The notes under the pieces were generated by a model. That model was not told the DNA's origin. It worked only from the letters and a program-made list of their open reading frames with translations, and did not search any database. Source: Sphingobacteriaceae bacterium (lineage in GTDB: Bacteria > Bacteroidota > Bacteroidia > UBA7662). From it: a DNA stretch of 64,000 nt. Both the position numbers and the translations under genes were made by a program. Each line of letters begins with the position of its first letter. Position 1 is the first letter of the stretch. Shown one piece after another: positions 1-64,000 of this stretch. The stretch spans positions 25,504-89,503 of the forward strand of contig JAUXNJ010000018.1 in NCBI GenBank assembly GCA_030682795.1, read 5' to 3'.

Positions 1-2
1 AA

Positions 3-305
3 ATGGTGCTCACCGGCAAATTTATCAATGCCCAACGCGCTTACGAGCTCGGCTTGGTAAACCGCGTGGTGCCAGTAGAACTCTACCTCGAAGAGGCCGT
101 TAAATTGGCCCGGGAAGTGGTGCAACTTTCTCCCATTGCCATCAAACTGGCCAAAGAAGCGGTATTGAAGGCCTACGACAGTCCGTTGAGCGAAGGCCTT
201 GAATTTGAACGCAAGAATTTTTACATGCTCTTTGCCACCGAAGATCAAAAAGAAGGCATGGCGGCCTTTGTGGAGAAGCGGGCGGCGGAATTTAAGGGCC
301 GCTAA
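3..305 (+). CDS. Enoyl-CoA hydratase/isomerase family protein, C-terminal fragment cut by the window edge
   Basis: Crotonase C-terminal pattern (A.ELGLVNRVVP...A.E..QLSPIAIKLAKEAV...E...F...FATEDQKEGMAAFVEKR). Confidence 0.85.
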   Translation: MVLTGKFINAQRAYELGLVNRVVPVELYLEEAVKLAREVVQLSPIAIKLAKEAVLKAYDSPLSEGLEFERKNFYMLFATEDQKEGMAAFVEKRAAEFKGR

Positions 306-471
306 AGCGAAAAAATCAGGCGCTATTAAAGTGCGGAGCAGATTGGGGGTGGTTTAACAAAAAGATAATCACCAAATGTTTTGGAAGATAAGGGTTTATA
401 TGCAATCTTTGAAAGTACAGTCTTTGATAGTTTCAAACATTCAAAGACGTATGCATTCAGCCCCACTCCTC

Positions 472-1065
472 ATGGAAAAAGCACAAGTTAATAAAAGACA
501 AACTTCTGGTAGTATTTTGCCGGTGCTCTTGCTTTCCTTGCTATTGCTTTGGGGATGCGAAAAAAAGCCAAAAACCGTCCTCCATTACGATGTTTTAGAG
601 GCAGAAATTAACGGGGTACACTATAAGTTTAAAGATCTAAGTGATGCCGGTTCCATTAGTCAGTATTTCACAATTCAAGGGGAACATAAGTCAAAAAATG
701 GCGTATATACATTTATTACCATTTCGGCATGTAATCTGAGCGATTGGCCAAATTCAAAATTCTTCCCCTTGGTCAAAGAATATTGCCCCTTTTTTCAAAC
801 AGATAGCTATGCTCAAATTTACATATCCGAACGAGGAAGTTTTACATCTACCATATTTATCACCCAAGATTCCATTCCCAACCCGCATTCGTTTATTTAC
901 TTCGAGAAATTTGAAGTACTTGATGGCAATAATTACGAAATCAAAGGCACTTTCAATATGGCACTAGCAGGTGAAGTTGGGGCCAATCCCCCCTCTGCGC
1001 CTGACTCTTGCTTTGTCAATGGTCGATTTCATTTGAAACGCCCTAGACGCAGCACTGTTGATTGA
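472..1065 (+). CDS. Hypothetical lipoprotein
   Basis: ORF 376-1065; internal ATG at 472 gives a signal peptide with a lipobox-like LLLLWGC. Confidence 0.6.
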   Translation: MEKAQVNKRQTSGSILPVLLLSLLLLWGCEKKPKTVLHYDVLEAEINGVHYKFKDLSDAGSISQYFTIQGEHKSKNGVYTFITISACNLSDWPNSKFFPLVKEYCPFFQTDSYAQIYISERGSFTSTIFITQDSIPNPHSFIYFEKFEVLDGNNYEIKGTFNMALAGEVGANPPSAPDSCFVNGRFHLKRPRRSTVD

Positions 1066-1142
1066 TTTTACACCTCAACACCTCCCATCCTTAAAATTGA
1101 AATGGAAATTTCATTGTAGCCAGATTTTCGTTACTTCACAAA

Positions 1143-2036
1143 ATGGAACGCTCCGATTTCATCCGCGGTTTGGTGAGTATGAGTTTAATGACCTCCCTCT
1201 TCCCTTTACGCAGCCTCGAAAGTTTGGCCGCTGGTGCCAGTACCGAGCGCATGCCGCTGCTGTTTGTGGGTCACGGCAGTCCGATGAACGCCATCGAAGA
1301 CAATCGCTTTACCCGCAATTGGCGGCAAATGGCACAAAAACTGCCCAAGCCCACCGCCATCCTCTGCATTTCGGCCCATTGGGAAACCCGAGGTAGCTGG
1401 GTAACCGGCATGGACCAGCCCAAAACCATACACGATTTTGGCGGCTTCCCTAAGGCACTGTTCGACACCCAATACCCAGCCCCAGGCAGCCTTTGGTTGG
1501 CACAGGCCACCCAGGAAGCCCTAAAACCCGCGTTGGTGGGGGCCGACGAGGAGCAGTGGGGACTCGATCACGGCACCTGGAGCATTCTCAAACCCATGTT
1601 CCCAGATGCCGATGTGCCGGTGGTGCAGCTGAGTCTCGACCGCAACCTCAACGGCGAAGGCCATTACCGCCTTGCCCAATCGCTAAAAAGTCTCCGCCGA
1701 AAAGGCGTGCTCATTATCGGCAGCGGCAATATGGTGCACAACCTGCGGCTCTTGCAACCCTTGGGCGGCAATATGAACGCCGAACATGCACTGGGTTGGG
1801 CCCGCGAAGCCGGCGAGCTCTTTAACAAACTCATCCGCGAACGCCGCCACAGCGAGCTTACCAACTTCCGCAACCTCGGCAGCGCCGCACAACTCGCCAT
1901 CCCTACCCCAGAACACTTCCTGCCGTTGCTTTATGTGCTCGCATTGCAGGAAAAAGACGAGGAAGCCGAGTTTTTCAACGACCAATACGTAGCTGGCTCG
2001 CTCAACATGACTTCCTTGCTATTTGGCCAAGATTAA
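1143..2036 (+). CDS. DODA-type extradiol aromatic ring-opening dioxygenase (YgiD-like)
   Basis: LFVGHGSPMNAIEDNRFTRNW, ISAHWETRG, WGLDHGTWSILKPMFPDADVPVVQLSLD, IGSGNMVHNLR motifs. Confidence 0.9.
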   Translation: MERSDFIRGLVSMSLMTSLFPLRSLESLAAGASTERMPLLFVGHGSPMNAIEDNRFTRNWRQMAQKLPKPTAILCISAHWETRGSWVTGMDQPKTIHDFGGFPKALFDTQYPAPGSLWLAQATQEALKPALVGADEEQWGLDHGTWSILKPMFPDADVPVVQLSLDRNLNGEGHYRLAQSLKSLRRKGVLIIGSGNMVHNLRLLQPLGGNMNAEHALGWAREAGELFNKLIRERRHSELTNFRNLGSAAQLAIPTPEHFLPLLYVLALQEKDEEAEFFNDQYVAGSLNMTSLLFGQD

Positions 2037-2076
2037 GCCGCTTTTTGGCCACTGAAATTGGTATCTTTGGGAAGCC

Positions 2077-3567
2077 ATGATTCTGTCGTCACAAAACATC
2101 TTACTCATTGGGAGCATTTTGCTCTTTATCAGCGTCGTAGCTGGTAAAACCTCCTATCGCTTTGGGGTGCCTACCCTCTTGCTCTTTTTGGCAGTGGGTA
2201 TGTTGGCCGGTTCAGAAGGCATTGGCGGCATTCATTTCGACGATGCAAGCATAGCCCAGTTTATTGGCATCGTGGCCTTGAACTTCATTTTGTTTGCTGG
2301 GGGGATGGATACTGACTGGAAAACCATCCGACCAGTTTTAAAACAGGGTATTGTGCTTTCTACGGTGGGGGTTTTGCTCACGGCTGTTTCGGTGGGCTAT
2401 TTTGTGCACCTCATCACACCCTTTACGCTCTACGAAGGCCTCCTGCTCGGCGCCATTGTGTCGTCCACCGACGCTGCAGCCGTTTTTAGCATTCTGCGTT
2501 CTCGCAATTTGGCCCTCAAGCACAACCTGCGGCCTACCCTCGAGCTCGAAAGCGGTAGTAACGACCCCATGGCCTACTTCCTCACCATTGCTTTTTTGGG
2601 CTTGGTGCAGGAGCCCGACAAATCGCTGCTCACGCTCATCCCCTTTTTCCTGCAGCAAATTGCGCTGGGTGCGGTTTTGGGCGTGGCTTTTGGCTACTTC
2701 CACACCTTCATCATCAACCGACTGCGACCCGATTTTGAAGGATTGTATCCCGTTTTGGTGATCGCGCTCATGTTTTTCACCTTTGCCGCCACCGATTTTG
2801 TGGGTGGAAACGGCTTTTTGGCGGTCTACCTGAGCGGCGTCTACCTCGGCAACCAAGAAATCATCCATAAAAAATCGATCCTCAAAGCCTTCGATGGTTA
2901 TGCCTGGCTGATGCAGATTGTGATGTTCTTAACGCTCGGGCTCCTGGTGTATCCGAGCCAGATTGTGCCGGTGTTGCTGCCGGGACTGGTGATCTCCCTC
3001 TTTTTAATCTTTGTGGCGCGGCCCCTGAGCGTATTCATCGGTTTGTCGTTTTTTAAGATGAAGAACCGCACCCGCTGGTACATCAGCTGGGTAGGACTCC
3101 GCGGCGCCGTACCCATTGTATTTGCCACCTATCCGCTATTGGCTGGGGTAGAAAAAGCGGGCGTCATCTTCCACATCGTCTTCCTCATTACCATCACCTC
3201 GGTGCTGTTGCAAGGCACTACCTTGGCCAAGGTGGCCGACTGGCTGCACGTATCCTTGCCGCAAAAAGTGAAGCGCAAAAACAACATTGACATGCTTTTG
3301 AATGAAGGCATCAAGTCGGAACTCCGCGAAGTGCGCCTCCCGGCCGACAGCAGTGTAGCGGGAAAAAGCATCATCGAGCTAAAAATTCCCCGAAACACCC
3401 TCATTGCCATCATTGAACGCGAAGGGAAGTTCATCACCCCCAACGGTGCTACCAAAGTGGCTGGCAACGATAAATTGCTGTTGGTTTCTGAAAATGTAGA
3501 AGGACTGGCGGAAGCTCACCGCATGCTCGACCTCGATTTTGAGGAAGAAGGCCTTATTTCAGGCTAA
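2077..3567 (+). CDS. Potassium/proton antiporter (CPA1, NhaP2/CvrA-like) with a C-terminal TrkA-C-like domain
   Basis: Multi-TM protein; SSTDAAAVFSILR and WVGLRGAVPIVFATYPL motifs; C-terminal RCK/TrkA-C-like segment. Confidence 0.88.
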   Translation: MILSSQNILLIGSILLFISVVAGKTSYRFGVPTLLLFLAVGMLAGSEGIGGIHFDDASIAQFIGIVALNFILFAGGMDTDWKTIRPVLKQGIVLSTVGVLLTAVSVGYFVHLITPFTLYEGLLLGAIVSSTDAAAVFSILRSRNLALKHNLRPTLELESGSNDPMAYFLTIAFLGLVQEPDKSLLTLIPFFLQQIALGAVLGVAFGYFHTFIINRLRPDFEGLYPVLVIALMFFTFAATDFVGGNGFLAVYLSGVYLGNQEIIHKKSILKAFDGYAWLMQIVMFLTLGLLVYPSQIVPVLLPGLVISLFLIFVARPLSVFIGLSFFKMKNRTRWYISWVGLRGAVPIVFATYPLLAGVEKAGVIFHIVFLITITSVLLQGTTLAKVADWLHVSLPQKVKRKNNIDMLLNEGIKSELREVRLPADSSVAGKSIIELKIPRNTLIAIIEREGKFITPNGATKVAGNDKLLLVSENVEGLAEAHRMLDLDFEEEGLISG

Positions 3568-4207
3568 AGCGGATGGGAATGGTGTAGTTCACCGCCACCG
3601 CCTTTCCCCCTTGATAACCCGGTTGCCAGCGCGGCATGGCTTTCACAGCTTTAATGGCCATTTCGTCGAGACCAAAGTCCAATCCACGCAAAACAGTCAC
3701 CTCCCCGATGCTGCCGTCGGCCTTCACCACAAAACTCAAATACACGATGCCTTGCACTCCTTGCTCGCGCGCAGCCGTGGTATAGCGCGCATTTTCGCTC
3801 AAATAGCGCAATAAAGCCACTTCTCCGCCGGGAAAAACAGGAAAAACCTCGCCTACGGGCACAAAGCTTTCGTCTCCAGCGTCGGGTTCTGGCGCTACAA
3901 AGGGCAAATCAAAGGTGGGAATGTCGGGCAAATCGATGTTGTTGGGCAGCGGCTCAAAAGTCACCGCCGATTGAGTTGCCTCGGCCGATGCCCGCGCAGC
4001 TTTGGCTTCTACGGGCTTGGGCAATTGCATATGGATGATTTCGAAGTCGATGGCTTGCGGCCGATCATGCCAATCGGTGGGCTCGTTGGATGGGGCCAAT
4101 TCAGCACTCCAATGGAAGGCGGTGAGTAAAATTCCTAAGCTGGTAGTCATGCCAAGCAGCAGGAAAAACGTACGGTCGTACTTGCGGAAAAAGGAGTTGG
4201 TAGTCAT
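3554..4207 (-). CDS. Energy transducer TonB family protein
   Basis: N-terminal TM, linker, C-terminal TonB domain (EQGVQGIVYLSFVVKADGSIGEVTVLRGLDFGLDEMAIKAVKAMPRWQPGYQGGKAV). Confidence 0.9.
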   Translation of the reverse strand: MTTNSFFRKYDRTFFLLLGMTTSLGILLTAFHWSAELAPSNEPTDWHDRPQAIDFEIIHMQLPKPVEAKAARASAEATQSAVTFEPLPNNIDLPDIPTFDLPFVAPEPDAGDESFVPVGEVFPVFPGGEVALLRYLSENARYTTAAREQGVQGIVYLSFVVKADGSIGEVTVLRGLDFGLDEMAIKAVKAMPRWQPGYQGGKAVAVNYTIPIRFSLK

Positions 4208-4412
4208 AACAGGAAGTATTTGCTACCAAAACGCTTTACCTCCTCCCAGCTTGTGCACGCTGGCTTTTATGACAACTTGCTGACGATTGCATCAAATGGA
4301 AATCCCCAGCAACTAAAGCCAGTAATGATGATTTGTCTTAAACGAGATTTGTACGCTGGTTTTACCACTTTGTCCTTTTGAACTCCATTAAAAACCTAAT
4401 ATCTTTACAATA

Positions 4413-4712
4413 ATGAACCTCATCGCCTTAAACTTAGAAAAGATACATGCCCTTTGCTTGAAGCATAAGGTTCACAAGCTTTTTGTATTTGGCTCGGTTG
4501 TAAAAGACTCATTTACGAGTGAAAGTGATATTGATTTGCTAGTCGATTTTGATGGAGTAGACTTAAATGACTATGCAGATAACTACTTTGATCTTAAGGA
4601 TGCCTTAGAGTCCCTTTTCAATCGTCAGGTTGATTTACTTGAAGAAAAAGGCATTCGAAATCCATTTCTGAGAAAGCAAATTGATTTTGAAAAGCAGCTT
4701 GTTTATGGATAA
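4413..4712 (+). CDS. MNT-domain nucleotidyltransferase (MntA-type antitoxin-like)
   Basis: LFVFGSVVKDSFTSESDIDLLVDF = GSxxx(n)DxD motif. Confidence 0.85.
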   Translation: MNLIALNLEKIHALCLKHKVHKLFVFGSVVKDSFTSESDIDLLVDFDGVDLNDYADNYFDLKDALESLFNRQVDLLEEKGIRNPFLRKQIDFEKQLVYG

Positions 4713-4732
4713 CTAAATTGATAGCTCGAAAC

Positions 4733-4750
4733 CATGCATCTCGTTGCATG
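4733..4750. repeat. Inverted repeat CATGCA-TCTCGT-TGCATG
   Basis: Perfect 6-bp arms with 6-nt spacer, 20 bp after the MNT gene. Confidence 0.5.
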
Positions 4751-4836
4751 ATTCCGCTGCTGACTTAACTCAAAGATTCATTCTATCCATCCTTGCCAAG
4801 CTCAAATAGGCTTGGATAGAGTCCAAAGAGCTCCGC

Positions 4837-5493
4837 TTAAATCAATATCCCCAGCAACAGAAAGAAAGCCAGCTGAAACAACCAGTAGCGCATGAGCATG
4901 GGGTTGTTGGTAGTGACTTTAAAGGCCTCAAATCCCCATAAAACAGCAAAAGAAAAGAGCCACCAAGCCAAGTAATTTTGCCACGGAGCCACAAAAAGGG
5001 CATCGAAAGGCGGTTGCACCCAGTTCCAGAACTCAAAATATACGGCTACGGGTTCAATGAGCACATCGCTGAGGGTAACGGCGGTGGCGCCTACCAGCGG
5101 CCGGAGCCAAACAGATACACCAATGCGGTTGGCTAGCTGCGCAGCGGCATAAATGAGAATGGTCCAGTTGATGCCAATGATCAGCGGCACGCCCAAGAGC
5201 TTGGGTCCGAGCACCTCGCCATAGGCATATTCGCCAAAAACGAGTCCGGTTGCTACCCCAGCCCATTCCACCAAAAAACCCGCCATCCACACCACCAACA
5301 GCATCCACCAAAGTTTAGGCTGCCGCATTTGCTCGAACCACAGCAAGTGGACCGCGCCAAAAAGCAAGGTATAGGGGGTAAAAAAGAGGAAAAAAGAACG
5401 GGTGGCGGGCCAAGCCAAACCAAGCGCACCAAAGCCATACACCATGGCCCAAAAAACCGTAAACACATTTATTTGACGAACCGATCTTTCCAC
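4837..5493 (-). CDS. Carotenoid biosynthesis protein (DUF422; CruF-like 1',2'-hydratase family)
   Basis: Integral membrane protein with EWAGVATGLVFGEYAYGEVLGPKLLGVPLIIGINWTILIYA and DVLIEPVAVYFEFWNW motifs; sits in crt cluster. Confidence 0.8.
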   Translation of the reverse strand: MERSVRQINVFTVFWAMVYGFGALGLAWPATRSFFLFFTPYTLLFGAVHLLWFEQMRQPKLWWMLLVVWMAGFLVEWAGVATGLVFGEYAYGEVLGPKLLGVPLIIGINWTILIYAAAQLANRIGVSVWLRPLVGATAVTLSDVLIEPVAVYFEFWNWVQPPFDALFVAPWQNYLAWWLFSFAVLWGFEAFKVTTNNPMLMRYWLFQLAFFLLLGILI

Positions 5494-6575
5494 TTCAGAC
5501 GACGCATTTGAAAATCATACAAAGCACGGAGCAACAACCATTGCCAACTCAGCCATTGGACCAGGCCGAGGCCCAGATTCAGCGGCAGACTGTCTCCAGC
5601 GCTACGGGTGACAAAGATACGGGTTAAAACGAGGGCTGGGAGTAAAATCAGCAGCTGCAAAGGCATTTTGATGGCCAAAAGCAGCCAAATCCAACCCGTT
5701 ACCAGCGCATAAAAGAGCAGCAACAGCGGCTGATGTTGAAATCCGGGTACCAGCGTTTTTGCAAAACCTGCCAAAGCTTCTTCGCCATGCTGGTACATGC
5801 GGCATTGCAACTGGGGATGGGCGGCCAGCAGGGCCATGCCGCGGAGCGACTGCGCTTTGAGCAGGCGCATGATGGCCACATCTTCCACAATTTGGTGCTT
5901 CACTTGCTGGTGCCACTGGTATTGGCGGTACGTTTGGCCATCGAAGAGCATGAACTGTCCATTGGCGACGGCCAAACCCGACCATTTGGTGTTTTTTACC
6001 AAAAGCAGCGGCAGCCAAGTGAGCAGCAAGTGGTGCATAAAGGGTACCAACAGCATTTCTCCCCAGCTGCGGGTGATTTGTTGCGGGAAAACAGACAACA
6101 GCTGCAGTTGGTGCTGCTGGAGATAGGCCAAGGTAGCATGCAAGGCGCTTTCGTGCAGGCGAACGTCGGCATCTAAAAAAAGCAGGTAATCGCCTTGGGC
6201 GTGCTGGGCGAGCTGATAGCAAGCATGACTTTTACCGAGCCATGCTTCTGGCAGTGGTTGTGCGGGGAGCAGCCGGCCGCGGGGGTCCTGTTGAATGGCG
6301 ACTTTGACGAGATCAGCGGTGCCGTCGGTCGATTCATCGTCGTACACCAGCCATTCGAGCTGCGGGTGGGTAAAGGCGCTAATTTGCTGGAGGAGGGCTG
6401 GCAGTCGCTCAGCTTCGTTGCGGGCTGGAATGAGGATACTTATTTTAGCGATTGAATCGGGCGCAGCGGCATGGGGGAGCTTGATGGGACTGAAGTAATT
6501 CGACCCAGCAATGAGCAGGCGAAGGCTGGTGAGTCCTGCTAAGAACCAAAATAGTATTTCAAAAACGTGGTTCAT
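5469..6575 (-). CDS. Family 2 glycosyltransferase, CrtQ-like
   Basis: GT-A fold signs ILIPARNEAERLP, DDESTDGT, WLGKSHACYQLA, FLDADVR; start chosen at MNHVF, 4-nt overlap with upstream gene. Confidence 0.82.
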   Translation of the reverse strand: MNHVFEILFWFLAGLTSLRLLIAGSNYFSPIKLPHAAAPDSIAKISILIPARNEAERLPALLQQISAFTHPQLEWLVYDDESTDGTADLVKVAIQQDPRGRLLPAQPLPEAWLGKSHACYQLAQHAQGDYLLFLDADVRLHESALHATLAYLQQHQLQLLSVFPQQITRSWGEMLLVPFMHHLLLTWLPLLLVKNTKWSGLAVANGQFMLFDGQTYRQYQWHQQVKHQIVEDVAIMRLLKAQSLRGMALLAAHPQLQCRMYQHGEEALAGFAKTLVPGFQHQPLLLLFYALVTGWIWLLLAIKMPLQLLILLPALVLTRIFVTRSAGDSLPLNLGLGLVQWLSWQWLLLRALYDFQMRRLKWKDRFVK

Positions 6576-7195
6576 GGCCGCTGCTGCAGCTCGGCTGCGA
6601 TTAATTCTGCTAATCGACGTTGGCAAGCTCCTTGGAAGTCGCGATACGAGGCCTCTAAGTCCATGGCATCGGCTGATTCGGATATTTTTAGAAAGTGATA
6701 CCGGCTTGGGCGTGATTTGTTGGCGAATTCAACGGCTGAAAACACAAAAACCACCTGCCAATCGAGCAAATGTAATCGGTTCAGCAGCCCTTTTTGGAAA
6801 TGCAGCTCCCCTGCTTGTGCAGCGCCAATGCGGCCTTCGGGAAAAAGGAGGAGTAAGTTGGCTGGATCCTTGGTCAGTGCCTGCAGTCGCGCCAGCATTT
6901 GCAGCTGCTCCCGTCCTTTTGGGAGTCCGATGGCCCCCAAAGCCGCTAAAAACGGTCGTTTTTGCAATTCCGCCTCGAGCATCAATACGTTAAAACGTCT
7001 TTTCCAATGCCCGGCATTGCGCAACAACATCCAGGCGCCATCCCACCAGCTGATGTGGTTGCCGAGCAATAAAACGGGCTTTTGAGCATCAAAGGGCACC
7101 TCTTGCCAGTATTTCCGGCGAAAAAACAATCGATCTACCAGTCCAAACCAGCCCAGGAAAAACCACCTGTAAAACCGATTGAGGAGCTGCTGCAT
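6572..7195 (-). CDS. 1-acyl-glycerol-3-phosphate acyltransferase-like (PlsC family)
   Basis: GNHISWWDGAWMLL (NHxxxxD) and LFPEGRIG motifs. Confidence 0.85.
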   Translation of the reverse strand: MQQLLNRFYRWFFLGWFGLVDRLFFRRKYWQEVPFDAQKPVLLLGNHISWWDGAWMLLRNAGHWKRRFNVLMLEAELQKRPFLAALGAIGLPKGREQLQMLARLQALTKDPANLLLLFPEGRIGAAQAGELHFQKGLLNRLHLLDWQVVFVFSAVEFANKSRPSRYHFLKISESADAMDLEASYRDFQGACQRRLAELIAAELQQRP

Positions 7196-7198
7196 GGG

Positions 7199-8728
7199 TT
7201 AATGTTTTCCTTGGATGAGTTCGGTGGTGATGCGGGCCGAGAGTAAGCAAAGGGGAATACCACCGCCCGGATGTACGCTTCCGCCCGCAAAATACAAACC
7301 TTTTACGGTGGCATGGCGGTTCGACTGCCGTAAAAAGGCTGCCCATTTGTTGTTGGATGCGGGACCATAAATGGCACCTCCTACCGAGCCGGTGTTGCGT
7401 TCAATGTCGCGCGGGTCCATCACCGTTTCGTGTAAAATGAGGTCCGCAATGGGCACTTTGAGGGTGTGAGACAGGTGCTGGTGCAGATAGATTCTGGTTT
7501 TGGCAATGTAGGCATCCCAGTCCTGCCCCGCATTTGGCGGCGTATTCACCATCACAAACCAGTTTTCATGGCCATGGGGCGCATCGGCTCGGTGGTTTTT
7601 ACTGCTGATGTAAACGTAAATGGTGGGATCGCTGGTGAGCTCGCCCTTGGCAATGGCGTGAAACTCCCTCTTGTAATGGGAGCTAAAAAAGATGTTGTGC
7701 AAATCTAGCGCCGGGTACTCGCCTTTCATGGCCCAATGGTAAATGATGGCCGAGCTGCTTAATTCAGGCGCTTTTTGGGTGTTTTTACGCATATTTCGGG
7801 GGTACATGCTTGCCCGCACCTGCATCACATCTACGGCACTCACCACCAAGGTAAAAAGTTCGCGATCGTCACCAATGGTAACCCCTTTCAGCTTCTTGTT
7901 GTGAATGAAAAATTTATCGACCCGGGTGTTCAATCGCACCGTCACCCCTAGCTTCTCCATCAATTTGGACAAGGCATTTCGGATGGCAATCATCCCGCCT
8001 TGGGGATAAAAAGCGCCTTTGCCATGTTCAATGTAAGAAATAAGATTGAGCGTGGCGGGGGCCTTGTAAGGATTTGAACCGTTATAAGTGGCAAAACGGT
8101 CGAACAGCTGCACCGTGCGCCAATGCTTGAACCACTTTTTATTGAAGCGGTGCATGGTGCCAAAAACGCCCAGCCAAGGCACGCGCAAAACCTTCAAAAA
8201 GGTGGAAAAGCGCAACAGATTGCTCCAATCTTGCAGCGAGCGGTCTAAAAACACCGGCGCGGTGGTGTCGTACATGAGCTTGGCACGCTTGAAGTAGGCT
8301 TTGGTGCGCGACTGCTCCTCGCCGATTTGCTGTTCGAGTTCGGCCGCAAACTGGTCGATGTTGCTGAAAGCGTTCACCCGAGTGCCATCGGGATAAAAAT
8401 AGCGGGTGACCAGTTCAAGCTGGTCGTATTGCAAATAATCGCTCAGTTTTTCACCACAATCGGCAAATAACTCCTCGAGCAATTCGGGCATCGTAAACAG
8501 CGAAGGACCTTTATCGAACCTGAAGCCCTCCCAGCGTTCATCGGTGAGCTTGCCGCCCAACTCGGCACCGGCTTCAAACAAAGTGACTTTATATCCGGCC
8601 CTGGCCAAGCGCGCGGCTGTGGCCATGCCAGAGATGCCGCCACCTACCACGCCAGCTGTTTTAGTGGCGCTGGTCACTGCAGAACGGTGTTTTTTACGAT
8701 GCGTATGTTCGGTGCTCATAGGAAGCAA
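7199..8728 (-). CDS. CrtI-family phytoene desaturase/carotenoid oxidoreductase (CrtD-like)
   Basis: N-terminal GGGISGMATAARLARAGYKVTLFEAG dinucleotide-binding motif; C-terminal YFAGGSVHPGGGIPLCLLSAR. Confidence 0.9.
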   Translation of the reverse strand: MLPMSTEHTHRKKHRSAVTSATKTAGVVGGGISGMATAARLARAGYKVTLFEAGAELGGKLTDERWEGFRFDKGPSLFTMPELLEELFADCGEKLSDYLQYDQLELVTRYFYPDGTRVNAFSNIDQFAAELEQQIGEEQSRTKAYFKRAKLMYDTTAPVFLDRSLQDWSNLLRFSTFLKVLRVPWLGVFGTMHRFNKKWFKHWRTVQLFDRFATYNGSNPYKAPATLNLISYIEHGKGAFYPQGGMIAIRNALSKLMEKLGVTVRLNTRVDKFFIHNKKLKGVTIGDDRELFTLVVSAVDVMQVRASMYPRNMRKNTQKAPELSSSAIIYHWAMKGEYPALDLHNIFFSSHYKREFHAIAKGELTSDPTIYVYISSKNHRADAPHGHENWFVMVNTPPNAGQDWDAYIAKTRIYLHQHLSHTLKVPIADLILHETVMDPRDIERNTGSVGGAIYGPASNNKWAAFLRQSNRHATVKGLYFAGGSVHPGGGIPLCLLSARITTELIQGKH

Positions 8729-8821
8729 GACTGCAGGTACAAATCTAAGATTTGCGCGTCAGCTTTATAATTTCAGAAAAAATAATTGAATCAGCCTTTT
8801 GAAAGGGCGCAAATGATGCGT

Positions 8822-9661
8822 TTAGAGCATATTGAGCTTGTTCGACATCATCGAATACACTAGCAAAGCGGCTTTTTCGGCATTCGACACTCGCACCCGC
8901 GATTCCATGATTTGCTTGGAATTGACCTTGCAAATTTTATTGAACAGGTTGCGGTAAAAACGATAGGCCGTTAATACCCCAATGCGTGAACCTTTGGGCA
9001 ATTGAATGATGCCGGCATAGGCTTTGTCGAAATCGAGCTCAATGTCTTTCTGGATTTCCAACTTCGCGGTTTCGTCGAGGGCAATGCCCAAGTTTACATT
9101 CGGAAAGTAGGTGCGACCACGGCTCAAATAATCGTCCTTGATGTCACGCAAGAAGTTTACTTTTTGGAAGGCGGCTCCCAAATGGCGTGCAGATGGTGTT
9201 AGGCGGTCGTACATTTCTGTATCGCCATCGCAAAACACACGCAAACACATCAATCCTACTACTTCGGCAGAGCCGTAAATGTATTCTGTATAATTCTCCT
9301 CAGCATACTCAATGTCCTGCAAATCCATCTCCATGCTTTTCAAAAAAGCATCGATGAGGGGCATTTCAATGCCAAAGTGCTTCACCGTATCTTGAAACGA
9401 ATCTAAAACAGGGTTCAAGCTGATGCCCCGCTCTAAAGCCAAATAGGTATCGCGCTTAAACTCTTCTAGCAAGGTGCGCTTGTCGAAATCGTGGAAAGTG
9501 TCTACAATCTCGTCGGCATAACGTACGAATCCGTAAATGGCGTAGATGGGATCGCGGTATTTTTTGTCGAAAGCCAAAATCCCCATGCTGAAGGAAGTGC
9601 TGTAGTTACGCGTAATGATGCGGCTACATTCGATGTTTGTTTTGCGGTAAAGTGACAACAT
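8822..9661 (-). CDS. crtB: Phytoene/squalene synthase family protein
   Basis: YSTSFSMGILAFDKKYRDPIYAIYGFVRYADEIVDT and LRDIKDDYLSRGRTYFP (DxxxD) motifs; start at MLSLYRK. Confidence 0.9.
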   Translation of the reverse strand: MLSLYRKTNIECSRIITRNYSTSFSMGILAFDKKYRDPIYAIYGFVRYADEIVDTFHDFDKRTLLEEFKRDTYLALERGISLNPVLDSFQDTVKHFGIEMPLIDAFLKSMEMDLQDIEYAEENYTEYIYGSAEVVGLMCLRVFCDGDTEMYDRLTPSARHLGAAFQKVNFLRDIKDDYLSRGRTYFPNVNLGIALDETAKLEIQKDIELDFDKAYAGIIQLPKGSRIGVLTAYRFYRNLFNKICKVNSKQIMESRVRVSNAEKAALLVYSMMSNKLNML

Positions 9662-9694
9662 ATGCGGGAATTTGATATACAACAAGGAAATATA

Positions 9695-11176
9695 CTAATT
9701 GTTTGGGAATTCTTTGAATATCTCTTCAGCTATTACTTGTCCCGAAATGATGGTAGGTGGCACTCCTGGCCCTGGAACGGTTAATTGGCCGGTAAAATAA
9801 AAATTGTCAAGCTTCTTGTTTTTGAGTTGCGGCTTCAAAATAGCGGTCTGCAGCAAGGTATTGGCCAAGCCATAGGCATTGCCGCGGTAGGCATGGTAGT
9901 CGGCTTTGAAATCGTTGTGCGCGTAGCTGCGTTTGTACACCACGGCATCGCGAATGCTCTGCCCGATGAGGCGCTCGAAGCGGTCCATGATGAGGTTGTA
10001 GTATTTTTCGCGGATGGCTTCGGTATCTTCCAAATCGGGTGCCAGCGGAACAAGGATCACCAGGTTTTCGCAACCTTCAGGTGCTACCGAAGGGTCTGTT
10101 TTGCTGCTGAGGGAAGTGTAAAACAGCGGCTTGCTCGGCCATTTGGGATCGGTGTAGATGTCGTGCGCATGCTGATCGAACTCCTCATCGAAAAACAGGG
10201 TGTGGTGCGTGAGGCCTTCGAGGCGTTTGTTGAGGCCGATGTAAAAAAGCAGACTCGAAGGGGCCATGGTGCGCTTTTTCCAATAATATGGCGTATAGTT
10301 GCGGTGCTCGGGCTTGAGCACTTTTTGGTCGATGTGGTGGTAGTCGGCCCCCGCCACTACAATGTCGGCCTCGAAAGTACCTGCGGTAGACTGCACTGCT
10401 GTTGCTTGGCGGCCTTTGGCATCTATAGCAGTGACTTCGGCGTTATAGATAATTTTGACGCCCTTTTCTTCGGCCAAACTCACAAAGGCCTTCACAATTT
10501 CAAACATCCCGCCTTGAGGGTACCAAGTACCGAGCGACAAATCGGCATAATTCATCAAACTGTATAAAGCAGGGGTGTTTTGCGGCGTTGCGCCCAAAAA
10601 GAGCACCGGAAACTCCATGAGCTTGATGAGCTGCGGGTGACTGAAAAATTTGCGCACGTGCTTGCTCATGCTTTGAAACACATCCATGCGCAATACATCG
10701 TACAGCAATTTGGGCGAGGTAAACTCGGTGATGCTGCGACTGGGTTTGTAAACAAGGTTGTTGATGCCCACTTCGTATTTGTAAGCCGCTTGCTTCAAGA
10801 ACTCCCGCAAGCGTAATCCCGCCCCTGGCTCGTAGCTGTCGAACATGGCCTCGAGTTCGGTCATGTCGGCGGGAATCGTCATGCGATCGTTTTCGCCAAA
10901 CACAATGGTGTAACCCGGACTCAAACGCACGAGCTCGTAATAGTCGCTCGTTTTTTTGCCAAAGCGATTGAAATAGGCATCAAACACATCAGGCATCCAG
11001 TACCAGCTGGGGCCCATGTCAAATTTATAGCCTTCGGCTTCAAATACACGGGCGCGGCCTCCGGGGGAATCGTTTTTTTCGAGTAAGGTAACTTGGTAAC
11101 CGCGATCGGCCAGGGTGGTGGCGGCGGATAGTCCGGCAAATCCCGAACCAATAACAATGACTTTTTTAGCTGACAT
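9695..11176 (-). CDS. crtI: Phytoene desaturase
   Basis: VIGSGFAGLSAATTLADRGYQVTLLEKNDSPGGRARVFEAEGYKFDMGPSWYWMPDVFD; C-terminal YFTGQLTVPGPGVPPTIISGQV. Confidence 0.92.
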   Translation of the reverse strand: MSAKKVIVIGSGFAGLSAATTLADRGYQVTLLEKNDSPGGRARVFEAEGYKFDMGPSWYWMPDVFDAYFNRFGKKTSDYYELVRLSPGYTIVFGENDRMTIPADMTELEAMFDSYEPGAGLRLREFLKQAAYKYEVGINNLVYKPSRSITEFTSPKLLYDVLRMDVFQSMSKHVRKFFSHPQLIKLMEFPVLFLGATPQNTPALYSLMNYADLSLGTWYPQGGMFEIVKAFVSLAEEKGVKIIYNAEVTAIDAKGRQATAVQSTAGTFEADIVVAGADYHHIDQKVLKPEHRNYTPYYWKKRTMAPSSLLFYIGLNKRLEGLTHHTLFFDEEFDQHAHDIYTDPKWPSKPLFYTSLSSKTDPSVAPEGCENLVILVPLAPDLEDTEAIREKYYNLIMDRFERLIGQSIRDAVVYKRSYAHNDFKADYHAYRGNAYGLANTLLQTAILKPQLKNKKLDNFYFTGQLTVPGPGVPPTIISGQVIAEEIFKEFPNN

Positions 11177-11201
11177 ACGATTGTAAATACGGAATAACAA
11201 C

Positions 11202-11233
11202 AAAAAAGGGAAAGCTTGGTTTGCTTTCCCTTT
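11202..11233 (-). terminator. Terminator-like hairpin between the sigma factor and crtI
   Basis: AAAGGGAAAGC (11205-11215) / GCTTTCCCTTT (11223-11233), perfect 11-bp stem; T6 follows on the minus strand. Confidence 0.75.
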
Positions 11234-11255
11234 AAAATATTACGATTTTTTTAAT

Positions 11256-11783
11256 TTATGCCGCATGCAAGCCATACATCTCGCCATAAACCTTCAAACG
11301 CTTCTTCAGCACCTGGCGGGCTAAGTGGATGCGGGTTTTCACCGTTCCGATTGGAATACCAAAGTGGTCAGCAATTTCTTGGTATTTGTAGCCGCGGTAG
11401 TTCATCATAAAGGCCTCCTTTAATTCGAAAGGCAATTTGGCGATGGCAGCCTGGATATCGTCCATGGCCATCTTCTTTTCACCACCATTGCTGTCGGCAT
11501 GTGATGGACTGTTGAGGTAATAATCGTTGTCGGTAGAGTCGAGGAAAGTATTGCGTTTCACCCGGCGACGGTAATTGTTGATGAAGGTGTTTTTCATGAT
11601 GGTGTACAACCATCCCTTCAAATTGGTGTCTTCAGTGAATTTGGTGTAATTCGAAAAAGCCTTTAAAAAAGTCTCTTGTAATAAATCGTTCGCTTCTTCC
11701 CTATCCTGGGTGAGGTATAAGGCGTAAGCCTTGAGAGAGCTGGCATGCTCTTTTACTTTGGCGGTAAAGGTTGTTGGCTTCAT
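11256..11783 (-). CDS. ECF RNA polymerase sigma factor (sigma-70 family)
   Basis: Region 2 DREEANDLLQETFLKAFSNYTKF..NLKGWLYTIMKNTFINNYRR; region 4 YRGYKYQEIADHFGIPIGTVKTRIHLAR. Confidence 0.93.
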   Translation of the reverse strand: MKPTTFTAKVKEHASSLKAYALYLTQDREEANDLLQETFLKAFSNYTKFTEDTNLKGWLYTIMKNTFINNYRRRVKRNTFLDSTDNDYYLNSPSHADSNGGEKKMAMDDIQAAIAKLPFELKEAFMMNYRGYKYQEIADHFGIPIGTVKTRIHLARQVLKKRLKVYGEMYGLHAA

Positions 11784-11792
11784 TTGTTGAAC

Positions 11793-12000
11793 GTTTAATT
11801 GAATTGCTTAAACAAACGTACTACAAGAAATCCAACTTTCCAAATATCTGTTTAACTTTTATCCACAAATAGTTAAACAAAAATTAGAGACCGAGGGCTG
11901 ATTTAGCAATACAAAGGCTCCAATGCGTACAAATTTGAATTGAATCCGCAAAAAAGCCAACCGAATATATGTTTAACCTTTATGTTAAAAAGATTAAACA
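11793..12000. promoter_or_regulatory. Cluster of three TGTTTAA(C)-type inverted repeats upstream of the ECF sigma gene
   Basis: GTTTAA 11793-11798/TTAAAC 11808-11813; TGTTTAAC 11849-11856/GTTAAACA 11872-11879; TGTTTAAC 11970-11977/TTAAACA 11994-12000. Confidence 0.6.
11813..11844 (-). promoter_or_regulatory. Bacteroidota-type promoter of the ECF sigma gene
   Basis: Minus strand TTTG (11844-11841) - N20 - TACGTTTG (11820-11813). Confidence 0.7.
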
Positions 12001-12004
12001 AGAC

Positions 12005-12457
12005 TCATTTTTTAAACACCCGCTTATAAATCGGCCTGCGGTACAACATCAATCCCGCAAAAAGGGGTCGTGCTAAAAAGGCCGGCAGCCAAAAGGGCGT
12101 GGTAAACTGTAGCTCGTCTACAATGCGGGTGCCGCCTTCAGGCATAGCTTCTAGCAAATGCTTGTGCTGCCAGCTGCGCAGGAAAAATGGCAGTTGCACC
12201 CCTTTGTCTATAAAATAAAAAGCAGTTGCCGTTTGCTGCTGCTCGGTGATCACACTTCTCCATACCTGCTTAAAGAAGATGAAGTTCAGCTCTATCCACA
12301 CCTCGTTGCCGGGCGTCTCCCCATCGTAGCGCAATAATTTGGCGGGTGGAAAAGGCGGATTGAGCTGCTCAAGCAAGCTGCGGGTGAAGGCAGCACGCAC
12401 TTCGGGCAAGGAAGCAGCTACTTCAGTGGCAACGCGAACGTGAATGGGTGTGGACAT
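12005..12457 (-). CDS. SRPBCC-family (ligand-binding/START-like) protein
   Basis: Short protein of VRVATEVAASLPEVRAAFTRSLLEQLNPPFPPAKLLRYDG... YFIDKGVQLPFFLRSWQHKH type; family call tentative. Confidence 0.55.
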   Translation of the reverse strand: MSTPIHVRVATEVAASLPEVRAAFTRSLLEQLNPPFPPAKLLRYDGETPGNEVWIELNFIFFKQVWRSVITEQQQTATAFYFIDKGVQLPFFLRSWQHKHLLEAMPEGGTRIVDELQFTTPFWLPAFLARPLFAGLMLYRRPIYKRVFKK

Positions 12458-12563
12458 AAGGCTAAAACCAAAGCTAAAAGAGAATGTTTGAAGATGACGA
12501 TTTTGGCGGTCATTATTGCATTCTTGGCTAAAAAAGCGTATTTTCGCGCCTCATTAAGAAATT

Positions 12564-13106
12564 ATGGCACATCAGCGTTTCAATCCTTGGCACCACACCG
12601 CAACCGACTTCAACCCCAACGGCCATGTAAATGGCATCATCGAAATCCCCAAGGGCAGTCGCGCGAAGTACGAGCTTGATAAAGACAGTGGTTTGCTGCG
12701 ACTCGACCGCGTGCTGTATTCATCGGTGTATTACCCGGCCAATTATGGTTTTATTCCGCAGACCTATTGCGACGACCGCGACCCGCTCGACATCCTCATC
12801 CTTTCCCAAATAGAAATGCAGCCGCTTTGCATTGTACCCGCCAAAGTCATTGGTGTGATGCGGATGTTAGACCAGGGCGAGGCCGATGACAAGCTGATTG
12901 CCGTGGCCGCTGGCGACCCGAGCGTGAACCATTATAACGACATCAGCGAATTGCCGCCGCATTTTATCAGCGAAATGCGCAACTTTTTTGAAGATTACAA
13001 AAAGCTGGAGCACAAAGAGGTGATTGTGGAAGATTTTCTCGGGCACGAAATGGCGATTCAGATTTTAGAAGAAGCCTTGGCCCTTTATCAAACAGAAATC
13101 GCTTAA
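12564..13106 (+). CDS. ppa: Inorganic pyrophosphatase
   Basis: [48 protein letters not shown] motifs. Confidence 0.95.
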
Positions 13107-14644
13107 AGCGCATCGATGTTTTGCAAGTAGTGCGCGGCTTGCCGGCGTAAAGCCTCTTGCTGCTCCTGCCCCATCTTGTCCCAGGTACGGTACACCATGC
13201 CGATGCGCGGGTTTTTCTCAAGCTTCTCGCGGTGTCGGGCGTGGAAGTCCCAGTAGAGGCTGTTGAACGGACAAGCACCCGGACCGATCTTGACCTGCTT
13301 TTTATACGCACAACCCTTGCAATAGTCGCTCATCTTATCAATGTAATTGGCGCTCGACACATACGGCTTGCTGCCCACGATGCCGCCATCGGCGAACTGG
13401 CTCATGCCGCGGGTGTTGGTAATCTCCACCCACTCTACCGCATCTATATATATACCCAGGTACCAGGCGTCCACCTCATCGGGATGCACCCCTGCCAGCA
13501 AGGCGAAGTTGCCGGTGATCATGAGGCGTTGGATGTGGTGGGCATAGGCGGTTTCGAGCGACTGGGTGATGGCATGTTTGAGGCAGTTCATTTTGGTTTC
13601 GCCGGTCCAGAACCAGCTCGGCAGCGGCCGGTCGTGCTCAAAGAAATTCATGTGATAATAGCCCGGCACATGCGCCCAATAAATGCCGCGCATGTACTCC
13701 CTCCAGCCCAATATTTGGCGGATGAAGCCTTCTACTGCCGCCAAGGGATAGCGGCTGGGGTGCCGGCGCCAAGCTTTTTCAGCGGCCTCCACCACTTCTT
13801 GGGGAGAGATGAGTTTGAGGTTGAGGGCAAACGAAAGGCGCGAATGGAACAAAAAACGGTGCTCTTGGGTCATGGCGTCTTGATAGGCGCCAAATTGAGG
13901 CAGCATTTCTTCGATGAAAAAAGTCAGTAGGGTTTGGGCCTCGGGCGGATTGATGGGCCAGTGTAGCTGCTGCTTGGCCATGCTGCCGAGGGTTTTTACC
14001 CCTTGCGCTTCCAGCAGGGCGATAAACTCGGTGGCATCATGCGTGGGCAGTGGTGGCTCGGGGAAGCGGGTGCCGGCGGGTACCGACTGTCGGTTTTCGG
14101 CATCGTAGTTCCAGCGATCGCCTACGGGTTCGCTGCCCTCCATCAAAACGCGGTGTTTGCGGCGCATTTGGCGGTAAAAGCTTTCCATGAGCCAGGTCTT
14201 TTTGCCCTTGAACAAGGCGGCGGCCTCGTCGCGGGTGCTGAAGAAGTGCTCGGTGTCGAAAATGCCGTAGCTCAAACCGAGCTCGGCGGTAAGCTGGCGC
14301 AGTTGTTTGTCGAGCCGGTATTCGTCGGGTAGCTGGTACTCGAACCGGCGCGCGCCTGTGGCGGCCAAAATCAGTTGAATGTTGGCGGGAATGCTTTGCT
14401 GGTTGCCGGGCTCGTCGAGGCGGATGTAATACACCTCATGCCCCTGCTCCTTGAGCCAAGCGCCAAAACTGCGCATGGCCATAAAAAAGCCTACTACCTT
14501 TTGTAGATGGTGCTGCACATAGTCGGTTTCACTGCGGCACTCCATCAGTATATACAGGGTACTTTCAGATTTTTCGCTGTACCAGCTGTGTTTGCGGTTA
14601 AGCTGGTCGCCCAAAACAAGGCGGATGGTGGTGTATCGTTTCAT
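13103..14644 (-). CDS. Cryptochrome/photolyase-related protein (DPRP; FeS-BCP/(6-4) photolyase-like)
   Basis: [13 protein letters not shown] start, [54 protein letters not shown], Cys-rich C-terminus ([22 protein letters not shown]); start at MKRYTT. Confidence 0.9.
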
Positions 14645-15210
14645 ACGTAAATGAGGCCTTCTTGCGGGTCGCCGTAAATGTTGGCTTGTTGCTGCTGATG
14701 GCGGACGCCCACACAAAGCGCCAGCAGGGCATCGAACTGGTGCCAATTGCTGGCGGCAGGCAAACTTAGTTCAAAATGGGTTTGGAGCAGCTCTAGACAA
14801 GCGGCTAAATCTTTGGTATCTTTTTTATACATTAAAGCTTGGGAGCCGATTTGTCGCCATAGGCCAGCGGGATAGGCTTCGTAAGTGGAGAGACCTTGCT
14901 GTTGCCAACGGTTGGCCAACCGCATGGCCCGGGCGGTGAGTCCACCTAAAAACAAAGGCGACATACACGCCAGCTCGCGGTCGCAGGCCCGGTAAAAATA
15001 GTCGTTGCCGTTGTTGGTATACACCCCGGGCAGACTCAGCGGCGCGTCGAGGTAAATGGCTTGGGGCTGGATTTCGGCGATCAACGCTTCTAAAAAGGCA
15101 TCTGCATCTTCCTTTTTACCACTTTGTCGCAGTTCTATGCTGCTACCGTTTGGCCACGCACATACCGTTGTGCCCGCCATTTTACTGCCGTAATCTATCC
15201 CACAAATCAT
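14641..15210 (-). CDS. DUF429-like domain protein
   Basis: MICGIDYGSKMAGTTVCAW start, AIYLDAPLSLPGVY, AMRLANRW.QQGLSTYEAYPAGLW; start chosen at 15210 inside the longer ORF. Confidence 0.7.
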   Translation of the reverse strand: MICGIDYGSKMAGTTVCAWPNGSSIELRQSGKKEDADAFLEALIAEIQPQAIYLDAPLSLPGVYTNNGNDYFYRACDRELACMSPLFLGGLTARAMRLANRWQQQGLSTYEAYPAGLWRQIGSQALMYKKDTKDLAACLELLQTHFELSLPAASNWHQFDALLALCVGVRHQQQQANIYGDPQEGLIYV

Positions 15211-15249
15211 GTTTTCTGAACAAGTCTGGCTCCCTTTTGTTAATCGAAT

Positions 15250-15795
15250 ATGCGAAAATTTGCCTGGATTTTGATTTTGCTGCTGGTGGTCGGATGTGGG
15301 GAGCGGAAATTCCCGCGGCCCGATTTCGAGAACATCAATTTTGGCACCACGGCGCAGGCAAAGCTGTTTTTCAAAAATGTGCGGTCTTACTACTACGAGA
15401 CCGATTTGTATGGCTTTGAAGGAGCAGAAGTATACCGCTGGGCCGGTCGCGATACCGACAGCGCGCATTATTGGCTGCACCCGGTGCTGGTAATTCACTT
15501 GCTGCAAGACCAGGCCTTTTTGCTAAGCGAAAGCAGTGTGGCGGTGCAGCGCGATTGCAAGCCCTGGCTGTATCGCTACGCCCCTGGCCAGCTCGACAGC
15601 ATTTCGCTACAGCCCAACAGCATGCAAGCGCACCTCGATTTGCATGTGTTTGTGTACGACGCCATCGAAGATAGTTTATCGCTCTGCTTTGAAACCCCAT
15701 TCGGCGAGCGTCTACCTTACTTGGCTGGACAAAAAACGCAAGCCGACTACCACAAGCAGGTGCGCGATTTTTTGAGGTTGGTGGGAAAGATTTGA
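15250..15795 (+). CDS. Hypothetical lipoprotein
   Basis: Signal peptide with lipobox LLLVVGCGERK. Confidence 0.6.
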   Translation: MRKFAWILILLLVVGCGERKFPRPDFENINFGTTAQAKLFFKNVRSYYYETDLYGFEGAEVYRWAGRDTDSAHYWLHPVLVIHLLQDQAFLLSESSVAVQRDCKPWLYRYAPGQLDSISLQPNSMQAHLDLHVFVYDAIEDSLSLCFETPFGERLPYLAGQKTQADYHKQVRDFLRLVGKI

Positions 15796-15846
15796 AAAAG
15801 AGTGTTCGGCATGCATGGATGAAAATAGACCTTACGATTTGTATGA

Positions 15847-15863
15847 TTACCAATAATTGGTAA
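15847..15863. promoter_or_regulatory. Perfect palindrome upstream of parD (candidate autoregulatory operator)
   Basis: TTACCAAT-A-ATTGGTAA, 22 bp upstream of the parD ATG. Confidence 0.7.
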
Positions 15864-15885
15864 GTTTATAGAAAATTTGAAGGAG

Positions 15886-16134
15886 ATGAAAAATACATCC
15901 GTTTCACTTGGAGACTATTTTGACGAATTTGTAAGTAAACAAGTAGCTGTTGGACGTTATAAAAACGTGAGTGAAGTTATCCGCGCTGGACTTCGACTTT
16001 TAGAGGATGAAGAAAGTAAAGCGTTTGTATTAAAACAGGCGATTCAAAAAGGATTAGAAAGTCCTAGAGTTGAAGATTTTGACTTTGATGAGCATTTAAA
16101 ACAACTGAAATCCGCAAAAAGAAAAGATGGCTAA
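15886..16134 (+). CDS. parD: Type II antitoxin, ParD family (ribbon-helix-helix)
   Basis: SVSLGDYFDEFVSKQVAVGRYKNVSEVIRAGLRLLEDEE; SD-like AAGGAG 15880-15885 supports ATG at 15886. Confidence 0.88.
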   Translation: MKNTSVSLGDYFDEFVSKQVAVGRYKNVSEVIRAGLRLLEDEESKAFVLKQAIQKGLESPRVEDFDFDEHLKQLKSAKRKDG

Positions 16135-16425
16135 GGTTGTTTTACGGCAAGCAGCCATACATGACCTAAAGGAAATATGGGATTATACTTTTAACCGATG
16201 GTCGGAAAGGCAAGCAGATCAATATTACCTATCCATAAAGGCTGCCTGTAAGGTCATTGGCGAAAACCCATTATGCGGCAAGGAATATTTTGGAATCAGA
16301 AAAAATTTGTTCGGACTGAAATCTGGCAAACACATCATATTTATCAATCTGTTTCAAAAGAAGAAATTGAAGTGATTAGAGTTTTGCACGAACGAATGGA
16401 CTTAAAAAGCAGAGTAAACGGATAA
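16127..16425 (+). pseudogene. parE: ParE-family toxin with a 1-nt frameshift near the C-terminus
   Basis: ORF 16127-16375 has a ParE N-terminus (VVLRQAAIHDLKEIWDYTFNRWSERQADQYYLSI), ends in an unrelated INLFQKKKLK tail; expected YQSVSKEEIEVIRVLHERMDLKSRVNG* lies in the other frame at 16342-16425. Confidence 0.85.
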
Positions 16426-16499
16426 AAACAGCCTAGGGATAAAGGTCCACTTTATAGTTCTTGGCCTATTAAAGACTAAAATCATTTCTGCCTTCTTTA

Positions 16500-16928
16500 C
16501 TAATTATTCGGTTCCGAATAATGTCCGAAGCTTAAAGGTTCGTCCATAAGGATGAAAAGCGATTTTTCTGTTTGTAAGCCACTTACATTGAAAGACACCA
16601 GTAAGCTACTTTTGGGCGGATTTGTCAACACCAAAGCGTCAGATATTTCAACAGACTCAACACAACTTTTACATGCTAACCAAGCTTTGAGTTTGTTTAA
16701 TTTTTCTTGATCTGATTGATCTTTTTGCAGTCCGCTCAGGTATTTATCAATCAGCACGCCAGTTTTATCATATTCCTCAGCACCGATAAAGGCACAAAAT
16801 TCGGCACTATCCGAGCACTTTACTTCCTCTTTATTGCAAGCTGTAAACAAGATGATCACCAAGAGTAAAATTGAAAAGAGGCGCGCCAGCGTCTTCATTA
16901 TGTTTTTGGAATCGGCTGTTGGATGCAT
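16500..16928 (-). CDS. Hypothetical lipoprotein
   Basis: Signal peptide with lipobox-like ILFTACNKEE. Confidence 0.55.
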   Translation of the reverse strand: MHPTADSKNIMKTLARLFSILLLVIILFTACNKEEVKCSDSAEFCAFIGAEEYDKTGVLIDKYLSGLQKDQSDQEKLNKLKAWLACKSCVESVEISDALVLTNPPKSSLLVSFNVSGLQTEKSLFILMDEPLSFGHYSEPNN

Positions 16929-17024
16929 ATGCGAAATATTATCATTGAAATAGGGCAGTCTTTTTAGTTATTCACGAGTAGACTGTTGTTAAATTGCATA
17001 AACGCATGCTTGTATTTAATATTG

Positions 17025-18242
17025 TTACATCCTCGCTGCAGCGATCAACTCCAAATTGGTGAAGTTGATGTTGAATTTTTCGCTGAGGTAGCGGTTGGTG
17101 AGGTTGCCATTGTAGCAGTAGATGCCGGCACGCAAGCCCTTTTCGAGCCAGAGGTAGGTTTCTACCCCGCCCTGCTCACCTGCATCAATGAGCAAATTAC
17201 TCAAAATATTACTTAAAGAAACCGAAGCCGTTTGCGATACCCGTGAAGGGATGTTGGGCACGCAGTAATGAATTACATCGTGCTTTTTGAACACAGGCTT
17301 GGTGTGGTTGGTGATTTCGGAGGTTTCGAAGCAGCCACCCTGGTCAATGCTCACATCGATGATGACGGCGCCAGGCTTCATGTTTTGCACCATTTGCTCG
17401 GAGACCACCATGGGGGCACGGCCTTTTTCGGCATGCATCGCGCCCACGGCCACATCGGCGGTGCGAAGCTCATCGGCTAATATTTCGGGCTGCAGCACCG
17501 AAGTGTACACCCGCTGTCCGAGGTTGTTTTGCAGCCGCTTGAGCCGCGAGATGCTGTTGTCGAAGATGCGTACGTCGCTGCCGAGTCCTAAAGCAGTGCG
17601 GGCCGCAAACTCTCCTACCGTGCCTGCGCCCAATATCACCACCTTGCTGGGGGGAATGCCAGACACGCCGCCAAGCAGCTTGCCATTGCCTTGAAATTGG
17701 TTGCTCATGTACTCTGCCGCAATTAAAATGGCGGAGCTTCCAGCAATTTCGCTCATGGAGCGCACAATCGGCAAACTATCGCTCTTGTCGCGCAGGTACT
17801 CATAGGCAATGCCGATGATTTTTTTGTCGAGCAAAGCCTTGAGGTAATCGCTCTGGATGGTAGGCAGGTGAATGGCACTGAATACAATTTTGCCGGGTGT
17901 GAGGTACTGGATTTCCTCCATCGGCACTGGACCCACCTTCACAATCAAATGGGCCTTGTAGAGCTCCTCTACTTCGTATACAATTCGCGCACCTGCCTCT
18001 GAATAATCCTTATCGCTGAAAAAACTCGCAATGCCTGCCTTGCTTTCTACCAAAACTTCGTGCCCTAAGCCCACCAGTTGCGCCACCGCCAAAGGGGTAA
18101 GCGCCACCCGATTTTCTTGATAGCCCCGTTCCCGCGGCACACCAATGCTCAAACTGGCACTTTTGCTCGAAATACGCAAAGGGGCTTCCAAAGTGGTGGG
18201 ATTGTATTTGGAGCTGAAAGCAGCTAATGAATCGGGGGTCAT
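17025..18242 (-). CDS. ald: Alanine dehydrogenase
   Basis: IGVPRERGYQENRVALTPLAVAQLVGLGHEVLVES, GAGTVGEFAARTALGLGSDVRIFDN, VIIDVSIDQGGCFETSE motifs. Confidence 0.9.
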   Translation of the reverse strand: MTPDSLAAFSSKYNPTTLEAPLRISSKSASLSIGVPRERGYQENRVALTPLAVAQLVGLGHEVLVESKAGIASFFSDKDYSEAGARIVYEVEELYKAHLIVKVGPVPMEEIQYLTPGKIVFSAIHLPTIQSDYLKALLDKKIIGIAYEYLRDKSDSLPIVRSMSEIAGSSAILIAAEYMSNQFQGNGKLLGGVSGIPPSKVVILGAGTVGEFAARTALGLGSDVRIFDNSISRLKRLQNNLGQRVYTSVLQPEILADELRTADVAVGAMHAEKGRAPMVVSEQMVQNMKPGAVIIDVSIDQGGCFETSEITNHTKPVFKKHDVIHYCVPNIPSRVSQTASVSLSNILSNLLIDAGEQGGVETYLWLEKGLRAGIYCYNGNLTNRYLSEKFNINFTNLELIAAARM

Positions 18243-18655
18243 AGGTGGGTGCGAATTAAACGCGTTGAGCCTTCTAATATAGAAATATTAATTGTGAAAA
18301 CCTGCGCAGGCAGCAAGTCTTTTACCAAATCGGGCCACTCGATGAAGCACCAGTCGCCACTGAAAAAATAGTCCTCCGCCCCCATGTCGTAGGCCTCGGC
18401 CAAAGACTGGATGCGGTAAAAATCGAAATGAAAAATGGCTTGCTGTGCGCCACCACGGTACTCGTTTACCAAGCCATAGGTGGGCGAACTCACCGCCTCC
18501 TGCACCCCCAACTGCTTACAAAGCTCTGCGATGAGGGTGGTTTTGCCGGCGCCCATTGGACCGTTGAAGCACCAAATCTTACATTCGCCAGCGGCCACAA
18601 AAAGCTGCTGGGCGAGCGCAGGTAGACTTTCAATTTGCTTCAACTCAAAATCCAT
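18239..18655 (-). CDS. tsaE: tRNA threonylcarbamoyladenosine biosynthesis ATPase TsaE
   Basis: FNGPMGAGKTTLIAELCKQLGV Walker A, SSPTYGLVNEY, HFDFYRI..EAYDMGAEDYF, FIEWPD. Confidence 0.93.
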   Translation of the reverse strand: MDFELKQIESLPALAQQLFVAAGECKIWCFNGPMGAGKTTLIAELCKQLGVQEAVSSPTYGLVNEYRGGAQQAIFHFDFYRIQSLAEAYDMGAEDYFFSGDWCFIEWPDLVKDLLPAQVFTINISILEGSTRLIRTHL

Positions 18656-18691
18656 ATATTCTTTATTTACAATAGCTTAATACAATTAAAA

Positions 18692-19720
18692 TCAAGCTTT
18701 GCTATAAGACTTCACCGCCTCGATAAATGCCTTTACACTGTCCACAGGCGTGTCGGGATAAACGCCATGGCCCAGGTTGGCGATGTGCGGCCCACCCGCA
18801 AACTGATCGAGCATTTGATGCGTGGCAGCAGTCACCAATTCAGGCGACGCATACAACTGACAAGGATCGAGGTTGCCCTGCAGGGTCTTGTCCTTCCCTA
18901 CCAATTGCCGCGCCCAAGCCGGGTCGGTGTTCCAGTCGAGTCCCACCGTGCGACAAGGATAACCACCAAAATCCTCCAGCGCAAACCAAGCGCCTTTGGC
19001 AAAAATGGTCACAGGCACCTCGGTAATGGCCGCACAAATTTCGCGGATGTACACGCCACTAAACTCGCGGTATTGAGCTGGACTCAAAATCCCCGCCCAA
19101 CTATCAAAAAGCTGCACCATGGCCGCGCCTGCTGCAATTTGAGCCTTGAGGTAGGCAATGGTGCTCTGGGTAATCATCCCCAAGAGCTTATGGGCAAAGC
19201 TTGGGTCGGCGTACAGCAGCTTTTTAGCGATGCTGAAGGTCTTGCTGCCTTTGCCCTCGGTCATGTATGCAAAAATGGTGAACGGCGCGCCAGCGAAGCC
19301 AATGAGCGGCACACGGCCGTCGAGTTGCTTCACTGTGAGGGCGATGGCATCGGTTACATATTGCAACTCCGTAGGGTCGGCGATGTGGATTTGCTTTAAA
19401 TCGGCCTCACTGCGGATGGTTTGCGGGAAAACAGGCCCCCTGGCTTCCACCATTTCGTAGGTGCAGCCCATGGCATCGGGTATTACGAGGATGTCGGAAA
19501 AGATGATGGCGGCATCCACGCCGAGGATGTCAACGGGTTGGATGGTGACTTCGGCGGCCAGCTCGGGCGTTTCTACCAAGGTCTTAAAATCGCCTGCCTG
19601 CGCGCGTACTTCGCGGTATTCGGGCAGGATGCGGCCGGCTTGGCGCATCATCCACACAGGGGTTCTTTCGGTTTTTTCGCCCCGTGCAGCACGGAGGATG
19701 AGGTCGTTCCGGTAATTCAT
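18692..19720 (-). CDS. hemE: Uroporphyrinogen decarboxylase
   Basis: [54 protein letters not shown] motifs. Confidence 0.95.
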
Positions 19721-19861
19721 GGCGCGAAATTACAGCTTTATGCGCTGAAAACACGGGCTTTTGCGTTCATTATATGTGGGCATTTGCAAGATTATGAATC
19801 GGGCGCGATACGGTTTGCCTCTTTCCCTACTTTTTGGCTTTTCTATTAACTTTGACCACCG

Positions 19862-21175
19862 ATGCCCGAAGTCCCACCTCTAAAAAATACGCTATTGCTT
19901 TTGAGTAGATGGGGGTGTTGGGCGCTGTTTTTGGTCTTCACTTCCTGCATTTCGAGTCAGGAAAGCCGTAAAATCAGCGCCTCAGGCATCAAGCCTTACT
20001 GGCTGAAGAGTCCCACTACACACGCCATAAGCGTTGTTGGCGAAGCTGTTGACAGTACCGAAGCCATCCAAAATGCCTTTTATCAAGCCAGAGCGGCACT
20101 TATCGATCGTATTTTAAGGCAACATGCGACTAGAATGCAGGATTCGTTGCTCAACGCTACCGATTATCAGTACCACTATCGCAGCTATTTATTGCGAAAA
20201 ACCGAGGAAATGGGCTATTCAGGCATTCAGCTCGGTGGTATTTCCCTCGACAGCAACCGCATCCGTGACCGCTATTACGAATGGCGCTACGACCCAGTAC
20301 GGGGACGCAACTTTTACCGCTACTACTTGCATTTGTACTGGCACGACAGTCTTACGGCGCAGCTCGCGGATGAATTTTACACTTATGACAAGGCGTTTAG
20401 CGATATTTTGCAAACGGCCGCGTATTACCTCGAATTCCCCACAGATTTGAGCATGCTCGATTACCAACTGAAGCGATTGGAACCTTTACCTGCGCTTCTG
20501 GAGGATTACCGTGGATTACAAGCAGAGTTGTTGCTTGAGGCCTACCAGCGTCAATATGAGCAACTGGAGCTAAAAGCCGTGAATGTGGGACCCGACCATT
20601 TCGACTTGCTGTTGGTACTAAACGACCGACACATGCTTGGAAGTAACTATGTATATAAAGGTAATAATTGCGTAAATATAGATTTTAAGAAGGAGGATGA
20701 GGCTGGCTTTCGCTTTAAATACGATGAAAGCCTTTGTCCCGCAGCCGGAAATTATCCCATTGATATCGCCCTTCAGCTCCCTGGAGGTCGCCAACTGGAA
20801 CAAACCATTGTCTTGCCCGGCAATCGCGTAATAATGAAAACTGTTGGCCCGTTGATTTTACACTATTTTGAAGAGAGCCAGGATGGCTATGCTGAAATTT
20901 ATGTAAAGACCATCAGCGGTCAGTCGTTTTACCTGCGCGAACTGCATTTTAACGGCTACCCACTGAGTTTGGCTGTTAATGGCGTAGGCAGAAGCATTAC
21001 TGGCGCTAAATCCTACCAATTGCGAGCGCCCATTTCCGCCGACTTGTTTAAGAAAATACTGAAAGACAAGTCTGGCCTTGCCAACGGCGGCTTGGTATAC
21101 ACCCACCCTACTTCGGGCGTTGAAATTGACTATTGCTTCGAAGGTGTAGCTATTCTACTAAAAAAGTATAAATAG
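19862..21175 (+). CDS. LPP20-like lipoprotein/hypothetical secreted protein
   Basis: Signal peptide with VFTSCISS lipobox; KPYWLKSPTTHAISVVGEA..T..AIQNAFYQARAALIDRIL resembles LPP20-type proteins. Confidence 0.5.
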   Translation: MPEVPPLKNTLLLLSRWGCWALFLVFTSCISSQESRKISASGIKPYWLKSPTTHAISVVGEAVDSTEAIQNAFYQARAALIDRILRQHATRMQDSLLNATDYQYHYRSYLLRKTEEMGYSGIQLGGISLDSNRIRDRYYEWRYDPVRGRNFYRYYLHLYWHDSLTAQLADEFYTYDKAFSDILQTAAYYLEFPTDLSMLDYQLKRLEPLPALLEDYRGLQAELLLEAYQRQYEQLELKAVNVGPDHFDLLLVLNDRHMLGSNYVYKGNNCVNIDFKKEDEAGFRFKYDESLCPAAGNYPIDIALQLPGGRQLEQTIVLPGNRVIMKTVGPLILHYFEESQDGYAEIYVKTISGQSFYLRELHFNGYPLSLAVNGVGRSITGAKSYQLRAPISADLFKKILKDKSGLANGGLVYTHPTSGVEIDYCFEGVAILLKKYK

Positions 21176-21222
21176 GAAATAATTGACCCAATAGCTCGCA
21201 AAAGCTATTCATCCCGCCACTT

Positions 21223-21687
21223 TTACAACAATCGCACGCCCAACATCCCTAAATAGGTAGTGGCAGCAATGATGGTTGATGAAATGATGACCCCCAGCGA
21301 AATGGCTCGGTAGGCTTTGGGACGGTGTACATTCAGCACCCGAGCGGCGATTACGCCCATGTAAGCGCCTGTGAATGGCAGGGGAATCATTACAAAAAGC
21401 ATCAATCCCCAAAAATCATACTTTTTTATACTGGCACCTACGCCTTCTTTGGCTCTGCGCATGAGCTTCACGCTGCGCTTGCGGTACCAGGTAAAACGCC
21501 AGAGTTTTTTATCAAAAGTGTCAAGCAACCAATTAAAAAACGGTAAGGCAAGCAGGTTCGCTCCCATGCCTATGAGGTACACCAGCACTGGATTTTGTCC
21601 GTGCAGCATGCCATAAGGAATGCCCACACGAGCTTCGCCGAGGGGTGAAATGCTGATGAGAAAAGTTTGCAGGAGTTCTGACCACAT
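21223..21687 (-). CDS. Small multidrug export-like membrane protein (COG2426 type)
   Basis: TFLISISPLGEARVGIPYGMLHG, FVMIPLPFTGAYMGVIAARVL. Confidence 0.75.
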   Translation of the reverse strand: MWSELLQTFLISISPLGEARVGIPYGMLHGQNPVLVYLIGMGANLLALPFFNWLLDTFDKKLWRFTWYRKRSVKLMRRAKEGVGASIKKYDFWGLMLFVMIPLPFTGAYMGVIAARVLNVHRPKAYRAISLGVIISSTIIAATTYLGMLGVRLL

Positions 21688-21851
21688 GCGCTTGAAACGA
21701 TTTACAAAGTTCGCTCATTTTTATGCGTTTTGGGCTTTTAAAGTGCAATTTGTAGATTTTTAACAAGCGAATGGCCCGGCCTGTGTTCAGTATCAATTGC
21801 TTATGTTAGCTGTTCTTTTTAGGAGGCCAGAAAAACAAAATCTAGATAAGA

Positions 21852-21883
21852 TTTGTCTTTTGAATGGCGAACCACTTTATTTG
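21852..21883 (+). promoter_or_regulatory. Candidate his operon promoter
   Basis: TTTG (21852-21855) - N20 - TTTATTTG (21876-21883; one mismatch to TAnnTTTG). Confidence 0.5.
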
Positions 21884-21890
21884 TACCGAA

Positions 21891-21968
21891 ATGCAATTTA
21901 ACCGCAACCATTGGCATCATCATCTTCACCTGCTACCGGCAGCTTGGAGAGGTTATGCGCATGGCTAA
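21891..21968 (+). CDS. hisL: His operon leader peptide MQFNRNHWHHHLHLLPAAWRGYAHG
   Basis: 25-codon ORF with His at positions 7, 9, 10, 11, 13 and 24, directly upstream of a terminator hairpin and hisG. Confidence 0.85.
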   Translation: MQFNRNHWHHHLHLLPAAWRGYAHG

Positions 21969-21998
21969 GGTCTAGGTATATACAGCTCTTTTAAGGCT
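21941..21998 (+). promoter_or_regulatory. Candidate antiterminator helix of the his attenuator
   Basis: AGCTTGGAGAG (21941-21951) can pair by eye with CTCTTTTAAGGCT (21986-21998), allowing two bulges and two G-U pairs; this sequesters the terminator's 5' arm. Confidence 0.55.
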
Positions 21999-22023
21999 TG
22001 TCGGCAACGGCAAGCCTTTTTTT
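21993..22023 (+). terminator. Intrinsic terminator of the his attenuator
   Basis: AAGGCTTGTCG-GCAA-CGGCAAGCCTT stem with GNRA-type loop (21993-22018) followed by a T run. Confidence 0.88.
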
Positions 22024-22047
22024 ATTCCAAAATTTCTCAAAAAACAT

Positions 22048-22905
22048 ATGAAACCACTCAAATTAGCCATTCAAAAGTCGGGCCGCCTCAGCGACGATAG
22101 TCTCGCCCTGCTTCGTGCCTGCGGCATCCGCTTCAACAATGGCATGGGTAAATTGCGCACAGAAGCGCTGAATTTTCCGCTCGAATTGTTTTTTTTACGC
22201 GACGACGATATCCCAGAATATGTAACCGACGGCATTGCCGACCTGGGTATTGTGGGGGAGAACGTATTGTATGAAAAGGCCCAGCCCCTGCCCATTGCAG
22301 CTAAACTGGGATTTGGAAAGTGTCGTTTGTCGCTGGCGGTACCTAAAAACAGCGGTTACCGACAACTGAGCGACCTCAATGGGCAGCGCATCGCCACTTC
22401 CTATCCCCGTTTGCTGCGCAGTTATCTCGATAAGCAGTCGTTGCGTGCCGACATCCACGAAATCAGCGGTTCGGTTGAAATTGCACCGAGCATTGGTTTG
22501 GCCGACGCCATCTGCGACTTGGTGAGCTCCGGCTCTACCCTCTTTACCAATGGCTTGCGGGAGGTAGAAACGGTTTTACAAAGTGAAGCCGTATTGGTGC
22601 AGGCCCAATCGCTATCAGCCGAAAAAATGGCCCTGCTCAACCGCCTGCTTTTCCGCATTCAAGCCGTTCAGAAAGCGCAACAGAACAAATACATCTTGCT
22701 AAACGCGCCTAACGATAAGTTAGACAAGATTGTGTCGCTCTTACCCGGTATTAAAAGTCCCACCCTTTTACCGCTGGCCATCGAGGGCTGGAGCAGTCTG
22801 CACTCCGTAATCGAAGAAAACCAGTTCTGGGAAGTGATTGAGCAACTCAAAGCTGCTGGGGCAGAAGGCATCTTGGTTTTACCGATCGAAAAAATGATAT
22901 TTTGA
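22048..22905 (+). CDS. hisG: ATP phosphoribosyltransferase
   Basis: LAIQKSGRLSDDSLALLRACGI, VTDGIADLGIVGENVLYE, DLVSSGSTLFTNGLREVE. Confidence 0.95.
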   Translation: MKPLKLAIQKSGRLSDDSLALLRACGIRFNNGMGKLRTEALNFPLELFFLRDDDIPEYVTDGIADLGIVGENVLYEKAQPLPIAAKLGFGKCRLSLAVPKNSGYRQLSDLNGQRIATSYPRLLRSYLDKQSLRADIHEISGSVEIAPSIGLADAICDLVSSGSTLFTNGLREVETVLQSEAVLVQAQSLSAEKMALLNRLLFRIQAVQKAQQNKYILLNAPNDKLDKIVSLLPGIKSPTLLPLAIEGWSSLHSVIEENQFWEVIEQLKAAGAEGILVLPIEKMIF

Positions 22906-24197
22906 TGAAAGTATACTTAAATCCTGAAATAAACTTATGGGCTGAAATATGCCAAAGGCCTGCTTTTGAGCAGAAAGACCTCGACGCCCAGGTTTTCGAT
23001 TTGATGGATCAGGTGCGTTTGGAAGGCGACGCGGCAGTGAAGCGCTTGAGCAAGCGTTTCGACGGCGTGGCGCTGGAAAGCCTTTTGATCCCTGATGAAG
23101 CCTTCTCCAAAGCCGAGAAAGCATTGCCTGAAGCCTTAAAAGGAGCTATTCGTCAGGCAGCGGCCAATATTGAGCGTTTTCATGCGGCCCAACTACGCCC
23201 CGAGGAGGTGGTAGAGACCATGCCTGGTGTGCGCTGCTGGCGCAAGTCGGTGGGCATCCAAAAAGTGGGACTTTACATTCCTGGTGGTACTGCCCCGCTC
23301 TTCAGCACGGTGTTGATGTTGGGCATTCCTGCCAAATTAGCGGGCTGTAAAGAAGTGCTGTTGTGCAGTCCCCCGAATGCCGCCGGCGAATTGCACCCAG
23401 CCATTTTATACGCCGCATCCGTTTGTGGCATCCGCCAGGTGTATGCCGTGGGTGGGGTGCAGGCCATCGCGGCTATGACTTACGGGACCGAAACAATACC
23501 GCAAGTAGACAAGCTTTTTGGTCCCGGCAACCAATACGTCACCGCCGCCAAGCAGCTAGCGCAGCGCTCGGGTGTGGCCATTGACATGCCAGCAGGTCCT
23601 TCGGAAGTAGCCATTTTTGCAGATGAAACCGCCGATCCAGCCTTCATTGCGGCCGATTTGCTGAGTCAGGCGGAGCACGGTGCCGATTCGCAAGTGCTGC
23701 TGGTCACCAACAGCGAACAACAGCTTGAGCAAGTGCAAGCCGCTTTGGAGGCACAACTGCAGCGCCTTCCTCGGCTGCAAGCGGCAGCTGGCGCCTTGGC
23801 AAACAGTCGCATGGTGTACCTCCCCACTGCCGACCAAGCCTTGGAGCTGCTCAACGCCTATGCCCCCGAGCATTTGATTTTGAATTGTCGAGATGCAGCT
23901 ACCTTGGCCGGGCGCTTACAGCAAGCGGGCTCGGTATTTATTGGCGCTTACAGCTGCGAAAGTGCGGGCGATTATGCCAGCGGCACCAACCACACCCTCC
24001 CTACCAATGGCTATGCACGGGCGTATAGCGGGGTTTCGGTAGATAGTTTTGTGAAAAAAATCACCTTCCAGGAGCTCAGTGCCGAAGGTGCGCGTTTGCT
24101 GGCCCCCACGGTGGAGCTGATGGCAGCAGCCGAGCAACTCGATGCACACCGCTACGCCATGCAGCTGCGGCGTGAAAAAGCGGAGGCGGCTTTATGA
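22905..24197 (+). CDS. hisD: Histidinol dehydrogenase
   Basis: VGLYIPGGTAPLFSTVLML, FGPGNQYVTAAKQL, DMPAGPSEVAIFAD, LSQAEHGADSQVLLV; ATG at 22905. Confidence 0.95.
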   Translation: MKVYLNPEINLWAEICQRPAFEQKDLDAQVFDLMDQVRLEGDAAVKRLSKRFDGVALESLLIPDEAFSKAEKALPEALKGAIRQAAANIERFHAAQLRPEEVVETMPGVRCWRKSVGIQKVGLYIPGGTAPLFSTVLMLGIPAKLAGCKEVLLCSPPNAAGELHPAILYAASVCGIRQVYAVGGVQAIAAMTYGTETIPQVDKLFGPGNQYVTAAKQLAQRSGVAIDMPAGPSEVAIFADETADPAFIAADLLSQAEHGADSQVLLVTNSEQQLEQVQAALEAQLQRLPRLQAAAGALANSRMVYLPTADQALELLNAYAPEHLILNCRDAATLAGRLQQAGSVFIGAYSCESAGDYASGTNHTLPTNGYARAYSGVSVDSFVKKITFQELSAEGARLLAPTVELMAAAEQLDAHRYAMQLRREKAEAAL

Positions 24198-25249
24198 GTG
24201 CTTTCGCCACCACCGCTACTGCTGCGATCGATGCCTTGGTGCAGCCGCATTTGCTGGATTTGCAGCCCTATGCCACGGCCCGGCATGAGTTTGCAGGCAC
24301 AGCCGAGGTTTATTTAGATGCGAACGAGAGTCCGTTTAACACCGCCCTCAACCGCTACCCCGACCCGGCGCAAAAGGACCTCCGCACCGAAATAGCCCTT
24401 CAAAAAGGGCTGCGGCTAGAGCAGGTGTTTACGGGTCAGGGCTCCGACGAGGCCATCGACTTGCTCACGCGGCTATGCTGCAGGCCGGGCAAGGACGAGG
24501 TGATTGTTTGTCCCCCCACCTACGGCGTGTACGCCATCGCCGCCCGACTGCAGCAAGCCAAAGTGGTGGAAGTGCCGCTCACAGCCGATTTCCAGCTCGA
24601 TGTGGCCAGCATTTTAGCGGCTAGCAGTGCCAACAGCAAAATCCTTTGGCTTTGCTCGCCCAACAATCCCACAGGCAATTTGATGGAAGAAGCTGCCATT
24701 TTGGAGCTGCTACGCGCCTTTCCTGGCTTGGTGGTGGTGGATGAAGCCTACATCGACTTCGCCCAAAGCAAGAGCTGGAGCAGTGTTTTGGCCGATTTTC
24801 CGCGCTTGGTGGTGCTGCAGACTTTGTCGAAGGGCTGGGGACTGGCAGCGCTCCGCTTGGGCATGGCCTTTGCGCATCCCCGACTCATTGAACTGCTGCA
24901 GCGCATCAAATCGCCTTACAATTTGTCGGGACCAAGTCAGCAGACGGCCCTCGAGCGGCTGCAAAACGCAACCGAAACGCATAAACAAATCGACCTGCTC
25001 GTGGCCGAACGCCAACAACTAGCTACGGACTTGTCGCAACTGCCCAGTGTTCTACAAGTTTACCCTTCTCAAGCCAACTTCCTCCTCGTGCGCTTTCAAA
25101 ACGCCCGTGCTACCTACGAGCTGTTGCTCCAAAACGGCATTTTGGTGCGCGACCGCTCCACCGTGCCTGGCTGCAACGGCTGTCTACGCATCAGCATTGG
25201 CACTCCTACCGAAAACCAAAAACTTCTTCAAATCCTCCTTCAAGCATGA
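24194..25249 (+). CDS. hisC: Histidinol-phosphate aminotransferase
   Basis: YLDANESPFNT, CSPNNPTGN, VVDEAYIDF, QTLSKGWGLAALRLGMAF. Confidence 0.95.
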   Translation: MSAFATTATAAIDALVQPHLLDLQPYATARHEFAGTAEVYLDANESPFNTALNRYPDPAQKDLRTEIALQKGLRLEQVFTGQGSDEAIDLLTRLCCRPGKDEVIVCPPTYGVYAIAARLQQAKVVEVPLTADFQLDVASILAASSANSKILWLCSPNNPTGNLMEEAAILELLRAFPGLVVVDEAYIDFAQSKSWSSVLADFPRLVVLQTLSKGWGLAALRLGMAFAHPRLIELLQRIKSPYNLSGPSQQTALERLQNATETHKQIDLLVAERQQLATDLSQLPSVLQVYPSQANFLLVRFQNARATYELLLQNGILVRDRSTVPGCNGCLRISIGTPTENQKLLQILLQA

Positions 25250-26373
25250 AAAAAGTCCTTTTTATAGATAGAGATGGGGTACTGCTGCACGAGCCGCAGG
25301 ATACCTTCCAGATCGACAGCCTCGAAAAATTCGCCTTCATTCCTGGTCTTTTCGAAGGCCTAGGCCGCATTGCCCGCGAACTCGATTACGAATTGGTAAT
25401 GGTGAGCAATCAGGATGGCTTAGGGAAACCCAGTTATCCGCTCCCCATCTTTGAAAGTTTACAGAAGATACTGATTGACTCCCTCGCTGGAGAAGGTATC
25501 CGCTTCAGTGCCATCCATTTGGATGTGCATACCGAGGCGGAGATCGACTGGAGTCTGCCCCCTGCCCTCATCTCGCGCAAACCTGGCACGGCCATGTTGC
25601 AGGGCTATTTAACGGGCTACGATTTGGCCAACAGCTTTGTGATTGGCGACCGCTTCACCGATTTAGAGTTGGCACGCAACCTAGGTACCCAAGCCATCTG
25701 GTTCCAAAAAAGCAGTCAACAGCCCCCTGAGTCGTTAAAAGCCGCCTTGGTCAGCGACCGTTGGCCCGACATTTACCGCTATTTACGCAGTCTACCGCGG
25801 CAGGTAGTGGTCAATCGCACCACCCAAGAAACCGCCATTCGGGTAGCCTTAAACCTCGATGGCAGTGGCTTTTCGCGCATCAGCACAGGCATAGGCTTTT
25901 TCGACCATATGCTGGAGCAGCTGGCGCGGCACGGGGGCTACGACCTAGAGCTCAGTTGCGCGGGCGATTTGCACATTGATGCGCACCACAGCATTGAGGA
26001 TACGGCTTTGGCGCTAGGACAAGCCTTCCGCGAGGCGCTCGGTAAAAAAACCGGCATCCAGCGCTACGGCTTTGTGCTGCCCATGGACGATTGTTTGGCC
26101 CAGGCGAGTCTCGATTTCAGCGGTCGTCCTGCCCTGCAATGGGAACTGAGCTTTGCCCAAAGTCAGCTCGGCGACTTCCCCACCCAAATGGCCAAGCACT
26201 TTTTCGAATCCTTCGCCCAAGCGGCTGGCTGCAATTTACAGCTGCAAGTTACCGGCGAAAACGACCACCACAAGCTCGAAAGCTGCTTCAAAGCCTTTGC
26301 GAGGGCTTTGCGTGCGGCGACCGACTTTGGTTCGCAAACCGACCAACTGCCAAGCACCAAAGGACAATTATGA
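25246..26373 (+). CDS. hisB: Bifunctional histidinol-phosphatase / imidazoleglycerol-phosphate dehydratase
   Basis: N-terminal HAD FIDRDGVLLHEP; C-terminal GIGFFDHMLEQLARHG, DLHIDAHHSIEDTALALGQA. Confidence 0.95.
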   Translation: MKKVLFIDRDGVLLHEPQDTFQIDSLEKFAFIPGLFEGLGRIARELDYELVMVSNQDGLGKPSYPLPIFESLQKILIDSLAGEGIRFSAIHLDVHTEAEIDWSLPPALISRKPGTAMLQGYLTGYDLANSFVIGDRFTDLELARNLGTQAIWFQKSSQQPPESLKAALVSDRWPDIYRYLRSLPRQVVVNRTTQETAIRVALNLDGSGFSRISTGIGFFDHMLEQLARHGGYDLELSCAGDLHIDAHHSIEDTALALGQAFREALGKKTGIQRYGFVLPMDDCLAQASLDFSGRPALQWELSFAQSQLGDFPTQMAKHFFESFAQAAGCNLQLQVTGENDHHKLESCFKAFARALRAATDFGSQTDQLPSTKGQL

Positions 26374-26954
26374 ACATCGCCATTGTAAAATACAATGCGG
26401 GTAACATCCGTTCGGTGGAACTGGCTTTAAAGCGAATTGGCCACGAAGCTGTGGTTACCGCCGATCCAGCCACCCTACAGGCTGCCGATAAAGTCATTTT
26501 TCCCGGGGTTGGCGCGGCCAATGCGGCCATGCCGTGGCTCGAAGCGGCTGGACTGGTACCCGTGCTACGCAACTTGCAGCAACCTGTGCTGGGCATTTGT
26601 TTGGGCATGCAACTCCTCGCCGAAGCCTCGGAAGAAGGTCCTACCGCCTGCCTCAACCTGGTGCCCTGTACCGTTCAACGCTTTTTGCCCAGCGCCGGCA
26701 AAGTGCCGCAAATTGGCTGGAACCAAGTCACGCACCAAAACCACCCCCTTTTTGAAGGCCTCCCACCACAAGTATGGATGTACCATGTGCATGGTTTTTA
26801 CCTGCCCTTGGGCGCTCATACCATTGCCAGCACTACATACGGCATACCCTACACCGCCGCCCTGCAGCACCAAAACTTTTATGCCGTTCAATTTCACCCC
26901 GAGCGCAGCGGCCCGGCTGGCAGTCGCCTGCTCCAAAACTTTTTAGCGATATGA
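26370..26954 (+). CDS. hisH: Imidazole glycerol phosphate synthase subunit HisH
   Basis: MNIAIVKYNAGNIRSVELAL, GICLGMQLLAEASEEG, VQFHPERSGPAG; start at 26370 with ATGA overlap. Confidence 0.93.
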   Translation: MNIAIVKYNAGNIRSVELALKRIGHEAVVTADPATLQAADKVIFPGVGAANAAMPWLEAAGLVPVLRNLQQPVLGICLGMQLLAEASEEGPTACLNLVPCTVQRFLPSAGKVPQIGWNQVTHQNHPLFEGLPPQVWMYHVHGFYLPLGAHTIASTTYGIPYTAALQHQNFYAVQFHPERSGPAGSRLLQNFLAI

Positions 26955-27694
26955 AACTTACACCCATTGCCGCCATCGACCTCATTGCAGGCCAAGTGGT
27001 GCGCCTCACCCAAGGCGATTTTAACCAAAAAAAAACCTATTCGAGCAATCCTGTGTCCGTGGCCAAACAGCTCGAGCAACTGGGTTTTGAGCGTTTGCAT
27101 TTGGTAGATTTAGACGGCGCCAAGGCTGGAAAACCGCAGCAGCTATCCATTTTGGCCGCTATTGCGCGAGAAACCAGTTTAAAAATCGATTTTGGAGGGG
27201 GACTTCGCACTTTGGAAGACTTTGAAAGCGTGCTCAACGCCGGCGCCCAGCAGGTTACCTTGGGAAGTCTGGCCGTCGAAAACCCCGCCCTGCTCGAAAA
27301 CTTCATTGCTCAAAAAGGCGCTTCCAAATTGCTGCTAGCAGCCGATGTGCGCAACGGTTGGGTGGTTACGCGTGGTTGGACCAGTCAAAGCACCCTGGCC
27401 ATCTCCGCCTACCTCCGCAACTGGCTCCAAAAAGGCGTTTCGGAAGTCTTTGTGACCGACGTTGCCAACGACGGCGCCATGCGTGGACCCAATTTTGCCC
27501 TTTACCAACAGTTGCTTACCGAGCTGCCACAGTTACAACTCATTGCCAGCGGCGGTATTCGGGGCCCCGGCGACGTACAAAAACTCAGCGAGCTCGGCTG
27601 CAGCGGCGCCATCATCGGCAAAGCCCTGTATGAAGAACAAGTGCCGCGCATGCGCTGGATTGAACTCCTAAAAAAAGGCGTATATGCTGGCTAA
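26951..27694 (+). CDS. hisA: Phosphoribosylformimino-5-aminoimidazole carboxamide ribotide isomerase
   Basis: [39 protein letters not shown]; start at 26951 with ATGA overlap. Confidence 0.93.
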
Positions 27695-28439
27695 GCGCAT
27701 CATTCCTTGTTTGGATGTGAAAGACGGTCGCACTGTAAAAGGCATCCGTTTTGAAGCCTTGCGAGATGCGGGTGATCCTGTAGCTTTGGCCGCCTTCTAC
27801 GCCGAGCAGGGTGCCGACGAGCTCGTATTGCTCGATATTTCTGCCACACATGAAGGTCGCACAACATTTTTGCCCTTGGTGGCACAAGTGGCGGTCGAAC
27901 TCAACATTCCCTTTACCGTGGGCGGCGGCATTAGCAGTCTGGCACAAATTGAAGCCCTATTGAGCGTGGGCGCCGACAAAATCAGCCTGAACAGCGCCGC
28001 TTTCCGCAACCCGCAACTCATTGAAGAGGCCGCCAAACGTTTCGGCAGTCAGTGCATCGTACTGGCCATCGATGCCCGGCGCGTAGGCAGCCAATACGAG
28101 GTATTTCTGCAAGGCGGTCGCCAAGCCACCGGCACAGAAGCCATCGCATGGGCGCAGCAAGCCGTAGACCTAGGAGCTGGCGAAATCCTGCTCACGAGCA
28201 TGGATGCCGATGGCACCAAAGCCGGCTTCGAGCTCACCCTCACCCAGCAGCTCGCACAAGCCTTGCCCGTACCCGTGATTGCCAGCGGTGGCGCCGGCTC
28301 CCCCGAGCACTTTGCCGAGGTATTTCAACAGGCTGGTGCCGATGCTGCACTTGCCGCCAGCATTTTTCACTTTGGCGAAATCGCTATTCCTGATCTTAAA
28401 AACTATTTAGCATCCCTCCAAATCCCCATCCGCATATGA
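27684..28439 (+). CDS. hisF: Imidazole glycerol phosphate synthase subunit HisF
   Basis: [57 protein letters not shown]. Confidence 0.95.
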
Positions 28440-29035
28440 ACCTCCAACCCGATTTTAGCAAGGGGCTTTTACCCGCCATCATCCAAAACGATCAAGACGG
28501 CCGCGTGCTCATGCTGGGCTACATGAATGCCGCTGCCTTTGAACTCAGTAAAAAAGATGGTCGTGTTTGCTTTTTCAGTCGCAGCAAAAACCGCCTCTGG
28601 ATCAAAGGCGAAAGCTCTGGCAACTTTTTGAACATCCAGAGCATGCAACTCGACTGCGATGCCGATGCCTTGCTTATCCGCGTAAAACCCACTGGTCCCA
28701 CTTGCCACACCGGCAGCAACAGCTGTTTTGGAGATGAACTACCAAGTACCGACTTCCTGCAAACACTACAGGCCTTGATCCAAGAACGCCAACGCCAGCC
28801 CGTAAAAGGCTCCTACACCAACCAGCTCCTCGAAGCGGGCATCGACCGCATGGCCCAAAAAGTAGGTGAAGAAGGCGTAGAAACGGTAATCGCCGCCAAA
28901 AACAACGACCTCAACAAGCTTCACGAAGAAGCAGCCGACCTACTGTACCACCTTTTGGTGTTGCTCACAGGAAAAAATACGGATTTGAACGCGGTGGTGG
29001 ATATCTTAAAAAGCCGCCACCAAAAAGCACACTGA
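28436..29035 (+). CDS. hisIE: Bifunctional phosphoribosyl-AMP cyclohydrolase / phosphoribosyl-ATP pyrophosphatase
   Basis: [21 protein letters not shown]-terminal [36 protein letters not shown]. Confidence 0.95.
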
Positions 29036-29058
29036 GTTTATTCCATCCATAAAAACAA

Positions 29059-29086
29059 AAAAGGCTGCAGTCACCTGCAGCCTTTT
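29059..29086. terminator. Bidirectional terminator between hisIE and rpsA
   Basis: AAAAGGCTGCAG-TCAC-CTGCAGCCTTTT, perfect 12-bp stem between convergent genes. Confidence 0.9.
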
Positions 29087-29105
29087 GCTATTTAAACGAA
29101 TGGGC

Positions 29106-31040
29106 TTATGCCTCTTCGTCCTCGTCGTCCTCAGACTTCGCTTTTTTCGCGCTTGGCTTTTTGGCCTTCGCGTCCATCTTTTTGATGGCTTCAGCTTGCG
29201 CTTTCTTTTCAGTTTGGAGCATTTGCTCTTTCAAACCTGCCAAGGCGTCTAAATCACCAAGGGTATCGCGCTCTTCGTCGGTCTTCGCTTTTTTGCTCTT
29301 CTTAAAGTTAGCAACTTCAGCTTGTTCTGCCGCTTTTTCGCCTTCTTTCGCTTCCTGCCACATGCGGCTGTGTGAAACAACGATACGACGGTTTTCTTTG
29401 CTGAATTCAATCACGCGGAAGTCAGCTTCCATGTCGGCCATCAAAGACTTACCATCTTCTTTCTGGAGTTGCTTTTTAGGAGCAAATCCTTCAACACCGT
29501 AAGGCAACTGTACTACTGCACCTTTGTCTTCCATGCTGGTGATGGTACCCTTGTGAACTGATCCTTCGAGGAAAATGGTCTCGAAAGTATCCCATGGGTT
29601 TTCTTCCAACTGCTTGTGTCCAAGGCTCAAGCGACGGTTTTCCAAGTCGATATCGAGTACGATAACGTCAATTTCTTCGTCACGCTTGATGAACTCTGCA
29701 GGGTGATTGATTTTTTTGGTCCAGCTCAAATCGCTAACGTGTACCAAACCGTCAACACCTTCGCCAAGTTCTACGAACAAACCAAAGTTGGTGAGGTTAC
29801 GCACGATGCCTTTGTGCTTGCTGTTCACAGGGAATTTCTCTGTGATGTTGGTCCATGGATCAGCAGAAAGCTGCTTGATACCGAGTGACATCTTGCGCTC
29901 TTCGCGGTCGATGCTCAATACCACTGCTTCTACCTCATCGCCTTGCTTCATGAAATCCTGTGGATTACGCAAGTGCTGGCTCCAGCTCATTTCTGAAACG
30001 TGGATCAAACCTTCAACGCCATTGGCGATTTCAAGGAATGCACCGTAATCGGCCACAGTTACTACACGGCCTTTAACAACCGTACCTGCAGTGATTTCTT
30101 CTGTCAAAGCTTCCCAAGGGTGTGAAGTCAATTGCTTCATACCCAAGCTGATGCGCTTCTTCTCATCATCAAAATCGATAACCACCACTTGGATCTTCTG
30201 ATCCAACTGCAGCACTTCTGATGGATGGTTGATGCGACCCCAGCTGATATCTGTGATATGCAACAAGCCGTCTACACCACCGAGATCTACGAACACACCG
30301 AAATCGGTCATATTCTTCACGGTGCCTTCGAGTACTTGTCCTTTCTCCATCTTGCTCATGATTTCCACTTTTTGTGCCTCGAGGTCGTCCTCAATCAACA
30401 CTTTGTGCGAAACCACCGCATTGCGGAGGGTAGGATTAATTTTAACGACCTTGAATTCCATGGTCTTGCCTACGTACTGGTCGTAGTCGCGAACTGGCTT
30501 CACGTCGATTTGTGATCCTGGCAAGAAAGTTTCGATGCCACTAACATCAACCACCAAACCACCTTTGGTACGTGCTTTCACACGGCCTTCGATGATGAGG
30601 TCTTCCTCATTTGATTTAACAATCATTTCCCAGGCGTTCATAATACGCGCAGCCTTGCGTGAAAGCACGAGCTGTCCGTCTTTGTCTTCCTGATTAACGA
30701 TAAGAACTTCCACTTCGTCACCTACTTTGAGGCCCGGAATATCGCGGAATTCTGAAAGCGGCACCAAGCCGTCTGATTTGAACCCGATGTTCAAAACAAC
30801 ATCGCGATCGGTCATTCCAGCAACAGTCGCCTTCACGATTTCGTTGCTCTGGATTTGGTTGAGGGTACCGCTGTACATCTCTTCCATACGCTTGCGCTCA
30901 TCTTTCGAATAGCCACCGAATTTCTTACCGGTGCCGTCCCAGTCAAAATCTCCGGGAGTAGTGGTCTTCTGCACTGCAGGAGCTGCCGTTGGGGTAGCTT
31001 CTACTTGTTCAACTGTGTTTTCCAGTTCTTTTTCTGACAT
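29106..31040 (-). CDS. rpsA: 30S ribosomal protein S1
   Basis: Multiple S1/OB repeats (GTVKNMTDFGVFVDLGGVDGLLHITDISWGRINHPSEVL etc.). Confidence 0.95.
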   Translation of the reverse strand: MSEKELENTVEQVEATPTAAPAVQKTTTPGDFDWDGTGKKFGGYSKDERKRMEEMYSGTLNQIQSNEIVKATVAGMTDRDVVLNIGFKSDGLVPLSEFRDIPGLKVGDEVEVLIVNQEDKDGQLVLSRKAARIMNAWEMIVKSNEEDLIIEGRVKARTKGGLVVDVSGIETFLPGSQIDVKPVRDYDQYVGKTMEFKVVKINPTLRNAVVSHKVLIEDDLEAQKVEIMSKMEKGQVLEGTVKNMTDFGVFVDLGGVDGLLHITDISWGRINHPSEVLQLDQKIQVVVIDFDDEKKRISLGMKQLTSHPWEALTEEITAGTVVKGRVVTVADYGAFLEIANGVEGLIHVSEMSWSQHLRNPQDFMKQGDEVEAVVLSIDREERKMSLGIKQLSADPWTNITEKFPVNSKHKGIVRNLTNFGLFVELGEGVDGLVHVSDLSWTKKINHPAEFIKRDEEIDVIVLDIDLENRRLSLGHKQLEENPWDTFETIFLEGSVHKGTITSMEDKGAVVQLPYGVEGFAPKKQLQKEDGKSLMADMEADFRVIEFSKENRRIVVSHSRMWQEAKEGEKAAEQAEVANFKKSKKAKTDEERDTLGDLDALAGLKEQMLQTEKKAQAEAIKKMDAKAKKPSAKKAKSEDDEDEEA

Positions 31041-31080
31041 TAATATAAGTATCCTTTCTTGCCTTGGTTAAAGGCGGTTG

Positions 31081-31110
31081 CAAAGGTATTGATTCTATTT
31101 AAAAATCAAA
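31081..31110 (-). promoter_or_regulatory. Candidate Bacteroidota-type rpsA promoter
   Basis: Minus strand TTTG (31110-31107) - N18 - TACCTTTG (31088-31081). Confidence 0.6.
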
Positions 31111-31175
31111 AAGGCTTAGCCAGCTTATTTACAGCTGATTAGTCAGAATTCTTGAAAAATGCGGTTTAAACGCCA

Positions 31176-32270
31176 TTATGGCCTTTGTAGGCGGATGGTA
31201 CGCTGCGTATTTTTATCTTGAATTTGCAAGAAATACAAGCCGGATGGCCAATTTGCAGGGATAGGGAAGCTTTCAGGGGTTTCGGAGAGCACCACCAGGC
31301 AGCTTCCTTGTGCATCGAAAAAGCGTAAAATACTGCCTGCCGGAAGTTGTTTGAAGTACAATACGTCTTGCAAGGGATTCGGATAAACTACTAAATCGGC
31401 GAGTTTCGGCTCGAGGACAGAAATCCCAATACCCGCTAAAGTAACACAAAGGGTATCGTTTAATCGGTTACTATCTCCCACAGCAACTACCCAAGCACAT
31501 AGCTCCCTTCCATTTAATATGGCCTCCGCAGGTACTGTGTGCGGATGCACAAAGCTGCTGTCGCCGCCAGGTAATATGCTGGCGATAAAAGTTGCATTAA
31601 AGGGGCCGCTAACGGGATTTGTGTTGATGGTGTAGCTTACCGTTGGATTCACCAAGGGTATGTTGCCCTCGTTTTGAATGCGCATGGTAAAACGTAGTAT
31701 ACGCCCAGTCCCCCCTTGCAAATTGGTAACTCGAATACTGTCTATTGCTGCATCACTGGTGTCTTGCTGCACTCGAAATACCTGCCACTCATCAAAACCA
31801 GGATTTTGTGCACTCCCACTCAGGGCGAACTGATGTAGCCGCAAGCGGGTGGTGCTAATTTGGTTAAAATCAACAATCAATTGTGACCCGTAACCAGGAA
31901 TCCCCTGGATCAATTGAATATTTTGCCAACTGCTGCCATCCCAATATTGTAGCTGAGCACTGCCAGCAAAAACAACTGCATTTCCAGCAGGTGGCGCAAA
32001 ATTAGTCCCAACGTTATGCAATACCATTCGATTCATGAGCTGCGGCTGCGTCCATTCCAATTGCATCCAGGCTGGTTGCGGAAAATTGCTTGCGGTGCCT
32101 ACCCAACCAAAAAAACTTCCATTGAGAATACCGTCAGTCCAGTTAGCGGGGCCAAAATTTCCCGTAGAACTTGCCGATGCCGTTGCTGTGGCGGTTAAAG
32201 CAAGATTGGCTTGCGCAAAAGTCGTGAGGCCTGTAAAAAGGCTGATATATAAGAGCAATAAAAAACGCAT
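31176..32270 (-). CDS. Secreted T9SS type A sorting domain protein with a discoidin-like region
   Basis: Signal peptide; W..GI..GSFFGW...QPAWMQLEWTQPQLMNRMVL; C-terminal VVYPNPLQDVLYF...GLYFLQIQDKNTQRTIRLQRP. Confidence 0.8.
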   Translation of the reverse strand: MRFLLLLYISLFTGLTTFAQANLALTATATASASSTGNFGPANWTDGILNGSFFGWVGTASNFPQPAWMQLEWTQPQLMNRMVLHNVGTNFAPPAGNAVVFAGSAQLQYWDGSSWQNIQLIQGIPGYGSQLIVDFNQISTTRLRLHQFALSGSAQNPGFDEWQVFRVQQDTSDAAIDSIRVTNLQGGTGRILRFTMRIQNEGNIPLVNPTVSYTINTNPVSGPFNATFIASILPGGDSSFVHPHTVPAEAILNGRELCAWVVAVGDSNRLNDTLCVTLAGIGISVLEPKLADLVVYPNPLQDVLYFKQLPAGSILRFFDAQGSCLVVLSETPESFPIPANWPSGLYFLQIQDKNTQRTIRLQRP

Positions 32271-32484
32271 TGTATCTAGGTTTATAAAAGTGAATATACA
32301 GCCTATTGCAAAATCCTAGGCATCAGTGGGATTAAATTTTGCTTAAGTGACGAAAAGACCGCTCAACTTGCTTAAAAACAGCCAATTCGTCCGCTTAAAC
32401 AGCCGTTTTCAAGTCAAAATGGCGCTAAATACATTGTGGTGCTGCATTTGATGAAATCGAAGTGTAAGACGTAAACAATTCATT

Positions 32485-35094
32485 ATGAACCTCGATAAAT
32501 TCACCCTCAAAGCGCAGGAAGCCATCCAACAAAGTGTGCAACTGGCGCTGGAATACGGCCAGCAGGCCATCGAAAATGCGCATTTGCTGCAAGCCGTATT
32601 AGAAACCGACGAGCAGCTCAACAGCTATTTGTTGGGCAAGCTGGGCGTGCAAAGCGCGCGGTTGAAAGAAACCAACGGACAAATTTTGCGCTCTTTGGCC
32701 AAAGTGAGTGGCGGTCAGCCCTACCTCTCCACCGATACCCAACGCACCTTGGCCCAAGCCAAAGGCAAATTGGCGGCTTTTGGCGATGAGTATGTGGCCT
32801 TGGAGCATTTGCTACTGGCTTTGGCGAGCGGCAACGACCAAACCGCTCGTATGCTGAAAGACGCTGGCATTACGGAAACTGCCTTGGTAACCGCCATCAA
32901 AGAACTGCGCAAGGGCAGCAAAGTAACCGACCAAAACGCCGAAAACAGCTACAATGCGTTGAACAAATACGCCAAAAACCTCAACGATTTGGCAGCGGCC
33001 GGCAAACTAGATCCAGTGATTGGTCGCGACGATGAAATTCGCCGGGTCATTCAGATTTTGAGTCGACGTACCAAAAACAACCCCATCCTCATTGGCGAGC
33101 CAGGCGTGGGCAAAACCGCCATAGCCGAAGGCATTGCGCACCGTATTATTAAAGGCGATGTGCCCGAAAACCTCAAATCCAAAACCGTATACTCCCTCGA
33201 CATGGGCGCGCTCATTGCCGGTGCCAAGTACAAAGGCGAATTTGAAGAGCGGCTCAAGGCGGTGGTGAAAGAAGTCACCGACAGCGACGGCTCCCTCATC
33301 CTCTTCATCGACGAAATCCATACACTCGTAGGGGCTGGCGGCGGCGAAGGGGCCATGGATGCAGCCAACATCCTCAAACCGGCGTTGGCGCGCGGCGAAC
33401 TGCGGGCCATTGGTGCCACCACCCTCAACGAATACCAAAAGTATTTCGAAAAAGACAAAGCCCTGGAGCGTCGTTTTCAAAAGGTACAGGTAGAAGAGCC
33501 CGATACCGCCGATGCCATCAGCATTTTGCGCGGCTTGAAAGAACGCTACGAAACCCACCACAAGGTGCAAATCCGCGACGAAGCCATCATTGCGGCCGTG
33601 GAATTGAGTCAGCGCTACATCACCGACCGCTTTTTGCCCGATAAAGCCATCGACCTGATCGACGAATCGGCCTCCCGTCTACGCATCGAAATCGACTCGG
33701 TGCCCGAGGAGCTCGACGAGTTGCAACGCCGCATCATGCAGCTCGAAATTGAGCGCGAGGCCATGAAACGCGAAAAAGACACGGATAAAGTAAAGGTGCT
33801 CGACCTCGACTTGGCCAATTTACGCGAGGAAGCCGATGCCCTGCGCGCCCGCTGGCGTGCCGAAAAAGACGTGGTAGAGCGGCTGCAAGCGGTTAAAGAA
33901 AAGATAGAGCAGCTCAAACTCGAAGCCGAGCAGGCAGAACGGGCGGCTGATTTTGGTCGCGTGGCCGAAATCCGCTATGGATTGCTCAAAGACAGCGAAC
34001 AGGAGCTCCTTGACATGCAAACGCAGCTGGCCAATTCGCAATCCGACGGCAAAATGCTCAAAGAAGAGGTTACTGCTGAGGATGTGGCCGAAGTGGTGGC
34101 CAAATGGACCGGCATTCCGGTTACACGCATGCTCGAAAGCGAGCGCCAAAAGTTGCTGCGCCTGGAAGACGAGCTCCGCAAGCGCGTTGTGGGTCAGGAG
34201 GATGCCATTGAAGCCGTAGCCGATGCAGTGCGCCGCTCGCGGGCGGGTTTACAAGATGAAAAGCGCCCTATTGGCTCGTTCATCTTTTTAGGCACCACGG
34301 GCGTGGGTAAAACCGAGCTGGCCAAGGCGCTGGCTGGCTTTTTGTTCAACGACGACAACGCCATGGTGCGCATCGACATGAGTGAATACCAGGAGCGCCA
34401 CAGTGTTTCGCGCTTGGTGGGCGCCCCTCCCGGCTATGTGGGCTACGATGAAGGCGGACAACTGACCGAGGCTGTTCGCCGCCACCCCTACTCCGTGGTG
34501 CTGCTAGACGAAATCGAAAAAGCGCACCCCGATGTGTTTAACATACTGCTGCAGGTGCTCGATGAAGGCCGCCTGACCGACAACAAAGGCCGGACGGTGA
34601 ACTTCCGCAATACCATCATCATCATGACTTCGAACCTGGGGGCGCAGCTGATTCAGGCCAATTTTGAGGACATGACCGATAAAAACCGGCAGGAGCGCAT
34701 TGAGCGTGCGAAAGCAGAGGTGTTTGAGCTTCTTAAAAGCAGCATGCGACCCGAGTTTTTGAACCGCATCGACGAAGTAGTGATGTTCAATCCCCTCAGC
34801 AAAGGCGACATCAAAGGCATTGTGCGCTTGCAGCTCGAAGGACTCCGCAAGCTGCTCGAAAGCAAAAACATCATCATTGCAGCAACAGAAGCGGCTGTGG
34901 AGCACTTGGCCGAGGCTGGTTTCGACCCTCAATTTGGCGCCCGACCGCTCAAACGCACCATGCAGAAAGAGACTTTGAATAAGTTGTCGAAGGAACTGCT
35001 GGCGGGCAACATCCTTGCCGAGCAAACCATTTTGATTGATTATTTTGAAGAAGCGGGCTTGGTGTTCCGAAACGAAAGTCTTCCAGTTTTGTAA
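32485..35094 (+). CDS. clpB: ATP-dependent chaperone ClpB
   Basis: Two AAA+ domains ([29 protein letters not shown]), middle coiled coil, C-terminal D2-small domain. Confidence 0.97.
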
Positions 35095-35123
35095 ACCAAT
35101 AGCTTACGAATTGGCCTAAAAGC

Positions 35124-35162
35124 AAAGCGCGGGTACCCTTTTGGAGCACCCGCGCTTTTTTT
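35124..35162 (+). terminator. clpB terminator
   Basis: AAAGCGCGGGT (35124-35134) / ACCCGCGCTTT (35148-35158) plus T run. Confidence 0.88.
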
Positions 35163-35168
35163 ATGGAC

Positions 35169-35867
35169 TTAGCCCCTCGGCCGAACCGTGCGTTGTTCAA
35201 TCCGCTTTTCGTAATCGGTGCCCTGAAAAATGCGGTGCACATAAATGCCAGGCGTATGTATTTCGTTCGGATCGAGGCTTCCAGCTGGCACCAACTCTTC
35301 TACCTCGGCAATGGTGACTTTGCCGGCCATGGCCATGAGGGGATTGAAGTTGCGGGAAGTAGCACGGAACACCAAATTGCCATGCGTATCGCCTTTCCAA
35401 GCCTTCACAATGGCAAAATCGGCGTCAAACGCATATTCTAAGAGGTAATCTTTGCCGTTAAAAGCACGTACTTCTTTGCCATCCGCCACTTCGGTACCCA
35501 CGCCAGCGGGTGTGAAGATGGCGGGCATGCCGTAGCCAGCGGCCATGCAGCGGGTGGCGAGGGTGCCTTGGGGAATGAGCTCCACTTCGAGCTCGCCGCT
35601 CAGCAGTTGCCGCTCAAATTCGGCGTTTTCGCCTACATAACTGCTGATCATTTTGCGCACTTGGCGACTCTGCAGCAGCAATCCAATCCCAAAACCATCT
35701 ACCCCAGCATTGTTAGAGATGCAGGTGAGTCCGGTTACCCCGCTTTTCACCAAAGCACTGATGCAATTTTCGGGGATGCCGCACAAGCCAAATCCGCCCA
35801 GCATGAGGGTGGCGTTGTTTTGGATGTCGGCAATGGCGGCTTGGGCGTTGGCTACTACTTTGTTCAT
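35169..35867 (-). CDS. 3-oxoacid CoA-transferase subunit A
   Basis: TLMLGGFGLCGIPENCISALVKSGVTGLTCISNNAG, ELIPQGTLATRCMAAGYGMPAIFTPAGVGTE. Confidence 0.92.
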   Translation of the reverse strand: MNKVVANAQAAIADIQNNATLMLGGFGLCGIPENCISALVKSGVTGLTCISNNAGVDGFGIGLLLQSRQVRKMISSYVGENAEFERQLLSGELEVELIPQGTLATRCMAAGYGMPAIFTPAGVGTEVADGKEVRAFNGKDYLLEYAFDADFAIVKAWKGDTHGNLVFRATSRNFNPLMAMAGKVTIAEVEELVPAGSLDPNEIHTPGIYVHRIFQGTDYEKRIEQRTVRPRG

Positions 35868-35939
35868 GAAATGGCTGCTTTTTTGTCAAAAATAGGGATT
35901 CTGGCGAAAGGATGCGCCTTCCATTTTAAAATTGGCGGC

Positions 35940-38324
35940 TTATTTAAGGGTGACGATGGTGATGCCGTCGCCGCCCCGATCGGCATGCTCACTCTCAAAA
36001 CCAGCCACAAACGACTGCTTGCGCAGGTGTTCGCGGATGAGCTTGCGCAAGATGCCGTCGCCTTTGCCGTGCAAAATGTGCAGGGAGCTGTAGCCGGCCA
36101 TCACGGCTTTATCGAGGAAGCGATCGAGTTCCTGCAAAGCCTCCATCCCCCTAAAGCCGCGCAAATCGATGTTGGAAGTAAAATCACTGAGGGCCTGACT
36201 CACGGCTTGGTGACTTACCGTGAGCCGTTGCACTTTGCGGGCCTCGGCTTGTGAAATCACCTCGAGTTTGCTGGCTTTTACGGTCATGCGTAGTCCACCG
36301 ATGGCCACAATGGCTTCCTGTTTTTGCAGCTCAAGCACTTCGCCGATGGTGGAACTGTCTTTGAGCCGCACCCTCGCTCCTACGGCCAGCACCAGCTTAT
36401 CGGGCGCTACTTTAGGTTGCGGCAGGGGTTCCGACTTGGTTTTTTCGGTGATCTCATCGCGCAGGGCGGTGATTTGCGTGCGCAACTGTTTGGTCGCCTC
36501 CTTCTCCGCTCCTTTTTCGCGGATTTCGCGGATGGTATTTTCAATGTCGCGGTTGGCCTTGCTCAAAAGCGCACTGGCTTCTTCGCGGGCTTTGTCGAGT
36601 ATTTGCTTCTTTTTGGTTTTGAGCTCCAGCTCACGCTGCTCAGTGCGGGCCACCAATTCGCTCAGGAGCTGGTCTTTGTGCTCAACAAGCAATTGCAACT
36701 GCTCCATTTCCTGCTTTTCTTGCTCGAGTTGTACCAGCAATTGCTCTACATCTTGCTCGCGTAAGCCGATTTTGTTACGGGCTTCTTCAATGATTTGGGG
36801 GTCCAGACCAATCTTCCCAGCAATTTCAAAGGCAAAACTTGACCCTGGCTTGCCCATTTCGAGGGTAAAACGCGGATTGAGGGTTTCGGTATCGAAGCCC
36901 ATCGAGCCGTTTTGGAGCGGAGATAAGCGGGTAGGCAGCAATTTAAGATTGCTGTAGTGGGTATTAACGATGCCATAGGCCCCCAAAGCAGTAAGGCGCT
37001 CGAGGATGGCTTCGGCGATGGGACCGCCCAAATGCGGGTCGGTGCCGGTGCCAAATTCATCAATCAAAAACAGCGTATCGGCATTGGCCTGCTCTGTAAA
37101 CACCCGCATATTGGTGAGGTGCGAGCTGTAGGTAGAGAGGTCGTTTTCGATCGACTGCTCATCGCCCATATCGACCAGCAATTTTTTGAAGATGCGCATG
37201 CGGCTGCCTTCTTTGGCGGGAATGAGCAAGCCACTTTGGAACATCAGTTGCAGCAGACCAGTGGTTTTAAGGGCCACCGATTTGCCGCCGGCGTTCGGAC
37301 CGCTGATCACTAAAATGCGTTTTTCGGCATTCAGGGTGAGGTTGAGCGGCATCACGGTTTTACGCTGCGCCTTGTGGTGGAGGTACAAAAGCGGGTGCAC
37401 GGCATCGCGCAAATGGCTTTCGGTGGGATGTATTTCGGGACGAATGACCTGGGGAAAACGCAAGGCCAACAAAGCTTTGGCCCGCAACAGGTCGAACCGT
37501 GCCGCCAAGGCATGCGCCCGCTCCACTTGTGGAATGTGGGGCCGCAAAGTGGTAGTGAGCTCAATCAAAATCCGACGCACCTCGCGCCGCTGGGCCAGTT
37601 CAAAGTTGCGGATGTCGTTGTTGAGCTCGAGCACCTCAGCGGGCTCTATAAAGACGGTTTGACCGGTGCTCGATTCGTCGTGCACAAAACCTTTGATTTT
37701 ACGCTTGTGCTCGGCCAAAACCGGAATTACCAAGCGACCGTCGCGGATGGTGATGCCGGTTTCGGCCACCCAATTTTGGGCCTTGGCCTGGCGATAAATG
37801 CTGTCGAGTTTGCGACGCGTATCGCCTTGCAAGCGGTTTAAACTGGCGGTAATGTCCGACAATTCCTTGCTGGCATTGGGCCGCATGCGACCATCGGCCC
37901 CAATCACCCGATCGAGCGACTCAATGGCTGCCTTCGGAAGCTCGAAAGTCTTGCTGTAGCCATGCAAAACCGGATACAGCTCCGCCCGCGAATCAAAAAA
38001 GCCCAGCAAACGCTTCACATAGGTGAGCAGCTTCAGCAGGTCGAAGCACTGCTCCTCATCTAAAAAGGCCCCTTCAATAAAAGCCGTGCGAATGTAAGTA
38101 CTGATGTGCGGAATACTGGCATCGGGCATGCCGCCGTCGAAAGCCTGCAATTGGTAGGCTTCGGCTGTAGCGCGCAGGGCTTCATCCACCGCTTCGGTGC
38201 GGTCGAGTGGGCGCAAATCCAATGCCTGTTCACGGGCAGCAGTGCTTACACAATGGCCAGCCAACAGCTGCAGCAGCTGATCGAATTCTAACTTCTGCGA
38301 AATTTGTTCGGGGTATCGGTACAC
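35940..38324 (-). CDS. mutS2: Endonuclease MutS2
   Basis: ISGPNAGGKSVALKTTGLLQLM, FGTGTDPHLGGPIAEAIL, C-terminal Smr domain (LHILHGKGDGILRKLIREHL). Confidence 0.95.
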   Translation of the reverse strand: MYRYPEQISQKLEFDQLLQLLAGHCVSTAAREQALDLRPLDRTEAVDEALRATAEAYQLQAFDGGMPDASIPHISTYIRTAFIEGAFLDEEQCFDLLKLLTYVKRLLGFFDSRAELYPVLHGYSKTFELPKAAIESLDRVIGADGRMRPNASKELSDITASLNRLQGDTRRKLDSIYRQAKAQNWVAETGITIRDGRLVIPVLAEHKRKIKGFVHDESSTGQTVFIEPAEVLELNNDIRNFELAQRREVRRILIELTTTLRPHIPQVERAHALAARFDLLRAKALLALRFPQVIRPEIHPTESHLRDAVHPLLYLHHKAQRKTVMPLNLTLNAEKRILVISGPNAGGKSVALKTTGLLQLMFQSGLLIPAKEGSRMRIFKKLLVDMGDEQSIENDLSTYSSHLTNMRVFTEQANADTLFLIDEFGTGTDPHLGGPIAEAILERLTALGAYGIVNTHYSNLKLLPTRLSPLQNGSMGFDTETLNPRFTLEMGKPGSSFAFEIAGKIGLDPQIIEEARNKIGLREQDVEQLLVQLEQEKQEMEQLQLLVEHKDQLLSELVARTEQRELELKTKKKQILDKAREEASALLSKANRDIENTIREIREKGAEKEATKQLRTQITALRDEITEKTKSEPLPQPKVAPDKLVLAVGARVRLKDSSTIGEVLELQKQEAIVAIGGLRMTVKASKLEVISQAEARKVQRLTVSHQAVSQALSDFTSNIDLRGFRGMEALQELDRFLDKAVMAGYSSLHILHGKGDGILRKLIREHLRKQSFVAGFESEHADRGGDGITIVTLK

Positions 38325-38327
38325 AAC

Positions 38328-38699
38328 TTACTTATAAGTCTCTGTCAACAGCTCATTGAGCCTTTGGTTCACGCCCTCGTACAAACTGTCGAGAATAACG
38401 GGATTTTGCGCTTGGTAGTAGCGGTACGATTCCAAAAAACGCTCTAAACTCACCCCGTGTTCGGCCAATGCCTTTTCGTACAAAGCTTTTACGCGGGTGG
38501 GTGGAACAGAATCGCGACCAATTTGTTGGTAAGATCGATTCCGATAGCTTTCAATGATATGGACGTCAGCCAACAGCATTTCCATGCTATCCATGGGCAA
38601 AATGCCGCTATGGTAGTTTTTAAGGGCGGTTGGATCTTGACAAGCCGTTAAAAAACCAAATGTGAGCAGGCAAAAGCCTAATTTTGCAGTTCGGGTCAT
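38328..38699 (-). CDS. DUF4296-like hypothetical lipoprotein
   Basis: Lipobox FGFLTACQDP; ILPMDSMEMLLADVHIIESYRNR. Confidence 0.65.
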   Translation of the reverse strand: MTRTAKLGFCLLTFGFLTACQDPTALKNYHSGILPMDSMEMLLADVHIIESYRNRSYQQIGRDSVPPTRVKALYEKALAEHGVSLERFLESYRYYQAQNPVILDSLYEGVNQRLNELLTETYK

Positions 38700-38719
38700 G
38701 AGGATTCAAAAATACAACA

Positions 38720-39400
38720 ATGAGCATTAAAAGTGAACTTGAAAGTCTTTGGCAACAATTGAAGCCCTCCGGAGCGCAATTGGTAGCGGTTTCTAAAACG
38801 CATCCGGCCGTGGCCATCGAGGAGGCTTATGCTGCGGGCCAACGCATTTTTGGCGAAAGCACGGCCCAAGAACTCAGTGCCAAGCACGAGCAACTGCCCA
38901 AGGATATTGAATGGCACTTCATTGGCCACTTGCAAAGCAATAAAGTAAAATATATTGCTCCTTTTGTACAGCTCATTCACGCCGTGGACAGCGAAAAACT
39001 GCTCCAAACCATCCACAAAGAAGGTGTTAAAAACGGGCGGCAAATCGATTGCTTGCTGCAGGTGCACATCGCCTTGGAAGAAAACAAATATGGTTTCGAC
39101 GAGGCCGAGCTACTCGAGTTGCTCAACAGCGGTCGCCTGGCCGAATACCCCAATGCACGCATCTGCGGTTTGATGGGCATTGCCACCAATACCACCAATG
39201 AGCAGCATTTGCATGGGGAATTTGCAGGCTTGCAGCAGCTTTTTGAGCGCTTTAAGGCCAGTCATTTCGGCGATGCCCCACATTTTAACCAGCTCAGTAT
39301 GGGCATGTCGGCTGACTACCCCCTCGCCTTGCAGCATGGTGCCACTTTGGTGCGGGTAGGCAGCTTGATTTTCGGCAACCGCAGCTATGCTCAGGCTTGA
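38720..39400 (+). CDS. YggS-family pyridoxal phosphate homeostasis protein
   Basis: LVAVSKTHPAVAIEEAYAAGQRIFGES, WHFIGHLQSNKVKYIAPFVQLIHAVDS, SMGMSADYPLALQHGATLVRVGSLIFG. Confidence 0.93.
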   Translation: MSIKSELESLWQQLKPSGAQLVAVSKTHPAVAIEEAYAAGQRIFGESTAQELSAKHEQLPKDIEWHFIGHLQSNKVKYIAPFVQLIHAVDSEKLLQTIHKEGVKNGRQIDCLLQVHIALEENKYGFDEAELLELLNSGRLAEYPNARICGLMGIATNTTNEQHLHGEFAGLQQLFERFKASHFGDAPHFNQLSMGMSADYPLALQHGATLVRVGSLIFGNRSYAQA

Positions 39401-41841
39401 GCCACGGCGGCTTCGAGACGGTCGAGACTGTAATTTAACCTACCTGCCAACAATCTGAAAAACCAGAGTAATTCGGATTGCTTGGCTTTACCAGCTTCGG
39501 ACTGCCATTGTTGGTAATGCGTTTCCGCCAGCTGATCAAATAAATTTTGCATCTTCCACAAATCGAGCTTCACCTCTAATTCGCCCAAATACTGCATGAT
39601 TTGGTGTAGATTAATAAGTTTGCTCAGCTGCGTGGTGTCTTCCGCAAAATCAGCCAACAGCTCATACATCCGCTCGCTGGCTACATAGCTGATCACCTGC
39701 ATTTCGAGCGGCACCTGCCATTTGCGCACCTCTTCTACCATGCGCTGTAGTTCGCTGGCCTTGGGGTCGACAGTTTGGAAAAACCTGCGTAACTGGTTGT
39801 TAATGACCAATTCGAGGTTTTTTCTAAAGACCAGCGGCACTGGAATGTTTACCTGCTTGAGCACGCCCATGAGGTTGTAATTGCTGTCGTACACCTGTTT
39901 AAAAGCTCTTTCGGCCTCTTCAATTTCCCGTTCCACGAGTACCCGCAACACTTTTTTCTGCTGGTCTTTGAAAAGTTGCCAAAATGAGAACTTCTCTTCC
40001 CCAAAATATTGCTGGATGACGTGGATTACCTCTGCCAAATTACTTTGTTCAAAAGGAGTTCTGATGGCAGCATACATCTGTTTGAAGGTGCTTTCATCCA
40101 TTTGATCGTTGGCGTTGCCAATGAGGTGGTGTTGACCGAGGTAAATCACTGCAAAAGAAAAATACTTTTCGGAATGGGTGATTTTACTTTTCACTGTGGT
40201 TCGGCCCAAGGCAAGCTTCTGGAAACCTGCCTCAAAGCGCTCAAAAAAGTCGCTTTCGAATTTAAAAGTATGGGTAAACACACTGTCGGCATCCTCCGAA
40301 AAAAGCGCATTGGCCACATAATGCATGCCCACTTTGGTGAGCGACAAACGGGAGGCTTTGGTGATGGTTTCGTAGATGTGCGCACCATTGAGCAAGCCAG
40401 GCACATTGGAAGGCGCTTGGGCAAGGATTTGCTGAAAACGTTCGTCGAGGCGCCGGTTCGATTCAGTTTCGGAGATTTGAATGGCGCGACATGCATATTG
40501 CAGCACCTGAACGGTCTCAATACCCGAAATTTCATCGAAAAACCAAGCGCAGCTGGTAAACATGAGCTGGCATTGGCGCATCATTTCGAGCAAACGCAGC
40601 ACCTTGGTTTTGCGCTCGCCTTCTACCCTAAAATACAGATGTCGGTCTAAAAAGGCATCCACATTGGCATCTGAACGGTTATTAATGACCTCGATGTAGT
40701 CGTTGCGAATGCCCCATACATCGGCACAAAAAGTGGCCATTTGGGATTCATATTCGGCCGTGAGCTCATCGCGCAGCCAGTCGAGTGCCTGTCGCAAGCC
40801 TACCCGCCACTCTTGTTGGTAATGGGGATAGCCCCCCGAATTGCAGCCGCAATTGCTGCGCCAGCGCTCCACCCCATGCACACAACTCCAACTCGAATTT
40901 TCGTGTATTTGGACTTCAAACTCAGGAGCCACCAATTTGGCATAGCTGGCGTAATTGGTGATGGTGGCCAGCTGGTTGTCTTCGATGTATTTAAGACAGT
41001 ACGACAGCGCCATTTCGCCGTAGCGGTGGTGGTGACCGTAACTTTCGCCATCAGTGGCGATGTGCACAAGTTGCGGTTTTTCACGCTGCGGGTCAAAAGC
41101 GCCCAACAAAGCATCAGCAAAGGCTTTGCCGTCTTTGAGGAGTCCTTCGAAGGCTACTTTTTGGGCAACTGGCCCGTTATAAAAGAAAATAATGATGCTT
41201 TTGCCGGATGGTAACTGGCAGCGGTAATGCTGCAAGGTATCGACATGCGGCTCAGGCACCTCGTTCCAGGCTTCTTCGCCTATTTTGCGCACAGCCTTGA
41301 GCTGCCGTGGCGCCATGATGGTAAATTCGATGCCGTTTTCGGCTAAAACCTCGAGTGTTTCGGTATCTGCGGCAGTCTCGGCCAGCCACATCCCCTCAGG
41401 TTTGCGGCCAAAACGCTGCTCAAAATCACGGATGCCCCAAAGCACCTGGGTGGTTTTGTCGCGGCGATTGGCCAACGGCATGATCAGGTGGTTGTACACC
41501 TGCGCAATGGCCGAACCATGTCCAAAACGCGTAATGCTGTCTTTGTCGGCCTGCAAAATAGCTCTGTAAACTTCGGGAGAATGATCTTCGAGCCACGACA
41601 AAAGCGTTGGCCCAAAATTAAAGCTGATGCCGCTGTAGTTGTTTACAATATCGCAAATGCGGTTGTCGGACTCGAGGATGCGGCTTACCGCGTTCGGACC
41701 ATAACATTCAGCCGTAATGCGCTCGTTCCAGTCGTGGTACGGATATGCCGAATCTTGTATTTCAATTTCTTCTAACCAAGCATTTTCACGCGGCGGTTGA
41801 TAAAAATGCCCGTGAATGCAAATGTATTTTTGATTTGTCAT
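39391..41841 (-). CDS. Glycoside hydrolase family 57, DUF3536 domain
   Basis: CIHGHFYQPPRENAWLEEIE, ATDGESYGHHHRYGEMAL motifs. Confidence 0.85.
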   Translation of the reverse strand: MTNQKYICIHGHFYQPPRENAWLEEIEIQDSAYPYHDWNERITAECYGPNAVSRILESDNRICDIVNNYSGISFNFGPTLLSWLEDHSPEVYRAILQADKDSITRFGHGSAIAQVYNHLIMPLANRRDKTTQVLWGIRDFEQRFGRKPEGMWLAETAADTETLEVLAENGIEFTIMAPRQLKAVRKIGEEAWNEVPEPHVDTLQHYRCQLPSGKSIIIFFYNGPVAQKVAFEGLLKDGKAFADALLGAFDPQREKPQLVHIATDGESYGHHHRYGEMALSYCLKYIEDNQLATITNYASYAKLVAPEFEVQIHENSSWSCVHGVERWRSNCGCNSGGYPHYQQEWRVGLRQALDWLRDELTAEYESQMATFCADVWGIRNDYIEVINNRSDANVDAFLDRHLYFRVEGERKTKVLRLLEMMRQCQLMFTSCAWFFDEISGIETVQVLQYACRAIQISETESNRRLDERFQQILAQAPSNVPGLLNGAHIYETITKASRLSLTKVGMHYVANALFSEDADSVFTHTFKFESDFFERFEAGFQKLALGRTTVKSKITHSEKYFSFAVIYLGQHHLIGNANDQMDESTFKQMYAAIRTPFEQSNLAEVIHVIQQYFGEEKFSFWQLFKDQQKKVLRVLVEREIEEAERAFKQVYDSNYNLMGVLKQVNIPVPLVFRKNLELVINNQLRRFFQTVDPKASELQRMVEEVRKWQVPLEMQVISYVASERMYELLADFAEDTTQLSKLINLHQIMQYLGELEVKLDLWKMQNLFDQLAETHYQQWQSEAGKAKQSELLWFFRLLAGRLNYSLDRLEAAVAQA

Positions 41842-43706
41842 TGTTTAATCTCTAGAATGCGTGCCGTTTTAGGGCCAATCTCAATGGTGTCGTCTAAAGT
41901 AGTTAGCTCTCCATTTAAAACATCAAAAGCGGTGGTAGCATCGCCTATTTCGGTAGCAAAACGGACTTTTTTAACCTGCTTCGGCTTGTTTGAGTTGTTC
42001 ACCAGCACCATCACTTTTTCGTTTTTGAAGAGGCGGAAGTACACATAAACTTCGTCTTCGGGCACATAATGTTTAAAGCCGCCCTGCCCAATGGCTGCGC
42101 TGCCTTTGCGCCAGTTGGCTATGGTGCTGATGTGGTCGAAAAGCTCGTTTTGCTCCTGACTCCGGCCTTCCCTACTAAATACATTGGCGGTATCGCCTGC
42201 CCAGCCGCCTGGCATGTTCTGCCTCACGTTGGTGCCGCCCATATTGGCGTAATTGCCAAAGAGCAATTCGGAGCCATAATACAACTGGGGCACACCACGC
42301 AAAGTCAACAACAGTGTATGGGCCATTTTCATATGGTCCATGTTTTGCTTAAAAATGGCCCACGCCCTCGAGATATCGTGGTTGTCTAAAAAGATGACGT
42401 TTTTGGAAGCGTCGCCATATACCAAATCTTGCGCCAGGGTGTAGTAAATGCGACGTAAACCGTGGTCCCAATCAAAATTTTCGTTCAAACCATCCTTTAT
42501 GGCTGCATATAGTGGAAAATCAGTAACGCCAGGCAGGGCTTGTGGTGCTGGATTAAGCTTGTTACCTTCCACCCAGTAGGCCGACTCGGCTACGGTATGC
42601 ACCCAAACTTCTCCCACAATGCCAATGTCGGGATACTGCTCGCGGATGGCAGCCACACAACGGTTCATAAAATCGCTATCAGGATAGGCGTAAGTATCCA
42701 ACCTAAAACCATTCAAGCCCGCATATTCTACCCACCAAATGTTGTTTTGGATGAGGTATTGGGCTAAAAGCGGGTTTTTCTGATTCAAATCGGGCATGTG
42801 GGTATCGAACCATCCTTCACGCATGAGCTTGCTGTCGCCTTCAGCCGCGTAGGGATCGAGTTGGGTAATAGCGCGGTAAGTGGTGCGGGTGAAGCTAGGC
42901 CAGTTGTGCACCCAATCTTTCGCAGGCAAATCGCGGATCAACCAATGCTCGTTGCCGATGTGGTTGTGCACCAAATCCATCACCATTTTGAGGTTCCGCT
43001 GCTTCATTTCGGCCACCAAAGCCACATATTCGGCATTGGTACCCAGGCGCGGATCGATTTTATAGAGGTCGGTCATGGCGTAACCGTGGTAAGACTCGCT
43101 TGGCTGGTTGTTTTCTTGCACGGGATTGAGCCAGAGCGCCGTTACTCCCAATTCTTGCACATAATCGAGCTTGCTGCGGATGCCCGCCAAATCGCCGCCG
43201 TGCCGGGCACGCTCGTCCTTACGGTTAACCCGCATTTCGTTCATGCCCTTGATGCTGTCGTTCTTGGGATTGCCATTGGCAAAACGGTCGGGCATGATGA
43301 GGTAAAGCAAGTCTTGCGGACCAAATCCGTTCACCACATTGTTGGGAAAACGGCGCGGCTGCAGCTCGTAGTTTTGTTTGATTTTGCGTTTTCCTTGGGT
43401 AAGCACAAAGGTCATTTGCCCCGGTTGCGCCGCTGCCCCAATGTGCAACTGCACAAAAAGGTAATTGGGGTTGTCGACCCGGGTTATTTCGGTGATTTCA
43501 ACGCCCGCATATTGCAAGCTGGGTTCAAAGGCTGCGATGTTGGGACCATACAGCAGCACTTGGAGTTGCGGATTTTCCATCCCCACATACCAATGTGGCG
43601 GCTCCACCCGGGCAATGGCAGTGCTTTTTTGAGCTTGAACACCTGCTGCACAGCCACCCAAAAGGGCCATACTCAGCAGTAAAATCAATCGAAAATAAAT
43701 ACGCAT
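41838..43706 (-). CDS. GH13 alpha-amylase family lipoprotein (neopullulanase/cyclomaltodextrinase-like)
   Basis: Lipobox MALLGGCAAG; N-terminal Ig-like cyclomaltodextrinase domain; GFRLDTYAYPD, GIVGEVWV, FLDNHDISR catalytic motifs. Confidence 0.85.
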   Translation of the reverse strand: MRIYFRLILLLSMALLGGCAAGVQAQKSTAIARVEPPHWYVGMENPQLQVLLYGPNIAAFEPSLQYAGVEITEITRVDNPNYLFVQLHIGAAAQPGQMTFVLTQGKRKIKQNYELQPRRFPNNVVNGFGPQDLLYLIMPDRFANGNPKNDSIKGMNEMRVNRKDERARHGGDLAGIRSKLDYVQELGVTALWLNPVQENNQPSESYHGYAMTDLYKIDPRLGTNAEYVALVAEMKQRNLKMVMDLVHNHIGNEHWLIRDLPAKDWVHNWPSFTRTTYRAITQLDPYAAEGDSKLMREGWFDTHMPDLNQKNPLLAQYLIQNNIWWVEYAGLNGFRLDTYAYPDSDFMNRCVAAIREQYPDIGIVGEVWVHTVAESAYWVEGNKLNPAPQALPGVTDFPLYAAIKDGLNENFDWDHGLRRIYYTLAQDLVYGDASKNVIFLDNHDISRAWAIFKQNMDHMKMAHTLLLTLRGVPQLYYGSELLFGNYANMGGTNVRQNMPGGWAGDTANVFSREGRSQEQNELFDHISTIANWRKGSAAIGQGGFKHYVPEDEVYVYFRLFKNEKVMVLVNNSNKPKQVKKVRFATEIGDATTAFDVLNGELTTLDDTIEIGPKTARILEIKQ

Positions 43707-43727
43707 GTTGAAGGAGCTAATCGGAGC

Positions 43728-45992
43728 TTATCTTTTTTTGGATTTGGGAGATGCAGCGGGCTTAGCGGCTGGTTTCAAGGCCGTTTTGGTTTTACTATCT
43801 GCCTTGCTTGCTACCTTGGACTTGGCTTCAGCAACCGCTGGAGCGGCTTTAGTTGTAGCCACTTTTGGTTTTGCGACGGTAGTTTTGGCCACTTTAGGCG
43901 CTGGTTTAACTTTTGGAGCTGCAGCAGGCTTTCCGGCTTCCGCCTTAGCTACCGGCTTAACTTTTGGCTTGGACTCAGCCTTTGCCTTAGGGGCAGCTTT
44001 AGTCTTGGTCCCCGCCTTTTGAGCAGGTGCTGCAGCTGTTTTAGTACCCTTGCTGGCTTTGGCAGCAAGTCCGTTTTTCGAAGCCTTCACCTCCTTTTTT
44101 CGCAAAACCAACATCCCCAAAGGTGGCAAGGTGATTTGTAGCGAATAGTCTTTCCACTGATAATGGAAATACTCTGCCGTTAAATCCCCTTCATTGCGCA
44201 CATTGCTGCCGCCATATGCTTGCTTGTCGCTGTTGAAAATCTCTTCATACACCCCTTCCTCGGGCACGCCAATGCGGTACGAGCTGCGCACAACAGGCGT
44301 AAAGTTGCAAATCACCAGTAATTGGTTGCCGGCTTTGTCTTTGCGGATGTAGGTAATAACGCTGTTCGACCGGTCCGAACCATCTATCCACTCAAAGCCT
44401 CCCTCCTCGAATTGCATTTCATACAAGGCCGGCTCGGCGCGATAAAAATGATTCAAGTCTTTTACCAACGAATTGAGGCCTTTGTGCAAATGATAATCGA
44501 GCAAATGCCAATCTAGACTGCTGTCGTGGTTCCACTCGCGCGATTGGCCAAGCTCAGCACCCATAAAATTCAACTTAGTGCCCGGATGGGTAAACATATA
44601 GCCAAACAACAAACGTAAATTGGCAAACTTCTGCCATTCATCGCCCGGCATTTTGTTGATCATGCTGCCTTTACCGTGCACTACCTCGTCGTGCGACAAC
44701 GGCAAGGCAAAATTTTCGGTGAAAGCATACATGATGCTGAAGGTAATTTTGTCGTGGTGGAACGGCCGAAACATCGGGTCTTCCTTGAAATAAGCCAAGG
44801 TATCGTGCATCCAGCCCATCATCCACTTCATGCCAAAACCTAAGCCACCCATGTCCACCGGTCGCGAAACCATCGGCCAAGCCGTTGATTCTTCGGCAAT
44901 GGTTTGGATGTCGGGAAAGGACAAATAGGCCTGCTGGTTCATTTCTTTGAGCAAACTGAGGGCCTCGAGGTTTTCGCGCCCGCCAAATTCGTTGGGAATC
45001 CACTCCCCTTCTTCCCGCGAATAATCGAGGTACAACATCGATGCCACGGCATCTACTCGCAGTCCATCGGCATGGTATTTATCGAGCCAAAAAAGGGCGT
45101 TGGAGATCAAAAAGGAGCGCACTTCATTGCGACCGTAGTTAAAAATGTAGCTTTTCCAGTCGGGATGGTAGCCTTTTTTAGGATCGGCATGCTCGTACAA
45201 ATGCGTGCCATCGAAAAAGGCCAAGCCATGACCATCGGTTGGAAAATGCGACGGTACCCAGTCGAAAATAACCCCAATGCCGGCTTGGTGCAAGCAATCG
45301 ATGAGATACATGAACTCTTGCGGATTGCCAAAACGACTCGAAGGCGCAAAATAGCCCGTAATTTGATAGCCCCAAGAGCCAAAAAACGGGTGTTCCATCA
45401 CGGGCATGAGCTCCACATGGGTGTAACCCATTTCTTTCACATAGTCTACCAGCTCCTTGGCCAGCTCAAAGTAGTAGAGCGAGCGGCCACCTTCGTCGGG
45501 ATTGCGGCGCCAACTGCCCAGGTGCACTTCGTAAACCGACATGGGTGCCTCCAAGCTGTTGTGCTGCTGGCGGCTTTTCATCCATTGCGCATCACTCCAA
45601 GCATAGTCTAGGTCCCACACCACCGAAGCGGTTTTAGGCGGCGATTCCCACAAAAATCCGTAAGGATCGCCTTTTTCCATGGCAGGACCGCCGTTAGGCG
45701 ACTCGATGTGGTATTTATAATTCACCCCTTTTTGCAAACCGGGTATAAAGCCTTCCCAAATACCAGAGCCATCCCAACGGGCAAAAAGCTCGTCGGTGCC
45801 TGGCGACCAATAATTAAAATCGCCAATCACGCTCACTTTGGCAGCATTGGGTGCCCAAACGGCGAAATAAACCCCTGCTTCACCCTCGAAAGTGTGCAAA
45901 TGCGCACCCATCTTTTCGTAAATCCGATAGTGTTTGCCCTCTCTAAAAAGATGGACGTCGTAATCGGTAAATAAGGAAGTTTGTTTTACCAT
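43728..45992 (-). CDS. glgB: 1,4-alpha-glucan branching enzyme with a Lys/Ala/Pro-rich C-terminal extension
   Basis: [61 protein letters not shown]; last ~120 aa low complexity. Confidence 0.94.
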
Positions 45993-45994
45993 GG

Positions 45995-47632
45995 TTATTC
46001 GTTTTGGTATTCACCTAATATTTGCTGGATGCCTTTGAGAGGAATGATGGCCCAGTCGGGACGACCATTCAACTCATAGCCAAATTCATACACTGCTTTC
46101 TCCAATAAATGCAACCGCAACAAAGCCTCTACCTCCGCTGAGGCATGTAAGGACAAAGCATCGCGGTTGATTTGTGTAAAATACGACTTTAAATACACCG
46201 ATGCCACCAATTGGAACCAAGTTTCGGCCAATTGTTCGGCTTTAGGGTGTTTTTGTTTGATAGCAGCGGCTTTGGGACCAAAATAGAGGGCCACATAGGC
46301 CGCATAATGAAACGAACGCAACATGCCCGCCACATCTTTTAAGGGCGAATGTTTGATTTTGCGGTCGCTGATGCTGCTCTCCGGCTCCCCTTCAAAATCA
46401 AGAATAATGTAGTCGTTTTGATGATACAACACCTGCCCTAAATGGTAGTCGCCATGAATGCGGATGCGCTTACTCACAGGCGCTAGTTGCTGGATGTGCT
46501 CAAAATGCGCTCGAATGAGGTCGATTTGCTCTTGGAATTTTCGTGCCAATGGCTGGGCTTGGGCGCTCAAATGCTGCTGCACATCCCCAAGCAACTGCTG
46601 TCGTTTTTCGAGCAATCGGTCGAAGTGCCCCGATAACCAATCTTGGTAGTCGGCATCAAAAGCCACTGGCGCAAAGGCCGCTACATCCTTCCTACTGGCC
46701 AAGGCATTGTGCATTTCCGCTGTACGTTGGCCTAGCAAGTCGATCCACTTCATTTCTTGTGTATCCAGCACTTTTGCTGCCAAATTTGCATTTGCTTCTA
46801 GCTGCGCTAAGTCTAAATAAGGCAGGTTTTGGGGGATGGCCTGCAGTTTTTCAAGTCCATCCTGCTCAATAAAGCGGGTCAGTTGTTCCTGGAAAAGTGC
46901 CCAAGCATCACCCTGCGACGCCACCTTTTGCTGCATAATACCCAAGGTAATTTCCGAAGTCCCGGCCTTGTGCAAGCTCAGACTGGCGGCATAGGTAGGG
47001 ATTTGCTTAAAATTGGTTTGTTCCGATAAAAACCGCACCACCTCCAATTCGGGATTGGTAAGGCGAAAAAGTTTGCGGTAAAACTTAAAGAAAAAATGCT
47101 CGCCAAAAAACAAGGAAGTATTGCTTTGATCTGCATTTAGCACCCTGGACCCTAGTTTTTGGATGTCGATTTGCTCAAAAGCAATGCCCTTTTCAAAGGC
47201 CAATGTAAAGCCTGACTCTTGCAAGTGCGCTTGTTGCCCAAAGGCTTCAAACAAGCCCGCCCGAAAAGCTGGCGCATACACCGCATCTATTAAAAAACCC
47301 TTTCCCAAAGGGCAAAGGACCGATTTTTCGGGACTTTCAGGTGTGCCAGGCACATAGGTCACTGGCAATAAATATTGCTCGAGCTTACCTGTGCGGTAAT
47401 AAGCATCTACAATTAAAATATAACTGCTACCAGCGGCATAGTCGAAAAGCAACGACTGTTTGATGCGCACTTCCTTCAGCCTTCGTGCCTTGCCTGCAAA
47501 CCAACGGCATTTTTTGAAATAAGCAGGCAAGACCGCCTCCTGCAGCCAAGCAACCGTTTCGGGCTTAGGCAGACTGCTGGGCCAGCTAAAATGGCTGGGC
47601 GCTGAGGCAGAAAGGCTGTTTGCAATGCTCAT
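45995..47632 (-). CDS. Maltokinase-like protein (Pep2/Mak; aminoglycoside-phosphotransferase fold)
   Basis: [18 protein letters not shown]-cap; [29 protein letters not shown] kinase motif. Confidence 0.85.
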
Positions 47633-47633
47633 T

Positions 47634-49601
47634 TTACATATTTTCTATCCTGAACAAATGCATGGGCAAATAATCGGGATTCAATTCTACAAAATTCCAC
47701 TCGCCCCGCCAGGTATAGCGTGCGCCGGTAATGAGGTCATGCACCTGGTATTGCGCATCGGGCGACAAGCCTAATAAATGCAGCGGCAATTGCATCATGC
47801 CGCCTTGGGTTGCATGCTGATCAAGGTTCACCACGCTCAAAATAGCATTCTGTCGGTCGTCGCTCAACTTGAGGTAGGCCAGCACTTGCTCATTGTCGAT
47901 GTGGCAAAAATGAATGTTGTTGGTACGTTGCAAAGCTTTGTTCTCGCGCCTCGCCTTGTTCACCCGACGAATGAGCTCGGTGAGTTTATTGGTTTTGTTC
48001 CAGTCCCAATGCCGCACCTCATACTTCTCCGAATCGATGTATTCTTCCTTACCCGGCATGGGGTCGCCGATCATAAATTCGTACACAGGACCATAAAAAC
48101 CGTAATTGGCCGATAAGGTAGCGGCCATAAAAAAGCGGGTGAGGTAGAGTGCATCTTTGGCACCTTGCAGAGGTACTGGATTGATGTCGGGCGTATTGGG
48201 CCAAAAATTGGGTCTAAAATACTGGGCCATGTCGCTGCGACTCAACTCTTCGAGGTACTGCACCAGCTCATGTTTGGTATTGCGCCATGAATAATAGGTG
48301 TACGACTGGGTGAAACCGGCTTTGGCCAGGTATTTCATCACCGAAGGGGCTGTAAAAGCTTCTGCCAAGAAAATGACCTCTGGATTTTTAGCTTGAATTT
48401 CGGCAATGCACCACTCCCAAAACTGAAAACTCTTGGTGTGCGGATTATCAACCCTAAATATTTTTACACCTTGGGCAATCCAGTATTCCAAAATGCTTTT
48501 AAGCTCGTACCACAGGTTTTCCCAGTCCTCGGTCTCGAAATTAATCGGCAACACATCCTGGTATTTTTTGGGTGGATTTTCAGCGTATTGCACCGTGCCG
48601 TCAGGCCGCCATTTAAACCAGGACGGGTGCTCTTTAACGTACGGATGGTCGGGTGAGCACTGCAAGGCGTAGTCCATGGCAATCTCCATACCATGCGCGG
48701 CAGCTTCCTTCACGAGCAACCTAAAATCTTCGATGTTCCCCAATTCCGTCAATAAAGCTTTGTGTCCGCCTGCTGCCCCGCCAATGGCCCAGGGACAACC
48801 AGGTTCCTCTGGCAAAGCGGTGGTGCTGTTGTTTTTACCCTTGCGATGCTGCATACCGATAGGATGCACCGGTGGCAAATACAACACATCCATGCCCAAA
48901 TCTTGCAAGCGCGGCAATAGGCGAATGGTGTCTTTGAAGGTGCCATGTTGACCCGGCTTTAAGGCAGTGGAGCGTGGAAAAAGCTCGTACCAGGCACTAA
49001 ATACTGCCTTCTCGCGATCTACATACAGCTGCAGCACCTTGCTGATGGTGGCATTGGCTTGCGAAGGATATTTGAGGAAGAGCGGCAAAAAAGCACCGGA
49101 AACCACCAAATTGGCGGCTTGCTCATAATGCAATTCGTCAACCAACAAAGCTGCCCATGCGTCTAATTGCTGCTTTTCTTTTTTATTGGCTTTGGCAGCT
49201 ACTTCAAGCAAAAAGTCCGCACCCATCTGCAATTCTACCGGCACCCGTTGCCAGCCTTCAATTTTGCGGCGGGTGTCGTAATTCCAGCTGATGTAGTGGT
49301 CTACCCAAGCCTTCACTGCATATTCATAAAAACCAATTTTATCGGGCACGAAGCTACCTACCCAACGCTCGCCACCTTGATTGCGCATAGGCGCTTCTTC
49401 CCAGTTGCGAGCGCCTTTTTTGCGGTAAAGCAAGCAGGCATTTACTTTATCGTGACCGTCCACGAGCAAATCGGCCCATACCTCGAGTGTATCGCCGAGA
49501 CCGCGTTTTACTGCAAATCTGCCCCCATCTAACTGAGGACCAAGTGTATCGATGATGGCCCTTGCCTTACCTGGAAGGGCTATTTTTGGAGCTTTTGCCA
49601 T
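47634..49601 (-). CDS. glgE: Alpha-1,4-glucan--maltose-1-phosphate maltosyltransferase
   Basis: LPPVHPIGMQHRKGKNNS, CSPDHPYVKEHPSWFKWRPDGTVQYAENPPKKYQD, IFRVDNPHTKSFQFWEW motifs. Confidence 0.94.
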   Translation of the reverse strand: MAKAPKIALPGKARAIIDTLGPQLDGGRFAVKRGLGDTLEVWADLLVDGHDKVNACLLYRKKGARNWEEAPMRNQGGERWVGSFVPDKIGFYEYAVKAWVDHYISWNYDTRRKIEGWQRVPVELQMGADFLLEVAAKANKKEKQQLDAWAALLVDELHYEQAANLVVSGAFLPLFLKYPSQANATISKVLQLYVDREKAVFSAWYELFPRSTALKPGQHGTFKDTIRLLPRLQDLGMDVLYLPPVHPIGMQHRKGKNNSTTALPEEPGCPWAIGGAAGGHKALLTELGNIEDFRLLVKEAAAHGMEIAMDYALQCSPDHPYVKEHPSWFKWRPDGTVQYAENPPKKYQDVLPINFETEDWENLWYELKSILEYWIAQGVKIFRVDNPHTKSFQFWEWCIAEIQAKNPEVIFLAEAFTAPSVMKYLAKAGFTQSYTYYSWRNTKHELVQYLEELSRSDMAQYFRPNFWPNTPDINPVPLQGAKDALYLTRFFMAATLSANYGFYGPVYEFMIGDPMPGKEEYIDSEKYEVRHWDWNKTNKLTELIRRVNKARRENKALQRTNNIHFCHIDNEQVLAYLKLSDDRQNAILSVVNLDQHATQGGMMQLPLHLLGLSPDAQYQVHDLITGARYTWRGEWNFVELNPDYLPMHLFRIENM

Positions 49602-49668
49602 GGCAATTTCTTAGCAATGTAGAAATGCTAAATACGGCAATTCCGCTCAAATCATAAAACTTTTAACG

Positions 49669-50958
49669 CTATTCTGCTACAATCAAAAAATATTGTTTTT
49701 TGCCCTTCTGGAGCAATAAATACTTCTGATTAAGCAAGTGCGTTTGGGTAATTAGGCTCTTTTCGTCGCTGATTTTTTCTTTGTTCAGACTAAATCCGCC
49801 GGCCTGAATCATTTTGCGTGCTTCGCCCCGAGATGGGAAAACATCAGTGGCTTCGGCCAGCAAAGTTACCAGCTCCACACCCTCAGCAAAAAGCTGCTTG
49901 CTAACCTTGTGCATGGGCACGCCTTCAAAAATCTGCAGCAGCAATTTTTCGGGAAGCGCTTGCAGGGCTTCGGTGGTGGCTTTACCAAAAAGTATTTCAG
50001 AGGCCTGCACGGCTTGCTCAAAATCGGCTTGTGAATGTACACGCACGGTAACCTCTTCGGCCAAGGCCTTTTGCAAAATGCGCAGATGCGGGGCCTCGGC
50101 ATGCTCAGCCTTGAGCTTTTCGATGGTTTCAAAATCCAACAAGGTATACACGCCGATGTAGCGGGCGGCGTCTTCGTCGCTCACATTGAGCCAAAACTGG
50201 TAAAACTGGTAGGGAGAGGTCTTTTCGGGATCGAGCCACACATTACCGCCTTCCGACTTGCCAAATTTAGTGCCGTCCGATTTCTTCACCAAGGGTGCAG
50301 TAAGGGCAAAAGCTTCTCCCCCATGCATGCGACGAATCATTTCGGTGCCGGTGGTAATGTTGCCCCATTGGTCGGAGCCACCCATTTGCAATTTGCAGCC
50401 CATTTGTTGGTAGAGATACACAAAATCGTAGCCCTGAATGAGCTGGTAGCAAAACTCGGTGAACGACATGCCGTTTTCGAGGCGGTTTTTCACCGAATCT
50501 TTGGCCAGCATATAGTTGATGGGAATGTGCTTACCCACGTCCCGAATGAAGCCAAGGAAATCGAATTCCTTGAACCAATCGTAGTTATTCACGATTTCGG
50601 CTTTATTGCTGTTGCCTTCGCTAAAGTCCAGAAATTTCTCGAGCTGCTTGCGCTGGCAATTGAGGTTATTGTTGATTTCTTCAACGCTGAGCATATTGCG
50701 CTCGGTAGAACGGCCAGTAGGATCGCCTACCAGTCCTGTAGCCCCGCCCACCAACGCCAAAGGCTTGTGACCAGCCCTTTGCAAATGCACCAGCAGCATA
50801 ATCGGCACCAAATTACCGATGTGCAGGGAGTCGGCCGTGGGGTCGAAGCCCACATAACCTGTTACTTGCTCCTTTTCTAACAATTCAGCAGTACCAGGCA
50901 TGATGTCGTGCAACAAGCCGCGCCACTTTAATTCTTCCACTAGGTTCATCTTCTTCAT
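49669..50958 (-). CDS. tyrS: Tyrosyl-tRNA synthetase
   Basis: [55 protein letters not shown]-terminal S4-like domain. Confidence 0.95.
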
Positions 50959-51063
50959 ATCGCGATGCAAAAATAGAGATGTGCGTAAAAAAAGCGGGGC
51001 TTTTCACAATTATTGGTGTTCATTTTTGTTATTAAGCGGTATTATTGCCCCGTAAAGCGCTGA

Positions 51064-52119
51064 ATGAAGTTATTTATCTCCCTTTTCGCCCTTCTTTTGA
51101 GTCTGCCTGCCGCCCTCTGGGCTCAAGCACCTAAATATAGCAACGAATTTATGGCCATTGGCGTAGGTGCCCGGGCCATGTCGCTGGGGGGTGCCACGGT
51201 AGCCAGCATCAACGACGCCACCGCCACTTACTGGAACCCTGCGGGCATTTTAAACGCCGACCATAAATACATGGGCAACCTCATGCATGCAGAGTATTTT
51301 GGGGGGATTGCCAATTACGACTATGCAGCTGCAGTGTATAAACTCGACGACCGCAATGCCGTGGGCGTATCTTTCATACGCTTGGGAATCGACGACATTC
51401 CGAACACCCTGCGGCTGTACGATGCCAATGGCAGCATCAACTACAACAACATCTCGCTTTTTTCGGCGGCAGATTACGCGCTTACCTTTTCTTACGCCCA
51501 TGCGCTTAAAAACGACTGGCGGGTTGGGGCCAATGCCAAAATCATTCGCCGCATCATTGGTCCTTTTGCCGACGCCTGGGGCTTTGGTTTTGATGTTGGG
51601 GCGCAGCGGCAATGGGACCGCCTGCATTTTGGGGTGATGTTGCGGGATGTAACCACTACTTTTAATGCTTGGAGTTTCAACGACGAGGAATTTGCAGAGG
51701 TGTTTGCAGCCACAGGCAACGAAATGCCGGATGGGAGTTTAGAAATTACCCTGCCGCGTATGAGTACAGGCATTGGCTATTTGTTCGATGTAAGTAAAAA
51801 AATCAGCATTCGTCCTGAGCTCAATGTAGACATTACCACCGACGGTGCCCGCAATAACATCGCCAATGTAGGGCGCTTCAGCATCGACCCCCGCCTGGGT
51901 GCAGAATTTGGCTATCTCAACATGATTTTTGTGCGCGCGGCCATCAGCAATCTGCAAAAAACGCCTGATTTCGACAACCGCATTGTAACCACCATGCAGC
52001 CGAATTTGGGCATTGGACTCAAATTCAAGCAGTTTTGCATCGATTATGCCATCACCAATGTGGGCGACCGCAGCCAAACGCTTTTTTCCAACATCTTGTC
52101 GATCGGCTTTCAGCTCTGA
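51064..52119 (+). CDS. PorV/PorQ-family outer membrane protein
   Basis: Signal peptide; KYSNEFMAIGVGARAMSLGGATVASINDATATYWNPAGI. Confidence 0.85.
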   Translation: MKLFISLFALLLSLPAALWAQAPKYSNEFMAIGVGARAMSLGGATVASINDATATYWNPAGILNADHKYMGNLMHAEYFGGIANYDYAAAVYKLDDRNAVGVSFIRLGIDDIPNTLRLYDANGSINYNNISLFSAADYALTFSYAHALKNDWRVGANAKIIRRIIGPFADAWGFGFDVGAQRQWDRLHFGVMLRDVTTTFNAWSFNDEEFAEVFAATGNEMPDGSLEITLPRMSTGIGYLFDVSKKISIRPELNVDITTDGARNNIANVGRFSIDPRLGAEFGYLNMIFVRAAISNLQKTPDFDNRIVTTMQPNLGIGLKFKQFCIDYAITNVGDRSQTLFSNILSIGFQL

Positions 52120-52167
52120 TTCGCCCTGTTATCCCACTAAATATTTTCAAAAGCTACACTTTGGGCT

Positions 52168-52197
52168 TTTGCTTGCTGGCTTATATGTCTAACTTTG
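52168..52197 (+). promoter_or_regulatory. Candidate serC-serA promoter
   Basis: TTTG (52168-52171) - N18 - TAACTTTG (52190-52197), 19 bp before serC. Confidence 0.6.
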
Positions 52198-52216
52198 TTC
52201 GCAACCAAAAAACGCC

Positions 52217-53293
52217 ATGAGTCAGCAACCACATAACTTCAGCGCAGGTCCCGGCATCTTACCCCGGGAAGTCATTGAACAGGCAGCAGCAGCCGTTCTC
52301 AACTTTAACAACAGCGGTTTATCGCTCATAGAGGTATCACACCGCGGTAAAGATTTTGTAGCCGTAATGGACGAGGCCCGCAACGTGGTGCGCCGCCTGC
52401 TCAAGCTCGACGACAGTTATGAGGTGCTGTTTTTAGGTGGTGGTGCCAGCTTGCAATTTGCCATGGTGCCCTTTAATTTGCTCAGCACTAGCGGTCACGC
52501 CGCCTACCTCAATACAGGTGTTTGGGCCAAAAAAGCCATCAAAGAGGCCAAAATGCTTGGCAAAGTAACGGTGGTAGCCAGCTCCGAAGCCGAAAACTTC
52601 AACCACATCCCTAAAGATTACATCATCCCAACGGATGCCGATTATTTCCATTGTACTTCTAACAACACCATTTACGGTACGCAAATGAAGGCATTTCCCA
52701 ATTCGCCAGTGCCGATGGTGTGCGATATGTCGTCCGACATCTTCAGCAAACCCATAGACGCCAGCAAATTTGGCTTGATTTACGCCGGAGCGCAGAAGAA
52801 TATGGGGCCTGCCGGTGCCACCCTGGTTGTTGTGAAAAAGGATTTGTTGGGCAAAACCGATCGCAAGATCCTGAGCATGCTCGACTACCAAGTGCACATT
52901 GAAGGCGAAAGCATGTACAACACGCCTCCAGTATTCCCGGTTTACGCCAGCATGCTCACCATGCAGTGGGTAGAAAAAAATGGAGGCTTAGAAGGTGCTG
53001 AAAAACGCAACAACGCTAAAGCAGAATTGCTGTACAACGAAATCGACCGCAACAGCTTGTTTAAAGGCACCGCCGCGCGTGAAGACCGCTCTTACATGAA
53101 CGTAACCTTCGTAATGCACGACGACAGCAAAGAAGAAGCCTTCAATAAATTGCTCAAAGAAGCCAACATCAGTGGCCTCAAAGGCCACCGCTCAGTAGGC
53201 GGTTTCCGCGCCAGCATTTACAATGCCATGCCCATTGAAAGCGTGCAGGTGCTGGTAGACGTGATGCAACATTTCGAAAAAACCAACGGATAA
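52217..53293 (+). CDS. serC: 3-phosphoserine/phosphohydroxythreonine aminotransferase
   Basis: [51 protein letters not shown]. Confidence 0.95.
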
Positions 53294-53298
53294 GATTT

Positions 53299-54234
53299 AT
53301 GAAAATTCTCGCTAACGACGGTATCGATGCAGCAGGCAAAGCCATGCTTGAAGCAGCAGGTTTTACAGTACAAACGCAGAAAATAGCGCAGGAAGACCTG
53401 CCGACACAACTCAATGCTTTCGATGGCATCATTGTGCGCAGCGCTACCAAAGTGCGCAAAGAGCTCATCGACGCTTGTCCGAATTTGAAGTTCGTTGGTC
53501 GCGCTGGAGTAGGCATGGACAACATCGATGTTGACTACGCCCGATCTAAGAACATCGAAGTAATCAATACCCCAGCTGCCTCTTCTATTTCGGTGGCGGA
53601 GTTGGTTTTTGCGCATTTATTCAGCCTTTGTCGCTTCACCCACCTTTCGAACCGTGAAATGCCGACCAAAGGCGCCAGCGACTTCAATAATTTGAAGAAG
53701 GATTATGCTGGTGGTATCGAGCTGTTTGGCAAAACCCTTGGTGTAGTAGGTTACGGCCGTATTGGTCAGGAAGTTGGCCGCATTGCCAAGGGTGTAGGCA
53801 TGAAAGTATTCGTGTTCGACGTACTGTACAGCACACCGGAAATGTCGGATAAAATCGAAAAGCTGCACCAGGTTAAAGTGGGCAGTTTGAAAGAGGTATT
53901 AGCGGGAAGTGATTTCGTAACCATCCATACGCCGGGTCTCGACAAAGCCCTCATTACAGCCGAAGCCATTGCAGGTATGAAGCCAGGTGTAGGTATCATC
54001 AACTGTTCACGAGGCGGCATCATCGACGAAAATGCTTTGTTGGCAGCCTTAGAGAGCGGACAAATCCGCTTTGCTGGCTTAGATGTTTTTGAAAACGAGC
54101 CCAAACCCGACCAGCGTTTGTTGAACCATCCAAAAGTATCGGTAAGTCCACACATTGGTGCCTCCACCGAAGAAGCGCAAGAGCGCATTGGATTGGAGAT
54201 GGCCAGTCGCATCATCGAGCTCTTTAAAAAGTAA
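53299..54234 (+). CDS. serA: D-2-hydroxyacid (3-phosphoglycerate) dehydrogenase
   Basis: GRAGVGMDNIDVDYARSKNIEVINTPAAS, LGVVGYGRIGQEVGR, INCSRGGIIDENAL. Confidence 0.92.
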   Translation: MKILANDGIDAAGKAMLEAAGFTVQTQKIAQEDLPTQLNAFDGIIVRSATKVRKELIDACPNLKFVGRAGVGMDNIDVDYARSKNIEVINTPAASSISVAELVFAHLFSLCRFTHLSNREMPTKGASDFNNLKKDYAGGIELFGKTLGVVGYGRIGQEVGRIAKGVGMKVFVFDVLYSTPEMSDKIEKLHQVKVGSLKEVLAGSDFVTIHTPGLDKALITAEAIAGMKPGVGIINCSRGGIIDENALLAALESGQIRFAGLDVFENEPKPDQRLLNHPKVSVSPHIGASTEEAQERIGLEMASRIIELFKK

Positions 54235-54235
54235 A

Positions 54236-55456
54236 ATGCCGGCTTTTAGGCCTTTTAGAGGAATTCTTCCGAAGCCCCATTTTGCACAGGAAGCCGTTTT
54301 AGCTAATAATCAGCAATGGAACGAGCAGTTGAGTAGCATTGTGCCGGGTGAAAATCCGCATGCTTTTCAACATGTATTGGCCGCGGCTGATCCTGCCCTT
54401 TCAGAAAAAGAAAGTGCGGCTGCTTGCGAGCGTTCGGCACTTTTGTTTCAAGAATTTCTGCAAAAAGGCATATATGCTGTAGATGAGCAGCCCGCTTACT
54501 ACCTCTATTTTACACGCTACAAAGGCATTGAGCAAACCGGCATCATTGGCTTGTGCAACGCACAAGATCTGATTGACAAAAAAATCAAAAAGCACGAGCA
54601 TACGCGTAACGACCGGGTAGAGCAGCTGTACACCTTTTTAAAAAAGACCAACCTTTTTTCAACGCCGGTTTTTTTAACCTACCACCCCATTCGCAGCGTT
54701 GAGGAGCTCATTCATCAGGTTAAAAAAGAGCCACCCGTTTTTCATGTGCATTCGGATGTGGCCACCGACCACACCATTTGGCGTATCCATAAGGCTGCCG
54801 ACATGGCATTAATTGCTCATACTTTCGGTTCGCTACCTGCATTTTACATTGCTGATGGGCATCACCGTGCAGCCATTTCAGAACGTTATGCAGCCGATCA
54901 TCCGCAAGCTGGGGCTGATATGCTGAGCATATTAATTGCATCCAACAACCTCACCATTTTCCCATTCTACCGCAGGATCCTGAATGATCATGGTCCAGTT
55001 TCGATTTGGGAACTGCTCGACCGCCTCAAACAGCACTACACACTCCGACCTTGTTCCATCGACCAAATGTATTACCAGTATTTACCTGCACAGCAGTTTA
55101 TCCTGAGTACTGCGGAGGCGCATTGGCAACTTATCCCTAAAAACCCACATTTAAGAGGGGATGTATTGGCTGATTTGGATGTGAGTATTTTGCAAAATGA
55201 GATTATTGGCCCACATTTAGGCATTACGGACCCAAAAGCAGACCCAAGAATTGAATTTGGCCCCATGAGTTTGTCGTTGGTGGCATTTAAAGCACTGCTC
55301 CTGAAGCCAGAAACAGCCATGATCTTCATTTGCAGGGCTCCTTTGGCAGAAGTAATTTTCAAGGTGGCCGACGAGGACAAAATCATGCCGCCAAAATCTA
55401 CAAGTTTCGAGCCTAAGATATTGAGCGGACTCGTGTTAAGCCACACACAACTTTAG
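54236..55456 (+). CDS. DUF1015 family protein
   Basis: MPAFRPFRGILPKP start, FYIADGHHRAAISERYA, AHTFGSLPAFYIADGHHR motif; ATG 1 nt after the serA stop. Confidence 0.88.
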   Translation: MPAFRPFRGILPKPHFAQEAVLANNQQWNEQLSSIVPGENPHAFQHVLAAADPALSEKESAAACERSALLFQEFLQKGIYAVDEQPAYYLYFTRYKGIEQTGIIGLCNAQDLIDKKIKKHEHTRNDRVEQLYTFLKKTNLFSTPVFLTYHPIRSVEELIHQVKKEPPVFHVHSDVATDHTIWRIHKAADMALIAHTFGSLPAFYIADGHHRAAISERYAADHPQAGADMLSILIASNNLTIFPFYRRILNDHGPVSIWELLDRLKQHYTLRPCSIDQMYYQYLPAQQFILSTAEAHWQLIPKNPHLRGDVLADLDVSILQNEIIGPHLGITDPKADPRIEFGPMSLSLVAFKALLLKPETAMIFICRAPLAEVIFKVADEDKIMPPKSTSFEPKILSGLVLSHTQL

Positions 55457-55839
55457 ACAATCTGGTAAAGGTCTTTCCTTTTTCGTTTCTTTTCTGGTAG
55501 AACCTTCCTTAAAGAATAGCCCCTAGACGATAGTAACCTTCGTGGAGCTTTTCCATTTGCAGCCAAAATAGACGCTAGGTTAGCACACCTAGAATCGAAC
55601 TGTTTTTCACTTTTTCAGTCTCTTTCCAAGTGTTTTTTGAGCTATCTGGCTTTTAAAAAGGATGTGCTTCCCTGAAATACCCAGGTTTCTCAGCGTAAAT
55701 CATGGCAAAAAAGGGCCAATTCAGCTTAGAAAAAAGGCTTTCAAAAATAACAATAGTATTTTTAAAAATAAATCTTTTAAAATAGGGCAAAATAACGTTT
55801 ATTACAGATTCAAATTTTTTATTAATTAAATCTGTTATT

Positions 55840-58800
55840 ATGAACATTAAAAAACTACTAACAACGAGGCTTTTGCTTCTATTGTTACTGGTGCTTACAG
55901 GAAATGGGCTGGCCACAGCTCAGTACTGTGCATCAAACGCCACCAACACAGCCGATTCGCGGATTGCGAAGGTCAAGGTTGGTAACGACTCTATCACATC
56001 TCCGGTCGGCACGGGGAATTGTGCAGGTTACACCGATTATACCGCATCAGCAGCCTTTACACTGCGATATGGTGTTGGTACAGCCGCTACCATTACCTAT
56101 GGCACTTGCGGGCTTGATTATGCCTCTTATGCCAAGATTTTTGTTGACTTGAATAACGATAGCATATTCACAGCCAATGAAATGCTAGGCGAAGGCCCGG
56201 TAGTTGCGGGTACCCCCTTGTTGGCGAATTTGGTTCTGCCAGCCACTACTGCACATTTGGGAGTAACCCTCATGCGCGTGGTACTGCGAGAAAGTGGCAC
56301 AACTACCACTACCGAAGCTTGCGGTACTTACACCTACGGTGAAACGCAAGATTTTTCAGTGAACTTGCTCCCTCCGCCAAACTGCTTACCACCAACCGCC
56401 CTACTGGTCAACACCAGCACCAGCGCTAGCGCTACTTTGGCATGGACAGAGCAAGGCACTGCAACGGCTTGGGACATTGAGTACGGTCCCGTTGGTTTTA
56501 ACCAGGGCACAGGAACCACATTGGCAGCAACCAGCAATCCATTCACCATCTCCGGCTTAACAGCCAATACCGGCTATCAAGCATTTGTTCGCGCCAATTG
56601 TGGAGCCACCAATGGCACATCAGCTTGGTCTGGCCCAATTACTTTCCAAACTCCTTGCGCCGGACCTATTTCTGGCACCTTGACGGTAAACGCAAGTGCT
56701 ACACCTTCAACAACTAGTTTCACAAGTTTGGCAAGCGTATTTACTAGCTTAAGCAATTGTGGGATTAATGGTCCCGTGGTTATTAATATGGTCGCCAATA
56801 GCGGCCCGTACAATGGTGAAGTGATCATCGCAAATATTCCGGGAAACGACAGCACCAATACCATCACCATTAATGGAAATGGCAATACCATTCAACATTT
56901 GTCTACCAACACGAACCAGCGTGCCACTTTGCGCGTTGATGGTATTGATTACCTGACCGTCAATAATCTCATTATTAAGGCTCTAGGGGAACAAACAGGC
57001 GAATTTGGCTTTGGGGTACACCTGCTAAATAGTGCAGATTTCAACACTTTCAACAACATTACAGTTGAATCGAATACTACCTCTACCTCGACTAACTTCG
57101 CTGCTTTTGTTGCTAGTAATAGCAATACCAGCGCAACGGCAGTAGGTGCAGCTGCGACTAACCTTACCTTGACTAACTCAACGATGATCGGTGGTTATTA
57201 TGGCATTACTTTGAATGGAGCTACATCTGCACCTTTTGCTACAGGAGCCAATATTTCGAACAATACCGTTCAGGACTTCTACTTATACGGTGTTTGGATA
57301 CGAGCACAAATAAACGGCCAATTCAACAATAATGATATCTTCAGAACGAATCGTGCTGCCTATTCTACCTTTTATGGCATTTATTTGAACAGTCGCTTAG
57401 ATAACTCCGTATTTAACGCCAACCGCATTCACGACGATGCGCCAGTGGCTGGCAACAGCTTCAGTTCTTATCCTATTTACGGTACTGGTGCCGTTGGATC
57501 TGCAGGAAATCCATATAGAATCACAAATAACGCCGTCTACAATATCCGAAATACCGGTATTACCTATGGCATCTATTTCCTCTCTACCTCTAATTTCCAT
57601 AATATTCACCATAACACGGTTATTATCGATAACCAGGCAGAGGGTGGAACAAGTACAAAAGCGGCCTATTACAATACCTCTACAACTGCTGCACCAGAAA
57701 TTGACTTGAAGAACAATATCTTCTACATCAACAACAGCAATGGTGGCAGCCAATATGGTATTTGGTTCAGCAGTGCAACACCGGTATTCACATCCAACCA
57801 CAATAACATTTTTGTTTCAGCTAATGCAACTGCTGGGATAAAGGCGGCTGTTCGTCGTGGCACAACCAATTATCTGACCCTAACCGATTGGAAAGCAGCT
57901 TTTAGCAGTGCTTTCGATCAAAATAGTGTAGACGCTGATCCCGTTATCACCAATCCAACCATTGGTAACATTACTCCGTTATCTAGTACAATCGATAACC
58001 TGGGTGTTAACGTAGGTGTTACTACCGACCTTAATGGCGTAACACGTTCAGCAACTACACCTGATTTGGGTGCCGTTGAATTCTCTGGCATCGCGAGTGA
58101 TTTGGCTTTGCTAGGAGGTTCATTGAGCCGCAATTTATGTTACAGCACGAATGATTCAATCGACCTTACCATTAGGAACGTAGTAGGAGGCAGTATTAAT
58201 TTCAGCACTACGCCATTAACAGTTAACTGGAGCGTAAATGGCCCTGCCAATTCAACAGGAAGCACCATCATAAACACTGGCACGCTGGCTTCAAATGCCA
58301 ATTTGACCATCCGTTTAGGTGGTGTAAATATGTCGATTGCCGGCACATATACAGGATCGGCAGCAATAGGAGGCAATAGCTTCAACATCAATCCACTCAA
58401 CGATTCAATCGCTGGCTTTGACATGATTGTAGATCCATTGTTGTTTATTTCTCCTAATAGTGCCAGCATTACTGATGACACAACAGCTGTTGACGTTCGT
58501 GCATTTTCGCGCTTTATGCCGGTAAGTGGCCACCCAATTATCACAGAAATTTGTCACTTCAAAACAGCAACTGGTGCCCCAACCAATGGCTGGCCTTCTT
58601 ACTTGATAGCCGACGATTATATCGAGGTTTCTTGGTCGCCCGGTGCTGATTTGGGTGGATATACCCTCGAACAGTGGTCCACAACCGCACTTTCAGGAAC
58701 ATTTACTTTCCCTGGTGGCACTTTGATTGGACCGAATGGTACAGCCATCATTGCAGTTGGCCAATTGGGATCTAGTGTTCCTTCACCAGCTGATTATTAT

Positions 58801-61464
58801 TATCATGGTAATGGCACTTTCACATCTACCTGGGGGTCTACAACGGCTGCTGGCCGTGTAATTAAAAACCCAAGCGGTACGATTGTAGAAGCAGTAGGTT
58901 ACGGAACTTATACTTTCCCAGCAGCAGCCAACGTTGATTCAACGCTGTGGAGTGGCAACACCCCAGCGGTAAGCAGCAGTGGCAACCGTTTGGAAGGCGC
59001 TTATACGCGTAGCGCAACCAACTGGATTAACTCTGGCACCTCGCCGCAAACACCAAATGTATTGAATCCGGGTATCGTTTTACCAACACCTCCAGCGGTT
59101 CCTGGCTTTACTTGGACGCTTAATGGCGCTGTGGTTGATACAGTTCCTGAGGTGACATTTGGACCATTCTCAACATCTGGAACTTTCACATACATCGCAA
59201 ACTACGCTACCGCATCGTGTGGTTTATTGACAGATTCTATTGTTGTTACTGTTCAAATACCAGTAGTTACCTGCCCGATCACCACAACCCCTACTGCCAC
59301 CGGTGGTATTGCTTGTGGCCCGAATGGAGCTGTTTTATCGGCCATTCCGGGCGACACTGCAGCTTTCATAGTTTGGTCAGATTCGTCGAATACGCTTGTG
59401 GGTACAGGCAGCCCCTTTACCACATTGCCATTAACTGCCAACTACAACTTCAGGGCACATGATGCCAAAATTTCTTCTGGCATCTTTAGCCCAGGCCCTC
59501 CTACCAGCATTGCGACTGGTGGATTTGGCAACTTCTCCAATGGTATGTATTTCACCGCTTTCTCTTCATTCTTTTGGGATTCTGTGACCTTCCGCGCCAA
59601 TGGTCCAGTAACGGGTGTGATTCGTATTTGGGACAGCAACCCAACTAACTTCCCCAATGCTAAACTTATTCAAAGTAAAAACTTTAGTGTAAGTGGCGCA
59701 GGTGACATCCAAGTTCCAGTAGGAATGGCCATTTCCCAGGGTAGCTATTATGTGAATTTAGGCTTTAACACCGGAAGTGCTCAATTGTGGCGTTCAACAG
59801 GTGGTGCGGTATATCCATATACTGTTCCTGACTTGATGAGAATCGACAGTGCCTGGTTAGGCGCAAACAGTACAGGTAACCTTACTCGTGTATACTATTT
59901 CCTCGATTGGAAAGTGAGCGCATTGTGCTTTGGTACAGGTGTAAATGCATTGGCAACTACCGCGCCAAGCACCCTAACAACACTACCTTTTGCTGAAACC
60001 TTTACGAATGGCATCGCTTGTGACTGGGTACGTACACAAAACACGGGCTCAACAGGCTGGGTGGCTGGTAACAGCACCAGCTTAAGTTCTACCGGCTTCA
60101 CCATTCCAGCGCATAATGATTTTGTTGCGGTTAACGCCAACAGCTGTAACTGTAACTCTGATAATGACCGGTTAATAACGCCTCGTTTTAACTTTGGCAC
60201 TTTTGGTACGCTCAATAATTTGTCGTTGACCTTTGAGTATTTCATGCCAGGCAATGCGGGTTCAAGAGGTACCGTATTGGTTTCTACCGATGGTGGTACC
60301 ACATATAGTCTACTTGATTCCTTGCCAAGCACATCTACAACTGCCTGGGCGGTTCGTACCATTAACTTAAACAGCCTTGCTGGACAAGCTGACGTACGTT
60401 TCGCTTTCCGTCACAGCGATGGTGGTGGTGCAGGTGATGGTTTAGCCATTGACGACATCGAAATCACCTCTTCTTGTGCTGGTACTGAAGTTCGTGTGGA
60501 GGTAGTAACAGACATCTTCGGCACTGAAACTACTTGGGTATTGCGTGATGCGGTAACAAACACCGTTTATGCAACCGGCGGCCCTTATGACGATGTAAAC
60601 CCTTACAACGCTGCTGCAGCGACGCACATCGCCATTGTATGTGTTCCTGACAGCGCTAACGTAACCTTCAAAATCAACGATTCTTATGGCGACGGATTAT
60701 TCGATGGCACGAACACTGGTACTTTTGATGTGAGCATTGATTGCGGTGGTACTCAAACTTCGCTCTTCAGCGGAAGTGGTGCCTTCCCGTACGGCGGTGG
60801 AGCTGCCAATGTACCATCATGGGATTCATTGAACTTCCAGGTGCTTTGCCCTCCAGCTATTCCACAAGTTTCGGTAACCTTCCGTGTAGATATGAGCCGC
60901 GAAAACGTATCTTCTGATGGTGTACATATCGCGGGCAGCTTCCAGGGCTGGAACCCTAGTGCTACACCAATGGTGAGTCAAGGAAACGGCATTTATACCT
61001 ATACTGCCACTCTTGACGCCAACACAACTTATGAGTATAAGTTCATCAACGGCAACCAGTGGGGTCCAGGTTTCGATGAATCTGTACCAGCAGCCTGTGC
61101 ACAAAACGGAAATCGTTTTGTAGTCGTAGATACCACCACCATTACTACACCAATGGTTTGTTTTGGTCGTTGCGAGGCTTGTGGAGTGAGTGTATTTGAA
61201 GCAGGTAGCTTGGGCAGTGCCATTCGCATGTACCCTAACCCTACCAGCGCCGAAACACACATTGCTTATGTGTTCGAAACTCCAAGCGAATTGAATGTAA
61301 CGATTTACGATGCCCGTGGCAAAATGGTTTCTCAAATCATCGAGAAAGACATTACCACTGGTACCATCAAATTAAATGTTCAAGGTTGGGCCGAAGGCAT
61401 TTACCATGTTCGCATGTTCAATGGCTTCGAGCAAATCTCTCGTCAGTTGGTGGTTACCAAGTAA
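55840..61464 (+). CDS. Large secreted multidomain T9SS protein (GEVED-like, FnIII, beta-helix, lamin-tail-like, glycogen-binding-like domains)
   Basis: Signal peptide; ILVDLNNDSIFTANEMLGE-type GEVED region; N-rich parallel beta-helix; LTD-like ADDYIEVSWSPGADLGGYTLEQW; AGSFQGWNPSATPM; C-terminal IRMYPNPTSAETHIAYVF..IYHVRMFNGFEQISRQLVVTK. Confidence 0.88.
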   Translation: MNIKKLLTTRLLLLLLLVLTGNGLATAQYCASNATNTADSRIAKVKVGNDSITSPVGTGNCAGYTDYTASAAFTLRYGVGTAATITYGTCGLDYASYAKIFVDLNNDSIFTANEMLGEGPVVAGTPLLANLVLPATTAHLGVTLMRVVLRESGTTTTTEACGTYTYGETQDFSVNLLPPPNCLPPTALLVNTSTSASATLAWTEQGTATAWDIEYGPVGFNQGTGTTLAATSNPFTISGLTANTGYQAFVRANCGATNGTSAWSGPITFQTPCAGPISGTLTVNASATPSTTSFTSLASVFTSLSNCGINGPVVINMVANSGPYNGEVIIANIPGNDSTNTITINGNGNTIQHLSTNTNQRATLRVDGIDYLTVNNLIIKALGEQTGEFGFGVHLLNSADFNTFNNITVESNTTSTSTNFAAFVASNSNTSATAVGAAATNLTLTNSTMIGGYYGITLNGATSAPFATGANISNNTVQDFYLYGVWIRAQINGQFNNNDIFRTNRAAYSTFYGIYLNSRLDNSVFNANRIHDDAPVAGNSFSSYPIYGTGAVGSAGNPYRITNNAVYNIRNTGITYGIYFLSTSNFHNIHHNTVIIDNQAEGGTSTKAAYYNTSTTAAPEIDLKNNIFYINNSNGGSQYGIWFSSATPVFTSNHNNIFVSANATAGIKAAVRRGTTNYLTLTDWKAAFSSAFDQNSVDADPVITNPTIGNITPLSSTIDNLGVNVGVTTDLNGVTRSATTPDLGAVEFSGIASDLALLGGSLSRNLCYSTNDSIDLTIRNVVGGSINFSTTPLTVNWSVNGPANSTGSTIINTGTLASNANLTIRLGGVNMSIAGTYTGSAAIGGNSFNINPLNDSIAGFDMIVDPLLFISPNSASITDDTTAVDVRAFSRFMPVSGHPIITEICHFKTATGAPTNGWPSYLIADDYIEVSWSPGADLGGYTLEQWSTTALSGTFTFPGGTLIGPNGTAIIAVGQLGSSVPSPADYYYHGNGTFTSTWGSTTAAGRVIKNPSGTIVEAVGYGTYTFPAAANVDSTLWSGNTPAVSSSGNRLEGAYTRSATNWINSGTSPQTPNVLNPGIVLPTPPAVPGFTWTLNGAVVDTVPEVTFGPFSTSGTFTYIANYATASCGLLTDSIVVTVQIPVVTCPITTTPTATGGIACGPNGAVLSAIPGDTAAFIVWSDSSNTLVGTGSPFTTLPLTANYNFRAHDAKISSGIFSPGPPTSIATGGFGNFSNGMYFTAFSSFFWDSVTFRANGPVTGVIRIWDSNPTNFPNAKLIQSKNFSVSGAGDIQVPVGMAISQGSYYVNLGFNTGSAQLWRSTGGAVYPYTVPDLMRIDSAWLGANSTGNLTRVYYFLDWKVSALCFGTGVNALATTAPSTLTTLPFAETFTNGIACDWVRTQNTGSTGWVAGNSTSLSSTGFTIPAHNDFVAVNANSCNCNSDNDRLITPRFNFGTFGTLNNLSLTFEYFMPGNAGSRGTVLVSTDGGTTYSLLDSLPSTSTTAWAVRTINLNSLAGQADVRFAFRHSDGGGAGDGLAIDDIEITSSCAGTEVRVEVVTDIFGTETTWVLRDAVTNTVYATGGPYDDVNPYNAAAATHIAIVCVPDSANVTFKINDSYGDGLFDGTNTGTFDVSIDCGGTQTSLFSGSGAFPYGGGAANVPSWDSLNFQVLCPPAIPQVSVTFRVDMSRENVSSDGVHIAGSFQGWNPSATPMVSQGNGIYTYTATLDANTTYEYKFINGNQWGPGFDESVPAACAQNGNRFVVVDTTTITTPMVCFGRCEACGVSVFEAGSLGSAIRMYPNPTSAETHIAYVFETPSELNVTIYDARGKMVSQIIEKDITTGTIKLNVQGWAEGIYHVRMFNGFEQISRQLVVTK

Positions 61465-61485
61465 TCACAAACTGCTTTAAACGCC

Positions 61486-61518
61486 AAAGGGCTGCCTCTA
61501 ACGGGGCAGCCCTTTTTT
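61486..61518 (+). terminator. Terminator of the large T9SS protein gene
   Basis: AAAGGGCTGCC (61486-61496) / GGCAGCCCTTT (61505-61515) plus T run. Confidence 0.88.
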
Positions 61519-61674
61519 ATTGATCATATTACTTCCTCGTCACACCACTAAAGGAGGTACGTCATGAAGTTGGTGTACATAGTTTAGCTAAAAAGACATC
61601 CATATCGGTTTAAATATAGCAATCAACCAATATCTTGGCGTTGCACATTATGTAGTAAATATTTTTTAAAGACC

Positions 61675-62175
61675 ATGACACTCCTGCCCTTTGAAACCGT
61701 TGAATTAAAAACAAACTTGCCGCTGAGCGAAATTCGCAAGCGGATTACCGCCAACATGGAAAAGCGCGCTGTTATTAGGCCGTTTGGAAGTAATAGTGGT
61801 AAAATATTTGAGGGCTGGCTGGGTGAGTATCAATTCGAACTCCAAAATATCAGTGTTTCACACAACACATTCCTGCCAGTAATCCGCGGCACCATCACAG
61901 AAACGCCTACAGGAGCTAGGGTTTTGATTCACTTACAAATATCAGTAATGAGTGCTGTAGTGCTTATTTTAGGTTTACTGGGATGTATCGTTTATGGAGG
62001 TTACGTATTGCTCATCCACAAAAGTTTGGGGGTTGATTTACTTATCCCTGCAGCACTTTTTGGCTTCCTGTACGTACTAAGCATCGTAAGTTTTAATAGC
62101 GAGGCCGCCATCAGCAAAGAGCACCTCCAAAAGCTACTAGAAGGACAATGGAAAGCCAACAATGCCTCAGACTAG
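61675..62175 (+). CDS. Hypothetical membrane protein
   Basis: 166-aa ORF with two hydrophobic segments. Confidence 0.5.
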   Translation: MTLLPFETVELKTNLPLSEIRKRITANMEKRAVIRPFGSNSGKIFEGWLGEYQFELQNISVSHNTFLPVIRGTITETPTGARVLIHLQISVMSAVVLILGLLGCIVYGGYVLLIHKSLGVDLLIPAALFGFLYVLSIVSFNSEAAISKEHLQKLLEGQWKANNASD

Positions 62176-62378
62176 CTCTGTAAATCATTCATCAATCGCC
62201 CCAAATAATTAGTCCGACCTAAAGCACGCCATTTGACCTAACAACCTTGCTGCACAAAGGGCATTGGCTATTAGGTATAAACTACCGTAATTCGCAAGCA
62301 GACGTTGAGCATCCTGCCAAACCACATCCAAACCTAGCACACCAGAAATCACTCCGGATCAAACTCAAAAGTTGTGGA

Positions 62379-63224
62379 CTAAGCATATAATTTTGCAATC
62401 CTGAAGAGAAAGAAGTTAATATCTCTTACGCCACGGAACTGAGCTCTAAATGCTTTGATTTTGGCGTTGAAAGATTCAGCGGAAGCATTGGTGCTTTTGT
62501 TGTCGAAGTAGTTTAGGATTTTACGATGGTGTAGTTCAATGGTTTTTGATATGGTATTAAAAGCCTTAAATCCAACAAACTCCACTGCGTTGTGCCATCT
62601 TGCCAGGCGTGTAAAGGCGATCATTTTGTTTTTTGAGCTGGCAAATACTAATTTAAGCTGTTGTGTAAGTTCGTATGCCTTTTTGATGTCGGGATATTTA
62701 TCAAACAGCAGATCAGCTCTTTGCTGTTGCGTTTTGCTCCAGTTGTTTTGATGCTTATAGAGTAAATGCCTACTCCTGGCTAATAGTTGCTTAAGTGTGT
62801 CGCCATTTTCAAATACTTCTGCCTGGAATGGTATTTTAAGCTTTTTGGAGACTTCTATTGCCTCGTTTTCGGCATCAATAGCATTCCAACGGTGCTTAAT
62901 CCTAATCTCCTGAAGCGCTTCTGAGGCCAATTGTTCGACATGGAACCGGTCAATCACCTGGGTTGCATTGGGAAAGCTTCTTTTGATTGCTAAGGCCATA
63001 TTGCCAGCCAAATCAAGCGTTACTTCTTGGACCTGTTTACGCTCTTTAATACCAATCTTTTCTACTACGGCAATGATGTCTTCTGCCTTAGTGCCTTCGA
63101 TTATGGCCACAATTGAGCCATTTTTACCCTTGGCCTCTTTATTGGTGATAATGGTATATAGCTCGCCTTGTGAAAGACTCGTTTCGTCAATAGAAAGGTA
63201 AGGCCCTATGTTCTGAGGAAACAC
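62379..63224 (-). CDS. ISL3-type transposase, DDE catalytic ORF (open frame extends upstream to about 63364)
   Basis: GPYLSIDETSLSQGELYTIITNKEAKGKNGSIVAIIEGT, DLAGNMALAIKRSFPNATQVIDRFHVEQLA, FDNKSTNASAESFNAKIKAFRAQFRGVRD. Confidence 0.9.
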   Translation of the reverse strand: MFPQNIGPYLSIDETSLSQGELYTIITNKEAKGKNGSIVAIIEGTKAEDIIAVVEKIGIKERKQVQEVTLDLAGNMALAIKRSFPNATQVIDRFHVEQLASEALQEIRIKHRWNAIDAENEAIEVSKKLKIPFQAEVFENGDTLKQLLARSRHLLYKHQNNWSKTQQQRADLLFDKYPDIKKAYELTQQLKLVFASSKNKMIAFTRLARWHNAVEFVGFKAFNTISKTIELHHRKILNYFDNKSTNASAESFNAKIKAFRAQFRGVRDINFFLFRIAKLYA

Positions 63225-63354
63225 CAGGCCTTGTTTGGCATTTTTACAATGCTCCCATTCTTTAAAGCCACTAAGCTTGTTTTTATACGCTCTTTGCAGC
63301 TTTTTGGGCGCTATGCCATAAAATGAGCTAATCGCTTGAAGGCTAAACGGCTGG

Positions 63355-63714
63355 TTATCCGCTGATCTCTTTTAAAAAAGCCGCGAAATCCTTGGTGATA
63401 CGCGTTCCTTTTGCAACTAAATCCCAGTCTCTAAAGACAACCTTGCCTGAGGCTTTATTAACCCAACGTCTACGTTTAACATGTATAAACACACGATGTC
63501 CACGTATCGGAAAATCCTGAAAACTGGCCTCTTCAAAGAACCCCTTGCTTAAAAGTTCTCCTTTAGCTACCACCGGAGCTTCATTCTTCTCCTCCAAATA
63601 CAAATGAATCTCCTCCTTTGCAGCATCAACCCGATGGGTAGTCAATGCAAAATAATCGGTTAAACCAGCAGGTAGTAAAAGTGGTATGAGCGATTGAAAA
63701 GAAGTGTCCATCAA
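63355..63714 (-). CDS. ISAon1-like transposase N-terminal region protein
   Basis: LLSKGFFEEASFQDFPIRGHRVFIHVKRRRWVNKASGKVVFRDWDLVAKGTRITKDFAAFLKEISG. Confidence 0.85.
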   Translation of the reverse strand: MMDTSFQSLIPLLLPAGLTDYFALTTHRVDAAKEEIHLYLEEKNEAPVVAKGELLSKGFFEEASFQDFPIRGHRVFIHVKRRRWVNKASGKVVFRDWDLVAKGTRITKDFAAFLKEISG

Positions 63715-63816
63715 GCAGTTTATTTATCCCTACAAAGCTCCTCAAATATTTACTCCTCCACAACTTTTGTACTTGGTCCATCACTCCTTTCGACCGATCC
63801 AGCTTCACCCGGCCAT

Positions 63817-63849
63817 AAAAAAACCCCGATTATCTTACGATAACCGGGG
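63817..63849 (-). terminator. Terminator downstream of 5S rRNA
   Basis: CCCCGATTATC-TTAC-GATAACCGGGG stem with one mismatch; T run on the minus strand. Confidence 0.85.
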
Positions 63850-63858
63850 CTAAACCAG

Positions 63859-63969
63859 ACTGGCAACGACCTACTCTTCCACATTTTACTGCAGTACCAT
63901 CGGCGCTGTAGGGCTTAACTACTCTGTTCGGAATGGGAAGAGGTGCTCACCTACGCTATAATCACCATT
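63859..63969 (-). rRNA. rrf: 5S ribosomal RNA
   Basis: Minus strand TGGTGATTATAGCGTAGGTG...CACCTCTTCCCATTCCGAACAGAGTAGTTAAGCCC...GATGGTACTGC...GAGTAGGTCGTTGCCA; ends approximate. Confidence 0.92.
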
Positions 63970-64000
63970 GGTTAATGGTTCAGACAACCTTCCGTTGTCT
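63964..64000. repeat. Two small hairpins in the presumed 23S-5S spacer
   Basis: ACCATT-GGTT-AATGGT (63964-63979) and AGACAAC-CTTCC-GTTGTCT (63982-64000). Confidence 0.5.

Follow-up and report, generated by a model that had tools for sequence, protein, structure and literature searches.

Control of histidine synthesis by leader-peptide attenuation is textbook knowledge and is best known from enteric bacteria. A comparative study of attenuation in bacteria by Lopatovskaya and colleagues from 2010, cited in PMC4833913, may already list his cases from Bacteroidota. Within this phylum there is also the Bacteroid-trp RNA (RF01692), which we take to be a predicted Trp leader attenuator. It was described as a Bacteroidetes motif among candidate structured RNAs (PMC2864571). 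For the his operons of Firmicutes, comparative genomics has predicted leader peptides with 3–5 His codons accompanied by a terminator and an antiterminator, and the same paper, from 2022, places the known his attenuators in Proteobacteria and leaves Bacteroidota unmentioned (PMC9413887). A study on Flavobacterium psychrophilum reports strong clues that leader-peptide attenuators precede operons for amino-acid biosynthesis and describes, at hisG, a structured 5' element that is conserved in Flavobacteriaceae and has no Rfam hits (PMC9723704).

Here, we consider a locus in the window, by which is meant the entire 64,000-nt stretch of DNA that was analyzed, from a Sphingobacteriaceae bacterium. 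A His leader, a terminator serving no other gene, an antiterminator that follows the His codons and a predicted 1:2 hairpin are present at this locus and conserved in relatives; hence, the his operon here is very probably controlled by ribosome-mediated transcription attenuation, which supports the reading of a preliminary description of the sequence. Its features are as follows:

21853..21855, + strand: TTG, the −33 element of a predicted Bacteroidota sigma-A promoter, with a 20-nt spacer to the −7 box
21876..21883, + strand: −7 element TTTATTTG, one mismatch to the consensus TAnnTTTG, 7 nt before the leader ATG
21891..21968, + strand: his leader peptide ORF MQFNRNHWHHHLHLLPAAWRGYAHG, stop codon TAA at 21966–21968
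21909..21929, + strand: regulatory codons CAT TGG CAT CAT CAT CTT CAC, 5 His in 7
21908..21964, + strand: predicted 1:2 hairpin, the His codon side 21908–21934 with 21938–21964, in the minimum-energy fold without a ribosome
21937..21949, + strand: predicted antiterminator 5' strand CGGCAGCUUGGAG, pairing with 21986–22003 in His-stalled-state folds
21986..22003, + strand: predicted antiterminator 3' strand in the same folds, holding the entire 5' arm of the terminator
21993..22023, + strand: intrinsic terminator, an 11-bp stem (21993–22003/22008–22018) with a GCAA loop and a U-run at 22017–22023
22048..29035, + strand: the regulated operon hisG-hisD-hisC-hisB-hisH-hisA-hisF-hisIE, intact

The leader ORF, the terminator and the operon

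The leader ORF was found as first described, with five His codons among seven. A peptide tail of 12 sense codons extends past the last His of the run, and the stop codon lies 79 nt from hisG with the terminator between them. The 156-nt leader is predicted to fold more stably than its dinucleotide shuffles by 3.7 sd (z = −3.7), with none of 200 shuffles being equally stable. The Trp and Leu codons interrupting the His run had been considered unusual, a judgment that does not carry over to Bacteroidota: as only 22 of the 149 leaders collected from relatives (see below) have at least five His residues unbroken, a run interrupted like that of the window is ordinary in this phylum. The Trp codon inside the run (HWHHH) is kept in all three family members having hisG (L001, L002, L003); the switch might sense tryptophan shortage too, trpE being absent from the window's genome. 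Stretches of five His in seven codons also occur at 58263 (+) and 60442 (−), and these were rejected as leaders, being out-of-frame shadows of one long coding ORF.

The terminator and its GCAA tetraloop occupy exactly the positions originally proposed, with a predicted hairpin energy of −17.6 kcal/mol, and hisG does follow directly, starting at 22048. Because the upstream neighbor gene (21223–21687) lies on the opposite strand, the terminator serves only transcripts heading into hisG. Within the operon, hisG, hisD, hisC, hisB, hisF and hisIE score above the NCBIfam model cut-offs, and hisH and hisA were assigned solely by ORF inspection and operon position.

The genome as a whole, listed as 100% complete, has no match to trpE (PF04715), prephenate dehydratase (PF00800), ilvD (TIGR00110) or leuA (TIGR00973), so that it offers no sister attenuators of trp, phe, ilv or leu to examine; moreover, hisG itself is missing from 14 of the 16 other family members searched. 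Histidine synthesis here looks like an isolated survivor within an otherwise amino-acid-dependent lineage. Elsewhere in the window, two further ORFs were recognized by eye: one at 55840–61464 coding for a putatively secreted multidomain protein of 1874 aa, whose C-terminal end (YPNPT...) resembles the sorting signal of type IX secretion cargo, and a transposase-like one at 62379–63224 (−).

A predicted promoter close to the leader start

The predicted promoter recurs at similar positions in relatives. Of 149 leaders, 89 have an exact TAnnTTTG no more than 24 nt from their ATG, compared with 4 of 147 when the same count is made 60 nt more upstream; a −7 box with at most one mismatch, combined with TTG at a spacer of 18–21 and lying no more than 60 nt from the ATG, is found in 109 of 149 versus 4 of 147 control positions. 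Given the −7 box at 21876–21883 and the span of −12 to −5 that the F. psychrophilum study assigns to this box (PMC9723704), we infer that transcription in the window starts near 21888. This predicts a 5' leader of about 3 nt in the window and a median of 6 nt across leaders. Leaders this short are reported to be rare in Bacteroidota: leaderless mRNAs make up 5.5% in F. psychrophilum (PMC9723704), and 5' leaders under 10 nt are found in about 3.7% of the mRNAs of B. thetaiotaomicron (PMC7366714). With the leader ATG so close to the predicted end of the transcript, the controlling ribosome would load without a Shine-Dalgarno site. An in-frame upstream ATG at 21864 would serve if a promoter further upstream were active.

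Competing helices and the proposed switch

In folding calculations that include no ribosome, 21938–21964 pairs with the His codons, the antiterminator strand is hidden and the terminator forms; the window and the same-genus relative are both predicted to have this 1:2 hairpin over the His codons. The preliminary description had suggested folding the leader with a part of it masked, and when a ribosome is masked on the His codons, with the 3' arm of the terminator still unmade, the best fold is the antiterminator 21937–21949/21986–22003, which has an energy of −19.4 kcal/mol including an enclosed stem and occupies 9 of the 11 bases of the terminator 5' arm. The helix 21941–21951/21986–21998, earlier found by eye, forms in this minimum-energy fold as the core of the longer pairing. 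The antiterminator strand CGGCAGCUU resembles the 3' arm of the terminator CGGCAAGCCUU, as competing strands are expected to be alike. A duplex-only search also returned an alternative antiterminator at the leader stop codon (21963–21973/21994–22002), which was rejected since 21937–21949 is preferred when everything is folded together behind a realistic ribosome edge. With the 3' arm complete, equilibrium folding favors the terminator even when the ribosome is stalled (Pterm 0.999), and antitermination must therefore be kinetic. Taken on its own, the window pairs 9 of 11 arm bases, a degree of capture that does not differ significantly from shuffles (p = 0.20); the case rests on the relatives.

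In the proposed course of events, RNA polymerase would start near 21888 and a ribosome would begin translating the leader at 21891. When His-tRNA is scarce, this ribosome would stall at 21909–21929, opening the 1:2 hairpin and freeing 21937–21949, which would then pair with 21986–22003 and take the 5' arm of the terminator before the 3' arm is made; with the 5' arm captured, the polymerase would read into hisG. Plentiful His-tRNA would let the ribosome reach the stop codon at 21966–21968, where its footprint would presumably span about 21948–21978, or depart so that the 1:2 hairpin re-forms; the terminator would then fold, and transcription would end near 22020. The original proposal that a ribosome at the stop codon masks the antiterminator strand stands in part: masking would be partial and not full, as the strand ends 17 nt ahead of the first base of the stop codon, and since only a part of the strand would be covered, re-formation of the 1:2 hairpin would be needed to complete it.

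Conservation across Bacteroidota and beyond

We assembled 196 distinct hisG upstream regions, mostly of Bacteroidota, from whole genomes and GTDB contigs, and counted as leaders those ATG ORFs with at least 4 His in 8 codons lying within 320 nt of hisG. Such an ORF is present in 149 of the 196 regions, against a mean of 0.35 in shuffles and 0 on the antisense strand, and no other amino acid exceeds 12 in the same ORF count. Thus, His-rich leader ORFs occur upstream of hisG far beyond chance. In an even sample of Bacteroidota, a leader is present at 60 of the 87 loci listed for having a sufficiently similar HisG; only 2 of 27 genomes with a distant type of HisG (about 30% identity) have one, which ties the leader to one HisG clade. 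Classic His-codon attenuation is the likely shared means of controlling histidine synthesis in much of the phylum.

Among the closest relatives, the same-genus leader is MFRNLIHWHHHLHLPPAARVICVQG, sharing HWHHHLH with the window, and the leader, terminator and antiterminator are all kept despite different bases on both sides; the same-family leader is MTNSCFHWHHHHAHLLVGRDVCVHGNS, with the geometry of leader, terminator and antiterminator kept in a different sequence. The preliminary description had made its reading depend on the conservation of a leader ORF and a competing helix in relatives, and both are conserved. A strong terminator accompanies 118 of the leaders; when the stalled state is folded, 107 of these engage 5 or more terminator-arm bases in pairing with an upstream strand (mean arm pairs 8.3 versus 4.9 in shuffles), and the capturing strand starts at a median of 13 nt past the last His codon, approximately the reach of a stalled ribosome.

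In an alignment of 43 relatives, the predicted terminator helix covaries: it is paired in 98.6% of the cells, and 33 cells are changed on both sides, a number equaled in 0 of 500 shuffles. The antiterminator is paired in 93.5% of the cells versus 22–52% when it is slid; one of its pairs switches from U-A to C-G in 5 sequences, and the 3' arm of the terminator changes to match in 4 of them. As this is the one pair changed on both sides and the count of such pairs in the 43 aligned relatives is not above shuffles, the antiterminator is supported by the conservation of pairing and geometry more than by covariation. Covariation in relatives, which the preliminary description had proposed to examine, is modest for the antiterminator, and the conservation of its pairing is strong.

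A distinct pattern is seen in Cytophagales (L033, L035, L041, L043, L076, L084, L098, L102, L103, L110, L111, L115, L116, L123, L124, L128, L136), where, in Pontibacter, Algoriphagus, Mariniradius, Marinigracilibium and others, the leaders close with ...HHFHHSS or something very near it, some 110 nt short of hisG, and in most of them a strong terminator is absent. One group places its stop codon within the loop of a small hairpin (ATTCCTC-GTAA-GAGGAAT); CATATNGCCC comes next, and after it a short GGG/CCC hairpin whose U-run is weak. In Algoriphagus, the conserved stem is another one, GGTGA...TTCACC. Rfam gave no match in the six Cytophagales loci searched (L035, L084, L098, L103, L110, L136). 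The chances appear evenly balanced that the Bacteroidota his attenuator would operate on a nearly leaderless mRNA, its ATG typically 3–6 nt from the 5' end and its ribosome loading without a Shine-Dalgarno site, and that a Cytophagales branch would have replaced the strong terminator with another element while keeping the ...HHFHHSS leader, the stop codon of which falls within a small hairpin's loop or next to it.

Some MAGs titled Acidobacteria or Pyrinomonadaceae (L060, L073, L075, L096) have a HisG 65–69% identical to that of the window and a His-rich leader, with a terminator in some, which suggests either that operon and attenuator were exchanged between phyla or that these are mislabelled bins.

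Alternative explanations

The leader ORF could act mainly at the level of translation, with finishing ribosomes re-initiating at hisG or freeing its start site and the hairpin being incidental. Such reinitiation has been proposed as a general role of leaders (PMC4833913), and the Cytophagales leaders lacking a strong terminator would agree with it; however, the same work places the distance peak in Bacteroidetes at 11–14 bp, far from the 79 nt that separate leader stop and hisG here with a terminator in between. Moreover, covariation is seen in the stem of the terminator, and what the antiterminator captures is precisely the 5' arm of that stem. We therefore regard a mainly translational role as very improbable. 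It is also hard to credit that hisG is preceded by a constitutive terminator or dampener, with the leader ORF a non-regulating remnant. The missing matches to trpE, prephenate dehydratase, ilvD and leuA would allow that control of amino-acid synthesis has been relaxed in this lineage, and arm capture in the window by itself does not exceed shuffles, but the same-genus relative has kept HWHHHLH, the terminator and the antiterminator while both strands changed, which argues for ongoing selection.

A structured leader might also be governed by another sensor, be it a T-box, a metabolite riboswitch or an RNA-binding protein acting on the terminator. However, the leader yields no Rfam match at the cut-off of any family, those at E ≤ 10 being only unrelated small RNAs well below threshold, and what the relatives conserve is the His codons together with the distance from these to the antiterminator; control by such a sensor is thus exceedingly improbable.

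Comparison with known systems

Among the Rfam families, His_leader stays below its gathering threshold throughout the window, and it gives no match at E ≤ 10 in 21700–22100, where the other matches at this level have no relevance either. Bacteroid-trp belongs to another operon and another amino acid, and RF01692 is likewise unmatched in the window. The Firmicutes his leaders have the same parts as the element described here, in another phylum. The hisG element of F. psychrophilum comes from the same phylum and gene and from another family (PMC9723704), and leader, antiterminator and promoter are here defined across many families.

The E. coli hisL leader (MTRVQFKHHHHHHHPD; Rfam His_leader) shares with the window's element a His-rich leader peptide, mutually exclusive helices and a terminator directly before hisG, and it folds alike in the same calculation, with the antiterminator prevailing before the 3' arm is made and the terminator at equilibrium. 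The mechanism is known, and it is shown here to be widespread in Bacteroidota, for which Rfam has no family. The two leaders differ in that hisL has seven His in a row, whereas the window's leader has a broken run of 5 in 7 codons, a longer peptide tail and, by prediction, an ATG only some 3 nt from the 5' end of the transcript. The near-leaderless start may be a phylum-specific twist, and the conserved spacing from promoter to ATG would offer a testable case of ribosome loading without the Shine-Dalgarno site, a site rarely used in Bacteroidota.
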